This document shows, in pieces, positions 1 to 64,000 of a stretch of DNA of 64,000 nt. The position numbers were made by a program, and so were the translations under genes. The stretch comes from Mycobacterium noviomagense (GTDB lineage: Bacteria; Actinomycetota; Actinomycetes; Mycobacteriales; Mycobacteriaceae), in assembly GCF_010731635.1 (NCBI RefSeq), contig NZ_AP022583.1:4588001-4652000 (forward strand), in the 5' to 3' direction. Positions within the stretch are counted from its first letter, which is position 1; each line of letters starts with the position of its first letter. The notes beneath the pieces are model-generated. The model made no database searches. It saw nothing but the letters and a program-made list of their open reading frames with translations, and had not been told where the DNA came from.

Positions 1-159
1 ATAAAGCTTGGCGCCACAGAACAATGCGTCCTGGCTCAGGACGGCAAACATTTCCACCTCACGATTAGGATCACCAAAGCAACCTCGCCCGACAATGCCA
101 GCTGGGACTGGCAAGTGGGCGACGAAATCCCGACCACCGGTGACCATGCCAGCAGTTAA
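1..159 (+). CDS. C-terminal fragment of a small exported-type protein, DUF4333-like
   Basis: The reading frame is open from the first base and ends with TAA at 157-159, giving 52 residues. The start lies outside the window. The visible tail has a lone Cys in a G-A-T-E-Q-C context, then alternating polar/hydrophobic strands (HFHLTIRITKA) and a W-x-W-x-V-G-D ending. This resembles the C-terminal half of DUF4333 domains found in mycobacterial lipoproteins and membrane proteins, where such a Cys pairs with an earlier one. The family call is by eye only. A 64-codon ORF in another frame (8-202) overlaps it but has no protein-like character. Confidence 0.45.
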   Translation: MKLGATEQCVLAQDGKHFHLTIRITKATSPDNASWDWQVGDEIPTTGDHASS

Positions 160-198
160 CTCGTTGCAGCATAACGGCGCGTCGCTCGCGCGGCTTCA

Positions 199-714
199 TT
201 AGTGCGCACCGGTAATCCGGAGAACTAACAGCACCAGTCCGTAGATCGCGAAAAATGCGGAAGTCGCCACCACCATGGCCAGCGGAATCTTGAACGACAG
301 CGGCTGGCGTTCTTTCAGTCCTAACTGTCGGGCTACCATCCGAATTAAGTCCCTGCCCTCTCTGGCATTGAATCGATAGTCCACCACCGGTTCGATGCGG
401 CCGCGGTCCGACAGCGCCCAAATCTTCTGGCGTGAGAACGAGAAAACCCGGCCCCCCTGCACTTGAACCGAGGCGCCAATCGCGGGAACTCCCGCCCGCC
501 ACGTCACGTCAACCTGGCGGTCAGTGATCGTAAAATAGGACTTACGCTCGACCACTCGCCACCGGAAGCTCTTGCGCAAACCGGCCCGGTTGTATAAGCC
601 CCACCATTGAGCGTTGGCGATGTCAAGTTTTACGTCGAAGCCCTTCTTGGTGTCGTCGACGATGTATGGCGTACCTTGGGCCGCCGCCGCGACGGCATCC
701 CGAAATTCACTCAT
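199..714 (-). CDS. Conserved-type protein of unknown function with a C-terminal membrane anchor
   Basis: 171 residues, starting at ATG 714. I do not recognise the family. Residues 1-135 are soluble, rich in Arg and aromatic residues (several WW, FRW, YF and W-R-A-G strings), which suggests a beta-rich domain. Residues about 143-165 form one hydrophobic helix (IPLAMVVATSAFFAIYGLVLL) followed by a short RITGAH tail, so a tail-anchored protein facing the cytoplasm is likely. It lies downstream of pbpB on the same strand with a 264-bp gap (715-978) in which I see no gene. In M. tuberculosis this position is occupied by PE_PGRS38 and neighbours as I recall, so this is a lineage-variable spot. Confidence 0.6.
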   Translation of the reverse strand: MSEFRDAVAAAAQGTPYIVDDTKKGFDVKLDIANAQWWGLYNRAGLRKSFRWRVVERKSYFTITDRQVDVTWRAGVPAIGASVQVQGGRVFSFSRQKIWALSDRGRIEPVVDYRFNAREGRDLIRMVARQLGLKERQPLSFKIPLAMVVATSAFFAIYGLVLLVLRITGAH

Positions 715-978
715 CTCGTGTGCCGTTCACCTGTCGTTCCGCCGCTGATGATTTGGCCGATTCATCGATATCCCGCGTTCCCATGTGATCATCCTTCCTC
801 GCGACTCCAAACGATCAGCTGTGCGCAATCGATGCTGCTGTCACCGCGACATATGAGCCAGCATGTGGCGTTACCACGCAGCGGCTTGTCTAGCCACAGC
901 CGTGTTGTCGGCAACATACCGCAAATGATTGCTGGTCTGCCGACCATGGTCGTCTCGTTGGGCCAGCGCAGTTCGCCG

Positions 979-2997
979 CTAGGTGGCTTGCAGCGTCAGC
1001 CGCGGGCCGGGGTCGGGCGACAGCGGGACATTTTCGCGCTGCAGCAACCAGGCCGCGATGTTGTGGAACAGCGGAGCGGCGGTGTGTCCAGGAGCACCGT
1101 CTGAGGAACGCTGCGGGTTGTCCATCATGATCCCGACCACGTAGCGGGGATTGTCGGTGGTGGCCATCCCCGCGAAGGTGATCCAGTAGACGTCGTCGAA
1201 GTAGCAGCCGCACGCGGGGTTGATCTGTTGCGCAGTGCCGGTTTTGCCGGAGATCTGGTAGCCCTCGACCGCGGCCGCCGGCCCAGTGCCCTGCTGATAG
1301 CCCATCGGGTCGCGCTGCACGACGGCGCGCAGCATGTTGCGCACCGTCTGCGCGGTTTGTGCCGACACCACCCGAACACCTTCGGGCCGCGCTTCTTCGG
1401 TGCGGGTGCCGTCCGGTGCGACGGTCGCCTTGATGATGCGCGGCGGTACCCGCAGCCCGTCGTTGGCGATGGTCTGGTACATGCCGGTCATTTGCAGCAA
1501 GGTCATCGAAAGGCCTTGGCCGATAGGTAGATTGGAGAATGTGCTGCCCGACCACTGGTCGATCGGCGGCACCAGGCCCGCGCTTTCGCCGGGCAGCCCC
1601 ACATTGGTGCGCTGGCCCAGCCCGAATTTCTTGAGCATGTCGAACCAGCGTTCCGGACCGACCCGCTGTGCCAGCATCAGCGTGCCCACGTTGGACGACT
1701 TCCCGAACACACCCGTTGTGGTGTAAGGCATTACGCCGTGGTTCCAGGCGTCGTGCACAGTGACACCACCCATGTGGATCGAGCCAGGTACCGACAGCAC
1801 CTCGTCCGGGTTCGTTAGCCCGTATTCGATCACCGACGAGGCGGTGATGATCTTGTTGACCGAGCCAGGCTCATACGGGGATGACACGGCGAGGTTGCCC
1901 AGCTGCCGATCACCCTGACGCCCGATGTCTTGCGACGGGTCGAAGGTGTTGTCGTTGGCCATGGCCAGCACCTCGCCGGTCTTGGCGTCGAGTACAACCG
2001 CTGACACGGTGTGTGCCCCGGAGGCGTTCTTGGCTTGCTGCACCTGCTGCTGGACATAGAACTGGATGTCGTTGTCGATGGTCAGCTGGACAGTCGAGCC
2101 GTTGACCGCCTTGTGCCGATTGCGATAGCTGCCCGGGATCACCACGCCGTCGGATCCACGGTCGTAGGTCACCGACCCGTCGGTTCCGGCCAGCACGGCA
2201 TCCAGCGAATCCTCCAGTCCCAGCAGACCGTGGCCGTCCCAGTCGATACCGCCAACGATGTTGGCCGCCAGCGATCCACCCGGATACTGGCGCAGATCTT
2301 GGCGCTCGGCGCCAACTTCCGGGAATTTCGTCGTGATCGCGGTGGCGATAGCCGGGTCGACGGCGCGGGCTAGGTAGACGAATGTCTCGTTACTGTTCAC
2401 TTTCTTGAAAACCGTTGCCTGGTCCGGCTTGTTGTTCAACCGAAGCGCGACTTCCTTGGCGATATCGTGCAGCCGCTGCTGGGGATCGGGTGCTTTGGCA
2501 TTCTTTTGTTTGGCTTCGGCAAGCTGCTTGTGGATGCGCCGCGGCTGGAATGTGAGCGCGCGAGCTTCGATGGTGAACGCCAGTTGGTCGTTGTTGCGGT
2601 CGACGATGCTTCCGCGCACGGCTTTTTCGACGTCGGTGACCTTGAGTTGCCCAGCGGCCTCCGCACGCAGCCCGGAGGCACGCGGCACCTGCAGATAAAA
2701 CAGCTGCGCAGCCGCAACAAGCAAGGCGATGAAGACGACAGCGTTGCCTGCCCGGTGTCGAAAGACGAACGACGCGCCGCGCGATCCCAGATTGATTGCC
2801 TGACGGGTGCGCCGGTCACGGGCCGAGTGGCCCTGCGGGCCAACGTTTCCGTGCAGTTCTGGGCGGGATTTGTCGGCTTTCTTCAGCTTTGGTGATTTCT
2901 TCTTGGACTCGTCGACCTTTTTGCGTGCCTTTCGGGTGTCGCGTGCACTTCGCGCGGCCTGCGACTGGCGCGCTCGCGAGCGATCGGCGCGGCTCAC
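979..2997 (-). CDS. pbpB: Class B penicillin-binding protein PbpB (FtsI/PBP3), septal transpeptidase
   Basis: 672 residues. Cross-links septal peptidoglycan in the divisome, anchored in the inner membrane with the catalytic domain outside. The cytoplasmic N-terminus is long, basic and Lys/Arg rich (about 1-80), followed by one membrane helix near 86-104. The dimerisation domain follows, then the transpeptidase domain with all three motifs: S379-V-N-K382 with the nucleophilic Ser, S434-S-N436, and K585-T-G587. The GTG start at 2997 overlaps the stop of the upstream FtsL-like gene (GTGA), so the two are probably translationally coupled. It belongs to the mraZ-rsmH-ftsL-like-pbpB division cluster. 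Length and motifs match the mycobacterial family well. Confidence 0.96.
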   Translation of the reverse strand: MSRADRSRARQSQAARSARDTRKARKKVDESKKKSPKLKKADKSRPELHGNVGPQGHSARDRRTRQAINLGSRGASFVFRHRAGNAVVFIALLVAAAQLFYLQVPRASGLRAEAAGQLKVTDVEKAVRGSIVDRNNDQLAFTIEARALTFQPRRIHKQLAEAKQKNAKAPDPQQRLHDIAKEVALRLNNKPDQATVFKKVNSNETFVYLARAVDPAIATAITTKFPEVGAERQDLRQYPGGSLAANIVGGIDWDGHGLLGLEDSLDAVLAGTDGSVTYDRGSDGVVIPGSYRNRHKAVNGSTVQLTIDNDIQFYVQQQVQQAKNASGAHTVSAVVLDAKTGEVLAMANDNTFDPSQDIGRQGDRQLGNLAVSSPYEPGSVNKIITASSVIEYGLTNPDEVLSVPGSIHMGGVTVHDAWNHGVMPYTTTGVFGKSSNVGTLMLAQRVGPERWFDMLKKFGLGQRTNVGLPGESAGLVPPIDQWSGSTFSNLPIGQGLSMTLLQMTGMYQTIANDGLRVPPRIIKATVAPDGTRTEEARPEGVRVVSAQTAQTVRNMLRAVVQRDPMGYQQGTGPAAAVEGYQISGKTGTAQQINPACGCYFDDVYWITFAGMATTDNPRYVVGIMMDNPQRSSDGAPGHTAAPLFHNIAAWLLQRENVPLSPDPGPRLTLQAT

Positions 2998-4190
2998 CGG
3001 GGCGCGCCAGGGGCCGTGACGGTTAGCGGGCCGAACTGTTCGCCGCCGGCGGGTGCAGCGAACGGGGTGGCAGCGGGCACTGGCGCCGCAGGTACTGCGC
3101 CAGGCGGCGGCGCAGCGGCGGGCGGCACGGCAGCCGGGGGCGGCCCTGACGGGGACGGTCCCGACGCGGGCGGAACTAGACCGGGCACGGGAGGAACGGC
3201 GCCCGGAGCCGGCGGCGGGGCTGCAGGAGCGGGCGGCGGCGGGGCCTCGAGAGCCGGTTGCGGGGGCGTACCAGCAGCAGGCGGCACCACCGGGCCGGCT
3301 CCGGCCGCCGGGGCATTGGGCGCCCCTGGTATCGGCCCAGCAGGTAACTGCTGGATGCCCAACGTCGTTGCCCCGTCAGGAGCACGGAGCAGCACCTGAG
3401 GGCCAGACTGGGTCGGCATGGTCGGCGCACCGGCACCCGCTGACACCGGAACCGGCGTCTCCAGCGGGTTCACCGCAGGTTTGGGCGGTGCCGGCTTTTC
3501 GTCCGGCAGCTTGGTGTTCAGCGGCGGCGGCGGAACGCCCTCGGCGGGTTTGGGTGTGCCGACTACCACCCACGTACCGGTCGGGTCCTGCACCAGGTGG
3601 GCCGTGTCTCTTGTCGGGATCATTCCCAATTTTCGGGCCGCCTCTGCCAACGCCGGTGCAGCCTGCGCCTGGAGCACATCGCGTTCGAGCGCCTCCTTCT
3701 GCTGCTGCAGCAACTGGGTTTTCTGACGCGCGTTGCCCAACTCATAAGAGCGCTCCGCGGAATCAGTGGACAGCCAGAGCGTGACCCCCAGGCCCAGGCC
3801 TAGCGATCCGATGACCAGCACGACGAAGGGCACCTTGCTCGCCAGGGTTCGCGGCCGAAGATCAATCGATGCCAACCTGGCAAGCAGACGCTCACGCAAC
3901 GGCTGGCGAGCTACCTTGGGCGCCTTAGCTTTTCGTGCCTTGGCCCGTGCCTTCGCCTGGGCGGCGCTCTTCGGCCGGGCCGGCCGCTCGACCGGTCGTG
4001 ACATCGGCGTGGTCTGCGGCCCCGACTGCGGCGCTCGCAACTCACGAGTGGGGGCCGACGCCTTGCCACCATGCCGGGTGCGCCGCGACGCCGTGAGCGA
4101 TCCAGGCGTTTTCGTCCGAGCCGCGGCGTCGCTTTTAGTAGGCCGGCGATCAGTCCCGTGGCGCGTCGCTGCCTGCCGCTTAGCCCCCAT
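2994..4190 (-). CDS. FtsL-like bitopic division protein with proline-rich C-terminus (Rv2164c type)
   Basis: 398 residues. Order of parts: a basic N-terminus of about 130 residues, one membrane helix ([21 protein letters not shown]), a short coiled coil ([17 protein letters not shown]), then a very Pro/Ala/Gly-rich tail of more than 150 residues. A single helix followed by a coiled coil, between rsmH and the septal PBP, is the classic place and shape of FtsL, which scaffolds PBP and SEDS proteins. The ATG at 4190 is preferred over upstream in-frame codons because it overlaps the rsmH stop by only 11 bases. The FtsL role is inferred from architecture and position. Confidence 0.82.
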
Positions 4191-5355
4191 GAGTCGCCCT
4201 CCTTGCTGCGTCGTGGCGCGGCACTCGTTGCAACGCCCGCAACCGCACCGGGGCGCTACGGGGGTTGCGTTCGATCTCGGCACGGTCGGCGCGTTCGGCA
4301 CCGCGGGTCAGCGACCTGAATTCCGGTGCATGGCCGGGCAGTTCGACGGGCAACCCGGTCGGAGTGCGGGAAGTGACGGCGGCGCGGAATATGTCCTTGA
4401 CGATGCGGTCCTCCAGCGACTGGTACGCCAGCACCACAATGCGGCCGTCGACGGTCAGCGCATCCAACGCGGCAGGAAGCGCCCTGCGCAGCGAGTCCAG
4501 CTCACCGTTGACGGCGATACGCAGTGCCTGGAAGGTCCGCTTGGCCGGATGCCCGCCCGTTCGCCGTGCCGGTGCCGGAATGGCTTGGTAGAGCAGCTCA
4601 ACCAGCTCACCGGTTGTCGTAAACGGCGTGACGGACCGGCGGCGGACGATGTGGGCGGCTATGCGACGCGCGAATCTCTCCTCGCCGTAGCGCCGTAGAA
4701 TGTCAGCCAGGGCGGGCTCATCGTAGGTGTTCACGATGTCGGCCGCGGTCAGCGGTGTATCCGGGTCCATCCGCATGTCCAGCGGAGCGTCGTGAGCGTA
4801 AGCGAAACCTCGCTCCACATGGTCGAGTTGCATCGACGACACACCCAGATCGAAGAGCACACCGTGCACCGAACCCATTGGATCGCACCCGGATTCGGCT
4901 AGAGCGGTGGCGATGTCGTCATACCTGGTACGCACCAATGTCACCCGGTCGGAGAACCGGGACAGCCGTGCCGCGGCGATGTCCAACGCTGCAGGGTCAC
5001 GGTCGAGGCCGATCAGGCGTAGCCCGGGCAGGTCGGTGAGGAACCGCTCCGCGTGACCACCCGCGCCGACGGTGGCGTCCACCAGTACGGCGCCCGACCC
5101 GTCCGAGTGCTCGCGGGCCAGTGCCGGGGTGAGCAGCGCCACGCAGCGTTCCAGCAGGACCGGCGCATGACCGAAATCAGCCGGATCGTCGGCCATGACA
5201 ACACCTCCCCGAGCGGCGAGATCGAGGGCCGCCCCTGCACCGGGGTCCCTGTCCGATAGCACGAACCTGGCGTTGGGGAAGTACGTCAGGGTCGGTTCGG
5301 GCAGAGACCGCGATGCACGGGCATGCGCCTCAGATGATGTCGCCGAGTGCTTCAT
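4180..5355 (-). CDS. rsmH: 16S rRNA (cytosine-1402-N4) methyltransferase RsmH (MraW)
   Basis: 391 residues. SAM-dependent methylation of C1402 in the ribosomal P site. Family signatures: H-A-P-V-L near the start of the conserved domain, the SAM loop [36 protein letters not shown], the [13 protein letters not shown] segment, and [15 protein letters not shown]. About 50 residues precede the usual family start. This extension ([20 protein letters not shown]) is also found in the M. tuberculosis protein as I recall it, so the ATG at 5355 is kept although it overlaps mraZ by 26 bases. Second gene of the division cluster. Confidence 0.93.
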
Positions 5356-5764
5356 CGCTGGCCGCGGAGAAGTTCTCTTCGTGGGTCTGCTGGTAGTTCT
5401 GCCAGGCCTGCGCGTCCCAGATCTCGAGGTAGTCGACCGCTCCGATCACCACGCAGTCTTTGGACAGATTGGCGTAGCGACGATGATCGGCCGACAGGGT
5501 GATCCGGCCCTGGGCGTCCGGATGCTGTTCGTCAGTGCCTGCCGCGAGGTTGCGCAGGAACGCCCGCGCCTCCGGGTTGTTGCGCTTGGCCTTGTCCGCC
5601 AGCCGGCGGGCCAGCTGCTCGAACTCGGCGCGGGGGTAGACGGCCAAGCTGTGATCTTGGCTTTTGGTGACCATCAACCCTCCTGCCAACGCGTCACGGA
5701 ACTTGGCGGGCAGCGTCAGCCGCCCCTTGTCGTCGAGCTTGGGCGTGTAGGTGCCCAGAAACAT
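5330..5764 (-). CDS. mraZ: MraZ, DNA-binding regulator of the division cluster
   Basis: 144 residues, the normal family length. It contains two SpoVT/AbrB-like half-domains, each with the MraZ signature: [13 protein letters not shown] near the N-terminus and [13 protein letters not shown] in the second half. The family forms ring oligomers that bind TGGGN repeats upstream of mraZ and adjust its own operon. The start ([15 protein letters not shown]) is the conserved family start; an in-frame upstream codon adds six residues and is rejected. First gene of mraZ-rsmH-ftsL-like-pbpB. A matching operator lies 57-81 bases upstream. Confidence 0.95.
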
Positions 5765-5820
5765 CAGGCCACCTCCCGCCACGGGACGAAGCTCCGGAAC
5801 TTCGTCTCACCCACGACTTC

Positions 5821-5845
5821 AGCCACCATACCCCACAACGCCCCA
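5821..5845 (-). promoter_or_regulatory. Putative MraZ operator (TGGGN direct repeats) upstream of mraZ
   Basis: Reading the minus strand, TGGGG (5845-5841), TGGGG (5835-5831) and TGGCT (5825-5821) recur with an exact 10-base period, that is one helical turn. MraZ proteins are known to bind three TGGGN repeats with five-base spacers in front of their own gene. Two repeats here are perfect and the third is off by one base. The position, 57-81 bases before the mraZ start, fits autoregulation. Confidence 0.72.
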
Positions 5846-5925
5846 CTTTGCTCCATTTACAAAGTAAGGATGCGGCGTTTCCGACTTCGAACGCGTAACA
5901 GGGGTGGTTCAGCTGTGTCTCAATT

Positions 5926-5937
5926 CGCGTATACGCG
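5926..5937. promoter_or_regulatory. Perfect 12-bp palindrome in the mraZ upstream region
   Basis: CGCGTATACGCG is a perfect palindrome in the 338-bp gene-free stretch 5765-6102. It lies about 80 bases upstream of the MraZ repeats in the mraZ direction and could be an operator for an unknown dimeric regulator. Nothing else in the sequence identifies a binding protein. Confidence 0.3.
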
Positions 5938-5984
5938 GTGAATCAGCCAAGCTCAGCAGCCCGAATCCCTGGCCAGCGGCCACG

Positions 5985-5999
5985 TGGGGCATTGTGGGG
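5985..5999 (+). promoter_or_regulatory. Second TGGGG pair with 10-base period, opposite orientation
   Basis: On the plus strand TGGGG (5985-5989) and TGGGG (5995-5999) are separated by CATTG, against a CGTTG spacer in the operator at 5831-5845. It matches the MraZ half-operator but faces the other way, about 140 bases upstream. No third repeat follows. It may allow looping by an oligomeric MraZ ring, or be chance in G-rich DNA. Confidence 0.35.
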
Positions 6000-6045
6000 C
6001 GCTAGAGCTAGACAAAAGCAGTTCCCATGCCAGCCGTGACGAACG

Positions 6046-6073
6046 CAAAAAAGAGGGCAGCCGAAGCTGCCCT
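6046..6073 (-). terminator. Intrinsic terminator after the DUF3040 gene
   Basis: On the minus strand an 8-base perfect stem AGGGCAGC / GCTGCCCT encloses a TTCG loop and runs directly into CTTTTTTGCG. This is a textbook Rho-independent terminator with a stable UUCG tetraloop and a U-tract. It lies about 30 bases after the stop of the DUF3040 gene, so it should also insulate mraZ from read-through. Good U-tract terminators are uncommon in high-GC mycobacteria. Confidence 0.85.
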
Positions 6074-6102
6074 ACAGATCAGCGGCCTTCACCGCGGCCG
6101 CG

Positions 6103-6504
6103 CTACTCGTCGAAGCGGCGGCGGAAACGGTCCTCCATGCGACTGGTGAACGAGCCGCCGGCGCCTTTGGCGCGACGTGGCCGCGGCACACCCGGCGATC
6201 CAGTGCGGTCGCGCCCGCCGGGGAACCGCGGACCGGTGATCGCATACACCACACCACCGAACATCACCACGAAACCGAGGACGGAAAGAATCGGGAAGCT
6301 GCCAATCATCGTCGCCTTGAACGCGACACCGGAAACCAGCATCCCCAAACCGACAACAAATAGGGCCGCACCTTGCAGCCGTCGCCGCGCGGTCGGCGCA
6401 CGCAGCCCGCCGCCACGGACGCTTGAGGCGAACTTCGGGTCCTCGGCGTAGAGAGCGCTCTCGATCTGCTCGAGCATCCGCTGCTCATGATCGGAGAGTG
6501 GCAT
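6103..6504 (-). CDS. DUF3040 small membrane protein (Rv2169c type)
   Basis: 133 residues. The start MPLSDHEQRMLEQIESALYAEDPKFA is the DUF3040 signature. Two membrane helices follow (LQGAALFVVGLGMLVSGVAF and FPILSVLGFVVMFGGVVYAI), then a basic, Gly/Arg-rich tail to about residue 133. The family is common in actinobacteria and has no established function. It is transcribed away from the GNAT gene and ends in the intrinsic terminator at 6046-6073. GAGGGAC lies just upstream of the ATG. Confidence 0.88.
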   Translation of the reverse strand: MPLSDHEQRMLEQIESALYAEDPKFASSVRGGGLRAPTARRRLQGAALFVVGLGMLVSGVAFKATMIGSFPILSVLGFVVMFGGVVYAITGPRFPGGRDRTGSPGVPRPRRAKGAGGSFTSRMEDRFRRRFDE

Positions 6505-6626
6505 TCGTCCCTCCTTGCCGACAGCCCGTCACGCATAACGTGGATGCCCACTTTGTTGGGGCAACTAACTCAGATGATACGAGGTGAAACTGCGCCATAC
6601 CACTGGTTCGCTCGTCGATTGTAGTC

Positions 6627-6794
6627 TGGCGACAATGCGGGCCCGAAAGGCCCGAAGAGCAGCGGGGCCATCGGCTTTAGCGTGGCGACCGATGCGGGCC
6701 GAAGGCCCGAGGAGGAGCCAGGCAATTGAGCTCGAGCGTGGCGACCGATGCGGACCTGGAAGGCCGAACAAGAGCCGGGCCATCGACTTCGGTC
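6627..6794 (+). repeat. Tandem repeat, three 56-bp units, between the DUF3040 and GNAT genes
   Basis: TGGCGAC recurs at 6627, 6683 and 6739, exactly 56 bases apart, each time followed by a unit of the form gatgcgg(g)cc..aaggcc.cga..aagagc...ggccat. Units 2 and 3 are closest to each other; unit 1 has small changes. A related single copy lies at 25246-25295. This accounts for most of the 380-bp gene-free stretch 6505-6884. It looks like a variable-number tandem repeat of the dispersed mycobacterial intergenic type. Confidence 0.8.
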
Positions 6795-6884
6795 GCCGAC
6801 GTTGTCGATCCGCAGGTGGCGCGGGGGCCGATAATGAGAATTCAAGCAGCGCACGGGATCAGCGTTCGAGGAGGAGACCGCGAG

Positions 6885-7484
6885 TTGTCGACCTTCCTCA
6901 TCGATCTGTCGACGCACGACATGCAGCGCCGTCTCGGTGATGCCCTGGCTGTGTACGTCGACGCGATGCGATACCCGCGCGGCACCGAGAAGCAGCGCGC
7001 GGCCATGTGGCTCGAACACACGCGGCGACGCGGTTGGCAAGCCGTGGCCGCAGTGGAGGCCGACCATGACGGCGCGAAACCGCCCTCGGTGGAGGAGCTG
7101 AGCAACGCTCCGCTGCTTGGAATCGCCTACGGCTACTGCGGCGCGCCCGATCAGTGGTGGCAACAGCAAGTAGTTCTCGGCTTGCAGCGCGCCGGTTTTG
7201 CGCACCCCGAGATCATCAATCTGATGGCAAGTTATTTCGAATTGACGGAATTGCACATTCATCCGCGGGCGCAGGGACGCGGTCTCGGCGAGGCGCTGGC
7301 TCGACGGCTGCTGGCCGGGCGCGGTGAGGCCAACGTGCTGCTGTCGACCCCGGAAACCGACGGGGAGGCCAACCGGGCCTGGCGGCTCTACCGGCGGCTG
7401 GGCTTCACCGACATCATCCGGGGCTACCACTTCGCCGGTGATCCGCGACCTTTCGCGATCCTGGGACGCAAGCTGCCGTTGTGA
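6885..7484 (+). CDS. GNAT-family N-acetyltransferase (Rv2170 type)
   Basis: 199 residues from TTG 6885. The C-terminal half has the GNAT acetyl-CoA loop (ELHIHPRAQGRGLGEALARRLL) and the motif B end (NRAWRLYRRLGFTDI), so transfer of an acyl group from CoA to an amine is likely; the substrate is not visible. The start was chosen because GAGGAGGAG at 6868-6876 lies 8 bases before the TTG. An in-frame ATG at 6834 gives 216 residues without such a site, and a still longer frame from 6726 runs into the 56-bp repeats. The next gene, lppM, follows on the same strand. Confidence 0.82.
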   Translation: MSTFLIDLSTHDMQRRLGDALAVYVDAMRYPRGTEKQRAAMWLEHTRRRGWQAVAAVEADHDGAKPPSVEELSNAPLLGIAYGYCGAPDQWWQQQVVLGLQRAGFAHPEIINLMASYFELTELHIHPRAQGRGLGEALARRLLAGRGEANVLLSTPETDGEANRAWRLYRRLGFTDIIRGYHFAGDPRPFAILGRKLPL

Positions 7485-7543
7485 GGACACCGGCCGTACC
7501 GACATACCGGGTCTGGCACGATGACGTGGTGCGCGACGGCAGC

Positions 7544-8248
7544 ATGCGGCTTGTAGCCCGACGGTTCAGTGCCCGTCGACGCCAGCGGCTGCTGGCGATC
7601 ATGGCGCTGATGCTGCTAGCGCCGATGATCGCCGGGTGTGTGCGGGTCAAAGCCTCGATCGCGATCTCGCCTGACGACCTGGTGTCGGGCCAGATCGTCG
7701 CGGCGACGAAGGCACGCAACGACAAAGACAACGGACCGCAGTTCGACCCCAACCTGCCATTCAGTCAGAAGGTGGCGATCTCCAAGTACGACCGTGACGG
7801 GTATGTGGGCTCAGAGGCGGATTTCTCCCAATTGACGTTCGCCGAGCTGCCGCAGCTGGCAAACCTGAATCCCGACGCCTCCGGGGTAAACCTGTCCCTG
7901 CGCCGCTCCGGCAACGTAGTAATACTCGAAGGACGGGCAGACCTGACGTCGTTGACGGATCCCGAGGCCGACGTCGAACTCAGCGTGTCATTCCCGGGCG
8001 CGGTCACTTCGACCAACGGCGAACGCGTCGACCCCGACGTCGTCGCGTGGAAGCTCAAGCCTGGCGCGGTCAGCACGATGAACGCCCAGGCGCGCTACAC
8101 CGATCCCAGCACCCGCTCGTTCACGAATGCAGCTCTGTGGCTGGGCATTTCGTCGTTCGTGGTGGCTGGTGCGGTGGCGCTGCTGGCGTGGCAGTCCCGT
8201 GACCGCTCACCGAGATTCAGCACGCCGGGCGATCACCCGCCGGAGTAA
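7544..8248 (+). CDS. lppM: Lipoprotein LppM
   Basis: 234 residues. Basic N-terminus, hydrophobic h-region (LLAIMALMLLAPM) and a lipobox I-A-G-C, so it is cleaved and lipidated at that Cys. The mature part is polar and beta-rich. A C-terminal membrane helix (ALWLGISSFVVAGAVALLAW) and a basic tail follow, giving a protein anchored at both ends. In M. tuberculosis LppM has been linked to phagosome-maturation control. The ATG at 7544 gives a standard signal peptide; in-frame starts at 7481 and 7529 are also possible. Confidence 0.88.
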   Translation: MRLVARRFSARRRQRLLAIMALMLLAPMIAGCVRVKASIAISPDDLVSGQIVAATKARNDKDNGPQFDPNLPFSQKVAISKYDRDGYVGSEADFSQLTFAELPQLANLNPDASGVNLSLRRSGNVVILEGRADLTSLTDPEADVELSVSFPGAVTSTNGERVDPDVVAWKLKPGAVSTMNAQARYTDPSTRSFTNAALWLGISSFVVAGAVALLAWQSRDRSPRFSTPGDHPPE

Positions 8249-8256
8249 GCCATCCT

Positions 8257-9156
8257 TTACGGCTTGGCGGGCGACCAGTAGTCGAGCATCTGCGCGAAGG
8301 TCTCGAAGGCCGGCGCCGAAACACCGTAGGTGGCCTCGAGATGGATGCTCAGCGGATAGCCCAGCTCGGCGACACCGTCAATCACCCGCTTGTACAGATC
8401 GACCATCAGCCGGCGCTTCTGCGCGGGCTCGCTGCCGGCCAGCGTCTTGACGAACTCCTGCTCTGCGGCCACCGCGGCGTTGCCTGGATCCTGGATGAGC
8501 CAGTTGATGAAACCCACCCGGCTCTCCACCTTCGGCACAAACCCGAACGACAACAAGATCTCTGGTCGGTAGTCCGTGTTCTCGGCGAACTCGGTGAGGA
8601 AAGCCACAATCGCGTCGGAATACAGCAGCTGCGTCTGGGCGAAGGTCGCGCCTTGCTCGCACTTGAAATTGAACCGGCCCTGCTCACCTTCCCGCGTCGG
8701 GATGAGGATCACTCCGCGGTTAGGCACTAATTCGCGATAGATCGATAGGGCGTCAGTGGGCGCTACGCCGGAGCCTTCGCCGTCTTTCATGGTGCGCGGT
8801 ACACCGACGAAAACGATTCCCTCAATCCCCGCCGACACCAGCTCGGTGAGCCGGTGACGCAGGGTGGCCTCGTCCATGAATGCGGTGACCTGGCTGCACA
8901 ATCCGCGCACCCCTGGTAACTCCGGCTTGATGAGCGACCAAAAGTCCAGTACGTCGAGCTTCGGCTTCATTTCGACGGGCCGGTCATCCTCCTCGGCGAT
9001 CAACCCCGGGATCATCACGTGCCCGATGTGGCCGTCGATGCCCGATTCAGCAGAGAATTGGGCGACTTTGCGCGCGTCGTCCACCGCCTGCTGGGGGCCG
9101 CGCTCCAGGTTCGGCGGCACGAGTTCGAGCGCAACGGTGTTGAGGGTGCTGGCCAC
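8257..9156 (-). CDS. Methylenetetrahydrofolate-reductase-like protein (Rv2172c type)
   Basis: 299 residues, a TIM-barrel protein of the MTHFR-like group. Recognised by its N-terminal strand TLNTVALELVPPN, the GLIAEEDDRP segment, the central LIPTREGEQGRFNFKCEQGA stretch and the FGFVPK segment. This type is much shorter than canonical MetF-like enzymes with a regulatory domain; the M. tuberculosis homologue is reported as a non-canonical MTHFR in methionine/folate metabolism. The GTG at 9156 matches the family start; the longer frame to 9315 adds non-conserved residues. Convergent with lppM and divergent from idsA2. Confidence 0.85.
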   Translation of the reverse strand: MASTLNTVALELVPPNLERGPQQAVDDARKVAQFSAESGIDGHIGHVMIPGLIAEEDDRPVEMKPKLDVLDFWSLIKPELPGVRGLCSQVTAFMDEATLRHRLTELVSAGIEGIVFVGVPRTMKDGEGSGVAPTDALSIYRELVPNRGVILIPTREGEQGRFNFKCEQGATFAQTQLLYSDAIVAFLTEFAENTDYRPEILLSFGFVPKVESRVGFINWLIQDPGNAAVAAEQEFVKTLAGSEPAQKRRLMVDLYKRVIDGVAELGYPLSIHLEATYGVSAPAFETFAQMLDYWSPAKP

Positions 9157-9260
9157 CCCGACAGCATAGGTGCGAGATAGTGAGCCTGTCGAAGCAACTT
9201 GTGCGGTCCGTGTGGCGGCCAGCGCCGTCTCAACCCTGCGAAACCAGCCGTACGCTCTAG

Positions 9261-11900
<2,640 letters not shown>

Positions 11901-11914
<14 letters not shown>

Positions 11915-12326
11915 CTTGGGCCCGTCGCACCACTTCGCGGGCCTGGTGGGCATGCAGCGCGTCGACCGGACGGGCATTGGTCACGGCGTCGCGCGTCCCG
12001 TCCCGGGTGACGGTCAGCGACGGATCCGGGGTGAATAACCACCGGACGATCTCGGTCTCGTGATAGCCGCCGTCGTGCAACACCACCAGAAGCCCGGGCA
12101 GGCTCTTGACTACCTCACCGGATTCAGTGAAGAAAATTCGCGGCACCACCACATCACCACGGCGCCGCACTGCGATCAGATGGCCTTCCCGCAGCTGCTG
12201 CTGAACTTTGCTCACGGACACACCGAGCAACTCGGCGACCCGGGGCAGATCGTAAGTGGGCTCGTCGGGATCGAGAACGTCGTCGCCGGCCGGAATACTG
12301 CTCACCGCGACAAGTCTAGAGCTCAT
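11901..12326 (-). CDS. Winged-helix DNA-binding protein, PknL partner (Rv2175c type)
   Basis: 141 residues. The N-terminal half carries a helix-turn-helix (YDLPRVAELLGVSVSKVQQQLREGHL); the C-terminal half (SLPGLLVVLHDGGYHETEIVRWL and DALHAHQAREVVRRAQ) is the conserved Rv2175c domain. In M. tuberculosis the protein binds DNA and is phosphorylated by PknL on a Thr near the N-terminus. Here the first residues are MSSRLVAVSS, with Ser but no Thr, so the modified residue may differ or the true start may lie elsewhere. Divergent from pknL with 59 bases between starts. Confidence 0.9.
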
Positions 12327-12385
12327 ACCGGCGCGCTGCGTGCACGTTTCGGCAGCTGAATCGCACCGGCACCTACGATGGCTCC

Positions 12386-13573
12386 GTGGCCGCAGCTGTG
12401 ACGGAGGATCCGCTCTACGGCGCGTTGCTCGATGGGCGCTACCGGGTGCAGGCGAAGATCGCCAGCGGCGGCACGTCCACCGTCTACCGGGGCCTCGATG
12501 AGCGACTGGACCGCCCTGTCGCGGTGAAGGTCATGGACTCTCGCTACGCCGGCGACGAGCAATTCCTGACCCGCTTCCGGATGGAGGCCCGCACGGTGGC
12601 CCGGCTCAAGCACCCCGGCCTGGTCGCGGTCTACGACCAAGGACTCGATGCTCGCCACCCGTTTCTGGTGATGGAGCTCATCGAGGGCGGCACACTGCGC
12701 GAATTGCTGATCGAGCGCGGCCCGATGCCCCCGCATGCGGTGGTTGCGGTGCTTCGGCCGGTGCTCGGTGGCCTGGGTGCCGCGCATCGGGCCGGGCTGG
12801 TGCACCGCGACATCAAGCCGGAAAACGTGCTGATCTCCGATGAGGGCGACGTGAAGATCGCCGACTTCGGGTTGGTTCGCGCCGTGGCCGCCGCCGGAAT
12901 CACCTCGGCCAGTGTCATTTTGGGCACCGCCGCCTACCTGTCCCCCGAGCAGGTACGCGACGGGAAAGCCACGCCTGCCAGCGACGTGTACGCGGTCGGG
13001 ATCCTCACCTATGAGTTGCTGACGGGCCGCACGCCGTTTTCCGGCGACTCGCCGCTGGCAGTTGCCTACCAGCGGTTAGACACCGACGTGCCGCCGCCCA
13101 GCGCGGCCATCGAGGGCGTGCCAGCGCAATTCGACGAGTTGGTGGCGCGCGCGACGGCCCGCGACCCCGCCGACCGCTATGCCGATGCCTGCGAGCTGAG
13201 TACCGAACTGGACGCGATCGCTGAGGATTTGGGGCTGCCCGAGTTTCGGGTGCCGGCGCCACGCAACTCCGCCCAACACCGCTCAGCTGCGCTGTATCAC
13301 AGTCAAATTCGAACCGAGCAGGTCACCGATCACCCGCCGCGGCAGCGCCAACCTACCCGACAGCTGACTCGCGACTGGTCTGCCGACGACGACGAGCTCG
13401 ACGGCCAAGTGGTCTCAGGTCAATTCGCCGGTATCGAGCTCAGTGAATTCATCTGGGCGCGACAACACGCCAAGCGGATGGTGCTGGTCTGGGTGGCGGT
13501 CGTGCTGGCCGTCACCGGGCTGGTCGCCGCCGCGGGGTGGACCATCGGCAGCAACCTGAGCGGGCTGCTTTAG
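12386..13573 (+). CDS. pknL: Transmembrane Ser/Thr protein kinase PknL
   Basis: 395 residues, GTG start. The kinase domain occupies about residues 17-285: Gly loop KIASGGTSTVYRG, catalytic Lys in VAVKVMD, HRDIKPENV catalytic loop, DFGLVRA, and the activation loop leading to GTAAYLSPEQ. A juxtamembrane linker follows, then one C-terminal helix (MVLVWVAVVLAVTGLVAAAGW) with a very short outside tail and no sensor domain. This is the PknL arrangement. It phosphorylates the divergent neighbour in M. tuberculosis. All catalytic residues are present. Confidence 0.96.
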   Translation: MAAAVTEDPLYGALLDGRYRVQAKIASGGTSTVYRGLDERLDRPVAVKVMDSRYAGDEQFLTRFRMEARTVARLKHPGLVAVYDQGLDARHPFLVMELIEGGTLRELLIERGPMPPHAVVAVLRPVLGGLGAAHRAGLVHRDIKPENVLISDEGDVKIADFGLVRAVAAAGITSASVILGTAAYLSPEQVRDGKATPASDVYAVGILTYELLTGRTPFSGDSPLAVAYQRLDTDVPPPSAAIEGVPAQFDELVARATARDPADRYADACELSTELDAIAEDLGLPEFRVPAPRNSAQHRSAALYHSQIRTEQVTDHPPRQRQPTRQLTRDWSADDDELDGQVVSGQFAGIELSEFIWARQHAKRMVLVWVAVVLAVTGLVAAAGWTIGSNLSGLL

Positions 13574-13580
13574 CGCGAAA

Positions 13581-13627
13581 GGCCAGTTATGACACGCAAT
13601 TTCGACAAAAGCGTGCCATAACTGGCC
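13581..13627. terminator. Long inverted repeat between convergent pknL and aroG
   Basis: GGCCAGTTATG-a-CACGC is followed after a 13-base A-rich loop by GCGTG-c-CATAACTGGCC, a 17-base stem with one mismatch. It fills the 72-bp gap between the two stop codons. It has no U-tract but would fold strongly in both transcripts, so it is a candidate bidirectional terminator, or a copy of a short palindromic element. Confidence 0.65.
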
Positions 13628-13645
13628 ACGCGGCGCACTGAGCTC

Positions 13646-15606
<1,961 letters not shown>

Positions 15607-15617
15607 GTGCGGGAACC

Positions 15618-16493
15618 CTAGCCGCTGCTGCCGCTCGCCAGCGCGCGCTGGATTCCTTCGGGTGGCGGGGCGGCGTGCACCTCGCGGTCCAGCTCGGCGT
15701 CGACCATGTGCTCGTCGGGCAGCCGCGGCGTCCCGGCAACCAGGTTCTGCAGCCACAGCTTGACCCCGACAACGGGGCGGCGCAGATTGCGTTCGCGCTC
15801 CAAGGCACGCCGCATCTTGTCGAGCTGGGTGTTGTACCGCCAGCGGGCCCATGGAGCATGTGGACGCGACAACCGGATGGCTCCGACCACCAGCAGCACA
15901 ACGAAGAACATGCCGATCAGCCCGGTCCACACCTTGCCCTTGAGCAACACGACCACGGCCAGCGGCGGTGTGAGCACCAGCCCGGCGATGACGGCGGCGT
16001 GCATCAGCCTCGAATGGGTGTCCTGCCAGATGGAGAGAAAGAACATCATCGGGTGCAAGCCGAGCACCAGCAGTCCGCCCACCGCCACAGCGGCGAACAC
16101 TGCGTCCACCGAGGTGCGGCCGTCCTCCTCCCAGTAGACGTCGGACAGATGCAGGATCAACGCGTACTCGTCGAGCACGAGGGCGGCTCCGATACCGAAA
16201 AACGTTGCTGCTGCGGCGACTTCGGGCTGGTTCCCGGTGATGGACAGGGTCACCAACGTCACACCGGAGATCATCACCAAGACGACGCCAACTACCACAT
16301 GGTGGATGTGGACAGACCCGATATAGACGTTCCGGGGCTGCCACCATTTAGGCGGCAGTCCGGCGCTGGCGCGGTGACGGATGTAGCGCACGAAGCTGCG
16401 TGTCACGGCGAAAGTCAAGATGAACGCGACGAGGCAGCACAGCAGCGGCAGTCGGCCGCGTTCGATGATGTCGTGTTGTAACCAGTGAAGCAC
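15618..16493 (-). CDS. Conserved polytopic membrane protein (Rv2180c type)
   Basis: 291 residues, GTG start. Six or so membrane helices, including LPLLCCLVAFILTFAV, VVVGVVLVMISGVTLVTLSI and VIAGLVLTPPLAVVVLLKG, then a basic cytoplasmic tail with ERERNLRRPVVGVKLWLQNLV. The loop PRNVYIGSVHIHHVVVGV has closely spaced His residues and is the most conserved-looking part. No enzymatic motif that I recognise. Upstream of, and likely in one unit with, RNase AS; divergent from mptC with 86 bases between starts. Confidence 0.85.
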   Translation of the reverse strand: MLHWLQHDIIERGRLPLLCCLVAFILTFAVTRSFVRYIRHRASAGLPPKWWQPRNVYIGSVHIHHVVVGVVLVMISGVTLVTLSITGNQPEVAAAATFFGIGAALVLDEYALILHLSDVYWEEDGRTSVDAVFAAVAVGGLLVLGLHPMMFFLSIWQDTHSRLMHAAVIAGLVLTPPLAVVVLLKGKVWTGLIGMFFVVLLVVGAIRLSRPHAPWARWRYNTQLDKMRRALERERNLRRPVVGVKLWLQNLVAGTPRLPDEHMVDAELDREVHAAPPPEGIQRALASGSSG

Positions 16494-16579
16494 CTAAGAA
16501 AACGTACGCGCACTAGCCGCCCGGTGCGGCTAGCCATGCCGCTTGATGTGCACGCAACACCGATAGGGTGTTCTCCGAC

Positions 16580-17875
16580 ATGAGCGGACAGGGGTCGCCC
16601 GGCATGGGCGCGTGGCGGGGGCGAGCGATCTTCGGGCGGATCACCGTGTGGGGTGTGCTTCCGCTGCTGGCTCTCGCGGCGTTGAGCTATGCGAGTTGGC
16701 GGTTGCTGGGGCACATCCCCTACCGCATCGACATCGACGTCTATCAGATGGGCGCGCGGGCCTGGCTGGACAACCGCCCGCTCTACAAAGACACGATGTT
16801 TCACACCCCGATCGGGCTGAACCTGCCGTTCACCTATCCCCCGCTGGCCGCCATCGTGTTCTGCCCCTTCGCCTGGTTGCGGATGCCGGCTGCCAGCGTC
16901 GCGATCACCTGCACGACGCTGGTGCTGCTGATCGTCGCGATTATGGTCGTGCTGACCCGCCTCGACGTGTGGGGCTCGTCGCGGCTGCTGCCCGGGCCGG
17001 CCTGGTGGCGGCGATGGTGGTCGGCGCTGGCCGTGGTGGCAGCTGGGGTGATCTGGCTGGAGCCGATCAAGTCGAACTTCGCCTACGGTCAGATCAACGT
17101 GGTGCTGATGACGCTGGTGATCGCCGACTGCCTGCCCCGCCGCACCGCATGGCCGCGCGGCATGCTGCTGGGGCTGGGCATCGCGCTGAAACTAACGCCC
17201 GCGGTGTTCCTGCTGTATTTCCTGCTGCGCCGCGAGGGCCGGGCCGCACTGACTGCCGTGTGCTCCTTTGCGGCGGTGACGCTGGCCGGCTTCGCGCTGG
17301 ACTGGCGCGACTCCTGGGAGTACTGGACCAACACGGTGCGCAACACCGACCGGATCGGTGCGGCCACGCTGAACACCAACCAGAACATTGCCGGCGCCCT
17401 GGCGCGGTCCGGCCTGGGCGAGCACGAACGCTTCGTGCTGTGGGCGCTCGGCTGCCTGCTCGTGCTGGCCTTGACGATATGGGCGACGCGGCGAGTGCTT
17501 GGCGCGGGTGAGCCAGTCTTGGCTGTCATCTGTGTCGCGCTGTTCGGCTTGGTGGTTTCGCCGGTGTCGTGGTCACACCACTGGGTGTGGATGCTGCCGG
17601 CGGTGCTGGTAACGATGGTGCTGACGTGGCGCCGGCGCAGCGCGGCCCTTGCCGCGGTCACCGGCGCCGGAGTGGCGCTGATGGTGTGGACACCGATCGA
17701 CCTGATGCCCAAGTACCACGAGACGACTGCGCCGTGGTGGCGACAGCTTGTCGGAGCGTCCTACGTGTGGTGGGCGCTGGCCACGATCATCATCGCCGGG
17801 ATCATTGTCAAAGCTCGCAGCCCACATGAAATCCCGACAGCGCCGCACCGGGCGCCGGTGTCGGCGGTCGGCTGA
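16580..17875 (+). CDS. mptC: Alpha-(1->2)-mannosyltransferase MptC (GT87 family)
   Basis: 431 residues, about ten membrane helices. The first outside loop has [22 protein letters not shown] with the conserved Asp pair, then [14 protein letters not shown], the GT87 signature. The [17 protein letters not shown] loop is also typical. Adds single alpha-1,2-mannose branches to the lipomannan core from polyprenyl-phosphate-mannose. The ATG at 16580 is preferred; a GTG at 16568 adds four residues. It complements MptA earlier in the window. Confidence 0.9.
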
Positions 17876-17895
17876 ATCGTCGCTAGCCGGGCGGA

Positions 17896-18633
17896 TCAGC
17901 CGGCTGCGGTTTCCGGAATGCGTGCGGCGGTTCCGCCGGACGACCCCGACGCAGTTGGCTTGTGACCGTTTTTGACTGTGGCCGCGTAGATGTCGACGTA
18001 CTCCTGACCCGACAACCCCATCAGCTCGTACATCACCTCGTCGGTGACAGCCCGTTCGATGAAATGGTTGCCCGCCAGCCCCTCGAACCGCGAGAACTCC
18101 ATCGGTTTGCCGAACCGGACGGTGACCCGGCCGAACCGCCACATCTTGCTACCGGGCGGGTTCACCTTGTCGGTGCCGATCATCGCCACCGGAATGACCG
18201 GGACGCCGGTGTGCAACGCCAGCCGCGCCAGCCCCGTCTTGCCCTTGTACAGCCGGCCGTCGGGCGAGCGGGTGCCCTCCGGATACATGCCAAGCAACTT
18301 GCCTTCTTTGAGCAACCGCTCCGCGGTTTCCAGCGCCGCCTGCGCGGCATCACCACTACTGCGGTCGATCGGCACCTGCCCGGTAGTGCTGTAGAACCAG
18401 CGAAGGAACCAGCCCTTCAGCCCTGTGCCGGTGAAGTACTCCCGCTTGGCGAGGAAGGTGATCCGGCGGCGCACCACCAGCGGCAGATAAAAACTGTCCG
18501 CGACAGCAAGATGGTTACTGGCCAGTATCGCCGGGCCGGTACGCGGAACATATTCCAGCCCTTCGACTTTCGGCCGGCCGAGCAATGCAAGCAGGGGGCC
18601 CATGAAGATGTACTTGAGTAGCCAGTACCACAT
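17896..18633 (-). CDS. 1-acyl-sn-glycerol-3-phosphate acyltransferase-type enzyme (PlsC family, Rv2182c type)
   Basis: 245 residues. An N-terminal membrane-associated helix (MWYWLLKYIFMGPLLALLG) is followed by the PlsC motifs NHLAVADS (NHx4D), a YPEGTRSPDGRLYKGKTG block and VPVIPVAMIGT. Transfers an acyl chain to lysophosphatidic acid or a similar acceptor. GGAGGG lies upstream of the ATG at 18633. A longer frame to 18705 is rejected since the family starts at MWY. The C-terminus is Ser/Gly/Ala rich and not conserved. Confidence 0.9.
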   Translation of the reverse strand: MWYWLLKYIFMGPLLALLGRPKVEGLEYVPRTGPAILASNHLAVADSFYLPLVVRRRITFLAKREYFTGTGLKGWFLRWFYSTTGQVPIDRSSGDAAQAALETAERLLKEGKLLGMYPEGTRSPDGRLYKGKTGLARLALHTGVPVIPVAMIGTDKVNPPGSKMWRFGRVTVRFGKPMEFSRFEGLAGNHFIERAVTDEVMYELMGLSGQEYVDIYAATVKNGHKPTASGSSGGTAARIPETAAG

Positions 18634-18722
18634 GGACCCTCCCTCTCGCCCCACACCCGACGGTGCTCTGCGCCAACTGTACCCACCGGCTGCGGATGCG
18701 ACCACACAGCGACGGTGGCCGG

Positions 18723-19106
18723 CTATTCCTCGACGGTGACGGGGATCGGCTGGTACCGGCTGGTCGCCGGCGCTTCGCCGGCGGGCGCGGCACCCGTGCC
18801 ACCACCGGGCGGGCCCCCCGGGGTAGGCGGCGGCGCCGAGCGGTCCATGTCGTCGATGATTGCGCGGATCACTGTCAGCAACGCGAGACTGTGGTCGGCG
18901 ATGACGGTCAGCAGTGGATGCTGGTCACCGGTGACCAGCGCCGCGAGCGCGCATACCGGGCACCACATCTGCTGGCACTTGCCGGTGCCGACTCCGCTGC
19001 CCGACGCCCGCGCCGCCGCAGCACGCACCGCCGGGTCGATGCCGTCCAGGATGCTTTGGGCAAGCTTCCGCAACTCGGGACCGATATCGGGGTGAACGCC
19101 GCTCAT
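18723..19106 (-). CDS. Small conserved protein with a Cys cluster (Rv2183c type)
   Basis: 127 residues. An alpha-helical N-terminal half (HPDIGPELRKLAQSILDGIDPAVRAAAARA) leads to GKCQQMWCPVC, three Cys that may bind a metal, then a second helical stretch and a Pro/Gly-rich tail. No function is established. Its ATG overlaps the stop of the upstream ArsA-like ATPase gene (ATGA), so it is translationally coupled to it and may act with it. Confidence 0.82.
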   Translation of the reverse strand: MSGVHPDIGPELRKLAQSILDGIDPAVRAAAARASGSGVGTGKCQQMWCPVCALAALVTGDQHPLLTVIADHSLALLTVIRAIIDDMDRSAPPPTPGGPPGGGTGAAPAGEAPATSRYQPIPVTVEE

Positions 19107-20365
19107 GCTGGCCACACCTCCGGATCAGGTCGGAAACGTACCGTCAGTTCGCTGCCTCGAAGATGCGCGTCCAACACCGTGCATCGGCGCAGTACCGACG
19201 CCAACCGAACTCGGCGCCGCATGCCGCCGACACCGATGATCAGGTCGTCGTCGACTCGGCCCAAGGTGAGCGCGCCGGAATCGAGTTGGGGCAACTCTAA
19301 CCGCAATCGGTACACCGACTGCAGCCCTGATCCTGATTCCAGATCCACGACGGGACGCAGTGGCCCGGGCGGCGGTGCCCCGCCACGACGGCGGACACCA
19401 TCGAGCAGCTCGCCCAGCGCCTTGGGGCCGATCGGCTCACCGGCCAGATGGGGAGCCAGCACCAGCGCGACGTCACCGATGGTGGCGTCGAGTTCGTTCA
19501 GCACAGCTTGTTGCTCGCCGATGCGTTCGGCATACCAGTCGAACGCCGGGTGCTCGGGCAGGTTGCGGTACTCGTAGGAATCGTCCTGCACCAAAACCTG
19601 GTTGACGATCAGCTCCTCGACACGCACGCCCATCAACGACAGCGAACCGAGCGTACGGACCGCCTCGGCTGACACCACCCGTTCGGCCGTCAGCACCAGG
19701 TGAGCACCGACCACGCCACCGTCGGTCAGCAGCGTGCTGAGCCGGTCAACACTGGCGCGGATGCGCTCCAGCAGCTCGACGGCCGCCGCGGAGCGGGTGT
19801 CGGTCGCGGCGACCGTCAGCCTGCGATGCCGCGGCCACGCGCGTTCCACGTAGAGCCCGAACGTGGCCGGCAACGTCAGCATCCGCAGCGCGTCGGCGGT
19901 GGAGGCGCAGTCGACCACGATGTGATCCCACTGCCCGGCGGTGGCCACTTCACCGACCTCATGCAGGCCGAGCACTTCCTGGACGCCGGGCAGTGCCGAT
20001 AGTTCTTCGGGGGCGATGGTGCCCAGTTCCGAATCAGGAAAGCGGCGGCCCAGCGCGTCGACCACCTCGCGCCAACGAGCTTCCAGCAACGCCAGCGTGT
20101 CCAACGCCAGCGCATCGAGGAAGCCGCCGCCGGCATCCAGGTCATCGGCGAGCACACGCACCGGATCACGCTGACCGGTCGGCGGGACGGCAACGCCGAG
20201 CACGTCTCCCAGCGAATGCGCTTGATCGGTGGACACCACCAGTACCCGATGACCGGCGCGCGCCTCCCGCACAGCGGTGGCGGCCGCCAGGGTCGACTTT
20301 CCTACCCCACCCTTGCCGACGAAGAGACTGATCCGGGCCAGGGCGGGCGCTGCGGACTCACTCAG
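19103..20365 (-). CDS. ArsA/GET3-like P-loop ATPase (Rv2184c type) with a non-standard start
   Basis: About 420 residues if translated from CTG 20365. The N-terminus reads ALARISLFVGKGGVGKSTLAAA, a deviant Walker A of the ArsA/MinD class with the signature Lys, and VLVVSTDQAHSLGDVLG follows as in ArsA/GET3. The C-terminal region resembles the ArsA HSP20-like domain (RLELPQLDSGALTLGRVDDDLIIGVG). Between the stop at 20381-20383 and the Walker A motif there is no ATG, GTG or TTG in frame; the first usable one (GTG 20272) is after the Walker A motif and would destroy it. CTG 20365 is the likeliest start. The stop overlaps the next gene; the N-terminus overlaps the upstream SRPBCC gene. Confidence 0.82.
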   Translation of the reverse strand: MSESAAPALARISLFVGKGGVGKSTLAAATAVREARAGHRVLVVSTDQAHSLGDVLGVAVPPTGQRDPVRVLADDLDAGGGFLDALALDTLALLEARWREVVDALGRRFPDSELGTIAPEELSALPGVQEVLGLHEVGEVATAGQWDHIVVDCASTADALRMLTLPATFGLYVERAWPRHRRLTVAATDTRSAAAVELLERIRASVDRLSTLLTDGGVVGAHLVLTAERVVSAEAVRTLGSLSLMGVRVEELIVNQVLVQDDSYEYRNLPEHPAFDWYAERIGEQQAVLNELDATIGDVALVLAPHLAGEPIGPKALGELLDGVRRRGGAPPPGPLRPVVDLESGSGLQSVYRLRLELPQLDSGALTLGRVDDDLIIGVGGMRRRVRLASVLRRCTVLDAHLRGSELTVRFRPDPEVWPA

Positions 20366-20795
20366 CCTCGACTCGTTTCTTCAGATCCTTCAACGCGGTG
20401 TCGGTCAGCCTGCGCTCAGCCTTGCGCTTGAGCAACCCGATCATCGGGACAGCCAGGTCGACCGTGAGCTCGTAGGTGACATCGGTGCCAGATCCGCTGG
20501 GCTCCAAGCGGTATGCGCCGTCGAGGGATTTGAGCAGCGAGCTGGATACCAGCGACCAGCGAACCGAGTCATGGTCTTTGGGCCAGTCGTAGGACAACAC
20601 CATGGTGTCTTTGAGAACGGTGGCGTCTAGCACCAGCCGCGCCACCTTCGGATATCCCTCGGCGTCGGCCTCCAGTACTTCGGCCTCTTTGTACTCCGAC
20701 ACCCATTCGGGGTAAGAGCCGATGTCGGCAATGACATCCATCACCGTGCGCGGATCCGCATCGATGTAGATGGTCTGGGTCGTCTTCTCCGCCAC
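20358..20795 (-). CDS. SRPBCC (START-like) lipid/hydrophobic-ligand-binding protein (Rv2185c/TB16.3 type)
   Basis: 145 residues, GTG start. The fold signature is clear: TIYIDADPRTVMDVIADIGSYPEWV at the N-terminus, alternating strands, and a C-terminal amphipathic helix (LLKRKAERRLTDTALKDLKKRV). Such proteins bind hydrophobic ligands in a helix-grip cavity; the ligand is unknown. It overlaps the ArsA-like ATPase gene downstream and follows another START-like gene upstream, so two ligand-binding proteins and an ATPase make one probable operon. Confidence 0.88.
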   Translation of the reverse strand: MAEKTTQTIYIDADPRTVMDVIADIGSYPEWVSEYKEAEVLEADAEGYPKVARLVLDATVLKDTMVLSYDWPKDHDSVRWSLVSSSLLKSLDGAYRLEPSGSGTDVTYELTVDLAVPMIGLLKRKAERRLTDTALKDLKKRVEAE

Positions 20796-20900
20796 CTGGT
20801 TGCTTCCTTCTCGCCCGTAAGCGGGTGGACCTCGGCTCCGGCCGGAGTACCTTCTGGCCCTTTCGCAGAAACGGTACTCCGCCGTCGCAACCCGGTTCGG

Positions 20901-21290
20901 CTAAGCCACCGGAGAAACCCCGACGGGCCGCGAGCGCTCCAGTGCGGCCTTGACTTCGAAGGCCATTTTCTTGCCGGCAACCCGGCGTCGGTGTGTCATT
21001 CGGGGCAGGTTCATCCGGGCCAACTGCCACGCAGCGGCACCGGACGGCTCAGCGTGCAGGAAATAGTGCAGCAACACCCCGTCCAGCGCCGGTTCCAGCC
21101 AGATCTCCATGGTGCCGGTCAACCCGCCGGTCACCGCCCACCTGATCCCCTTATCGCCGCGATCCTCGACGACCTCCAGCCGCAAATCAGGCCACCACCG
21201 CTGCCAGCTGGCCGGATCGGCGACAGCCCGCCCTACGCGTGCAGCGTCCGCAGCGACAAACGTCTCGTCGGCGACCTGAATGCTGTGCAC
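20901..21290 (-). CDS. SRPBCC-like polyketide cyclase/dehydrase-type protein (Rv2186c type)
   Basis: 129 residues from GTG 21290 ([14 protein letters not shown]), equal to the M. tuberculosis length as I recall it. Contains [21 protein letters not shown], a START-like N-terminal helix and strand, and ends with [19 protein letters not shown]. The longer frame to 21398 enters the fadD15 promoter region and is rejected. Probably first gene of the unit 21290 to 18723. Function unknown. Confidence 0.84.
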
Positions 21291-21411
21291 TATTCCAGCT
21301 TCACATACGCCGAGCCGACACCGATCAGGACTGGCACCGGCGCCGATTAGGCTGGACGCCATCGAGCCGGCGACCCCGGCAACGTCATGCGAGGTCAAGC
21401 GAGGTCAAAGA

Positions 21412-23208
21412 GTGCGTGAGTTCAGTGTGCCCGCCCCGTTTACCGTCGGCGAACACGACAGCATCGTGGCCTCGGTGTACGACCATGAGCGTGAGGACCC
21501 TGACTTCGTGATTTTCCAGCGGCTGGTCGACGGGGCTTGGACCGACGTCACATGCGCCGCTGCAGCCGCCCAAATCCGCTCGGCCGCAATGGGCTTGATT
21601 GCGCTGGGGGTACAGCCCGGTGACCGGGTAGCCATCTTCTCGGCCACCCGCTACGAGTGGGCGATTCTCGATTTCGCGATCCTGTCCGTCGGCGCCGTGA
21701 CGGTCCCAATCTATGAGACCTCGTCGGCTGAGCAGGTGCGCTGGGTGCTGCAGGACTCCGAGGCGGTGGTGGCGTTCGCAGAAACCGACGCGCACGCGAC
21801 GATGGTCAGCGAGCTCACCGGCCAGCTGCCCGCGTTGCGCCGGGTGCTGCATATCGACGGCTCGGGCCGCAAGGCGCTTGACCAGCTCGCCGATGAAGGC
21901 GCGTCGGTCGACCCTGCTGAGGTCAGCACCCGGGTGCAGGCGTTGCGCAGCGCTGACCCGGCGACGCTGATCTACACCTCGGGCACCACCGGGCGGCCCA
22001 AGGGCTGCCAACTCACGCACTCCAACTTGGTCTATGAGACTCGCGGCGCCAAAGAGGTACTGCCCACGCTGCTGACCAAGGGCGAACGCCTGCTGGTGTT
22101 TTTGCCGCTGGCGCACGTGCTGGCCCGCGCAATCACGATGGCCGCGTTCGCCAACAAGGTCACGGTCGGATTCACCAGCGACATCAAGAATCTGCTGCCG
22201 ATGTTCGCGGTGTTCAAGCCGACGATCGTGGTATCGGTGCCGCGGGTGTTCGAAAAGGTGTACAACACCGCCGCGCAAAACGCCGCCAACGACGGCAAGC
22301 GACGGATCTTCGACATCGCCGCTCAGACTGCCGTCGACTGGAGCCAGGCCTGCGACCGCGGCGGCCCGAGCCTGCTGCTGCGCGCCAAGCATGCGCTGTT
22401 CGATCGGTTGGTCTACCACAAGCTGCGTGCAGCCTTGGGCGGCGACTGCCGCGCCTCCATCTCCGGCGGCGCCCCGCTGGGCGCCCGGCTGGGCCACTTC
22501 TACCGCGGCGTGGGTCTGACGGTGTACGAGGGCTACGGCCTGACCGAGACCAGTGCGGCCATCACCGTCAACCAGGTGGGCGACTTGAAGATCGGTACGG
22601 TCGGAAAACTCTTGCCCGGCAACAGCATGCGCATCGCGGATGACGGGGAGCTGCTGGTTCGCGGGGGCGTGGTGTGCAACGGCTACTGGCACAACGAGCA
22701 GGCCACGGCAGAGGCGTTCACCGAGGGCTGGTTCAAGACCGGCGACCTGGGTTCGGTCGACGAGGACGGCTTTTTGAGCATCACCGGCCGCAAGAAGGAG
22801 ATCATCGTCACCGCGGGCGGTAAGAACGTCGCGCCGGCGGTGCTCGAGGACCAGTTGCGGGCGCACCCCTTGATCAGCCAGGCCATGGTCGTCGGCGACG
22901 CCAAGCCCTTCGTCGGGGCGCTGATCACCATCGACCCGGAGGCGTTCGAAGGCTGGAAACAGCGCAACAGCAAGGCCGCCGACATGTCGGTGGGCGATCT
23001 GGCGACTGATCCGGACTTGGTCGCCGAGGTGGACGCTGCCGTCAAACAAGCCAATTTGGCTGTCTCACATGCCGAGTCGATCCGCAAGTTCCGGATTCTG
23101 CCGGTCGACTTCACCGAAGACACCGGTGAGCTGACCCCGACCATGAAGGTCAAGCGCAAGGTGGTGTCGGAGAAGTTCGCCCCGGACATCGAAGCGATCT
23201 ACTCCTGA
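21412..23208 (+). CDS. fadD15: Long-chain fatty-acyl-CoA ligase FadD15
   Basis: 598 residues, ANL adenylating enzyme. Motifs in order: [14 protein letters not shown] (ATP loop), [58 protein letters not shown] (hinge and Asp), and the catalytic Lys region [11 protein letters not shown] at the C-terminus. Activates fatty acids as acyl-AMP and transfers them to CoA. The family start [15 protein letters not shown] fixes GTG 21412; the longer frame from 21280 is rejected. The start is divergent from the SRPBCC unit, 121 bases away. Confidence 0.95.
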
Positions 23209-23253
23209 GCCGCCGAGCAGACCGTGGCCGGGCATGGCCCGGCGAACACGCTG

Positions 23254-24390
23254 TTAGCCTTCCAAAAGCGCGGCCATGCGTGCCGCCAGCGTGTCCCATC
23301 GCCAGTTTTCCGTCACCCAGTTCCTCCCCGCAGCGCCCATTGCGGCAGCCCGGTCGGGATCGGCCAACAGCCCACCGACCGCGTCGGCAACCTGCTCTAC
23401 CGAGCGACCGTCGACAACAAGCCCAGTTACGTTGTGCTGCACGGTTTCCGGTGCCCCGCCCGAGCATCCGGCAACCACCGGCACGCCGGAGGCGGAGGCC
23501 TCGAGGAACACGATGCCCAGCCCCTCGACGTCCAGTCCCGCACCCCGGGTTCGGCAGGGCATCGCGAAAACGTCGGCCATCGCGTGATGCGCGGGTAGGT
23601 CTGCTCCGGAAACTGCGCCGGTGAAGACCACGTGCTCGACCACCCCGGCACGCTGGGCCAACTGGCGCAGCGCGGAAAGATACGGACCACCGCCGACGAT
23701 GACCAGCGCGGCGGCCTCCACTCGCTGCCGGATCGCAGGCAGTGCCCGAATCAGCATGTCCTGGCCTTTGCGCGGCACCAGCCGCGACAGGCACACCACT
23801 GTCGGCCGCTGGCCCAGCCGGTAACGGGCGCGCAATTCGGCGCGGCTCGCCGGGTCGGGCCGGAACCGGTCCGTGTCCACGCCCGGCGGCAGGTACTCCA
23901 ACGCCGCCCGCGGCCCGAAGGCCGACGCGAATCGGGCTCGGGTGTAGCGGCTGACAAAAGTCACCACATCGGTGCGGTCGCCGATCCGACGCAGCACCGA
24001 GCGGGCCATCGGAAGCATCGACCAGCCCACCTCGTGGCCATGCGTGCTGGCCAGCACCCGAATCACGCCGGCCCGTCGTGCACGGTCCGCCAGCAATGCC
24101 AACGGCGCCGCGGCGCCGAACCAGACGGTGTCGATGTCGTAGGCGGCGATCAGGCTGCGCATCCGGATATCGACAGCCGGGCCGGGCACCATCAACGTGC
24201 CCGGATGACGTACCACCTGATAGCCGGACGCGCGCGCATCGAAGGCGTCGGCACCTTTCCATTGCGGCGCATACACCGTCACGGCATGCGACCCGATGCT
24301 GACGATCCTGCGCACCAGCTCTTCCAGATAGGACTGGATACCGCCACGGCGAGGCGGAAAGTCGTTGGTCACCAGCAGGACCCGAGCCAC
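23254..24390 (-). CDS. pimB: GDP-mannose-dependent alpha-(1->6)-phosphatidylinositol monomannoside mannosyltransferase PimB
   Basis: 378 residues, GTG start, GT4 (GT-B fold). N-terminal domain starts RVLLVTNDFPPRRGGIQSYLEEL. The C-terminal donor domain has VVCLSRLVPRKGQDMLIRAL and the EGLGIVFLEASASGVPVVA block with the Ex7E motif. Adds the second mannose to phosphatidylinositol mannoside on the cytoplasmic side. Convergent with fadD15. The gene upstream on the same strand is the HExxH protein, 9 bases away. Confidence 0.93.
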   Translation of the reverse strand: MARVLLVTNDFPPRRGGIQSYLEELVRRIVSIGSHAVTVYAPQWKGADAFDARASGYQVVRHPGTLMVPGPAVDIRMRSLIAAYDIDTVWFGAAAPLALLADRARRAGVIRVLASTHGHEVGWSMLPMARSVLRRIGDRTDVVTFVSRYTRARFASAFGPRAALEYLPPGVDTDRFRPDPASRAELRARYRLGQRPTVVCLSRLVPRKGQDMLIRALPAIRQRVEAAALVIVGGGPYLSALRQLAQRAGVVEHVVFTGAVSGADLPAHHAMADVFAMPCRTRGAGLDVEGLGIVFLEASASGVPVVAGCSGGAPETVQHNVTGLVVDGRSVEQVADAVGGLLADPDRAAAMGAAGRNWVTENWRWDTLAARMAALLEG

Positions 24391-24399
24391 CCGGAAAGG

Positions 24400-25293
24400 C
24401 TAGCGGGTGAGCCACTGTTGCCAGCGCGTGAGCAGGCTCGCCGGTTCGCTGCCCAACACGGCACGCATCGCGGCCGTCGCGTCGGCGTGCCCAACGCCGC
24501 AGGCGGCGAGATACAACCGGCGCAACGTGACCGTCCCGTAGGCGTCGGCGACGAAGCGGGCAAACCACCACGCCTTGTCATAGCCGAGCGAGCGCTGCGG
24601 TCCGGGCACGTCGAGATCGGCGTCAGACGGCAGCGTGGCCGCCAGCGCTGGGGGCGGCGACGTGGCTGGCCGCGCAACGAAGTCGGCTACCCCTTCGGAC
24701 AGCCAGCGCGGCGCGTCGAGGGCGGTTTCGGCGAACGCCGCGTAGTGAAAAAGCTCGTGGCGCAAAACAATTCGCAGCGAGGTATCGCTCATCGCGGCGG
24801 CACCCGGCGCGAAGACGATGCGCTGGCCTTGCGCGGTCCGATGCTCGGGCTCGACACGGTCGGCGACGGTGACCGCCGCGATGTCAGACCACTGCGCCGC
24901 CGTGCCGCCGGCCGCGGCCACGAACTGCTGTTGGGAGCCCGTCGCCACCACCGTGATCCGGCGCGGCCACTGTGGCCCCCAGAAGGCCTGCACCACGTCG
25001 ACGGCCCCGCCCATCTCGGCGGCGACCCGCGTCAAAAGCCGGTCGGTGTTCGGACCGCCAAGGCTGACAATGCGCACCGTGCGACCCCCAGCGACGGAAA
25101 TCGTCGGCGCTGTGACGGTGGCCGGCTCGGGGTGGGGCCGAGGACCTGCCACCACCGCTGTCCCGACGCTCAGTTCGACGACAAGCGCGGCCGCCAGCAG
25201 CACCGGCTGCCACCGGTGAGGAAACTTCCCGGCGAAGGCTCCGCCCAGCGACGATGCGGGCCACCCTGGCCCGAGGAGAAGCCGGGCCATCAA
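24400..25293 (-). CDS. Membrane-anchored HExxH metallopeptidase-like protein (Rv2189c type)
   Basis: 297 residues from ATG 25293. A hydrophobic stretch (PVLLAAALVVELSVGTAVVAG, about residues 29-49) acts as signal anchor. The catalytic-type motif is RHELFHYAAF (HELFH) with a downstream WLSEGVADFV Glu, the pattern of gluzincin peptidases. Substrate unknown. The first 20 or so residues (ARLLLGPGWPASSLGG) are encoded by a dispersed intergenic repeat, so this N-terminus is suspect and the real start may lie just before the hydrophobic stretch; no ATG is available there. The stop of ripC upstream is 2 bases away. Confidence 0.8.
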   Translation of the reverse strand: MMARLLLGPGWPASSLGGAFAGKFPHRWQPVLLAAALVVELSVGTAVVAGPRPHPEPATVTAPTISVAGGRTVRIVSLGGPNTDRLLTRVAAEMGGAVDVVQAFWGPQWPRRITVVATGSQQQFVAAAGGTAAQWSDIAAVTVADRVEPEHRTAQGQRIVFAPGAAAMSDTSLRIVLRHELFHYAAFAETALDAPRWLSEGVADFVARPATSPPPALAATLPSDADLDVPGPQRSLGYDKAWWFARFVADAYGTVTLRRLYLAACGVGHADATAAMRAVLGSEPASLLTRWQQWLTR

Positions 25294-25295
25294 CT
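25246..25295. repeat. Single copy of the dispersed repeat also seen in tandem at 6627-6794
   Basis: On the plus strand agcgacgatgcgggcc-accct-ggcccgaggagaagccgggccatc matches the 56-bp units at 6627-6794 over nearly all its length, including the inner GGGCC/GGCCC inverted pair. It sits at the ripC / HExxH-gene junction and covers the predicted start codon of the latter. Confidence 0.7.
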
Positions 25296-26438
25296 CTAGT
25301 AGCGGCGCGCGTTGTGAATCGGGCCCGACGAGGTCATCGGAACCACCCGCACCGGCTGACCATACGTCGAGGAATGAACCATCAGACCGTCACCGATGTA
25401 GATGCCGGCATGTGAAGCGTCGGAATAGAAGGTCAGCACGTCACCGGGCTGCAGATCCGACAGGGCGATGGGCTGCCCGCCGTTCGCCAACGCCTGGCTG
25501 GAGTGCGGCAGCGGGATACCGGCCTGCTGAAATGCCCACATCACCAGGCCGGAGCAGTCGAACCCGCCGGGCGCGGCACCGCCCCAGGCGTAGGGCTGGC
25601 CCACCTGGGTGAGGGCCGCCTGCACGGCAACCGCGGCGGCACCCGAGCCGGGACCGGCGGGCGGCAGCGCGTCGGGGGCACCTCCACCGGGTGCCCCCCC
25701 GACCGGCGAGCCACCCGGGGCCAGGGCCTCCGGTGCTGCGGCAGCGGGCAGCGCAGCCGGTGGCGGCGCTGGTCCCGGGTCGGCCAGGGCGGTCCGCTGT
25801 CCAGGGGTCAGCGCCTGGTACTGCGACTTCACCACGGCGATCTGCATTTGCAGCCGGCTCTGTTTGGACTGCAGGTTGGCGCGCACCGCGGCGGCCTGCT
25901 CGGCCGCCGTCTTCGCGTCGGCCGCGGATTTGGCCGATGCCTGCTCGGCCTTGGCGGCCGCCTCTCCGGCTGACCGATAGTTCGCCATCTGGGTGGCCAT
26001 CTCGGTCGAGATCACCCGCTGCACGGCCAGCTTGCCGATCAGCTGCTGCGGCGACCCGGCCGTCAGAATGGCGTTCATCCCGTCGGTGCGACCACCCATG
26101 TACATGGCTGCAGCAAATTTGTTGACCGCTGCCTGGAATGTTGCCAACCGCGATTTAGCGGCATCCAGGGCGGCCTCCGCCTCGGTGTGCTTCTGCTCGG
26201 CGGCACGCTGCGCAGCCAGCTTCTCGCTCAGGTCGAGTTGGGCGCTGTGCATGGCCTCGGTGGTCTGCTCAGCCTGCCGAGACAACTCGTTGAGCTTTGC
26301 CAGCGCGTCGTCGGCAGGATCAGCCAGCACATTGGCGGAGAGAGCGCCGGAGAGGGCGAAGAGTGCAGCTATCCCGCCGATGGCCGAGCGCTTGATGTGG
26401 CGTGTTGTCCAGCGTCTACCGTCGAGCCCCGACCCCAA
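25296..26438 (-). CDS. ripC: NlpC/P60 peptidoglycan endopeptidase RipC
   Basis: 380 residues. Signal peptide region (ALFALSGALSANVLADPAD), then a long Ala/Glu/Gln-rich coiled coil (about 40-210) as in RipA/RipC, a Pro/Ala/Gly linker, and a C-terminal NlpC/P60 domain. The catalytic Cys is in PGGFDCSGLVMWAF, with the His in SDASHAGIYIGDGLMVHSS. Cuts the D-Glu/diaminopimelate bond of stem peptides during cell separation; the coiled coil probably keeps it inactive until an FtsEX-type partner binds. The window holds no ftsEX. Confidence 0.93.
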   Translation of the reverse strand: MGSGLDGRRWTTRHIKRSAIGGIAALFALSGALSANVLADPADDALAKLNELSRQAEQTTEAMHSAQLDLSEKLAAQRAAEQKHTEAEAALDAAKSRLATFQAAVNKFAAAMYMGGRTDGMNAILTAGSPQQLIGKLAVQRVISTEMATQMANYRSAGEAAAKAEQASAKSAADAKTAAEQAAAVRANLQSKQSRLQMQIAVVKSQYQALTPGQRTALADPGPAPPPAALPAAAAPEALAPGGSPVGGAPGGGAPDALPPAGPGSGAAAVAVQAALTQVGQPYAWGGAAPGGFDCSGLVMWAFQQAGIPLPHSSQALANGGQPIALSDLQPGDVLTFYSDASHAGIYIGDGLMVHSSTYGQPVRVVPMTSSGPIHNARRY

Positions 26439-26544
26439 GATTTCGCATCCTTACAACCCGTCGACGAGAACGTCGAGTCTGCTTTAGGTCTCAGACAGGT
26501 TACGAAATGGTATAGGCAATGTCCAACAGCGGAACATTAAGAAA

Positions 26545-26823
26545 TCAGCCAGATTTCGCCCTGTCGTCACGACCCTCTGGACGATATCGGTCTCGATGAA
26601 TCGGCACCAACCGCAGCCTTGGCGCCAGACCGGCATCGGCAAGCACCTCCAGCGCGGCCCGCTCGTCGTCGAGCAAGGTGTCCGGCACCCCTAGCAGCAC
26701 GCTGACGACACAGTCGCGGCACCCGAGCCCGCGAACCGCGCAATCGTCGCAGTCGATGACCACCGGACCGGTTTGCTCAGCCGCCGTGTCGGCAATGCGG
26801 CTGGTCCTGCTGGTTTGCGCCAT
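26545..26823 (-). CDS. Small cysteine-motif protein of unknown function
   Basis: 92 residues from ATG 26823. Begins MAQTSRTSRIADTA, then VVIDCDDCAVRGLGCRDCVVSVLLG, four Cys arranged as two CxxC pairs seven residues apart, followed by a helical region (LDDERAALEVLADAGL) and a basic end. The Cys arrangement suggests zinc or iron-sulfur binding. The same frame stays open upstream to 27567 but that part is antisense to the DnaQ-UvrC gene and is a shadow. It is divergent from that nuclease gene by 139 bases, so shared regulation is possible. Confidence 0.72.
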   Translation of the reverse strand: MAQTSRTSRIADTAAEQTGPVVIDCDDCAVRGLGCRDCVVSVLLGVPDTLLDDERAALEVLADAGLAPRLRLVPIHRDRYRPEGRDDRAKSG

Positions 26824-26962
26824 GAAGCTCAGTCCTCTCGCTTGGTGTCGGTCAGAGCCGAGTGCACGGTAACCGCGGACACCGACAAGCTCCCGGCGAT
26901 GCAGCGGCGACCGTGGCGCGGGAACCGCTGAATGTCGGTACTGGTGCCTAACGTTCGCAGCC

Positions 26963-28843
26963 GTGGGTGCGACGCAGCTGAGCTTCGCCGAGCTCGACGA
27001 GACCGCTGAGGTGCCGTTGCGCGAGACCACGTTCGTCGTCGTGGACCTGGAGACCACCGGGGGACGTATGACCAGCGCGGCCGGTGCAGCAGCCGACGCC
27101 ATCACCGAGATCGGGGCAGTAAAGGTGCGCGGCGGCGCCGTGCTGGGCGAATTCGCCACGCTGGTCGACCCGCAGCGCGCAATCCCACCGCAGATCGTGC
27201 GGCTCACCGGAATCACCACGGCCATGGTGTGCGACGCCCCGACCATCGGCGCGGTGTTGCCGATGTTTTTGGACTTCGCCCGCGGCGCGGTGCTGGTGGC
27301 GCATAACGCGCGATTCGACGTCGGTTTCCTGCGCGCGGCCGCCGAACAGTGCCAGATCCCCTGGCCCCGGCCGCCGGTGCTGTGCACCGTGCAGCTGGCG
27401 CGGCGGGTGCTCAGCCGCGAGGAGGCTCCCAGCGTTCGCCTTGCCGCGCTGGCGCGGCTGTTCGCAGTGGCCAGCCAGCCCACGCACCGCGCCCTCAACG
27501 ACGCCCGCGCCACCGTCGACGTGTTGCACGCGCTGATCGAGCGGGTCGGCAACCAGGGTGTGCACACCTACGCCGACCTGCGCGCATATCTGCCTGATGT
27601 GACCCCGGCTCAGCGCAGTAAGCGCACGCTGGCCGAGCATCTCCCCCACCGGCCCGGCGTGTACCTGTTTCGCGGGCCGTCGGCTGAGGTGCTTTACGTC
27701 GGCACGGCAATCGACTTGCGTCGCAGGGTGATTCAGTATTTCAACGGCGCCGATCGGCGGCCGCGGACCAAGGAGCTGGTCGCGCTGGCCAGCAGCGTCG
27801 ACCACGTCGAGTGCGCGCATTCGCTGGAAGCCGGTGTGCGTGAGCTGAGGCTGCTGGCAGCCCATGCCCCGCCTTACAACCGCCGCTCGCGCTTCCCGCA
27901 CCGCTGGTGGTGGATAGTGCTGACCGACGAGGCGTTCCCGCGCCTGTCGATCGTGCGCTCCCCGCGCCACGACCGCGCCGTCGGCCCGTTTCGGTCCCGC
28001 GCCGACGCCGCCGACACCGCGACGCTGCTGGCGCGCTTCACCGGGGTCCGCACCTGCACCCGCCGGTTGGCGCGATCGGCGCTGCACGGGCCGGCGTGCC
28101 CACCGCGCGAAGTGTCGCCGTGCCCGGCGGGCCGTGACATCGCGGCCGACCAGTACGCCGTGGCGGCCCAGCGAGCAGCCGCCTTGATCGACGGTCTGGA
28201 CAACAGCCCGCTGGCCGCGGCCGTCGAACAGGTCAGCGCGCTCGCCGAACGCTGCCGGTACGAGAGTGCGGCCCGGCTGCGCGATTACACCGCCGCGGCG
28301 GTCGAGGCGTTGTGGCGTGGCCAGCGCCTGCGGGCGCTGGCCACGCTGCCCGAGCTGGCGGCCGCCGCGCCCGACGGGCGCGGCGGCTGGCAACTCGCCG
28401 TCATCCGCCACGGTCAACTGGCCGCGGCGGGCATCGCGGGCCGTGGCGTGCCGCCGATGCCGGTCGTCGACGCCATCCGCGCCGGGGCGCAGGCGGTGCT
28501 GCCGCAACAGGCGCCGCTGGGCGGCGCGCTGGTCGAGGAGACCGGGCTGATCGCGCGCTGGCTGACCGCGCCGGGTGTGCGCATCGTGTGCTGTCGCGAG
28601 CCTGACGGCGCGACGGGCTGGGCCTCGCCGCTGGGGTCGGCCGGACGGTGGGCGGCGTGGGCGGCGGCCGCCCGCTCGGCGCGGGTGGCCGCCGAGCAGG
28701 CCGTAAACGATTGGGATTCAGGCGGTTTGGCTGAACCGCACCCATCGCGCGAGCAGCTGTTCGGCCGCCCCGCTGTCAATGGCCGCGGCGGCGCGGGCCA
28801 GCCCGTCCTCCCAGGCGGGCAGCCATTCGGCGCGGCTGGATAA
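26963..28843 (+). CDS. DnaQ exonuclease-UvrC (GIY-YIG) fusion nuclease (Rv2191 type)
   Basis: 626 residues, GTG start. Residues about 20-185: DEDDh exonuclease like the DNA polymerase III epsilon chain, with [11 protein letters not shown] (Exo I), [12 protein letters not shown] (Exo II) and [14 protein letters not shown] (Exo III with His). Residues about 220-300: GIY-YIG nuclease, [28 protein letters not shown], as in UvrC and Cho. The rest is a UvrC-like region with a degenerate UvrB-binding-like helix. Likely nicks DNA in repair and trims 3' ends. The last 126 bases overlap the convergent trpD gene. Confidence 0.9.
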
Positions 28844-29800
28844 CCCGGCGTGGGCGACGATCGCGCCTGCGGCGTTGAGCACGACGGCGTCGCGCACTGG
28901 GCCCTTGGCCCCCGCGAACACCGAACGCGCCTCGGCGGCATTGGTCTGCGCATCGCCGCCAAGCAGCTCCTGCAGTTCGGCGCGGGCGAACCCGAAGCCC
29001 GCGGGGTCGAACGTCAATTTGTCCACGGTGCCGGCCTGTACCCGCCAGATGGTGCTGGTGGTGGTGGTGGTCAACTCGTCGAGGCCGTCGTCACCGTGCA
29101 CCACCAGCACGCTGGAGCGGCGCGCTGCGAACACCGTCGCCATCACCTCGGCCAGGTCGGCGAACGCGCAACCGATCAGGCCGGCCCGCGGCTGGCCCGG
29201 ATTCGTCAGCGGCCCAAGCAGATTGAACACTGTCGGCACCCCGACCTCGCGCCGCACCGCTGACGCGTGGCGGTAGGACGGATGAAACGTCGGCGCGAAG
29301 CAAAATCCGATCCCGACCTCGGCGAGACAGCGTGCGACCTCGTCGGGGCCCAGATCGATGCGGACCCCGAGCGCCTCGAGGGTGTCGGCGCCGCCGGCCA
29401 ACGACGACGCCGCTCGGTTGCCGTGTTTGACCACCGGCACACCCGCGGCCGCCACCACGATCGCCGCCATCGTCGACAGGTTGACGGTGCTGACCCCGTC
29501 GCCACCGGTGCCGACCACGTCGACAGCGTCGGTGCTGACCGTGGCCGGCAGATCCCGCGCATGGCGCAGCATCACGTCGGCCAGCTCGCCGACCTCGGCC
29601 GATGTCGGCACTTTCATCTTCATCGCCACGCCGAAAGCCGCGATCTGAGCCGGGGTCGCTGCGCCGGTCATGATCTGTTCCATCGCCCAGGCGGCCTGGC
29701 CGCGGGCGAGGTCATGCCCCACGATCAACCGCCCTAGCACCCGCTGCCATGAGGCGGCGCCCGGCTCGCCGGCTGCCTGCGGGGGAAATGGCGCGGCCAC
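28718..29800 (-). CDS. trpD: Anthranilate phosphoribosyltransferase
   Basis: 360 residues from GTG 29800 ([13 protein letters not shown]). Second step of tryptophan synthesis: anthranilate plus PRPP to phosphoribosyl-anthranilate. Signatures: [23 protein letters not shown] (PRPP loop), [42 protein letters not shown], and [13 protein letters not shown] with the acidic metal-binding pair. Upstream in-frame ATGs at 29842 and 29887 would add non-conserved residues and approach ctaE. The 3' end overlaps the convergent nuclease gene by 126 bases, which is unusually long. Confidence 0.94.
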
Positions 29801-29830
29801 GCGCCGATCGTCCCATGGATCTCGCTGTGA

Positions 29831-30523
<693 letters not shown>

Positions 30524-30564
30524 GCACGCCAGTGAACAGGCACAGCGCGGACAGGAGTGCGCGG

Positions 30565-31401
30565 TTGAAAAGATTGGGGCTCACCCGATTCCGTGGAAAC
30601 GACCGCTCCCGGCGGCGCTTTCGCCGGCGGGCGTCGGCGGGATTGTTGCTGTTGGTCGCCTTGGCGGTCGCCGGCGCGCTGGCCGCGGTCCTGACGCCCA
30701 AGCCGCAAGTGGCCGTCGCCGACGAATCCTCGTCGGCGCTGCTGCGCACCGGCAAGCAGTTGTTCGACACCTCGTGTGTGACGTGCCACGGCGCCAACCT
30801 GCAGGGCGTGGCGGGTCGTGGGCCCAGCCTGATCGGCGTCGGAGAGGCGGCGGTGTACTTCCAGGTCTCCACCGGCCGGATGCCCGCCGAACGCGGTGAG
30901 GCCCAGGCGCCGCGCAAACAGCCGATCTTCGACGAAGGGCAGATCGAGGCGCTGGGCGCCTACGTGCAAGCCAACGGCGGCGGTCCCACCTTGGTGCGCG
31001 ACGCGGACGGCAGCATCGCCCAAAAATCGCTGCGCGGCAACGATTTAGGTCGCGGCGGCGACTTGTTCCGGCTGAATTGCTCGTCCTGCCACAACTTCAC
31101 CGGTAAGGGCGGGGCGCTGTCTTCGGGTAAATACGCGCCGAACCTGGAGCCCCCTAACGAGCAGCAGATGCTCGCGGCGATGCGCACCGGCCCGCAGAAC
31201 ATGCCGAAGTTCTCCGACCATGAGCTTTCGCTCGAGGCGAAGAAGGACATCATCGCCTACGTGAAGACGGTCAGCGAAGAGCGCCAGCCTGGTGGGAACG
31301 GACTGGGCGGCTTCGGACCCGCACCCGAAGGCATGGCCGCATGGATCATCGGGATGGTCGCCGTTATCGGCGCGGCGTTGTGGATTGGGGCCAGAACATG
31401 A
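30565..31401 (+). CDS. qcrC: Di-heme cytochrome c subunit of the bcc complex
   Basis: 278 residues. Basic N-terminus with one helix ([21 protein letters not shown]), two heme-c sites, CVTCH and CSSCH, each followed by a covalent-cytochrome fold with Met ligands ([15 protein letters not shown]), and a C-terminal helix ([18 protein letters not shown]). It passes electrons from the Rieske centre directly to the aa3 oxidase, replacing a soluble cytochrome c. TTG 30565 has AGGAG at 30553-30557; an in-frame ATG at 30520, overlapping the ctaE stop, adds 15 residues and may be used instead. Confidence 0.93.
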
Positions 31402-31447
31402 GCCGCGCCGGCGGGGATGCGAAAGCGATGCGATGAGGAGGAGCGGC
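31398..31447 (+). repeat. MIRU-like intergenic element between qcrC and qcrA
   Basis: The 50-bp gap holds gggatgcgaaagcgatgcgatgaggaggagcggcgc, close to the mycobacterial interspersed repeat core as I know it. It contains a 12-codon reading frame ([12 protein letters not shown]) starting at ATG 31398, which overlaps the qcrC stop (ATGA), and ending in TGA just before GGAGGAG, the ribosome binding site of qcrA. Such mini-frames that link stop to start are typical of MIRU-type insertions in operons. Confidence 0.65.
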
Positions 31448-31451
31448 GCAC

Positions 31452-32660
31452 ATGAGTGACGTCACCGACCCGGTCGGCGCGGACACCGAGGCCGCCCGCA
31501 CCGCCCCGGCGGATCTGCCCGATGAGGCCGCGCTGAACGCCATGTCGCGAGAGGAACTGGTCGCGCTGGGCGGCCGGTTGGACGGTGTGGACATCCTCTA
31601 CAAAGAGCCGCGGTGGCCGGTGGCAGGTACGCGCGCCGAGAAGCGCGCAGAACGGCAGGTGGCGCTCTGGCTTGTGCTCGGCGGCCTGTTCGGGCTGGCA
31701 CTGCTGCTGGTTTTCCTGTTTTGGCCCTGGGAGTACAAGCCGACGGAAGCCAGCGGCAGCTTCCTGTACTCGCTCACCACACCGCTTTATGGCCTGACGT
31801 TCGGGCTCTCCATCTTGTCGGTGGCTGTCGGAGCGGTGCTGTATCAGAAAAAATTCCTGCCCGAAGAGATTTCGGTCCAAGAACGGCACGACAACAGGTC
31901 ACCGGAGATCCACCGCAAAACGGTGGTGGCCAACCTGACCGATGCCTTCGAAGGCTCGACGATCCGGCGCCGCAAGCTGATCGGCATGTCGCTGGGCGTC
32001 GGGCTGGGCGCGTTTGGGCTGGGGACTCTGGTGGCGTTCGTCGGCGGCCTCATCAAGAACCCGTGGAAACCGGTCGTGCCGACCGCGAACGGCAACAAGG
32101 CGGTGCTGTGGACCTCCGGTTGGACGCCACGGTTCCCCGGCGAAACCATCTACTTGGCGCGCGCCACCGGCCGCCATGCCGGACCGCCGTTCGTTAAGAT
32201 CCGCCCGGAAGACCTCGACGCCGGCGGCATGGAAACCGTCTTTCCGTGGCGAGAGTCCGACGGTGACGGCACCACCCCCGAATCGCATGAAAAGCTGTTG
32301 GAAATCTTGATGGGAGTGCGCAACCCGGTGATGCTGATCCGGCTGCGGCCCAACGACATGTCCAAAGTTGTCAAGCGCAGAGGCCAGGAGAGCTTCAACT
32401 TCGGCGAGTTCTTCGCATACACCAAGGTCTGCTCTCATTTGGGTTGCCCCTCTTCGCTCTACGAGCAGCAGTCCTACCGCATCCTGTGCCCGTGCCACCA
32501 GTCGCAGTTCGACGCGCTGCAGTACGCCAAACCGATATTCGGCCCGGCTGCACGCGCGTTGGCGCAGCTTCCCATCACCATCGACAGCAACGGGTACCTA
32601 GTGGCCAACGGCGACTTCATCGAACCCGTCGGACCGGCATTTTGGGAGCGCACAACATGA
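31452..32660 (+). CDS. qcrA: Rieske iron-sulfur subunit of the bcc complex
   Basis: 402 residues. Long actinobacterial form: an N-terminal extension, three membrane helices ([59 protein letters not shown]), then the Rieske domain near the C-terminus with CSHLGC and CPCHQSQF, which ligate the 2Fe-2S cluster through two Cys and two His. Accepts electrons from menaquinol and passes them to QcrC. GGAGGAG from the MIRU-like element serves as ribosome binding site. The stop overlaps the qcrB ATG. Confidence 0.95.
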
Positions 32661-34327
32661 GCCCAAAACTTGACATCGGCAGCGTCCTGGCCCGCCAAGC
32701 CGACGACATCGACACCCGTTATCACCCCGCAGCGGCGGTACGCCGCCAGCTCAACAAGGTGTTCCCCACGCACTGGTCGTTCCTGCTCGGCGAAATCGCG
32801 CTGTACAGCTTCATCGTGCTGCTGCTCACCGGGGTCTATCTGACCCTGTTCTTCGATCCCTCCATGACCGAAGTCACCTACAACGGCGTCTACCAACCGC
32901 TGCGTGGTGTGGCGATGTCGAAGGCCTACGAGTCAGCTCTGAACATCTCCTTCGAGGTCCGCGGCGGACTGTTCGTCCGTCAGGTCCACCACTGGGCGGC
33001 ACTGATCTTCGCCGCCGCGATCATGGTGCACCTGGCCCGTATCTTCTTCACCGGCGCATTCCGCCGGCCCCGCGAAACCAACTGGGTCATCGGCTCGCTG
33101 CTGTTGATCCTGGCGATGTTCGAGGGCTACTTCGGCTACTCGCTACCCGACGACTTGCTTTCGGGTATCGGCCTTCGGGCGGCGCTCTCGTCGATCACCT
33201 TGGGCATGCCGGTGATCGGCACCTGGCTGCACTGGGCGCTGCTAGGTGGCGATTTCCCATGTGGCGGTCTGGGTTACAACTGTTCTGAGGGCGGGTTCCT
33301 CATCCCCCGGCTGTACGCCATCCACATCCTGCTGTTCCCGGGCATCATGCTGGCGTTGATCGGATTGCACCTGGCATTGGTGTGGTTCCAGAAGCACACC
33401 CAGTTCCCGGGCCCGGGGCGAACCGAGGAGAACGTGGTCGGTGTCCGGGTGATGCCCGTGTTCGCCGTCAAGTCCGGAGCGTTCTTCGCGCTGGTGGTAG
33501 CCGTCCTCGGCTTGATGGGCGGGCTGCTGCAGATCAACCCAATCTGGAATTTGGGCCCGTACAAGCCATCTCAGGTATCCGCGGGTTCGCAGCCGGACTT
33601 CTACATGATGTGGACGGAGGGCCTGGCCCGTATCTGGCCGCCATGGGAGTTCTACTTCTGGCACCACACCATCCCGGCTGCGGTGTGGGTCGCCCTGATC
33701 ATGGGTGCGATATTCGTGCTGCTGACCATCTATCCGTTCCTGGAAAAGCGGTTCAGCGGCGATTACGCGCACCACAACCTGCTGCAGCGGCCGCGTGACG
33801 TCCCGGTGCGCACCGCCGTCGGTTCGATGGCGGTTGCGTTCTATATGGTGCTGACGCTCAGCGCGATGAACGACATCATCGCGTACAAGTTCCAGATCTC
33901 GCTGAACGCGACGACGTGGATCGGCCGCATCGGCATGGTGGTGCTGCCGCCGGTCGTCTACTTCGTCGCCTATCGGTGGTGCATCGGGCTGCAGCGCAGC
34001 GACCGGGCAGTGCTCGAGCACGGCATCGAAACCGGCATCATCAAACGGCTGCCTCATGGCGCCTACATCGAGCTGCACCAGCCGCTGGGTCCGGTCGACG
34101 AGCACGGCCACCCGATACCGCTGGAATACCAAGGCGCACCGGTACCCAACAAGATGAACAAGCTCGGCTTGACCGGGTCGCCGGGTTCCGGCAGCTTCCT
34201 GCGGGCCGATCCGCTGTCGGAGGATGCGGCATTGCGCGAGGCGGCGCACGCCGCCGAACAGCGTGCCCTCACCGCGCTGCGGGAGCGGCAAGAGCGCAGC
34301 AACGGCTCACCCAACGGCCAGCACTAG
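32657..34327 (+). CDS. qcrB: Cytochrome b subunit of the bcc complex
   Basis: 556 residues, ATG overlapping the qcrA stop (ATGA). Eight or nine helices; heme ligand His pairs lie in [20 protein letters not shown] and in the helix [20 protein letters not shown]. The quinol-oxidation loop appears as [11 protein letters not shown] after WPPWEFYFW. Oxidises menaquinol at the outer face and pumps protons by the Q-cycle. It has the C-terminal extension typical of actinobacteria, ending in an Arg/Glu-rich helix. Target of the imidazopyridine telacebec in M. tuberculosis. Confidence 0.96.
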
Positions 34328-34338
34328 CCAGTAATCCG

Positions 34339-34370
34339 CACAGCCGGCACTGCGGTCGGTGTCGGCTGTG
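34339..34370 (+). terminator. Candidate hairpin terminator after qcrB
   Basis: CACAGCCGGCA and TGTCGGCTGTG form an 11-base stem with one mismatch around a 10-base loop, 12 bases after the qcrB stop. There is no long U-tract. It probably ends the ctaE-qcrCAB transcript before the thiocyanate-hydrolase cassette. Confidence 0.6.
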
Positions 34371-34477
34371 TTGGCGCGGTTTCCTCCCGGTGGCGGGTCT
34401 TGAGGGCTTAAATGGTCTGTGGCTGCGATGTGGGCAGCTGTCAGCAGGCCGACCGGCCCCACCACGAATGGACCCGC

Positions 34478-35317
34478 ATGACAACCCCTTTCGACCGGGA
34501 GTCGCAGCTGGACCTGGTGGCCCGGCTTCAGTCCGGATTCAGCGACCTTCCGGACGCACCGTATCCCGACCTGCTCGACCACCAACGGTTAGCTGCCTAC
34601 ATGAAGACGCCGCACGACGTGGGCGGCGAGCCGGACGCCCCCATCGAGTTCGTCAACAAGCAGTACGAGCAGTGGGAGCACAACATCTATGTCCTCTGCG
34701 AGGTCCTCGCCTGGCGCGGAATCTGGGTCTCGGAGGAACGACGCCGGATCGGCAACGTAGACGTTGGCCGCACCAACTATTTAGGGCTGCCCTACTACGG
34801 TCGTTGGCTGCTGGCCGCCGCCCGCATCCTGGTCGATAAGCAGCACATCACCCTGGGGGAATTGGCCGATCGGGTGACCGAGGTCAAACAGCGCTACGCA
34901 GGCGGCCTCGAGGGCAGGCAACTGGAAGCCAGGCCCAAGATCGCCGGCGACGGCTCTCAGGTCGAGCGCAACCTGCACCACACCCGCGCGCTCGGCAAGG
35001 GCGACCCGCAGGTGTACTCCGGCCAGGCCGGCCAGCCGAAGTTCCAAGTCGGCGACACGGTGCGGGTGCGGGAGTTGCCGGCCCTGTTCTATACCCGCAC
35101 CCAGGAATACGTCCGCGGCGCTCAAGGCGAGGTCGTCGCCGTCGCCTACGAGAGCCTCGCCGCCGAAGACGAGGCTTGGGATCGGCATGACCAACGACCG
35201 GAATGGTTCTACATCGTCCGGTTCGACCTGTGCCGGCTCTGGCATCGCTATACCGGCACCGAACGCGACACTTTGCAAACCGAGCTTCCCGAACGCTGGC
35301 TGGAAGCGTGCCGCTAG
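34478..35317 (+). CDS. Thiocyanate hydrolase-type beta-alpha fusion subunit (nitrile hydratase beta superfamily)
   Basis: 279 residues from ATG 34478. Residues about 35-145 (TPHDVGGEPDAPIEF, ECLAWRG-like CEVLAWRGIWVSEERRR, NYLGLPYYGRWLLAAARILVDK) match the thiocyanate hydrolase beta subunit ScnB as I recall it. Residues about 166-277 (HHTRALGKGDPQVY, KFQVGDTVRVRELPALFYTRT, YESLAAEDEAW, PEWFYIVRF, LQTELPERWLEA) match the alpha subunit ScnA, an SH3-like fold. In Thiobacillus these are two chains of 157 and 126 residues; here they are one chain of nearly the same summed length, joined by a linker about 20 residues long. Classic nitrile hydratase beta is also one chain, but the sequence sides with ScnB/ScnA. 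Supports the metal-bearing gamma chain downstream. Confidence 0.85.
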   Translation: MTTPFDRESQLDLVARLQSGFSDLPDAPYPDLLDHQRLAAYMKTPHDVGGEPDAPIEFVNKQYEQWEHNIYVLCEVLAWRGIWVSEERRRIGNVDVGRTNYLGLPYYGRWLLAAARILVDKQHITLGELADRVTEVKQRYAGGLEGRQLEARPKIAGDGSQVERNLHHTRALGKGDPQVYSGQAGQPKFQVGDTVRVRELPALFYTRTQEYVRGAQGEVVAVAYESLAAEDEAWDRHDQRPEWFYIVRFDLCRLWHRYTGTERDTLQTELPERWLEACR

Positions 35318-35353
35318 CGCCGCCAAACCGCGTTGGGAGACAAAGGGATTGGT

Positions 35354-36082
35354 ATGACCGATCACGATCACGATCACGACCGCACCGCGGCGCCCATGGT
35401 GGACGAAATCACCGACTTCGAGGTCCTCGAGATCGCCATCCGCGAGCTGTGCGTCGAAAAGGGGTTATTCACCGCGGAGGATCATCGCCGGTTCACCGAG
35501 TTCGCCGAACAGATCGGACCGACCCCCGCCGCGCGCTTGGTGGCTCGCGCTTGGATTGATCCCGAGTTCAAGAGGCTCGCCTTGGCCGACGGAATCGCCG
35601 CCAGTCGAGAAGTCGGTGTCGACTGGCTGCAGCCCACTGGTTTCGGGACGCCGAGCGACTTCACGGCGCTGCGCGTGCTCGAGGACACGCCGACGTTGCA
35701 CCACGTCATTGTCTGCACGCTGTGCTCGTGCTATCCGCGACCGATCCTGGGCAATTCGCCCGAGTGGTATCGCACCCCGAACTATCGGCGCCGCATCGTG
35801 CGTTGGCCGCGTCAAGTACTGGCCGAATTCGGACTGTTCTTGCCCGAAGATGTGGCTATCCGGGTAGAGGACTCCAACCAGAAGCACCGCTTCATGGTGC
35901 TGCCGGTGCGCCCGGCGGGAACCGAGAACTGGGACGAAGACCAACTCGCGCAGATCGTCACCCGGGACTGTCTGATCGGCGTCGCGTTGCCGAAGGTTGG
36001 CGTGACCACCAATGCGATCACCGCCACCCGCCCGGCAATCCGCCCGGTGCAGTCACCGACCGGCGAGGGGACGAACACGTGA
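35354..36082 (+). CDS. Thiocyanate hydrolase-type gamma (cobalt catalytic) subunit
   Basis: 242 residues, against 243 for ScnC as I recall. The metal site is C121-T-L-C124-S-C126, the Thr-type claw seen in cobalt enzymes (iron forms have Ser), where the last two Cys are normally oxidised to sulfinic and sulfenic acids. The site is followed by YPRPILGNSPEWY with Arg at the position where nitrile hydratases usually have Trp, which favours thiocyanate hydrolase (SCN- to COS and ammonia) over nitrile hydratase. The N-terminus is MTDHDHDHD, a His/Asp repeat that may collect metal. Start ATG 35354; its TGA overlaps the next gene's GTG. Confidence 0.87.
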   Translation: MTDHDHDHDRTAAPMVDEITDFEVLEIAIRELCVEKGLFTAEDHRRFTEFAEQIGPTPAARLVARAWIDPEFKRLALADGIAASREVGVDWLQPTGFGTPSDFTALRVLEDTPTLHHVIVCTLCSCYPRPILGNSPEWYRTPNYRRRIVRWPRQVLAEFGLFLPEDVAIRVEDSNQKHRFMVLPVRPAGTENWDEDQLAQIVTRDCLIGVALPKVGVTTNAITATRPAIRPVQSPTGEGTNT

Positions 36083-36447
36083 GCGGGCCAGAGCATTCGG
36101 CCGAGCTCGCCGCCCGGATCGGGTTATTGCAGGAGATCGTTGAACGGAACCAAATTTGGGCCCGCATGGCCGCGCAGTACGGCGTCGACAATCCTGTACC
36201 GCCGTGGAAGTCCAGCCTGGATGGCATTTGCGACGCGCTCGACCGAGCACGCCGCGGCACAGAGGTTCTCAGCTTTGCCGAGCGACGTGCCGAAGAGGAC
36301 ACGCTGTCGTTAACCGCTTACTCCGGCCTGCCCTATCCGGAAAATCAGCTTGTCGCACTGGCCCACTCGCTGCTGGTGCGCGGCGTCATCAATGAGAACG
36401 AGCTTCAGGAAAAAATGGCCGCGATCCGGGCTCGGTTGCAAGCGTGA
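36079..36447 (+). CDS. Putative activator/metallochaperone of the thiocyanate hydrolase (P15K / nitrile-hydratase accessory type)
   Basis: 122 residues, GTG start overlapping the gamma-subunit stop (GTGA). It is helical; the C-terminal PYPENQLVALAHSLLVRGVINENELQEKMAAI resembles the P-W-E-..-A-..-L-H-E-x-G-x-x-x-x-x-E-x pattern of nitrile-hydratase accessory proteins, which share a fold with the beta-subunit N-terminus. Thiocyanate hydrolase of Thiobacillus needs a 15-kDa activator, P15K, encoded next to scnC, and this gene has the same place and size. No Cys is present, so metal transfer would use other ligands. Function inferred from context. Confidence 0.65.
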   Translation: MSGPEHSAELAARIGLLQEIVERNQIWARMAAQYGVDNPVPPWKSSLDGICDALDRARRGTEVLSFAERRAEEDTLSLTAYSGLPYPENQLVALAHSLLVRGVINENELQEKMAAIRARLQA

Positions 36448-36477
36448 CTCACCATGCCGCCTGCGGCAGTTGACGCG

Positions 36478-37110
36478 TCACTCCCCTGTACGTAGCCGGT
36501 GGAGCCACCGCAGGCTTTGCCAGGCGACCAGCGGCATCGTCGCTGTGACTATCCCGGCGATGACGTAGGCCGTCCACGACGCGCCATAGCGGCCGATCGC
36601 CATCAGATAGGTCGCCGCCGCGACGCCGATCAATGCCAAACCCATCGCCGCTACCAGAGAAAGCATGCCGCGCAGCCAAATTCGGTCCACCGCCGCCGCA
36701 GAGTAGCCCGGCGGTCCCAGAGCCGTGAGCCGCTCGGTGCGGGCTTCCTCGGTCCCGGCGCGCGGCCCGACCTGCCCAGCCTTGGCCGGCTGCCGCCCCG
36801 CCCCACGGACCTGGGTGCCCGCCGGTCGGCCTGCGGGCGAAGCGGTGCGACGAGCGCGCAGTAATACCGGGATCGCGCCGGCGATGACCAGCGCAGAGAC
36901 GATGATGACGGCGTAGAGCACCGCCGGGGTGTGCTGGCTGCCCGTTCGTTGAAAACCCCGGCCCAAGTCGACCAGCGCGACCAGCGCGGCCACGCTCACG
37001 CCCACCAACGCCAACCACACTGCAGCGCACACACCCAGCAGGATCCGATCGATGGTCACCGGTGAGGCGGTGCCCCAGCGCTGCCGCGCCCCGGAATCCC
37101 TGAGACCCAT
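36478..37110 (-). CDS. DUF2561-type membrane protein (Rv2197c type)
   Basis: 210 residues. Four membrane helices in two pairs (ILLGVCAAVWLALVGVSVAALVALV and AVLYAVIIVSALVIAGAIPVLL, then LSLVAAMGLALIGVAAATYLM and TAYVIAGIVTATMPLVAW) separated by a basic Gly/Ala/Arg loop. ATG 37110 overlaps the mmpS3 stop (TGATG), so it is coupled to mmpS3. No known function. It is convergent with the thiocyanate-hydrolase cassette; a small perfect hairpin (TGCCGC-CT-GCGGCA, 36455-36468) lies between the stops and may terminate both. Confidence 0.84.
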   Translation of the reverse strand: MGLRDSGARQRWGTASPVTIDRILLGVCAAVWLALVGVSVAALVALVDLGRGFQRTGSQHTPAVLYAVIIVSALVIAGAIPVLLRARRTASPAGRPAGTQVRGAGRQPAKAGQVGPRAGTEEARTERLTALGPPGYSAAAVDRIWLRGMLSLVAAMGLALIGVAAATYLMAIGRYGASWTAYVIAGIVTATMPLVAWQSLRWLHRLRTGE

Positions 37111-38009
37111 CAGCAACTCGTCTGCGGTGCGTCGCTGTTGTTCGCGGACAGCACCGTTCCGTCGCTGGTGGTGATCGAGCAGTTGAGCTTGCTCAGCCGC
37201 AACAGGCTGGACGCCTCCACCGAACCGACCTCGGACTGCGAGATCGGCGTGAGGGTCAGCGTCCAGGGAATGTAGACGTTGCGTTGCGTCTGCCGGTGTC
37301 CGGAGGCGTCGACGTAGGTGACGGTGATGATGTCGAAGGGCGCCTTGGTACCGGTCACCGAATAGGTGACCTGCCGCGGACCGGCAGGTGTCGTGCTCGG
37401 CGGTGCCGGCGGCGCTGCGGCGGTGGGGGTCGCCGGCGGTGCGCTGGTTGCCGGGGGTGGCGGCGCCTCAGGGCTCGGCGGCGGGGGCGGTGGCGGAGCC
37501 GGCGCCGTGGTCGTCACCGTCACCGTCTGCGGCGGCGGGGGCGGCGGGGGCGCGCTGGTGGGCGGCGGCGCAGGCGGTGGGGTTGTGACGGTGATCTCGT
37601 CCTGTATCGGCGGGGTCGATGTCGGCGCCGTCCCGGGAGTGGCCAGCTTGCTGGTGTCGGTGCGAGCAAACAACAGCGACACGGATACGACGAGCGCGAT
37701 CGCGGCCACAATCGCCGCGACACCGACCACCCACGGCCAGCGTGGCGGCCGGCTCTCCTCTTCCTCGGCTGACTCGTCGTAGCTGTCGTAGTCGTAGAGG
37801 TCGAGGTCGACCGGCACATAAGGACCGCTGGTGAAGTGTTCCGACTCAGGAGCGGAATATGCCTGCGAATAGAAATCGGTCGCGCTGGTCGGCTCCGAGT
37901 CGTCTGCCGCCTCCCCCTCGACACCCGACTCGGACTCGAGGTCCTCGCTGGGCTCGCGGCCGAGATCCAGTTCGTCAGATTCCGGTCCAGGGGGATTCGG
38001 CCCACTCAT
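37110..38009 (-). CDS. mmpS3: MmpS3 membrane protein
   Basis: 299 residues, the M. tuberculosis length. Order: an acidic cytoplasmic region of about 95 residues rich in Glu, Asp and Ser; one helix ([22 protein letters not shown]); a Pro/Thr-rich spacer of some 80 residues with PPPPPP runs; and a C-terminal MmpS domain ([24 protein letters not shown]) with two late Cys. Other MmpS proteins are accessory to MmpL transporters; this one has no mmpL partner beside it. Forms a unit with the downstream DUF2561 gene. Confidence 0.93.
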
Positions 38010-38185
38010 GCTTGCCTGTCCTGTTCGACTACATCACCAACGCGCGGCGCACCGGTGCTGCGCGCGCTCAAGTATTTTCCATTGTGCTTCCGCAGCAACC
38101 CTACCCAACCCGGTCAGGCGTGGCGGTCTGGGCGAATCGGCCGCGGCTCAACTGGTGTCCCGATTGTGACCTTTGGCCACGTCAG

Positions 38186-38605
38186 TCAGTGTTTCTCCGG
38201 CCCGAGGTAGTACTCGAAGACCAGTCCGGCCGACGAGCTGAGCACAAACACCACTCCCGCGACGATCAACCACGGCAACCACAACGCGATGCCGACTGCG
38301 GCCACCGAGGCGGACAACGCCACCAGCACCGGCCACCAGCTGTGCGGGCTGAAGAAGCCCAATTCCCCTGCGCCGTCGCTGATCTCGGCACCTTCGTAGT
38401 CCTCCGGCCGGGTGTCGAGGCGGCGCGCGACGAAGCGGAAGAAGGTGGCCACGATCATCGCCATGCCGCCGGTGAGCGCTAAGGCGGTGGTGCCGGCCCA
38501 CTCGATACCGCCGGTCGCAAACAGCTGGGTCAGCACGCCGTAGAGCACCGCCGTCGCAAAGAAGAATACGGCCACAAACTCGAACAGCCTGGCTTCGATG
38601 TGCAT
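38186..38605 (-). CDS. ctaF: Cytochrome c oxidase subunit IV (actinobacterial CtaF)
   Basis: 139 residues, four helices: [54 protein letters not shown] and [21 protein letters not shown]. The HIEARLFEF start and [12 protein letters not shown] are typical of the actinobacterial subunit IV in the bcc-aa3 supercomplex. Nine bases downstream of ctaC. The 176-bp gap to mmpS3 (38010-38185) has an imperfect G/C palindrome at 38041-38066 centred on ACCGGT, a possible terminator. Confidence 0.93.
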
Positions 38606-38613
38606 CGGTGTTC

Positions 38614-39693
38614 CTACTTACTCGCTTGCTGTGCCAGTTCACCGCGGCGGGTGTCGAACGGGTGGGTGGTGACGGCGGTCGGCGGCTGGTTGATCGCCTG
38701 CAGCGCCTCGGCGTTGGTCTTGCCTTCGCGGCGTTTGTCCAGGTACGCCTTGAAGTCGTTGGGCTGCACCACGCGAACCTCGAAGTTCATCATCGAGTGG
38801 TAAGTACCGCACATTTCGGCGCAGCGGCCGACAAACGCACCGGTCTTGGTGATCTCCGACACTTGGAACACGTTGACGGAGTTGTTCGCCTTGGGATTGG
38901 GCATGACGTCGCGCTTGAACAAGAACTCCGGAACCCAAAACGCGTGCACCACGTCGGCCGAGGCCATCTGGAACTCGATGCGCTTGCCGGCCGGCAACAC
39001 CAGCACCGGGATTTCGTCGCTGGTGCCTAAGGTTTCGACCTTGTCGAAGTTGAGGTAGCTGCGGTCCTCGGTGTTGCGACCGCGGATCGGGCCGACCAGT
39101 TCCTCGCCGTGCTTGTCTTTGCCCTCCGGCTTGGAGACCATCGCCTGTTTGCGCGCCGGGTCGGCACCGTCGTACTGGTAGGTGCCGTCCTTGAAGTGGA
39201 CTTTCTGGTAGCCGAACTTCCAATTCCATTGGAAGGGCGTCACGTCGACGACCACCTCGGGGTCGGATGCCAGGTGGATCATCTTCTCCTGCACGACCAC
39301 CGTGAAATAGAACAGCACCGAGATGATGAGGAATGGGGTGACGGTGAGCACCAGCTCCAGCGGCAAGTTGTAGCCGAACTGGCGGGGCAGCTCGGTGTCG
39401 GTCTTTTTCTTGCGATGAAACGCCGAGGCCCAGAAGATCAGGCCCCACACGATGACGCCGACGACCAGCGAGGCGATGACCGCGCCGATCCACAGCTGCC
39501 GGTTGTAATCGGCCTCCGGGGTGATCCCCCGCGGCCAGCCAAGGGCCAGCGCTTCGGTCCAGCTGCACCCGCTGAGGGTCGTGGCCAGCAGGCCCAGGGT
39601 CGCGGCAAGCACCAGCAGGCGAAGCCCGCGGGCCGGCGCTGGGCGAGAGCCTCCAGCAAAGCCACGCGCACGTCGGGGCACGCGAGGTGTCAC
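38614..39693 (-). CDS. ctaC: Cytochrome c oxidase subunit II (lipoprotein)
   Basis: 359 residues, GTG start. N-terminal signal with lipobox L-S-G-C, then two helices ([24 protein letters not shown] and [21 protein letters not shown]) and an outside cupredoxin domain. The Cu-A site is in VHAFWVPEF plus [14 protein letters not shown], supplying two Cys, two His, Met and the Glu carbonyl. Receives electrons from QcrC and passes them to heme a. The catalytic subunit I gene (ctaD) is not in the window. Divergent from asnB with a 174-bp gap. Confidence 0.95.
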
Positions 39694-39867
39694 GTTGGCG
39701 CCTCCTGTGTCACAGGCTGGGGCAGCGCAGCTCGGCTGACCCGCCGCAGCAGTCGAATACTACGCAGCGTAGACCACGCATAGCCACCGGTGACGAGCTA
39801 CCCGCCTGGTCGGCCGATCACGAGACGCGACGCCGACGAGCGCCGACTTGCGGCATACTGGGGCGCC

Positions 39868-41805
39868 GTGTGTGGACTGCTGGCCTTCGTCGGTGCCGCC
39901 GCCGGCAGTGCGAGCGGTGCAGCCGGCGCCGTGGCCGAGGCGTCCCACCTGATGCGTCACCGCGGCCCCGACGAGCCCGGGACGTGGACCGACCCTGACG
40001 GGTCTGTCGTCTTCGGCTTCAACCGGCTGTCCATCATCGATATCGCGCATTCGCATCAGCCGCTGCGGTGGGGGCCGCCGGAGTCGCCCGATCGGTATGT
40101 GCTGGTGTTCAACGGCGAGATCTACAACTACCTCGAGCTGCGCGCGGAACTCGCTGCCAGCTATGGCGCCGTGTTCGCCACCGACGGCGACGGCGAAGCG
40201 ATCATCGCGGCCTACCACCACTGGGGCGTCGACGCACTGGCGCGGTTGCGAGGCATGTTCGCCTTCGCGCTCTGGGACACCGTTAGCCGCGAGTTGTTCT
40301 GCGCCCGCGACCGTTTTGGCATCAAGCCGCTGTTCATGGCAAGCGGCACCGGCGGCACCGCGGTGGCCAGCGAAAAAAAGTGCCTGCTGGATTTGGCTGA
40401 CCTGATCGGGTTCAACACCGGCATCGACCAGCGGGCCGTCCAGCACTACACCGTGCTGCAGTATGTGCCCGAGCCGGAGACATTGACCCGCGGCGTGCGC
40501 CGCCTGGAATCGGGGTGCTACGCCCGCATCCGCCCAGGCCAACCCGAACCGGAGGTCACCCGTTACTTCGTGCCCCGGTTCAACCCCGAACCGATCACCG
40601 GCGACACCGAACAGGCCCGCTACGACGAGATCACCGCGGTCCTCGAGGACTCGGTGGCCAAGCACATGCGCGCCGACGTCACCGTCGGCGCGTTCTTGTC
40701 GGGCGGCATCGACTCGACGGCGATCGCGGCCCTGGCCATCCGCCACAACCCGCGGCTGATCACCTTCACCACCGGTTTCGAGCGCGAAGGGTTCTCCGAG
40801 ATCGACGTCGCCGTGGCTTCGGCCGAAGCGATCGGGGCGCGGCACGTGGCGAAGGTGGTCAGTCCCAGCGAGTTTGTGGCCGCATTGCCCGAGATCGTCT
40901 GGTACCTCGATGAACCCGTGGCCGATCCGGCGCTGGTGCCGCTGTTCTTCGTCGCCCGCGAAGCGCGCAAGCATGTGAAGGTGGTGCTCTCCGGCGAGGG
41001 CGCCGACGAGCTGTTCGGCGGCTACACGATCTATCGGGAACCGCTGTCGCTCAAGCCATTCGACTACCTGCCGCGACCGCTGCGGCGCTCGATGGGCAAG
41101 GTGTCCAGGCCGCTGCCGGAGGGCATGCGCGGCAAGAGCTTGCTGCACCGCGGATCGTTGACGCTCGAGGAGCGCTACTACGGCAATGCCCGCAGCTTCT
41201 CCGACGAGCAACTGCGGGCGGTGCTGCGCGACTTCCGCCCGGAGTGGACCCACACTGACGTCACCGCCTCGCTGTACGCGGAGTCCACGGAATGGGACCC
41301 CGTGGCCCGCATGCAGCACATCGATTTGTTCACCTGGTTGCGCGGCGACATCTTGGTCAAGGCCGACAAGATGACGATGGCAAACTCGCTGGAGCTGCGG
41401 GTGCCGTTTTTGGACCCCGAGGTGTTCGCCGTCGCTGCGCGGCTACCGGTGCAGGCCAAGATCACCCGGACCACCACGAAATACGCGCTGCGGCGTGCGC
41501 TGGAGCCGATCGTGCCGGCCCATGTGCTCAACCGCCCCAAACTGGGCTTCCCGGTGCCGATCCGGCATTGGCTGCGCGCCGGCGAACTGCTGGAGTGGGC
41601 CTACGCGATCGTGGACTCTTCGCAGGCCGACCAGCTCGTCGACATTGCTTCGGTGCGCCGGATGCTCGACGAACACCGATGCGGCACAAGCGATCACGGT
41701 CGCCGGCTGTGGACGGTGCTGATTTTCATGCTGTGGCACGCGATTTTCGTCGAGCACAGCGTGGTGCCGCAGATCAAAGAACCCCACTACCCGGTGCAGT
41801 TGTAG
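39868..41805 (+). CDS. asnB: Asparagine synthase (glutamine-hydrolysing) family protein
   Basis: 645 residues. The start must be GTG 39868 since the next residue, Cys2 (V-C-G-L-L-A-F-V-G), is the glutaminase nucleophile; a longer frame from 39790 is rejected. The class II glutamine amidotransferase domain has MRHRGPDE, GFNRLSIID, NGEIYNY and TDGDGEAI. The synthetase domain has the pyrophosphate loop FLSGGIDSTAIAALA and GEGADELFGGY. Forms asparagine from aspartate and glutamine. Ends against the long palindrome at 41805-41868, facing adoK. Confidence 0.94.
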   Translation: MCGLLAFVGAAAGSASGAAGAVAEASHLMRHRGPDEPGTWTDPDGSVVFGFNRLSIIDIAHSHQPLRWGPPESPDRYVLVFNGEIYNYLELRAELAASYGAVFATDGDGEAIIAAYHHWGVDALARLRGMFAFALWDTVSRELFCARDRFGIKPLFMASGTGGTAVASEKKCLLDLADLIGFNTGIDQRAVQHYTVLQYVPEPETLTRGVRRLESGCYARIRPGQPEPEVTRYFVPRFNPEPITGDTEQARYDEITAVLEDSVAKHMRADVTVGAFLSGGIDSTAIAALAIRHNPRLITFTTGFEREGFSEIDVAVASAEAIGARHVAKVVSPSEFVAALPEIVWYLDEPVADPALVPLFFVAREARKHVKVVLSGEGADELFGGYTIYREPLSLKPFDYLPRPLRRSMGKVSRPLPEGMRGKSLLHRGSLTLEERYYGNARSFSDEQLRAVLRDFRPEWTHTDVTASLYAESTEWDPVARMQHIDLFTWLRGDILVKADKMTMANSLELRVPFLDPEVFAVAARLPVQAKITRTTTKYALRRALEPIVPAHVLNRPKLGFPVPIRHWLRAGELLEWAYAIVDSSQADQLVDIASVRRMLDEHRCGTSDHGRRLWTVLIFMLWHAIFVEHSVVPQIKEPHYPVQL

Positions 41806-41868
41806 CGCGAGCAGACGCAAAAGCGCCCTATTCCAAGCAATTTCGGGTGCTTTTGCGTCTGTTCGGCG
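41805..41868. terminator. Long palindrome between convergent asnB and adoK (shared element)
   Basis: Left arm GCGCGAGCAGACGCAAAAGC plus gCCC and right arm GGGtGCTTTTGCGTCTGTTC plus GGCG pair over about 24 bases with three mismatches. The arm GCAGACGCAAAAGC recurs unchanged at the cobS/ilvE junction (48361-48422) with a different loop. Likely a bidirectional terminator; each strand also carries a T-run inside the stem. Its conserved arms and divergent loop suggest a mobile or homogenised palindromic element. Confidence 0.75.
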
Positions 41869-41871
41869 CAA

Positions 41872-42867
<996 letters not shown>

Positions 42868-43020
42868 CTAAGCTCGTCTAGCTAAGACTACTCAGGCTAG
42901 CGGCCACCAGGACGTCCCGGCCAGCGGCCAGGCGTGCGCTAGCCTGCCAAGGGAGCTCACCGGAACCTGAACGCTGTGGGCGACACTCGTCGCCCCGTCA
43001 CGACGGTAGGAGAACCATCG

Positions 43021-43686
43021 ATGGCCGGTCCGCATTCGCCGAACCATGGAGTCGGCGCCGAAGGACCGCCCTACACGGAACCCCACCCCAGCCAGCCGAT
43101 CCCCCCGCAGCCGGCCTACGCCGGCCCGCGGCCCGGCGATGCAGCGCCTCCGTCGGCCGCCTACCCGGGCGGGTTGCCGCCGCCGGTGCCCTACCCCAGA
43201 CGACAGCGCCGCCGCTGGGTCATTGGCGGTGCCGTGGCGTTGGCGCTGATCGCGGCGATGGCGGCCGCTATCGCGTTCGGGACGCACGAGAATCGGTCCA
43301 CTGCCGGCGGAGTCTTATCCGAGGGCACGGCCAAGACGGCGATCCAGGGCTATTTGGATGCGCTGGAGAACCGCGACATCGACACCATCGCGCGCAACAC
43401 GTTGTGCGGCATCTATGACGCGGTGCGGGATCGTCGCTCCGACCAGGCACTGGCCAAACTCAGCAGCGACGCATTCCGCAAGCAGTTCTCCCAGGCCGAG
43501 GTGACCTCGATCGACAAGATCGTCTACTGGTCGAACTACCAGGCCCAGGTGCTGTTCACCATGCGGGTCAAGCCAGCAACCGGCGGGCCCGCACGCGACA
43601 AGGTGCAGGGACTCGCGCAGCTACTGTTCCAGCACGGTCAGGTGCTGGTGTGTTCCTACGTGCTGCGAACGGCCGGCAGCTACTAG
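43021..43686 (+). CDS. Proline-rich single-pass membrane protein with NTF2-like outside domain (Rv2203 type)
   Basis: 221 residues. A Pro/Gly-rich cytoplasmic N-terminus (about 1-55), one helix (WVIGGAVALALIAAMAAAIAFG), then a domain with AIQGYLDALENRDIDTIARNTLCG and VLFTMRVKP, like the SnoaL/NTF2-like folds of mycobacterial envelope proteins. ATG 43021 has AGGAGA 7 bases upstream, which decides the start over GTG 42976. Function unknown. Divergent from adoK. Confidence 0.82.
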   Translation: MAGPHSPNHGVGAEGPPYTEPHPSQPIPPQPAYAGPRPGDAAPPSAAYPGGLPPPVPYPRRQRRRWVIGGAVALALIAAMAAAIAFGTHENRSTAGGVLSEGTAKTAIQGYLDALENRDIDTIARNTLCGIYDAVRDRRSDQALAKLSSDAFRKQFSQAEVTSIDKIVYWSNYQAQVLFTMRVKPATGGPARDKVQGLAQLLFQHGQVLVCSYVLRTAGSY

Positions 43687-43696
43687 CCGCGGCGCC

Positions 43697-44053
43697 TCAG
43701 TTGAACGAGTCGCCGCAGGCGCACGACCCCGTGGCGTTGGGGTTGTCGATAGTGAAGCCCTGCTTCTCGATGGTGTCGACGAAGTCGATCGATGCACCTT
43801 GCAGGTATGGCGCGCTCATCCGGTCCACGGTCAACGTGACGCCGCCGAACTCCGCGGTCAGGTCACCGTCGAGTGTGCGGTCGTCGAAAAACAGGTTGTA
43901 GCGCAGGCCTGCGCAGCCCCCCGGCTGGACCGCAATGCGCAGCGTCAGGTCGTCGCGTCCTTCCTGGTCCAGCAGTGACTTCGCCTTGGCGGCAGCGGCC
44001 TCGGTCAAGATCACGCCGTGGGTCTTGGCGGTCGACTCGCCCTGAACGGTCAT
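43697..44053 (-). CDS. HesB/IscA/ErpA-family iron-sulfur carrier (Rv2204c type)
   Basis: 118 residues, family length. Signatures VILTEAAAAKAKSLLDQEG, IAVQPGGCAGLRYNL with the first Cys, and the C-terminal NATGSCACGDSF with the CxC pair; these three Cys bind an iron-sulfur cluster that is handed to client proteins. Start ATG 44053; the frame to 44113 adds unrelated residues. Confidence 0.93.
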   Translation of the reverse strand: MTVQGESTAKTHGVILTEAAAAKAKSLLDQEGRDDLTLRIAVQPGGCAGLRYNLFFDDRTLDGDLTAEFGGVTLTVDRMSAPYLQGASIDFVDTIEKQGFTIDNPNATGSCACGDSFN

Positions 44054-44122
44054 TGCTTCTCCCCTGTATGCCTTATCGCTCGATGGGCCGCTGCGGTCTG
44101 ATGCCGACTGCAACCCACTTAC

Positions 44123-45259
44123 TCAAAGGTACCTTGTCGGGGCGCTATTCCCGAGTCGCGCCGCCGCCGCGCTCGCCAGACCCATGAGCTGATTCGCGGC
44201 GTCGACCAGCGCCAGCCGCACCGAACCCGCGTAGTCGGCCACCGCGAATGCGGCCAAAATGCCCGCTGACTTCAATGCAAGACCGTCCAGACAGACCTGA
44301 CCGGCCAGCACCAGCACCGGCACCTGACGGCCGCGCGCCGCGGTGGCCAGCGCACCCACCACCTTGCCGCGCAACGACTGCTCGTCGAACCGGCCTTCAC
44401 CCGTGACGACGAGATCGGCGGCGGCGATGTCGTCGGCCAGGCGGGTGTGCTCGGCGACGATGGCCGCCCCGGACTGCCGCCGGCCACCCAGGGCGAGCAG
44501 CGCGGCACCGATGCCGCCGGCAGCGCCCGCCCCCGATTCCGCGCTGACCTGACGCCCGGCGGCCGCGTCGAGTTCGTCGGCCCACTCGGCAAGACGCCCT
44601 TCGAGCGCCGCCACGGTGGCCGCGTCGGCACCCTTCTGCGGCCCGAACACCCGCGCGGCACCCCAGGGCCCCAACAGCGGGTGCTCGACGTCGGAAGCGG
44701 CGATCAGCTCCACGCCCGCCAGGCGACGGCGGGCGGCGACCAGCCCCCCGAGCTCCTCGACGAGCCCCCGCCCGCCGTCGGTGCTCGCGCTGCCGCCCAA
44801 GCCCACGACGATCCGCGTCGCTCCGGCGCCCAGCGCGGCCTCGATGAGCTGGCCGACTCCCCGGCTGTGGGCCGCCCACGCTGTCTGCCGCGTCGGCGGA
44901 CCGCCGAGCAGAGCCAAACCGCACGCCTGCGCGCTTTCCAGGTATGCCGTCGCCGACTCGGCATCGAACACCCAGTCGGCGTCGGACTCGACGTCCAGCG
45001 GACCGCACACGCGGACTCGGCGCAGCTCCCCTACGCGGCCGGCCAGCACCGCCACGAAGCCCGGCCCGCCGTCGGACTGCGGTGCGATGGTGAGGTGATC
45101 GGCGGGGCGCACGCGGCTCCAGCCGGTAGCGATGGCAGCAGCAGCCTGCACCGCGGTCAGCGTCTCGCCGAAGGAGTCCGGGGCAATCAGCAGCCGCAGA
45201 GGAGGCACCTCGGCTTCTGCAGGCGCGCTCCCCCGCACGCCGGCGCCGGTGCCACTCAT
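44123..45259 (-). CDS. Glycerate kinase (Rv2205c type)
   Basis: 378 residues. Signatures: [50 protein letters not shown] (phosphate loop) and [17 protein letters not shown] with GQVCLDG. Phosphorylates D-glycerate. ATG 45259 gives the common family start; the frame stays open to 46102 but that part lies opposite the DUF3043 gene and is a shadow. It faces away from that gene by 81 bases. Confidence 0.9.
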
Positions 45260-45340
45260 TGAGCAAGCGTATGGCCGGGTCCATGACCGCGCATGACAGG
45301 CCGATGCCGACCGGGCAACCCACGAAGTAACCTGGCCTCT

Positions 45341-46012
45341 GTGAAGCTGCTGGGCCGGAAGAAAGACAGCGACGACGCTTCGGCGGAAACCGAATCGGCG
45401 GTGACCAGCGATGTCGCTACTGACGCACCCGGTCGTTCCCGGACCACCGCGCCGAAGGGGCGGCCCACGCCCAAGCGCGACAGCGCCCGGCGCCGGGGCC
45501 CGGTCGCACCGGCCCCGATGACCGCTGCGGAGGCCCGGGCCCGGCGTAAGGCGATGGCCGGGGCCAAGCTCAGCCCCGAGGAACGACGGGTTGAAAAGGC
45601 CGCACGGCGGGCTGCGATGACGGAGCGGCGCGAGCGGATGATGGCGGGCGAAGAGGCCTACTTGCTGCCCCGGGACCGGGGGCCAATCCGCCGGTACGTC
45701 CGCGACATCGTGGACGCCCGCCGCAACGTGCTCGGCCTGTTCATGCCGGCCACCCTGGGCCTGCTGTTCATCATGTTCGGCGTGCCGCAGCTGCAGATGT
45801 ACATGTCGCCGGCGATGATGCTGCTGATGGTCGTCATGGCGATCGACGGGCTCATCTTGGGCCGCAAAGTCGCCAACCGGGTCGACGAGAAGTTCCCGGG
45901 CAACACCGAAAGCCGGTGGAAGCTCGGCTGGTACGCGTTCGGCCGCGCCTCGCAGCTGCGCCGAATGCGGGCTCCCCGGCCTCAGGTCAGTCACGGCAGC
46001 CGTGTTGATTAG
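45341..46012 (+). CDS. DUF3043 membrane protein (Rv2206 type)
   Basis: 223 residues from GTG 45341 ([14 protein letters not shown]). A long basic, Ala/Arg-rich cytoplasmic part ([32 protein letters not shown]), then two helices ([19 protein letters not shown] and [16 protein letters not shown]) and a basic tail. Typical DUF3043, an actinobacterial family of unknown function. 28 bases upstream of cobU on the same strand. Confidence 0.87.
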
Positions 46013-46040
46013 CTCTCGCCGGAAAGCTCCCTGACCTACG

Positions 46041-46577
46041 GTGCGGACGCTGGTGCTCGGCGGAATCAGGTCGGGTAAGTCCCGGTGGGCAGAGGCGGCC
46101 ATCGCCGAGTCCGTGCCACCGGACCAACCGGTGTGCTACGTGGCTACCGGCTCGGCCTTCGACGGCGACGAAGACTGGTCGCGACGGGTCGCCGAGCATC
46201 GCCGCCGTCGGCCCGCACACTGGTCGACGGTCGAAACAGATGACATCGCAACGCAATTGCGACAGTCACCGAACACTCCGACTCTGGTCGACGATATCGG
46301 CGGCTGGCTGGCCGCCACACTGGATCGCGAGCAGGCCTGGGACGCCGGATCGGTGGCAGTCGACGTCGAAGAGGTGATCGCCGCAGTGCGCGCGTTTCAT
46401 GGGCCGCTGGTATTGGTCAGCCCGGAGGTCGGGTTGACCGTGGTGCCGGCAACCGCGTCGGGCCGTCGCTTCGCCGACGAGCTGGGCGGGCTCAACCAGC
46501 GGCTGGCCGCGCTGTGCGAGCGGGTGGTGTTAGTGGTGGCCGGACAGCCCGTGCCGATCAAGGTGGCGACGCGATGA
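46041..46577 (+). CDS. cobU: Bifunctional adenosylcobinamide kinase / adenosylcobinamide-phosphate guanylyltransferase
   Basis: 178 residues, GTG start. P-loop [12 protein letters not shown] at the N-terminus, [27 protein letters not shown] with the nucleotide-accepting His region, LVDDIGGWL, and [11 protein letters not shown] / [15 protein letters not shown] at the C-terminus: all CobU features. Phosphorylates and then guanylylates cobinamide. The stop overlaps the cobT ATG (ATGA). In M. tuberculosis the cobU gene lies elsewhere in the genome as I recall, so its place here completes the operon. Confidence 0.92.
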
Positions 46578-47635
46578 CGTTCCCCGCGGTGCCGCCCCTA
46601 GACGCCGAGGCTGCCGCTGCCGCGCGCGCTCGCCAGGACACGCTGACCAAGCCGCCGGGCTCGCTGGGCCGCCTGGAAGATCTGTCGGTGTGGGTCGCAT
46701 CGTGCCAAGGTGTTTGCCCGCCAGGGCAATTCGAGCGAGCGCGGATCGTGGTGTTCGCCGGCGACCACGGCGTTGCAGCGTCCGGGGTTTCGGCCTACCC
46801 GCCGCAGGTGACCGCCCAGATGGTGGCCAACATCGACGCGGGCGGGGCGGCGATCAACGCGGTGGCCGAGGTTGCCCGCGCGACAGTGCGCGTCGTCGAC
46901 CTGGCCGTTGACGCGGACGCGCTCTCGGACCGGATCGGCGCATACAAGGTCCGGCGTGGCAGCGGCAATATCGCGGAGCAGGATGCGCTGAGCGACGAGG
47001 AGGCCCTCGCCGCAGTCGAAGCTGGCCGCCGGATCGCCGACGAGGAGGTCGACGCCGGCGCCGACCTGCTGATCGCCGGGGATATGGGTATCGGAAACAG
47101 CACTCCGGCAACGGTTTTGGTGGCCGCAGTAACCGGTGCTGAGCCGGTTGCGGTGGTGGGCTACGGGACCGGAATCGACGACGCCGGCTGGGCACGTAAG
47201 ACGGCTGCCGTGCGCGACGCCCTGTTCCGGGCTCGGTCGGTGCTCTTGGACCCGATCGGGCTGCTGCGGTGTTGCGGGGGCGCGGATCTCGGGGCGATCG
47301 CCGGCTTCTGTGCGCAGGCCGCGGTGCGGCGCACGCCCTTACTTCTCGACGGCCTGGCGGTGACGGCTGCGGCTCTGCTCGCCGAGCGCCTGGCGCCGGG
47401 TGCGCGGCTGTGGTGGCAGGCCGGTCACCGCTCTACGGAACCGGCGCACGCGCTCGCGTTGGCGCAGCTTGGGCTTGACCCGATCCTGGACCTGCAGATG
47501 CGGCTCGGGGAGGGCACCGGCGCGGCGGTCGCGCTGCCGGTGCTGCGAGCCGCAGTGGCCACGTTGACGTCGATGGCCACTTTCTCCGCGGCCGGTGTCG
47601 CGACCCAGGCTGACACTCTCGACGAGATAACGTGA
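46574..47635 (+). CDS. cobT: Nicotinate-nucleotide--dimethylbenzimidazole phosphoribosyltransferase
   Basis: 353 residues. Forms alpha-ribazole phosphate for the lower ligand of cobalamin. Signatures: [65 protein letters not shown] and the catalytic Glu in [11 protein letters not shown]. Starts inside the cobU stop and its own TGA overlaps the cobS GTG, a tightly coupled trio. Confidence 0.95.
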
Positions 47636-48357
47636 TCCGTTCGCTGGCAACAGCTTTCGCATTCGGGACGGTCCTGCCGGGCATGGGTGACCGCCCGCTG
47701 GGCCGTGGCACCATGACCGCGTTGCCAGTCGTGGGAGCGATGCTCGGGGTGCTGGCCGCGGTGGTGGCATGGCTCGGCGCACTGGCGTTCGGTTCCGGCA
47801 GCCCGCTGGCCGGATTCCTCGCAGTGGCTGTCCTTCTGGCCGCAACCCGGGGCCTACACATCGACGGCGTGGCCGATACCGCCGACGGGCTCGGCTGCTA
47901 CGGGCCTTCCCCGCGGGCGCTCGAGGTGATGCGCGACGGATCGACAGGACCGTTCGGGGTGGCGGCCGTCGTGCTCGTGATAATCCTTCAGGGCCTTGGT
48001 TTTTCGGTTCTGAGCCCGGCCGCGATCGTGGTGGCGGTGTGCGTGGGCCGGATCGCTGCGGTGCTGGCCTGCCGCCGGTCGGTGCCCGCGGCCCAGGGCA
48101 GCACGCTGGGTACGTACGTGGCCGGCACCCAGTCAGCGATCTCGGTTTGGGGGTGGGTGGCGGCCATCGTGGTGGCGTCGGTATGGGCCGGTTCGCAGCT
48201 GTGGCAGGGACCTGTCGCGGTGCTGGTGGCGCTGGGTTGCAGCGTCGCCCTGGTGGCGCACTGTGTGCAACGGTTCGGCGGCATCACCGGCGACGTACTG
48301 GGCGCGGCCATCGAGGCCACGACGACGGTGACCGCGGTGCTGCTGGCAGCGGTTTAG
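47632..48357 (+). CDS. cobS: Adenosylcobinamide-GDP ribazoletransferase (cobalamin synthase)
   Basis: 241 residues, an integral membrane enzyme with about seven helices. Signatures: [17 protein letters not shown] with the metal-binding acidic residues, [12 protein letters not shown], and [12 protein letters not shown] at the C-terminus. Joins GDP-cobinamide and alpha-ribazole in the last step of cobalamin synthesis. Coupled to cobT by an overlapping GTGA. Followed at once by the palindrome at 48361-48422, facing ilvE. Confidence 0.94.
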
Positions 48358-48360
48358 TTG

Positions 48361-48422
48361 CGTGAGCAGACGCAAAAGCACCTTAAGATTGCCAAGTCTG
48401 AAGGCTTTTGCGTCTGCTCGCG
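48361..48422. terminator. Long palindrome between convergent cobS and ilvE (second copy of the shared element)
   Basis: Arms CGTGAGCAGACGCAAAAGC and GCTTTTGCGTCTGCTCGCG pair over 19 bases with one mismatch and enclose a loop of about 24 bases that can fold further. The arm GAGCAGACGCAAAAGC is the same as at 41805-41868; the loops share no clear similarity. It fills the whole gap between the two stop codons. Confidence 0.75.
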
Positions 48423-48424
48423 AC

Positions 48425-49531
48425 CTAACCGAGTCGCGCCATCCAGCCGTGGGTGTCGGCGAAGGTTCCGCGCTGGATTCCGGTGAGGGTGTCGCGCAAA
48501 GCCATTGTGACTTCGCCTGGTTCGCCGTCGGCGACGGTGAACTCGTTGTCGCCGTACTTCACATGCGAGATCGGGGTGATGACAGCAGCGGTGCCGCAGG
48601 CGAACACCTCGGTGATCTCGCCGGCAGCGGTCTTCTTCTGCCACTCGTCGATGTCGATCTTGCGTTCCTCGACGGCGATGCCCGCGTCAGTAGCCAACTG
48701 CAGCAACGAATCCCGGGTGATGCCCGGCAGCAGTGAGCCGGACAGCTCCGGTGTGACCAGCCGAGCCGAAGCGCCGCTGCCGAACACGAAGAACAGGTTC
48801 ATGCCGCCCATCTCTTCGATGTAGCGGCGTTCGACCGCGTCGAGCCACACCACTTGCTCGCAACCCATTTCGGCTGCCTGAGCCTGAGCCACCAACGAGG
48901 CCGCGTAGTTGCCCCCGAACTTCGCTGCACCGGTGCCGCCCGGCGCGGCCCGCACGTATTCGGTGGACACCCAGACGGTGACGGGCTTAATGCCATGCTT
49001 GAAGTACGCGCCGGCCGGCGAGGCCATCACCAGGTATCGGTACTGTTTGGCGGGCCGAACTCCCAATCCCGGCTCCGTGGCGAAGACGAATGGCCGCAGA
49101 TACAAGGACTCCTCGCCGCCGGCCCGCGGCACCCAGGCTTGGTCGACGGCGATCAGCTGGCGCAACGACTCGATGAACAGCTCGTCAGGCAGTTCCGGGA
49201 TCGCGATGCGCCGCGCCGACGATCGCATCCGAGCGGCGTTGGCATCAGCGCGAAAAGAGACGATCGACCCGTCGGCCCAGCGATAGGCTTTCAAGCCCTC
49301 AAAGACTTCCTGCGCGTAGTGCAAAACGATCGCCGAGGGATCGAGTTCGATCGGCCCATAAGGGATGACCCGCGCGTCGTGCCAACCCCGGCCCTCGGCG
49401 TAGTCGATGGACACCATGTGGTCGGTGTGGTACTTGCCGAAACCGGGATCGCGCAGAACCGATTCGCGTACCTCGTCAGGTGTCGGGTTTGCGGTGGGCG
49501 AAACCGTGAACTCGAGAAGGCCGCTGCTCAT
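48425..49531 (-). CDS. ilvE: Branched-chain amino-acid aminotransferase
   Basis: 368 residues, family length, fold type IV PLP enzyme. Signatures: [79 protein letters not shown] with the PLP Lys in KFGGNYA, and [14 protein letters not shown]. Makes Leu, Ile and Val from their keto acids; in mycobacteria also linked to methionine salvage. ATG 49531 ([13 protein letters not shown]); the frame to 49885 is a shadow. Convergent with cobS. Confidence 0.95.
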
Positions 49532-49554
49532 CCTGCGATTGTATCTGCGCGTGT

Positions 49555-50652
49555 CTAGCGGGTTTTTGGTTGGACGAACGGCGGTCGCACCACTTCGCAT
49601 TCCAGCGCGCGGCCCCGGACGTCGACGGTGACATGCTGACCGTCCTCGATGCCCGCGTCGGTGTCGATCAGCGCCAGCGCGATGCCGGCTTTCAATGTCG
49701 GAGAAAACGTTCCGGATGTGGTGATCCCGATTTTGGTGTCGCCGTCGAGCACTGCCAGGTCGGGCCGCAGTACACCGCGGCCCACCGCGCGCAGTCCGCG
49801 CAGCAGCCGCCGCGGCCCGGAGGCCTTCTCGGCCAGCAGCGCATCGCGCCCGAAGAACGCTTCCTTCTTCCAGCCGATTGCCCAACCACAGCGAGCCTGC
49901 AGCGGCGAGATGTCGGCCGACAGCTCATGCCCGTGCAGCGGGTAACCCATCTCGGTGCGCAGCGTGTCGCGGGCGCCAAGCCCGGCCGGCTGCCCGCCCG
50001 CACGGGTCACCGCGGCCAACAAAGCGTCGAAGACCACACGGGCGGATTCCCAGGGCGGCAATAACTCGTAGCCGTGTTCGCCGGTGTAGCCGCTGCGGCA
50101 GACGCGTACGGGCACGCCGGAAAACGAGGCATCGGCATAGGCCATGTACTCCATCCCGGTCGGGAGCTTCAGTTCGTCGAGCACCTCGGCGGAACGAGGT
50201 CCCTGCACGGCGAGCACTGCATAGGAGCGGTGCTCGTTGACGATCTCGAGCTCGGCCGGTGCGGCCGCCGCAAGCGCGGCGACCACCGCGACGGTGTTGG
50301 CGGCATTGGGCACGAGGAAGATCTCGTCGTCGGCGACGTAGTAGGCGATCAGGTCGTCGATGACGCCACCGGACTCGTTGCAGCACAAGGTGTATTGCGC
50401 TTTGCCCGGCCCGATGCGGCTCAGGTCGTTGGTGAGCGTCGAGTTGACGAATCGCGCCGCGCCCGGCCCGCGCACCGACGCCTTGCCCAGGTGGCTGACG
50501 TCGAACAAGCCGACGACGTTGCGGGTGGCGTTGTGCTCGCCGACCGTGCCGGCGTACGACACCGGCATCAGCCAGCCGCCGAACTCGGCAAAGCTGGCGC
50601 CCAACTCGCGGTGACGGTCTTCCAGCGGTCCGTGCTGCAGCTCATCGCTCAC
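49555..50652 (-). CDS. gcvT: Aminomethyltransferase, glycine cleavage system T protein
   Basis: 365 residues. Signatures: [38 protein letters not shown], the [13 protein letters not shown] loop, [19 protein letters not shown] and [19 protein letters not shown]. Releases ammonia from the aminomethyl group and passes the one-carbon unit to tetrahydrofolate. 23 bases upstream of ilvE, so probably in one transcript. Divergent from pepB by 39 bases. Confidence 0.95.
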
Positions 50653-50691
50653 AAGACTCGACCCTAGTGCGCGGTGGTTAGGGTTATCGCC

Positions 50692-52227
50692 GTGAGCACA
50701 TATACCGGTTACCAGTCGCCCTCTGTCACCGTTGCCACATCAGTGCCGAGTCGCGGCGGCGGCAAGGCGGTCCTGGTGGTTCCCGTGGTGTCGACCGGCA
50801 ACGAGGATCGACCAGGCGCAACGGTCGCCGCGGCCGAACCATTCCTAGACGCCGATGCGATCGCAGAGATCGAAACGAGCCTGAGTGCGTTGGGCGCCAA
50901 AGGCAGCTCCGAGCAGGTGCACCGGCTGATAGCGCCGTCGTTGCCGGTGGGCAGTGTGCTGACTGTCGGGCTGGGCAAACCGCGCGACGAGTGGCCGGCC
51001 GACGTCGTTCGACGGGCCGCCGGGGCCGCCGCACGAGCACTCAACGGAGCCGAAGCGGTGATCACGACACTCTCGCAACTCGACGTCGGCGCCACCGTCG
51101 AAGGGCTGATCTTGGGCAGCTACCGGTTCACCGAGTTCCGCAGCGCAAAGACGGCACCCAAAGATCCCGGGCTGAGCAAAATTACGGTGCTGTCCACCGC
51201 TAAGGACGCCAAGAAGCAAGCCAGCCACGCCACGGCCGTCGCGACCGCCGTCGCCACCGCGCGCGACTTGGTCAACACCCCGCCCAGTCACCTCTACCCT
51301 GCCGAATTGGCCAACCGTGCAAAGGCTTTGGGTGAATCCGCCGGATTGGACGTCGAGGTGCTCGACGACAAAGCGCTGCAGAAGGCCGGCTACGGCGGGG
51401 TGATCGGTGTCGGTAAGGGATCGTCGCGGCTGCCACGAGTCGTACGCCTGATCCACCACGGGTCGCGGCTGGCCAAAAACGCTAAGCAGGCCAAGAAGGT
51501 TGCGTTGGTGGGCAAGGGGATCACCTTCGACACCGGCGGAATCTCGATCAAACCGGCCGCCAACATGCACTACATGACCTCCGACATGGGCGGCGCGGCG
51601 GCGGTCATCGCTACCGTGACGCTGGCCGCGCAGCTGGAGTTGCCGATCGACGTGATCGCGACGGTGCCGATGGCTGAGAACATGCCGTCAAGCACCGCGC
51701 AGCGCCCGGGCGATGTCTTGACCCACTACGGCGGCACCACCAGTGAAGTGCTCAACACCGACGCCGAGGGCCGGCTGATCCTGGCCGACGCCATTGTGCG
51801 GGCGTGCGAAGACAAACCGGACTATCTGATCGAGACGTCCACGCTGACCGGTGCGCAAGCGGTGGCGCTGGGCACCCGCACGCCCGGGGTGATGGGCAGC
51901 GACGAGTTACGCGACCGGGTGGCCGCGATCTCGCAGCACGTGGGCGAGAACGGCTGGCCGATGCCGCTGCCCGACGAACTCAAGGACGATTTGAAGTCGA
52001 CGGTGGCCGACATCGCCAACGTCACCGGGCAGCGCTTCGCCGGGATGCTGGTGGCGGGGACTTATCTGCGGGAGTTCGTCGCCGACGGGGTGGCCTGGGC
52101 GCACATCGACGTCGCCACACCCGCCTACAACACCGGCAGCCCGTGGGGCTACACACCGAAGGGTGGCACCGGTGTGCCGATCCGCACGATGATCGCCGTC
52201 CTGGAGGACATCGCGCAGAACGGCTAG
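50692..52227 (+). CDS. pepB: Leucyl aminopeptidase (M17 family)
   Basis: 511 residues from GTG 50692 ([16 protein letters not shown]). The N-terminal macro-like domain is followed by the catalytic domain with [31 protein letters not shown] (metal-binding Lys and Asp) and the family signature [14 protein letters not shown], then [11 protein letters not shown]. Removes N-terminal residues from peptides with two metal ions. In M. tuberculosis an adenylate cyclase gene lies between gcvT and pepB; here the two are adjacent. Confidence 0.95.
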
Positions 52228-52399
52228 CGCAGGTCGACGTCGCCGGTTCTGTCGACAACATCGTCAGCCGACATTCCCACGGCACGAGCCCGTGTCCCAC
52301 GCCTTACCTGGGCGGTTGCGTGCGGATGGTACGACTTGAAAAAGGGCAACCCGAAGTGGTTGCTCGCAACTGCTTTCGACACCGACGGAGATACCGCTC

Positions 52400-52590
52400 A
52401 TGGCCAAGCTGGCTATCGCCGCTCTGCTCGCGCTGGGTTCCGCGCTGTGCGTCGCGATCGGCGACGTGGTCCAGCAACGTGCGGCGCGCCGGATCACCGA
52501 GGGGTCGGTGGGCCACGTTCGGCTGCTGGCGAAGCTGCTACGGGACCGACGGTGGCAGTGGGGCGCCGTGGTGCTGATAGCAAGCTTGGA
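52400..52590 (+). pseudogene. 5' part of a DMT/EamA-type transporter gene, cut by an IS30-family element
   Basis: From ATG 52400 about 62 codons read MAKLAIAALLALGSALCVAIGDVVQQRAARRI..WQWGAVVLIA, the first helix of a drug/metabolite-transporter-type protein. At about 52590 the frame leaves the gene and enters the insertion sequence; the last 12 codons to the stop come from the element. The continuation starts at about 54014 on the other side. The upstream gap 52228-52399 shows no gene. Confidence 0.8.
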
Positions 52591-54013
52591 TTCACGCGGT
52601 CGCTGCAACAGATGCGGACGGGTCTGAGAGTAGCCGATCGAGTTCCTCGGCAGGGGTGCGCCAGTTGAAGCGTTTGCGGGGGCGGGCGTTGAGCTCGGCG
52701 GCGACGTTGTCGAGGATCCCGGGTCCGTGAAAGGACAGGTCGGTGCCTTTGGGGAAGTACTGGCGCAGCAAACCATTGGTGTTCTCATTGGTGCCGCGCT
52801 GCCAAGGGCTGTGCGGGTCGCAGAAGTAGATCGGCAACCCGGTGGCCTCGGTGATCTTGGTGTGCAAGGCCATCTCTTTGCCTTGGTCCCAGGTCAGCGA
52901 GCGACGCAAAACCTCGGGAATCTTCGGGATCGCCGCGCTCATCGCCTCAGCGACGGTGGCGGCGCTGCGGTCCTCGGATAGGTGCAGCAGCATCACGAAC
53001 CCGGTGGTGCGTTCGACCAGGGTGCCGATTTGGGAGGCCTGGTTTTGGCCGATAATCAAGTCGCCCTCCCAATGCCCCGGGATCGCACGATCGTCGGCCT
53101 CAGCCGGGCGTTCACTGATGTTGATCATGTCCTTGATCCGGCCCCGAGTGTCGATTGTGCTGCGGCCCTGAGGTTTCCGTTGGGTCCGGCCGGTGCGCAG
53201 CGCGGCCTTGACCTGGCGGGCCAGTTCCCCCCGGGGCTGCACATACATGGCCTGATAGATCGTCTCGTGAGACACCCACATCTCCGGATCGTCGGGGAAA
53301 TCTTCGCGCAGCCGGCCCGCGATCTGCTCGGGGCTGTGCCGCTGTTCCAAGCGTTGCACAACCTCGCCCAACAAGGCCGGGTTGGACTCCAGCTTGCGCG
53401 GCTTGGGCGAGCCGGGCCGCATCGACGACGTCTTGGCCGACCCGGGCCCGGTAGCCACAGCTGGTTGCTCCTCGAGCTTTTTCCCGGCTGATCGTCGAGG
53501 CGTCACGCTGTAACAGCCGCGCGATGTCGGCCTGGGGAAACCCGCCTCCAGCAACTCTTCGAGTCGGCACCGCTCGGTAAACGACAACAACCGCGACGCC
53601 GCGGCCGGCTCTAGATCAGCAACAACTGGTGTTCTGGGCACGTAGCCAGCCTGATCGACCCAGCGTCGCGCGGTGTGCTCCGACACGCAGGCACCCACCG
53701 CCGCCTGCGCCGGGGTCAACCCGACCGCAGCGCCTCCCAAAATACGTCCCTGACCTGCTGCGAATACCGGATGCCGTGGTGCTTGCTATTGGTCTGATAT
53801 CCCGCGGCCTTGGCCCATTTTCGGCCTGTGGTACCCGCCACCCCCGCCACCGTGGCGGCCGCCGTCGGCGACAACCCCGATCCAACAGCCCTCCAAAACT
53901 CCTCCCGCACCAAAGCCGCCGACTCGACGCTCAGATGAACACCATGACCCCGAAACCCCGTCTGATAACCCATTCGGCCCCAACACCTCCCGATAAGGTG
54001 TTGCAGCGATCAC
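52590..54013 (-). mobile_element. IS30-family insertion sequence, about 1.42 kb
   Basis: Contains an IS30-type DDE transposase on the minus strand. The ends carry inverted repeats: TCACGCGGTCGCTGCAACA at the left and, read inwards on the other strand, TCAAGTGATCGCTGCAACA at the right, identical over TCGCTGCAACA. The exact outer ends are uncertain by a few bases; a 3-bp duplication (TTG or AGC) fits, but flanking mismatches prevent a firm call. The insertion splits the transporter gene; joining the flanks restores a continuous protein. Confidence 0.85.
52592..53973 (-). pseudogene. IS30-family transposase with frameshifts
   Basis: Conceptual protein of about 460 residues from ATG 53973. Two similar helix-turn-helix units come first (FWRAVGSGLSPTAAATVAGV and FWEALRSG-LTPAQAAVGACV), then the IS30 HTH and the DDE domain (GHWEGDLIIGQ; LTWDQGKEMALH; SPWQRGTNENTNGLLRQYFPKG). 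At least three frame breaks are visible: near 53720, where a TGA follows ALRSG; near 53540, where one C seems lost and GFPQADIARLLQRDASTISRE drops into another frame; and near 53435, where the frame returns before PKPRKLESNP. The last two cancel. The catalytic domain is intact but the full protein cannot be made without frameshifting. Confidence 0.78.
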
Positions 54014-54748
54014 TTGAGCCTGACAAGCATCGCGTTGCAGGCGGCCGCACTGGGCGTCGGTTCGGTGCTGCTGGTACAGCCACTGCTTACCCTTTCGGTG
54101 CTGTTCGCGCTGCCGATCAATGCCAGGTTGTCGAAACACCTTGTAGCCCGCCGAGAGTGGATTGCCGCCGGTCTACTGACCGCTGCGGTGATTGTGATCG
54201 TCACCGTCGGCAACCCGCAGGCCGGTCATTCCAGCGCGTCGCTGCATACCTGGGCCACCGTGACTGTTGTGTTGGGGCCTCTGCTGGTCGGATGCGTCGC
54301 TGCTGCGCGGATCCGAGGAGGTGCCGTGGCCGCGGTGCTGTTCGCGTTCGTCTCAGGTGCGCTTTGGGGTGTCTTCGCGGTACTCACCAAGGAAGTCGTC
54401 TATCGGCTCGGCAGTGGCGGATGGGCGGTGGTCCGGACACCTGAGCTGTATGCCTGCGTGCTGGTGGCACTGGGTGGTGTGGTGTGGAGCCAGGCGGCGT
54501 TTCGGGCCGGGCCCCTGACGGCGTCGATGCCGACCCTGCAGGTGTCGCAGCCGGTGGTCGGGGCACTGCTGGGTGTGGTCGTCTTGGGCGAGACGCTGAA
54601 CACCGGTCGGGCCGGGCTGATCGCTCTGGTATTCGCCGTGCTGGTGATGGCGGCGGCCATCGTCGACCTTGCCCGCGACGAAGCCGTCGCGACCCGTGAT
54701 CGAATCGACGAACAGCTGCGCGCCGAAAACGCCTTGTCGACGCGCTAA
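54014..54748 (+). pseudogene. 3' part of the disrupted DMT/EamA-type transporter gene
   Basis: About 244 codons beginning SLTSIALQAAALGVGSVLLVQPLLTLSVLFALPINARLS, which follows directly on the 5' part at 52400-52590. Eight more helices follow, including the second EamA-like repeat (GALWGVFAVLTKEVVYRL, GPLTASMPTLQVSQPVVGALLGVVVLGE). Together the two parts give some 305 residues, the normal size for a ten-helix transporter. A TTG at 54014 and the element's edge could allow expression of a truncated protein lacking the first helices. The stop overlaps the stop of the convergent mmpL gene. Confidence 0.8.
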
Positions 54749-57102
54749 CTGCTGTCCGTCACCGAGACAGCCGGCTCCTGATCATATCCCGCTGTGGGGT
54801 GCGACGCCTCAGCTGCCCAGCGACGGCGGCCCACCGCGACAGCCGCGGATTCACCAACCCCCAACCGGTCGTGCAGCCAGACCAACGGCTTGGGCGCCCA
54901 CCAACTCCGGGGACCGACCAGGTGGATGAAAACCGGAACCAGGACCATTCGCACCAGGGTCGCGTCGACCAGCACGGCAAGGGTGAGGCCGAGACCAAGC
55001 ATCCGCATGAATGACACCTGTGCGGGTATCAATGCGGCAAAAGAGATCGACATCACCAGCGCGGCGGCGGTGACCACCCGACCGATGCCGGCCAGGCCCA
55101 AAGCCGTGGCCTCATCGTTGTCGGCGCGCGCCTCGGCTGAATTCGGTCCGAACTCGCGGGCCGCCCCGGAGGCCACCCAATACTCGCGGATCCTCGAGAC
55201 CAGAAACACCTCGTAATCCATGGACAGCCCGAAGGCGATGCAGAACAGCAACACCGGGATGTTGGCGTTCAACGTCCCATTCGGGGTGGTCCCCAGCGCG
55301 CCGAGGTGGCCGTCCTGGAAGATCCACACCATTGCCCCGAATGCCGCCGTCAGCGACAGCATGTTGCAGACCAGCGCCTGCAGCGGTATCACCGCACTGC
55401 CGGTGAGGAAGAACAGCAGCGTGAACGTGATGACGGCGATCAGCCCTAACACGGTCGGCAGGCGCTGGGTGATCGCGGCGACGTTGTCGCGGTTGATCTG
55501 CGCCAGGCCGGTCATCTGCACATTCCGCGCGGCCGGTCCGCCGACCTTGTGCAATCGGTCGAGTTGGGTGTCCGAGGCGTCCGAATACAGTGGCGCGGTG
55601 CTGCTGACGGTCAAAAACGCACTGTCGCTAGCAACGCCCGTCGGTCCGCCGGCCGGCCCCATCAGGTGTCCGGACACGAATGTTCCCATTGGTGCGCTCA
55701 CGGCCGACACGTCGGGGACCCTGGATAGCTCGGCGGCGTAGCGCTCCACGTCGGCGGGGCTCACACCACGGGCGTCGGGGATCACGACGGTAACCGCGTT
55801 CCCTAACCCGTTGGCGAAATCGTTGTCCAACATGTCGGCCACTTGGCGGGCCGATGCCGATCGCGGCAGCACACGCTCATCCGGAAAACCCCACTTCACT
55901 CCCAGGAACGGCACGCCAAGCAGCAGCAGCAGCGCGACCACGGAAAGGCCGACCGGGACTGCGTGGCGCAACACGGACTTGGTCAACCGGTACCAGAAGT
56001 ACATCGAGTTCACGGGCTTGTGCGCGTGGTCGCGGTTCCGTCTCAACCCGGGCAGGAGCCGGGCCGCTATCGGGCGCACATTCAACGCGTCCAGCCGGGG
56101 CCCCAGCGCCACGATCAACGCCGGCGTGACGACGATGGAGGCCAGCGCAACAATGACTGCCGTGGCCACAACGGTGTAGGCGGACGATTTCAAGAAGTAC
56201 ATCGGAAACACCAGCAACACCGCCATGGACAAGGCGACGGTGGTCGCAGAGAACAGAACGGTGCGCCCGGCGGTGGCCATGGTCCGAAACAGTGCCCGCT
56301 CGGGGTCGTTGCTCGTGGCCAGCTCCTCGCGGTAGCGGGTGATGATCAGCAATGTGTAGTCGATCGCTAACGCCAGACCCATGGCGATACTCAGGTCCAG
56401 CGCGTAGGTCGACACGTGGGTGGTAAAGCTGATCAGCCGTAACACCGACATGGTGCCGACGATGGCCAGCCCGCCGAGGGCAATCGGCAGCGCTGCCGCT
56501 ACCAGGCCGCCGAAAACCCAGACCAGCACGGCGAAGCTCAGCGGAATCGCAATGGATTCCATCAACACCAAGTCGTGCTGGTTTTGCTGGTTGATCTGGG
56601 CGTAGGCCACAGCCATGCCACCGGCGCGCACGGTGACGCCGTCGCGGTCGTGTACCAGTTCAGCCGAAAGCGTCTTGGCGTACTTCTGCGCGTTGTCCTC
56701 GCCGCCTTTCAGGTCGGCCACGATCATCCCGGACTTGTTGTCCTTGCTGATCAGCTGCGCGGCGGCCTGCGGCGGCGACGTCCATGCCGAGGACACATTG
56801 GAGACCCACGGCGACCGTTTCAGGTGCGCGACGATGTCGGTGCCGACCCGGCGCGCCTGATCGCTGCGGGCGCCGGCGGGTGTGCTGAGCACGATCATCA
56901 TCTTCTGATCGGTCTGGTCGAACTTGTCCCTGAGTAGTTCGGTCGCTCGCGCTGACTCCGACGTCGGGTCTTGGAAGCCGCCGGCCGACAGGCTGTTGAC
57001 CACCGGGATGCCGAAAACCGCCGCCGCCAGCGCAAGAAAGACGGCGACCGCGATGATGCGTCGCGGCGCGGCAATGGCAAGTCGGGTGATTGCTCGCAGC
57101 AC
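54745..57102 (-). CDS. MmpL-family RND transporter
   Basis: 785 residues, shorter than most MmpL proteins. Twelve helices in the MmpL plan: helix 1 at the N-terminus, a large outside domain (about 35-170), helices 2-6 with LSIAMGLALAIDYTLLIITRYREEL, a second outside domain, and helices 8-12 with LLFCIAFGLSMDYEVFLVSRIREYW. The paired Asp-Tyr sites in helices 4 and 10 are the proton relay. Likely exports a lipid or other hydrophobic compound. It resembles MmpL13-like proteins, but no paralogue is assigned. No mmpS gene lies beside it. Confidence 0.9.
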   Translation of the reverse strand: MLRAITRLAIAAPRRIIAVAVFLALAAAVFGIPVVNSLSAGGFQDPTSESARATELLRDKFDQTDQKMMIVLSTPAGARSDQARRVGTDIVAHLKRSPWVSNVSSAWTSPPQAAAQLISKDNKSGMIVADLKGGEDNAQKYAKTLSAELVHDRDGVTVRAGGMAVAYAQINQQNQHDLVLMESIAIPLSFAVLVWVFGGLVAAALPIALGGLAIVGTMSVLRLISFTTHVSTYALDLSIAMGLALAIDYTLLIITRYREELATSNDPERALFRTMATAGRTVLFSATTVALSMAVLLVFPMYFLKSSAYTVVATAVIVALASIVVTPALIVALGPRLDALNVRPIAARLLPGLRRNRDHAHKPVNSMYFWYRLTKSVLRHAVPVGLSVVALLLLLGVPFLGVKWGFPDERVLPRSASARQVADMLDNDFANGLGNAVTVVIPDARGVSPADVERYAAELSRVPDVSAVSAPMGTFVSGHLMGPAGGPTGVASDSAFLTVSSTAPLYSDASDTQLDRLHKVGGPAARNVQMTGLAQINRDNVAAITQRLPTVLGLIAVITFTLLFFLTGSAVIPLQALVCNMLSLTAAFGAMVWIFQDGHLGALGTTPNGTLNANIPVLLFCIAFGLSMDYEVFLVSRIREYWVASGAAREFGPNSAEARADNDEATALGLAGIGRVVTAAALVMSISFAALIPAQVSFMRMLGLGLTLAVLVDATLVRMVLVPVFIHLVGPRSWWAPKPLVWLHDRLGVGESAAVAVGRRRWAAEASHPTAGYDQEPAVSVTDSS

Positions 57103-57362
57103 CTCGGCGTCCTTCCGCTGTCGACCCCGCCACCAACCGTGTACCCCATACCGGCTGCCTACCTGGCGCCGGGTTTTTCACCAGCAAAGACACCACGCTA
57201 CACATCGGCGCTTCCCAGTGACCTGCGTGGTTGCGGCGGTCATTCGGTGGGTAGGCTCGGCGAGGCGGCACTCTCGGCAACCTTCGAAAACCCCTCGAAA
57301 ACAGCTCAGCGGATCTGGTTGGCGGAGCGGCGGTTCGGCTGGGCTACACCTGATTGGACGCG

Positions 57363-58601
57363 ATGAATACGACGGACGACTCCATCAGCATTAGGTACGC
57401 AACAGATGACGACCTGCAGGCGGTCTATGAAAATCAGGCCCGCGTGTACGGGGTTACGGTGGAGCCGGGCGACATTGAGGCTTGGAAACGCCGGATCCAG
57501 CCCAACGACATTCTGGTCGCCGAGGATGTCTCCAATCCGGAGGATCCGTGTCTGGTCGGGACCTCCCTTTACTACAGGTTGCGGCTGACCGTGCCGGGCG
57601 GCGCCAGTCTTGACGCCTCCTGGCTGGCCATGATCGCCGTCGCGGCAACGCATCAGGGAAGAGGAATCTGGCAGCGGATCAGTCTCCAGGGCTTCGGAAT
57701 ACTCCAGGAGCGTGGCTATCCCATCCTGTGTGGTGTTCCGACGCAGCCAACGGTGTACGAGATCTTGGGCGCAGGCGTGGCCACCTATGCGCGCACGTAC
57801 AACATTGAGCCACGCTTCACGGAGCTACGCGCTAAGCCCAGCCGGAATCAGGCGCGTGAGGTCCACGCTTCTGTGGCGGGTCGCTACCTACCGGAAATCT
57901 ACGATCGGTGGTGCGCCATAACGCCTGGGGCACTGAGCCGAGACAGCGGCTGGTGGGCCGATTTTCTGGAAGACAGAGTGACGCAACGGGATAACGGGTC
58001 GTCGCTGAATTTCATTGTCCATCCGGACGGGTTCCTGACATACCGGGTGACCGGCGCGTCACCACACGCGTTTCGACGGCCGTTTGGCTCAGTGGTGGTT
58101 CAAGACTTCTGCCCTGTCACCGACGAAGCACATACCGAACTGCTTGCGACGCTGGTGGGTATGAAGATGTTCGACAACATAGCGATCGAGGTTCCGATCG
58201 ACGATCCGCTTCCGCTCAAACTCAAGGATCAGCTTGCTGCCCCAACCGCAGCGCTGAGCGATTTCCTCTGGATGCGGATCATGAATGTGCCTGACGCGCT
58301 TGGCGCACGCGCATACTCCGCTGACGCCGACGTCGTATTGGACGTGACAGACCCGCTCAGCGTCGCGGGAGGACGATTCCTGCTGCAGACGCGCGACGGC
58401 GTTGGGAAATGCACGCCGCATGACGGGCCCGCGGACATCAAGCTCGGCCTCGGCGAGCTGGCAACGATCTACATGGGCGCGCATCGAGCGTACGAACTTC
58501 ACCGAGCGAACCGCATCACAGAGTTGCGTAGCGGTGCGATACGCAATCTGGATGCCGCCTTCGCTACCGAACGGGTACCGTACTGCGGCACGCTGTTCTG
58601 A
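57363..58601 (+). CDS. Eis-family GNAT acetyltransferase
   Basis: 412 residues from ATG 57363. Eis plan: an N-terminal GNAT domain with WLAMIAVAATHQGRGIWQRI (acetyl-CoA loop), a second degenerate GNAT domain, and a C-terminal sterol-carrier-like domain. It ends VPYCGTLF, the Eis C-terminal Phe whose free carboxylate takes part in catalysis. Eis enzymes acetylate lysines of host proteins and several positions of aminoglycosides. Whether this is the Eis orthologue or a second Eis-like copy cannot be told from the window; its place between an mmpL gene and an oxidoreductase is not the M. tuberculosis eis locus. Confidence 0.9.
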   Translation: MNTTDDSISIRYATDDDLQAVYENQARVYGVTVEPGDIEAWKRRIQPNDILVAEDVSNPEDPCLVGTSLYYRLRLTVPGGASLDASWLAMIAVAATHQGRGIWQRISLQGFGILQERGYPILCGVPTQPTVYEILGAGVATYARTYNIEPRFTELRAKPSRNQAREVHASVAGRYLPEIYDRWCAITPGALSRDSGWWADFLEDRVTQRDNGSSLNFIVHPDGFLTYRVTGASPHAFRRPFGSVVVQDFCPVTDEAHTELLATLVGMKMFDNIAIEVPIDDPLPLKLKDQLAAPTAALSDFLWMRIMNVPDALGARAYSADADVVLDVTDPLSVAGGRFLLQTRDGVGKCTPHDGPADIKLGLGELATIYMGAHRAYELHRANRITELRSGAIRNLDAAFATERVPYCGTLF

Positions 58602-58615
58602 TACCGGCAACATAC

Positions 58616-60208
58616 TTACTTCGTCAGCAGCGAGAGCACACCGCGGGTCAGCTTGCGCCGCGGCCAGCCGGTCCAGCCGGCGGCCGCCAACGCTGCGTTG
58701 GCGGCGTTGCGCCCGCACGCGCCGTGTACCGAGCCTCCCGGTGTCGCTGACGCGCTGCCGAGATACAGCCCCTCGACAGGTGTTTCGGCCCGGCCCATTC
58801 CCGGCGCGGGGCGAAAGACCAACATCTGCTGCAGTTGAGCGGTTCCGCCGTTGAGCGCACCGAGGTGCAGATTCGCGTCACTGGCTTCCAAATCCGACGG
58901 GCGTTGCACGAACCGGTCGATCACATGCGACCCGAAACCGGGCGCATGTTCCTCGATGACGTGGTCCACCGCTTTGGCGAGCCGTTCGGCTGAGTCGTCG
59001 TCGGCGACGTTGCGCGGCAGATGTGTGTAGGCCCAAACACTTTCGGTGCCAGCCGGTGACCGGCTCGGGTCGGCTGTGGTGGTCTGACCCAACAGCATGA
59101 AGGGGTGTTCAGGCACGACCCGGGTATTCAAATCGGCCATCCAACGCACTAGCCCGTCCGCGTCGGCGCCGAGATGGATCGTGCCGACATCGGCCAAACC
59201 CATAGCGCGCCAAGGAATCTTGCTGTCAAGCGCATAGTTGACCTTTACCACGGGCGGGTCCCAGACGAAATGCTCGAGCTCATCACGCAGACCAACCGGA
59301 ACGGCATCGGCTGGCAGCATGTCGCAAAACAGCCGCGGTGCGGTGACGTCGGCCACCACCGCACGTCGAGCCCGCACGGTTCGTCCGCCGTCGGTGGTCA
59401 CCCCGACTGCGCGGCCATTTTGCACCTGGATCGTCGCGACGTTCTGGTTGCACTCGATCTGTGCGCCCACCGAGCGAGCCCGGTTGACCAGTGCTGCGGT
59501 CAGCTGACCTGAACCGCCGACGGGAACAGGCCATCCGACGTCTTGGCCGAGCATCGTCATCAGGAAACCAAACACACCGCTGCCGGGCGCCTCGGCCGGT
59601 ACGTCGGCGTGCATCGCGTTGCCCAGCAATAGCAATCGCGGTGCCTCACCGTCGAATAGTTGCTCCACCATGGTGTTGGCCGGCTGCACCAACAGGTGAG
59701 CCAGCCGAACCGCATCCGCTGTGCCGAGTTTGAGCAGCAGCCGAATAGTCGGAAATACCGGCGGAAAAGGCGACAGGATTGCGTCCAGCAGTGGCGATTT
59801 GATCTTTTCCCACAACGTGACTATCCGCCACCAGTTTTCGCCGTCAGCTGGTTCCCTGCGCTCGAATTCTGTTGCGGTGCGGGCCGGGTCAGGGTAGAGG
59901 ATGGGCGGGTCGTCGTCGGCTGCGCTGGCGGGATGGCCGACGACCGCGGGCGCGCGCGACCACTGCAGCCCGTGGTCCTCGAGGTGCAGCGCGGCCATCG
60001 CCGAAGATGCCGCCGTCATGGGATAGAAGGAGCTGAACAAGTCGGTGACGTACCCCGGTGTCAGTTCGGCGCTGCGCACCGCGCCGCCGGGCTCGGGCTG
60101 AGCTTCCAAGACCAGCACGTCCCAACCGGCGTCGGCCAGCATCGCGGCGGCGACCAGCCCGTTGTGTCCGGCGCCGATGACAACCGCGTCGACGGCTTCC
60201 GCGGTCAT
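58616..60208 (-). CDS. FAD-dependent phytoene-desaturase-like oxidoreductase
   Basis: 530 residues. N-terminal dinucleotide-binding motif VVIGAGHNGLVAAAMLADAGWDVLVLEAQPEPGGAVRS, the GxGxxG plus Glu pattern of the CrtI/amine-oxidase family. The C-terminal FAD-binding end is GLYLGSASATPGGSVHGACGRNAANAAL. This resembles the CrtI-like group found next to SRPBCC genes in mycobacteria; the substrate is unknown and may be a polyprenoid or lipid. ATG 60208 overlaps the stop of the SRPBCC gene upstream (ATGA). Confidence 0.87.
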   Translation of the reverse strand: MTAEAVDAVVIGAGHNGLVAAAMLADAGWDVLVLEAQPEPGGAVRSAELTPGYVTDLFSSFYPMTAASSAMAALHLEDHGLQWSRAPAVVGHPASAADDDPPILYPDPARTATEFERREPADGENWWRIVTLWEKIKSPLLDAILSPFPPVFPTIRLLLKLGTADAVRLAHLLVQPANTMVEQLFDGEAPRLLLLGNAMHADVPAEAPGSGVFGFLMTMLGQDVGWPVPVGGSGQLTAALVNRARSVGAQIECNQNVATIQVQNGRAVGVTTDGGRTVRARRAVVADVTAPRLFCDMLPADAVPVGLRDELEHFVWDPPVVKVNYALDSKIPWRAMGLADVGTIHLGADADGLVRWMADLNTRVVPEHPFMLLGQTTTADPSRSPAGTESVWAYTHLPRNVADDDSAERLAKAVDHVIEEHAPGFGSHVIDRFVQRPSDLEASDANLHLGALNGGTAQLQQMLVFRPAPGMGRAETPVEGLYLGSASATPGGSVHGACGRNAANAALAAAGWTGWPRRKLTRGVLSLLTK

Positions 60209-60672
60209 CCCTCCACCTGGCTCGGCTCAAGACGTTCGGCTAGGGCAGTCAGCCGCAGGATGCACTCGCGGTTGCGGGGATGGATGGCCACCAGTGTCAG
60301 CTGGTCGGGGATGAAGCGGATCGGTCCTTCGGCCGGCACCTCGATCATCTCGACCCGGCAGCCTTTCGGCGTCTCGTGCAGGCGCATCGTGATCCGCGCG
60401 GCGCCGAACGGCCCGAGCCCCGCGCGCAGCACCAATTCACGCAGTGGCTCACAACTTTCGACCTCGGTCTGATCGTTGATCACCAGTGGCCACACCCCGA
60501 TCGAGTGCCGGATGACAGAACCCGGCTCAGGCCAGTTCGAGTCGACGGCACGAGTCCGGCTGTTTCCGACCACCCATTGGGTGTACGTCCACCCGTTGGC
60601 CAGTACGTCCCAGACTTGCTGGCATGAGGCGCGCACATCCCGCGTCGCAGACAGCTCTCGTGTGGCAGTCAT
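60205..60672 (-). CDS. SRPBCC-family protein coupled to the oxidoreductase
   Basis: 155 residues from ATG 60672 with AAGGACC upstream; a longer frame to 60732 is rejected. START-like: SATRDVRASCQQVWDVLANGWTYTQW at the N-terminus and a C-terminal helix (RECILRLTALAERLEP). Binds a hydrophobic ligand. Its overlap with the FAD enzyme gene suggests that it presents substrate to, or accepts product from, that enzyme. Confidence 0.86.
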   Translation of the reverse strand: MTATRELSATRDVRASCQQVWDVLANGWTYTQWVVGNSRTRAVDSNWPEPGSVIRHSIGVWPLVINDQTEVESCEPLRELVLRAGLGPFGAARITMRLHETPKGCRVEMIEVPAEGPIRFIPDQLTLVAIHPRNRECILRLTALAERLEPSQVEG

Positions 60673-60877
60673 CGGCAAGGTCCTTTCGCATCGGGGCTGA
60701 TTCCTGCGGGTACCCAAGGCCGCCGACGACAATGCGTCACACCCGGGTCAAACCTGCATTGACGCAGGTCGCCGATCCTGCGGCCGCCGCTCAGCGCGGT
60801 ATCGCGCGAAAAGCCGCTTCCCGGCCGATCGCATTGGCTAACCTCGCACTACTCGACATCGTGGGAAGGCGTCAAGC

Positions 60878-61216
60878 GTGACTATGCGGCGGTTGATCTT
60901 GTTGGTGGGCGCGGTGCTGCTGGTGGCCGGCGTCATCGGCCTGTTGTTGCCGGTGTCGATATCGGACGACAATGGCGGATCCATCGGATGTGGCAACGCA
61001 GTAGCGTCCAACCTTCAGGAAGCGAAGGACAAGACTCCGCCGGACATACCGATCGTCAGTCAGCTTGTCCCCCACCGCAATTACGTCGCCGAATGCAATT
61101 CCTCGCTCGGCAGCAGGCGCGCGTGGTCGATCCCGCTGACGGTGATCGGCGTCATTACTGTGGTCGGCGCTCTGTTCGTCCGACGGCCCGGCGGAGCGGT
61201 AGCCGGGGAGGTTTGA
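60878..61216 (+). CDS. Small two-helix membrane protein with paired cysteines
   Basis: 112 residues from GTG 60878; an ATG two codons later is also possible. Two helices, LILLVGAVLLVAGVIGLLLPVSI near the start and SIPLTVIGVITVVGALFV near the end. The outside loop of about 60 residues has two Cys (SIGCGNAV and VAECNSSLGSRR) that could form a disulfide. Similar short proteins occur across mycobacteria without known function. Convergent with ephD, six bases apart. Confidence 0.78.
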   Translation: MTMRRLILLVGAVLLVAGVIGLLLPVSISDDNGGSIGCGNAVASNLQEAKDKTPPDIPIVSQLVPHRNYVAECNSSLGSRRAWSIPLTVIGVITVVGALFVRRPGGAVAGEV

Positions 61217-61222
61217 CCCCGG

Positions 61223-62998
61223 CTACACCAAGCGCCGTCGCGCGGTGCTGCGCAGCACTTGCGGCGCGATCCGGGACAGGCCGTAGAGCAGGTAAGCCTC
61301 CGGGGCGACCGGCCGGATCTCTTTCTGCTTGTCGACGGCGGACATGATCGCGTTAGCGACCTTTTCCGGACCGTAATGCCGCACCGAAAACAATCTCTCC
61401 AGCTGTTGCCGGCGGCCTTCGACCTGCTCGCCTTCCCGCGGCGGCGCATCCAACCGGGTGGTGTGCACGATGTTGGTGTCGATGATGCCCGGGCAGATGG
61501 TGGTCAGCCCCACACCCGCCGCGTCGAGCTCGGCTCGCAGGCAATCGGAGAACATGTAGACCGCAGCCTTGGACGTGCAGTAGGCGCTCAACGACCGCGA
61601 CGGCGCGAACGCGGCCATCGAGGACACGTTGACGATGTGCCCGCCGGTGCCGCGCTCGACCAGCCGCCGGCCGAACGCGCGGCAACCGTTGACCACCCCG
61701 CCGAAGTTGACCTCGAGCACCCGGTCGAACCGCTCGGGCGGCGTGTCCAGAAACTCACCGGCCTGCCCGATGCCGGCGTTGTTGACGACGATGTCGGGCA
61801 CGCCGTGCTCCGCACAGAGTTGGTCGGCGAATGCCTCGACGGCCTCAGCGTCGGCCACGTCGAGCAGGTAGGGGTGCGCGACGCCGCCGGCTGCGGCTAT
61901 CTGCGCGGCGGTGTCCTTGGCCGCGGCTTCGTCGATGTCGCTGACTACCACCTCGGCGCCCTCCTGCGCGAATGCCAGCGCGGTCGCGCGGCCGATGCCG
62001 CTGCCGGCGCCGGTCACCGCGACCAGCATGTCGCCGAATCGGTCTCGAGTTCGGCCCACCTCGGCGCGCCGCAGCGCGCGGCTCGCCGGTTTGCCTTCGC
62101 TGAAGTCAGCGAACTCGTGCACCGATGCCGCCACAACCTGCGGATGTGATATCGGCGACCAGTGGCCGGCCTTGATGTCGCGGCGCCATAGCCGCGGAAC
62201 CCAACGGGCGGTGGCGTCGTAGCCGTAGGGGCGCACGTATGGGTCTTCGGTGTTGACGATGAGCTGTACGGGGACGTCGACATAGTGGTCCCGTCGTGCG
62301 CCTGCAAAGGATCGAAAGTAGTTGGCGCGGTACGTCTTCACCGAATACGCAGCGTCTCTGGCGATGCTCGCCGAGTGGTGGATCTGCTCACGGGGAATAC
62401 CCCTGACCAACGCGCGCTGGATTGCCTTGCTGGACAACGCAAGCCGGATCAGCAGCGGCGCAAGCACCGGTATCGAGAAGAACGCCATGTAGCCCAGCCG
62501 CAGCGCCTGGCTGAGTGCCCGCACGAAGGTTCGTGGGCGGTAGGGCCGTCGCAGGCCGCTGAAGATGTAGTCGACGAGGTGGTGCTGGCTGGGTCCGGAA
62601 ATCGAGGTAAACGAGGCGACCCGCTCGCGCGCCCCGGGGCGGCCCAGGTATTCCCACACGCCTACCGACCCCCAGTCGTGGGCCACCGCATGCACCGGCT
62701 GGTCGGGGCTACAGGAGTCGACGACGGCCGCGAAGTCGTCGGCGAACCGCGCCATCGTGTACGCCGAAACCGGCTTGGGCACCGACGATGCGCCGACGCC
62801 GCGGTTGTCGTAACGGATCACGCCGAACCGCTCGGCGAGCTGCGGAACGACGCCGTCCCACAGCACATGGGAGTCGGGCCAGCCGTGGACCAGCACCACG
62901 GTCGGGCCGTCGGGGTTGCCCTCTTCGTAGACGGCGATGCGAGCACCGTCGGCGCTGTCGACGAAGCGCTGCGCGGCTTGTTGTTGTGCTGCTGGCAT
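61223..62998 (-). CDS. ephD: EphD: alpha/beta hydrolase (epoxide hydrolase-like) fused to short-chain dehydrogenase
   Basis: 591 residues in two domains. About 1-290: alpha/beta hydrolase with VVLVHGWPDSHVLWD (HGxP oxyanion region) and AVAHDWGSVGVWEYLG, whose Asp is the nucleophile expected for an epoxide hydrolase. About 320-591: classical SDR with VTGAGSGIGRATALAFA (TGxxxGIG), NNAGIG, a catalytic Ser in VNVSSMAAF and YCTSK. The M. tuberculosis homologue acts in mycolic-acid oxidation (epoxy/keto forms). GGAGG precedes the ATG. Confidence 0.94.
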   Translation of the reverse strand: MPAAQQQAAQRFVDSADGARIAVYEEGNPDGPTVVLVHGWPDSHVLWDGVVPQLAERFGVIRYDNRGVGASSVPKPVSAYTMARFADDFAAVVDSCSPDQPVHAVAHDWGSVGVWEYLGRPGARERVASFTSISGPSQHHLVDYIFSGLRRPYRPRTFVRALSQALRLGYMAFFSIPVLAPLLIRLALSSKAIQRALVRGIPREQIHHSASIARDAAYSVKTYRANYFRSFAGARRDHYVDVPVQLIVNTEDPYVRPYGYDATARWVPRLWRRDIKAGHWSPISHPQVVAASVHEFADFSEGKPASRALRRAEVGRTRDRFGDMLVAVTGAGSGIGRATALAFAQEGAEVVVSDIDEAAAKDTAAQIAAAGGVAHPYLLDVADAEAVEAFADQLCAEHGVPDIVVNNAGIGQAGEFLDTPPERFDRVLEVNFGGVVNGCRAFGRRLVERGTGGHIVNVSSMAAFAPSRSLSAYCTSKAAVYMFSDCLRAELDAAGVGLTTICPGIIDTNIVHTTRLDAPPREGEQVEGRRQQLERLFSVRHYGPEKVANAIMSAVDKQKEIRPVAPEAYLLYGLSRIAPQVLRSTARRRLV

Positions 62999-63211
62999 GG
63001 GGACCTCCGCTCACAGGTAGCAAGCACCTTGGTCCGCGGCGCGCAACGATGTCAAGCCGCGGCAACAGCCGCCCCGCCCTGGTTGTCTGCCGGCAGCTTC
63101 GCAGTGACAGGATGGTTTCGAATCAGTTGGGTGCCGCCCCGGTAAACGACGGTGTGGTAAGCCAGAGGTCGACCCACGCCGACCGCCCGATCGATCGAGG
63201 AGTCAACAGAG

Positions 63212-64000
63212 ATGGCCTTCTCAGTCCAGATGCCGGCTCTCGGTGAGAGCGTCACCGAGGGGACGGTCACCCGCTGGCTCAAGCAGGAAGGCGACACGGT
63301 CGAACTCGACGAGCCTCTTCTGGAGGTGTCCACCGACAAGGTCGACACTGAGATCCCGTCTCCGGCCGCCGGTGTGCTGACCAAGATCATCGCCCAGGAG
63401 GACGACACCGTCGAGGTCGGCGGCGAGCTGGCGATCATCGGCGACAGCGCCGAAGGCGACGGTGGCCAGCCCTCAGCTGAGGCGCCGGCGCAAGCCGCCC
63501 AGGAAACAGCAGCCGAGCCCGAGGCCCAGCCCGAACCCGAACCCGAGGCACAGCCGGCCCCTGCCAGCGAAGACGGTCAAGCTGGCGGCGACGGAGCTGC
63601 CACGCCGGTGTTGATGCCCGAGCTCGGCGAGTCGGTCACCGAAGGCACGGTGACCCGCTGGCTGAAGAAGGTCGGCGACTCGGTGGAGGTCGACGAGCCG
63701 CTGGTGGAGGTCTCCACCGACAAGGTCGACACCGAGATTCCCTCGCCGGTCGCCGGGACGCTGCTCAGCATCACCGCTGAGGAAGACACCACGGTGTCGG
63801 TCGGCGGCGAGCTGGCCAAGATCGGCACCGGCGCCGCCGCGCCGGCAGGCGAGCCGCCGGCCCCGCCCGCACCAAAACCTGAACCAAAGCCTGAACCGAC
63901 ACCGCAGCCGAAGCCGGAACCGGAACCGCAGCCGACGCCGGCACCCCGGCCGGAGCCGGCGGCCAAACCCGCACCCGAGCCGACGCCGATCGCACAACCC
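63212..64000 (+). CDS. sucB: Dihydrolipoamide acyltransferase (E2), N-terminal part, runs off the window
   Basis: 263 codons are visible from ATG 63212; GAGGAG lies 12-16 bases upstream. Two lipoyl domains (about 1-85 and 130-215), each with a lipoyl-Lys site in [14 protein letters not shown], joined by Pro/Ala/Glu-rich linkers. The peripheral-subunit-binding and catalytic domains lie beyond the window. In M. tuberculosis this gene (dlaT/sucB) is the E2 of pyruvate dehydrogenase and part of peroxynitrite reductase, despite its old name. The E. coli-type enzymes have one (SucB) or three (AceF) lipoyl domains; two is the actinobacterial form. Confidence 0.94.

What the first reader, a model, noticed from the sequence alone, without database searches (positions are those of the whole stretch)
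34478..36447. Thiocyanate-hydrolase-type cassette with beta and alpha subunits fused into one chain
The first gene encodes in one 279-residue chain what are the two separate chains ScnB and ScnA in Thiobacillus thiocyanate hydrolase, in the order beta then alpha. The second encodes the cobalt subunit with CTLCSC followed by YPRP, where Arg replaces the usual nitrile hydratase Trp. Seen: motifs, lengths, overlapping GTGA junction. Known: family motifs and the T. thioparus subunit sizes, from memory. Inferred: a COS-producing enzyme in a mycobacterium, or an intermediate between thiocyanate hydrolase and nitrile hydratase whose substrate is not known.
Basis: partly seen in the sequence, partly recalled or inferred. 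Interest (0 to 1): 0.78.

Follow-up and report, generated by a model that had tools for sequence, protein, structure and literature searches.

The report
Fused-chain thiocyanate hydrolase of mycobacteria
Three genes in this bacterium, by all signs a mycobacterium, encode a relative of the cobalt enzyme thiocyanate hydrolase, which likely breaks thiocyanate down to ammonia and carbonyl sulfide; two chains that are separate in the studied enzyme are one chain here, a form found in most species sampled of the genus and probably made by a later re-joining of the two genes.

Summary
Observation confirmed: 34478-35317 encodes ScnB-like then ScnA-like parts in one chain, 35354-36082 the cobalt subunit, 36079-36447 (GTGA overlap) a P15K-type activator homologue. 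The cobalt subunit passes NCBI's thiocyanate-hydrolase model (392 bits, cut-off 291) and fails the nitrile-hydratase one; trees agree. What changes: (1) it is ordinary for the genus: 204 of 297 species have a strong match to the fused chain. (2) Arg after CTLCSC is not diagnostic. (3) It is probably not an intermediate: in relatives read, Trp goes with one beta chain (13 of 13), Arg with two (17 of 17 determinable), and the fused enzymes lie among two-chain ones, so re-fusion is the simplest history (3 changes; 7 fissions, or 4 without long rows, if fusion never happens). A second fused lineage with another linker is in alphaproteobacteria, including named Azospirillum and Roseomonas plasmids; one fusion for both is not excluded (p 0.118). 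(4) Here the cassette sits beside qcrB, unlike in 17 of 17 relatives. M. smegmatis genes of this annotation rise on nitrogen limitation (PMC4617892). Activity, cobalt and assembly are untested.

The parts
34478..35317 (+). scnBA: fused thiocyanate hydrolase beta+alpha chain, 279 aa
   Evidence: open frame; matches 2dd4_B over residues 10-144 and 2dd4_A over 164-277; Pfam NHase_beta_N 84.1 bits and NHase_beta_C 86.7 bits
34478..34897 (+). beta (ScnB-like) part, residues 1-140
   Evidence: alignment A2; RRR at residues 88-90 conserved in at least 95% of the 39 core SCNase rows, in all 8 split Mycobacteriaceae rows and in L187
34898..34966 (+). linker, about residues 141-163, not present in split enzymes
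   Evidence: by one regular expression 24 residues in 43 of 45 loci of the family's fused clade, 23 and 22 in the other two; AF2 confidence below 50 over residues 147-176 (weak model)
34967..35314 (+). alpha (ScnA-like) part, residues 164-279, beginning with the HHxxAxGxGDPQ segment that opens split proteobacterial alpha chains
   Evidence: Foldseek to 2dd4_A, TM-score 0.78 by target length
35354..36082 (+). scnC: cobalt-type (gamma) subunit, 242 aa
   Evidence: TIGR03887 392.4 bits, cut-off 291.45; TIGR01323 211.5, cut-off 249.85; 2dd4_C E 5.3e-112
35714..35743 (+). metal site CTLCSC followed by YPRP (Cys121-Pro130)
   Evidence: CxLCSC-YPRP in 46 of 46 fused loci and in L222 and L223
36079..36447 (+). 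activator homologue (P15K position), 122 aa, GTG start overlapping the scnC stop by GTGA
   Evidence: alignment A3; profile of A3 finds 2dd4_B at E 9.1e-12

Best explanation
The cassette encodes a thiocyanate-hydrolase-family enzyme whose beta and alpha subunits are one chain, and it likely hydrolyses thiocyanate to carbonyl sulfide and ammonia at a cobalt site. Inferred working: the third protein, a small homologue of the beta N-terminal domain, would act as activator that loads cobalt into the gamma subunit; gamma and the fused chain would then form a nitrile-hydratase-like pair (one fused chain per gamma) in place of the three-chain unit; the ammonia would feed nitrogen assimilation and the carbonyl sulfide would be removed by a beta-carbonic anhydrase related to COS hydrolase that is encoded elsewhere in the genome. 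Shown: gene order, fusion, family placement, conserved metal motif, linker of conserved length, presence of the beta-carbonic anhydrase homologue. Evolution (inferred from trees): the ancestor of thiocyanate hydrolases already had two chains, and the mycobacterial single chain arose by re-fusion, in the best trees separately from a second fused lineage in alphaproteobacteria.
For: Equivalog model passed by 100 bits; gamma 68% identical to T. thioparus gamma; the two halves 50-66% (beta) and 49-59% (alpha) identical over matched residues to the split chains of the 80 proteobacterial loci (no beta in L101). Tree of beta+alpha+gamma: 16 fused rows of the family in one clade (100/99*), joined with 23 split proteobacterial rows (100/97*), all SCNases apart from NHases at 100/100*; same with two plasmid rows added and in gamma-only trees. 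The three genes, and at the thresholds used only these, are shared by 17 of 17 neighbourhoods read. SCNase-type positions kept. Polarity: Trp with one chain 13 of 13, Arg with two chains 17 of 17 determinable, among 35 relatives read; minimum 3 changes on the tree, against 7 fissions without fusion, or 4 when the long rows L041, L194, L201, L202 are not counted. Linkers of the two fused lineages differ, and are alike within each. Genes annotated thiocyanate hydrolase beta and gamma in M. smegmatis are up 3.68- and 3.42-fold on nitrogen limitation (PMC4617892, table passage) and 2.37- and 2.35-fold in a PII deletion strain on nitrate (PMC11001197, table passage). Beta-carbonic anhydrase in the same genome: best solved match Rv1284 (E 2.8e-92), COS hydrolase 3vqj at E 1.7e-36 over about 100 residues. 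In the alphaproteobacterial plasmids the fused gene and scnC lie near CbtA/CbtB or HupE/UreJ genes, known cobalt or nickel transporter families (recalled).
Against: I found no activity, metal or assembly data for any fused enzyme. Fusion of the M. smegmatis genes is inferred (no alpha gene in the passages), not checked. The re-fusion history rests on deep nodes of modest support and on long branches (L041, L194, L195, L201); without the long rows the no-fusion history costs 4 against 3. One clade of all fused enzymes was disfavoured with one alphaproteobacterial-lineage row (p 0.0146) but is not rejected with three (p 0.118), so two separate fusions are not shown. AU groups were named after seeing the tree. 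Tyr205 of the fused chain is His in split Mycobacteriaceae SCNases as in NHases, so it does not support the substrate. The AF2 model is poor (mean pLDDT 59.5). The flanks differ between relatives and give no substrate.
Confidence: 0.78

Rival explanations
1. The single chain is the ancestral state kept from a nitrile-hydratase-like ancestor, and thiocyanate hydrolases split their beta chain more than once; the mycobacterial enzyme would then be close in build to the ancestor.
For: Trp-type relatives have a single beta chain (13 of 13 read); within SCNases alone the count is 2 changes, which does not tell gain from loss; the single-chain alphaproteobacterial lineage branches below the split Proteobacteria.
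Against: Arg-type relatives outside the SCNases are two-chain in 17 of 17 determinable loci; without fusion the tree needs 7 fissions (4 without long rows) against 3 changes; the two fused lineages have different linkers.
Confidence: 0.27
2. The enzyme is a nitrile hydratase or acts on another small substrate, with thiocyanate only a name carried over from the model.
For: Same fold family and metal motif; Arg is shared with relatives that pass the nitrile hydratase model; no assay.
Against: Fails both nitrile hydratase equivalog cut-offs (86.8 < 152.2; 211.5 < 249.85) and passes the SCNase one; keeps the gamma stretch GTPSD region at residues 97-102 where the eight NHase rows have a gap; lies inside the clade that holds the T. 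thioparus type.
Confidence: 0.15
3. The cassette is a silent insert beside qcrB with no function.
For: Partial matches, probably remains, occur in three genomes of the genus (G029, G118, G046); the place beside qcrB is seen in no relative examined; no promoter-like match upstream (a consensus that suits mycobacteria poorly).
Against: All three window frames are intact with the metal motif; the nearest relative by the fused chain keeps 77% identity there and 87% in gamma (L003).
Confidence: 0.07

Closest known systems
Thiocyanate hydrolase ScnABC of Thiobacillus thioparus (PDB 2dd4 and related; TIGR03887)
   Same: Homologous beta, alpha and gamma parts in the same order, CTLCSC-YPRP motif, activator-type gene directly downstream, equivalog cut-off passed; gamma 68% identical
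   Different: Beta and alpha are one chain with an added linker; different host group; activity unknown
Fused chain plus scnC on plasmids of Azospirillum ramasamyi (NZ_CP029832.1) and Roseomonas marmotae (NZ_CP061099.1)
   Same: One beta-alpha chain, annotated 'SH3-like domain-containing protein', followed by scnC annotated thiocyanate hydrolase subunit gamma and an activator-type frame
   Different: 42-43% identical to the window's fused chain; different linker; separate clade at 100/100* together with L187
Mycobacterium smegmatis MSMEG_6266/MSMEG_6267, annotated thiocyanate hydrolase beta and gamma (PMC4617892, PMC11001197; passages)
   Same: Same annotated pair; nitrogen-limitation response
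   Different: Sequences not compared by name here; whether MSMEG_6266 is fused is inferred
Two-chain thiocyanate hydrolases of the same bacterial family (17 loci among L160-L183)
   Same: Over the TIGR03887 cut-off; same plan with activator-type frame
   Different: Beta and alpha separate; alpha starts without the HHxxAxGxGDPQ segment in the six shown; a separate group (91/88)
Cobalt nitrile hydratase (alpha, single beta, activator)
   Same: Metal motif, single beta chain; activator gene (recalled)
   Different: Trp in place of Arg after the motif in the single-chain ones read (13 of 14; one Ile); below both NHase cut-offs; separate clade

Membership tests
Thiocyanate hydrolase (SCNase) | gamma subunit above the TIGR03887 equivalog cut-off | tested here: met
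   392.4 bits against 291.45
Thiocyanate hydrolase (SCNase) | tree placement with SCNases of the T. thioparus type, apart from NHases | tested here: met
   (T. thioparus DSM 505 row L073 in the sister clade; SCNases as a whole 100/100*)
Thiocyanate hydrolase (SCNase) | CxLCSC site followed by Arg in place of NHase Trp | tested here: met
   46 of 46 fused loci; but Arg also occurs in relatives that pass the NHase alpha model, so not diagnostic
Thiocyanate hydrolase (SCNase) | three separate chains, as in the T. thioparus enzyme | tested here: not met
   beta and alpha are one frame; I treat it as a variant, because NCBI's family model rests on gamma and both model and tree are met
Thiocyanate hydrolase (SCNase) | activator-type (P15K position) gene next to scnC | tested here: met
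   that it activates is inferred
Thiocyanate hydrolase (SCNase) | conversion of thiocyanate to COS and ammonia; cobalt; cysteine oxidation | not testable with these tools
   needs purified enzyme
Nitrile hydratase | alpha above the TIGR01323 and beta above the TIGR03888 cut-off | tested here: not met
   211.5 < 249.85 and 86.8 < 152.2
Nitrile hydratase | Trp after CTLCSC-YP | tested here: not met
   Arg129

The most novel reading that the evidence does not exclude
Chain number in this metalloenzyme family is reversible: one fission at the origin of the Arg-type branch made the two-chain plan, and later re-fusion, in the best trees twice (mycobacteria; alphaproteobacteria), restored a nitrile-hydratase-like single chain with new linkers; the mycobacterial product is a nitrogen-scavenging thiocyanate hydrolase carried by about two thirds of the genus and, as far as my searches show, never assayed.
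Probability: 0.48. Interest if true: 0.5.

Novelty: new variant of a known kind. Interest (0 to 1): 0.4.

Why it matters
The characterised thiocyanate hydrolases named in the papers seen here are from sulfur-oxidising proteobacteria, yet in these samples the enzyme is common in one mycobacterial genus (204 of 297 genomes) and rare in a Pseudomonadota sample (1 of 349). If active, it would make mycobacteria a source of carbonyl sulfide, in a group known to consume that gas (PMC7308577, passages), and users of thiocyanate nitrogen. The fused chain offers a simpler enzyme for structural work, and the fission and re-fusion history is a tractable case of changing subunit number. Current annotation hides it: on the two plasmids the fused chain is called only an SH3-like domain protein.

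Tried and rejected
Intermediate between SCNase and NHase: not favoured by tree placement. Arg as hallmark of SCNase: rejected. One origin of all SCNases of the window's family: AU p 2.5e-5, so at least two origins. All split SCNases one clade: p 1.2e-4, 9.8e-4 with two rows added. All fused one clade: p 0.0146, but 0.118 with two rows added, so not rejected. GlnR-box search upstream of 46 fused loci: void; my shuffled control was inflated by a sentinel value for sequences without a core match. Conserved neighbours: none beyond the three genes in all 17 loci; other frame families reach at most 5 loci, apart from other-frame ORFs over the same genes (up to 17). AF2 of the fused chain too weak to read the assembly; it finds 2dd4_A first and also NHase beta chains. 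Literature: searches of the open-access library; in the listings, abstract starts and passages that I saw none describes a fused ScnB-ScnA, and the search for thiocyanate hydrolase, scnA, scnC and 'fus' together found no paper; subscription papers are mostly not held, among them the 1998 cloning paper. PMC10098168 (passages) reports Actinobacteria as well represented among NHases and SCNases, and the words fused or fusion do not occur in it. A fused alpha-beta nitrile hydratase in Monosiga is reported (PMC2603476, listing and abstract start only), a different fusion.
Full report
Observation. The three frames are intact and as described. The first, 34478-35317, aligns to T. thioparus ScnB over residues 10-144 and to ScnA over residues 164-277; the second, 35354-36082, to ScnC over residues 3-233; the third, 36079-36447, starts with GTG inside the stop of the second and is a weak member of the NHase beta N-terminal domain family (22.4 bits, cut-off 21.5). 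The window is bases 4588001-4652000 of a 4.78-Mb single-contig genome with one gamma match. No call names the organism; Mycobacterium is inferred (and recall of the qcr-cta gene order).

Family. NCBIfam puts the cobalt-type subunit in the thiocyanate hydrolase gamma equivalog (392.4 bits, cut-off 291.45) and below the nitrile hydratase alpha cut-off (211.5 vs 249.85); the fused chain scores 86.8 against the nitrile hydratase beta cut-off of 152.2. In the comparison of 56 rows the metal motif is shared by all groups; the arginines at residues 88-90 of the fused chain are kept in at least 95% of the 39 core SCNase rows; the eight NHase rows have a gap at gamma residues 97-102 (FGTPSD in the window). 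Tyr205 of the fused chain is His in the NHase rows that have the segment and also in the split SCNases of the window's family, so it separates subgroups, not families.

How common. A protein search of 297 genomes of the genus (the window's own among them, drawn evenly from a larger group) found a match in 213 at E <= 1e-10. Nine of these are weak (5.5e-38 to 2.6e-11), leaving 204 with E <= 2.8e-100 by my count of the listing. The match table prints 150 rows; each covers at least residues 16-276 in one open frame without a stop; the other strong matches are not printed there. In 396 Actinomycetota genomes 9 pass the gamma cut-off, all in the window's family; in 201 genomes of that family 53 pass, in 13 of 31 genera. 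In 349 genomes of the phylum around the T. thioparus genome one passes, the centre itself; in 199 of the order around L100's genome, 2, the centre among them; in 337 of the class around G1388, only the centre.

Fused or split. Of those 80 loci 79 are split and one is undeterminable because the contig ends. Of the 53 positive genomes, 30 have a locus there: 24 new ones (7 fused, 17 split) and 6 read before (all fused); of the other 23, three had been read before (L038-L040, fused) and 20 were not read. In all, 46 fused loci from distinct genomes were in hand: 45 of the window's family, window included, and L187 from G1388, drawn from the order of a Hyphomicrobiales record. All 46 carry CxLCSC-YPRP. 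A protein search of 72,556 plasmid records matched 8: two alphaproteobacterial plasmids at 42-43% and six Rhodococcus plasmids at 27-28% annotated nthB. The two, Azospirillum ramasamyi NZ_CP029832.1 and Roseomonas marmotae NZ_CP061099.1, hold a fused chain annotated 'SH3-like domain-containing protein', then scnC annotated thiocyanate hydrolase subunit gamma, with HupE/UreJ or CbtB and CbtA genes, a TauE/SafE exporter and transposases nearby. They are 83% and 79% identical to L187's fused chain, 41% for the window. At least one genome of the window's genus (G170) has adjacent split beta and alpha frames instead (47% and 49%).

Trees. Beta, alpha and gamma segments, 56 rows, 490 columns: SCNases against NHases 100/100*; fused rows of the family 100/99*; split Proteobacteria 100/97*; these two together 100/97*; L187 next; split rows of the family outermost (78/74 as one group). 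Four of the eight NHase rows lacked the beta segment, one of them the alpha part too. With the two plasmid rows (58 rows) the topology is the same: the three alphaproteobacterial-lineage rows 100/100*, the fused rows of the family plus split Proteobacteria 99/96*. The gamma-only tree of 99 rows agrees. AU tests of holding groups together: all fused p 0.0146 with one such row and 0.118 with three; all SCNases of the family p 2.5e-5; all split p 1.2e-4 and 9.8e-4. The groups were chosen after seeing the tree. So a single fusion event for both lineages is not excluded.

Polarity. I read 35 loci of relatives below the SCNase cut-off (21, 14). Thirteen have Trp after the motif and all 13 have one beta chain; 19 have Arg and the 17 determinable ones have two; L194 (Ile, two chains), L202 (Ile, one chain) and L195 (His, undetermined) are the rest. 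Rooted on the single-chain ones, the gamma tree of 63 rows puts the Arg-type two-chain enzymes next to the SCNases (root split 92/89; inner nodes 84/98, 87/74, 94/48, 98/79; several long branches). The least number of chain changes is 3, with or without the long rows L041, L194, L201, L202; if fusion is forbidden 7 fissions are needed, or 4 without those rows. Junctions fit: in the nearest split relatives (L128, L129, L132, L133) the alpha start chosen overlaps the end of the beta gene by 8-17 bases in another frame; of 95 split loci measured, with the start codon nearest the beta stop taken as start, 35 overlap by 8 and 11 by 4 bases, 16 gave no plausible distance. The linker of the family's fused clade has one length in 43 of 45 loci; the three alphaproteobacterial-lineage linkers resemble each other and not that one.

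Place in the genome. The cassette lies between qcrB (NF050120, 740 bits) and a DUF2561 gene on the other strand, in the stretch that also holds qcrA, Cyt_c_ox_IV and CtaC genes. None of 17 relatives' stretches (10-19 kb) shows these neighbours at its cassette. In the DNA search of 119 genomes only the window's own genome matches through the whole stretch among the rows printed; in others the qcrB end and the DUF2561 gene lie close together without the cassette, for example in G070:C3 with 75 bases between the matches, and in G048 the cassette is on another contig. Whether it is transcribed with the respiratory genes is unknown (one search found neither promoter-like nor terminator-like sites in 34250-34520).

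Function. Inferred from the family: thiocyanate + 2 H2O to COS + NH3 + OH-. From literature: in M. smegmatis under nitrogen limitation MSMEG_6266 and MSMEG_6267, annotated thiocyanate hydrolase beta and gamma, rise 3.68- and 3.42-fold (PMC4617892, table passage), and 2.37- and 2.35-fold in a PII deletion strain on 1 mM nitrate (PMC11001197, table passage). The window's genome has two matches to the beta-carbonic anhydrase family; one (L189) is closest to Rv1284 and matches the T. thioparus COS hydrolase at E 1.7e-36, and a Mycobacterium strain is described as a strong COS degrader (PMC7308577, passages). The activator role of the third gene rests on position, homology and the P15K precedent (titles seen; otherwise recalled).

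Verdict. A real, intact, fused-chain variant of thiocyanate hydrolase; ordinary for its genus, unassayed as far as I could see, with a fission-and-refusion history that is likely but not secure.

Noticed in passing
L041-L061 and L201: A large group of relatives with CTLCSC-YPR and a split beta chain; the two members scanned (L041, L042) pass the nitrile hydratase alpha model; substrate unknown.
   Followed up: partly
G029:C1:1824888-1826036, G118:C6:604758-605277, G046:C1:1084597-1085980: Partial matches to the same cassette in genomes of the genus, probably remains of lost copies.
   Followed up: partly
G170:C19:54188-54867 (L206, L211): A genome of the same genus with adjacent split-type beta and alpha frames instead of the fused chain.
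   Followed up: partly
window 34325-36478: The cassette lies between qcrB and the DUF2561 gene; relatives examined have no cassette there.
   Followed up: yes
L187, L222 (NZ_CP029832.1), L223 (NZ_CP061099.1): A second fused ScnB-ScnA lineage in alphaproteobacteria, on plasmids near transposases and CbtA/CbtB or HupE/UreJ genes, with a different linker.
   Followed up: partly
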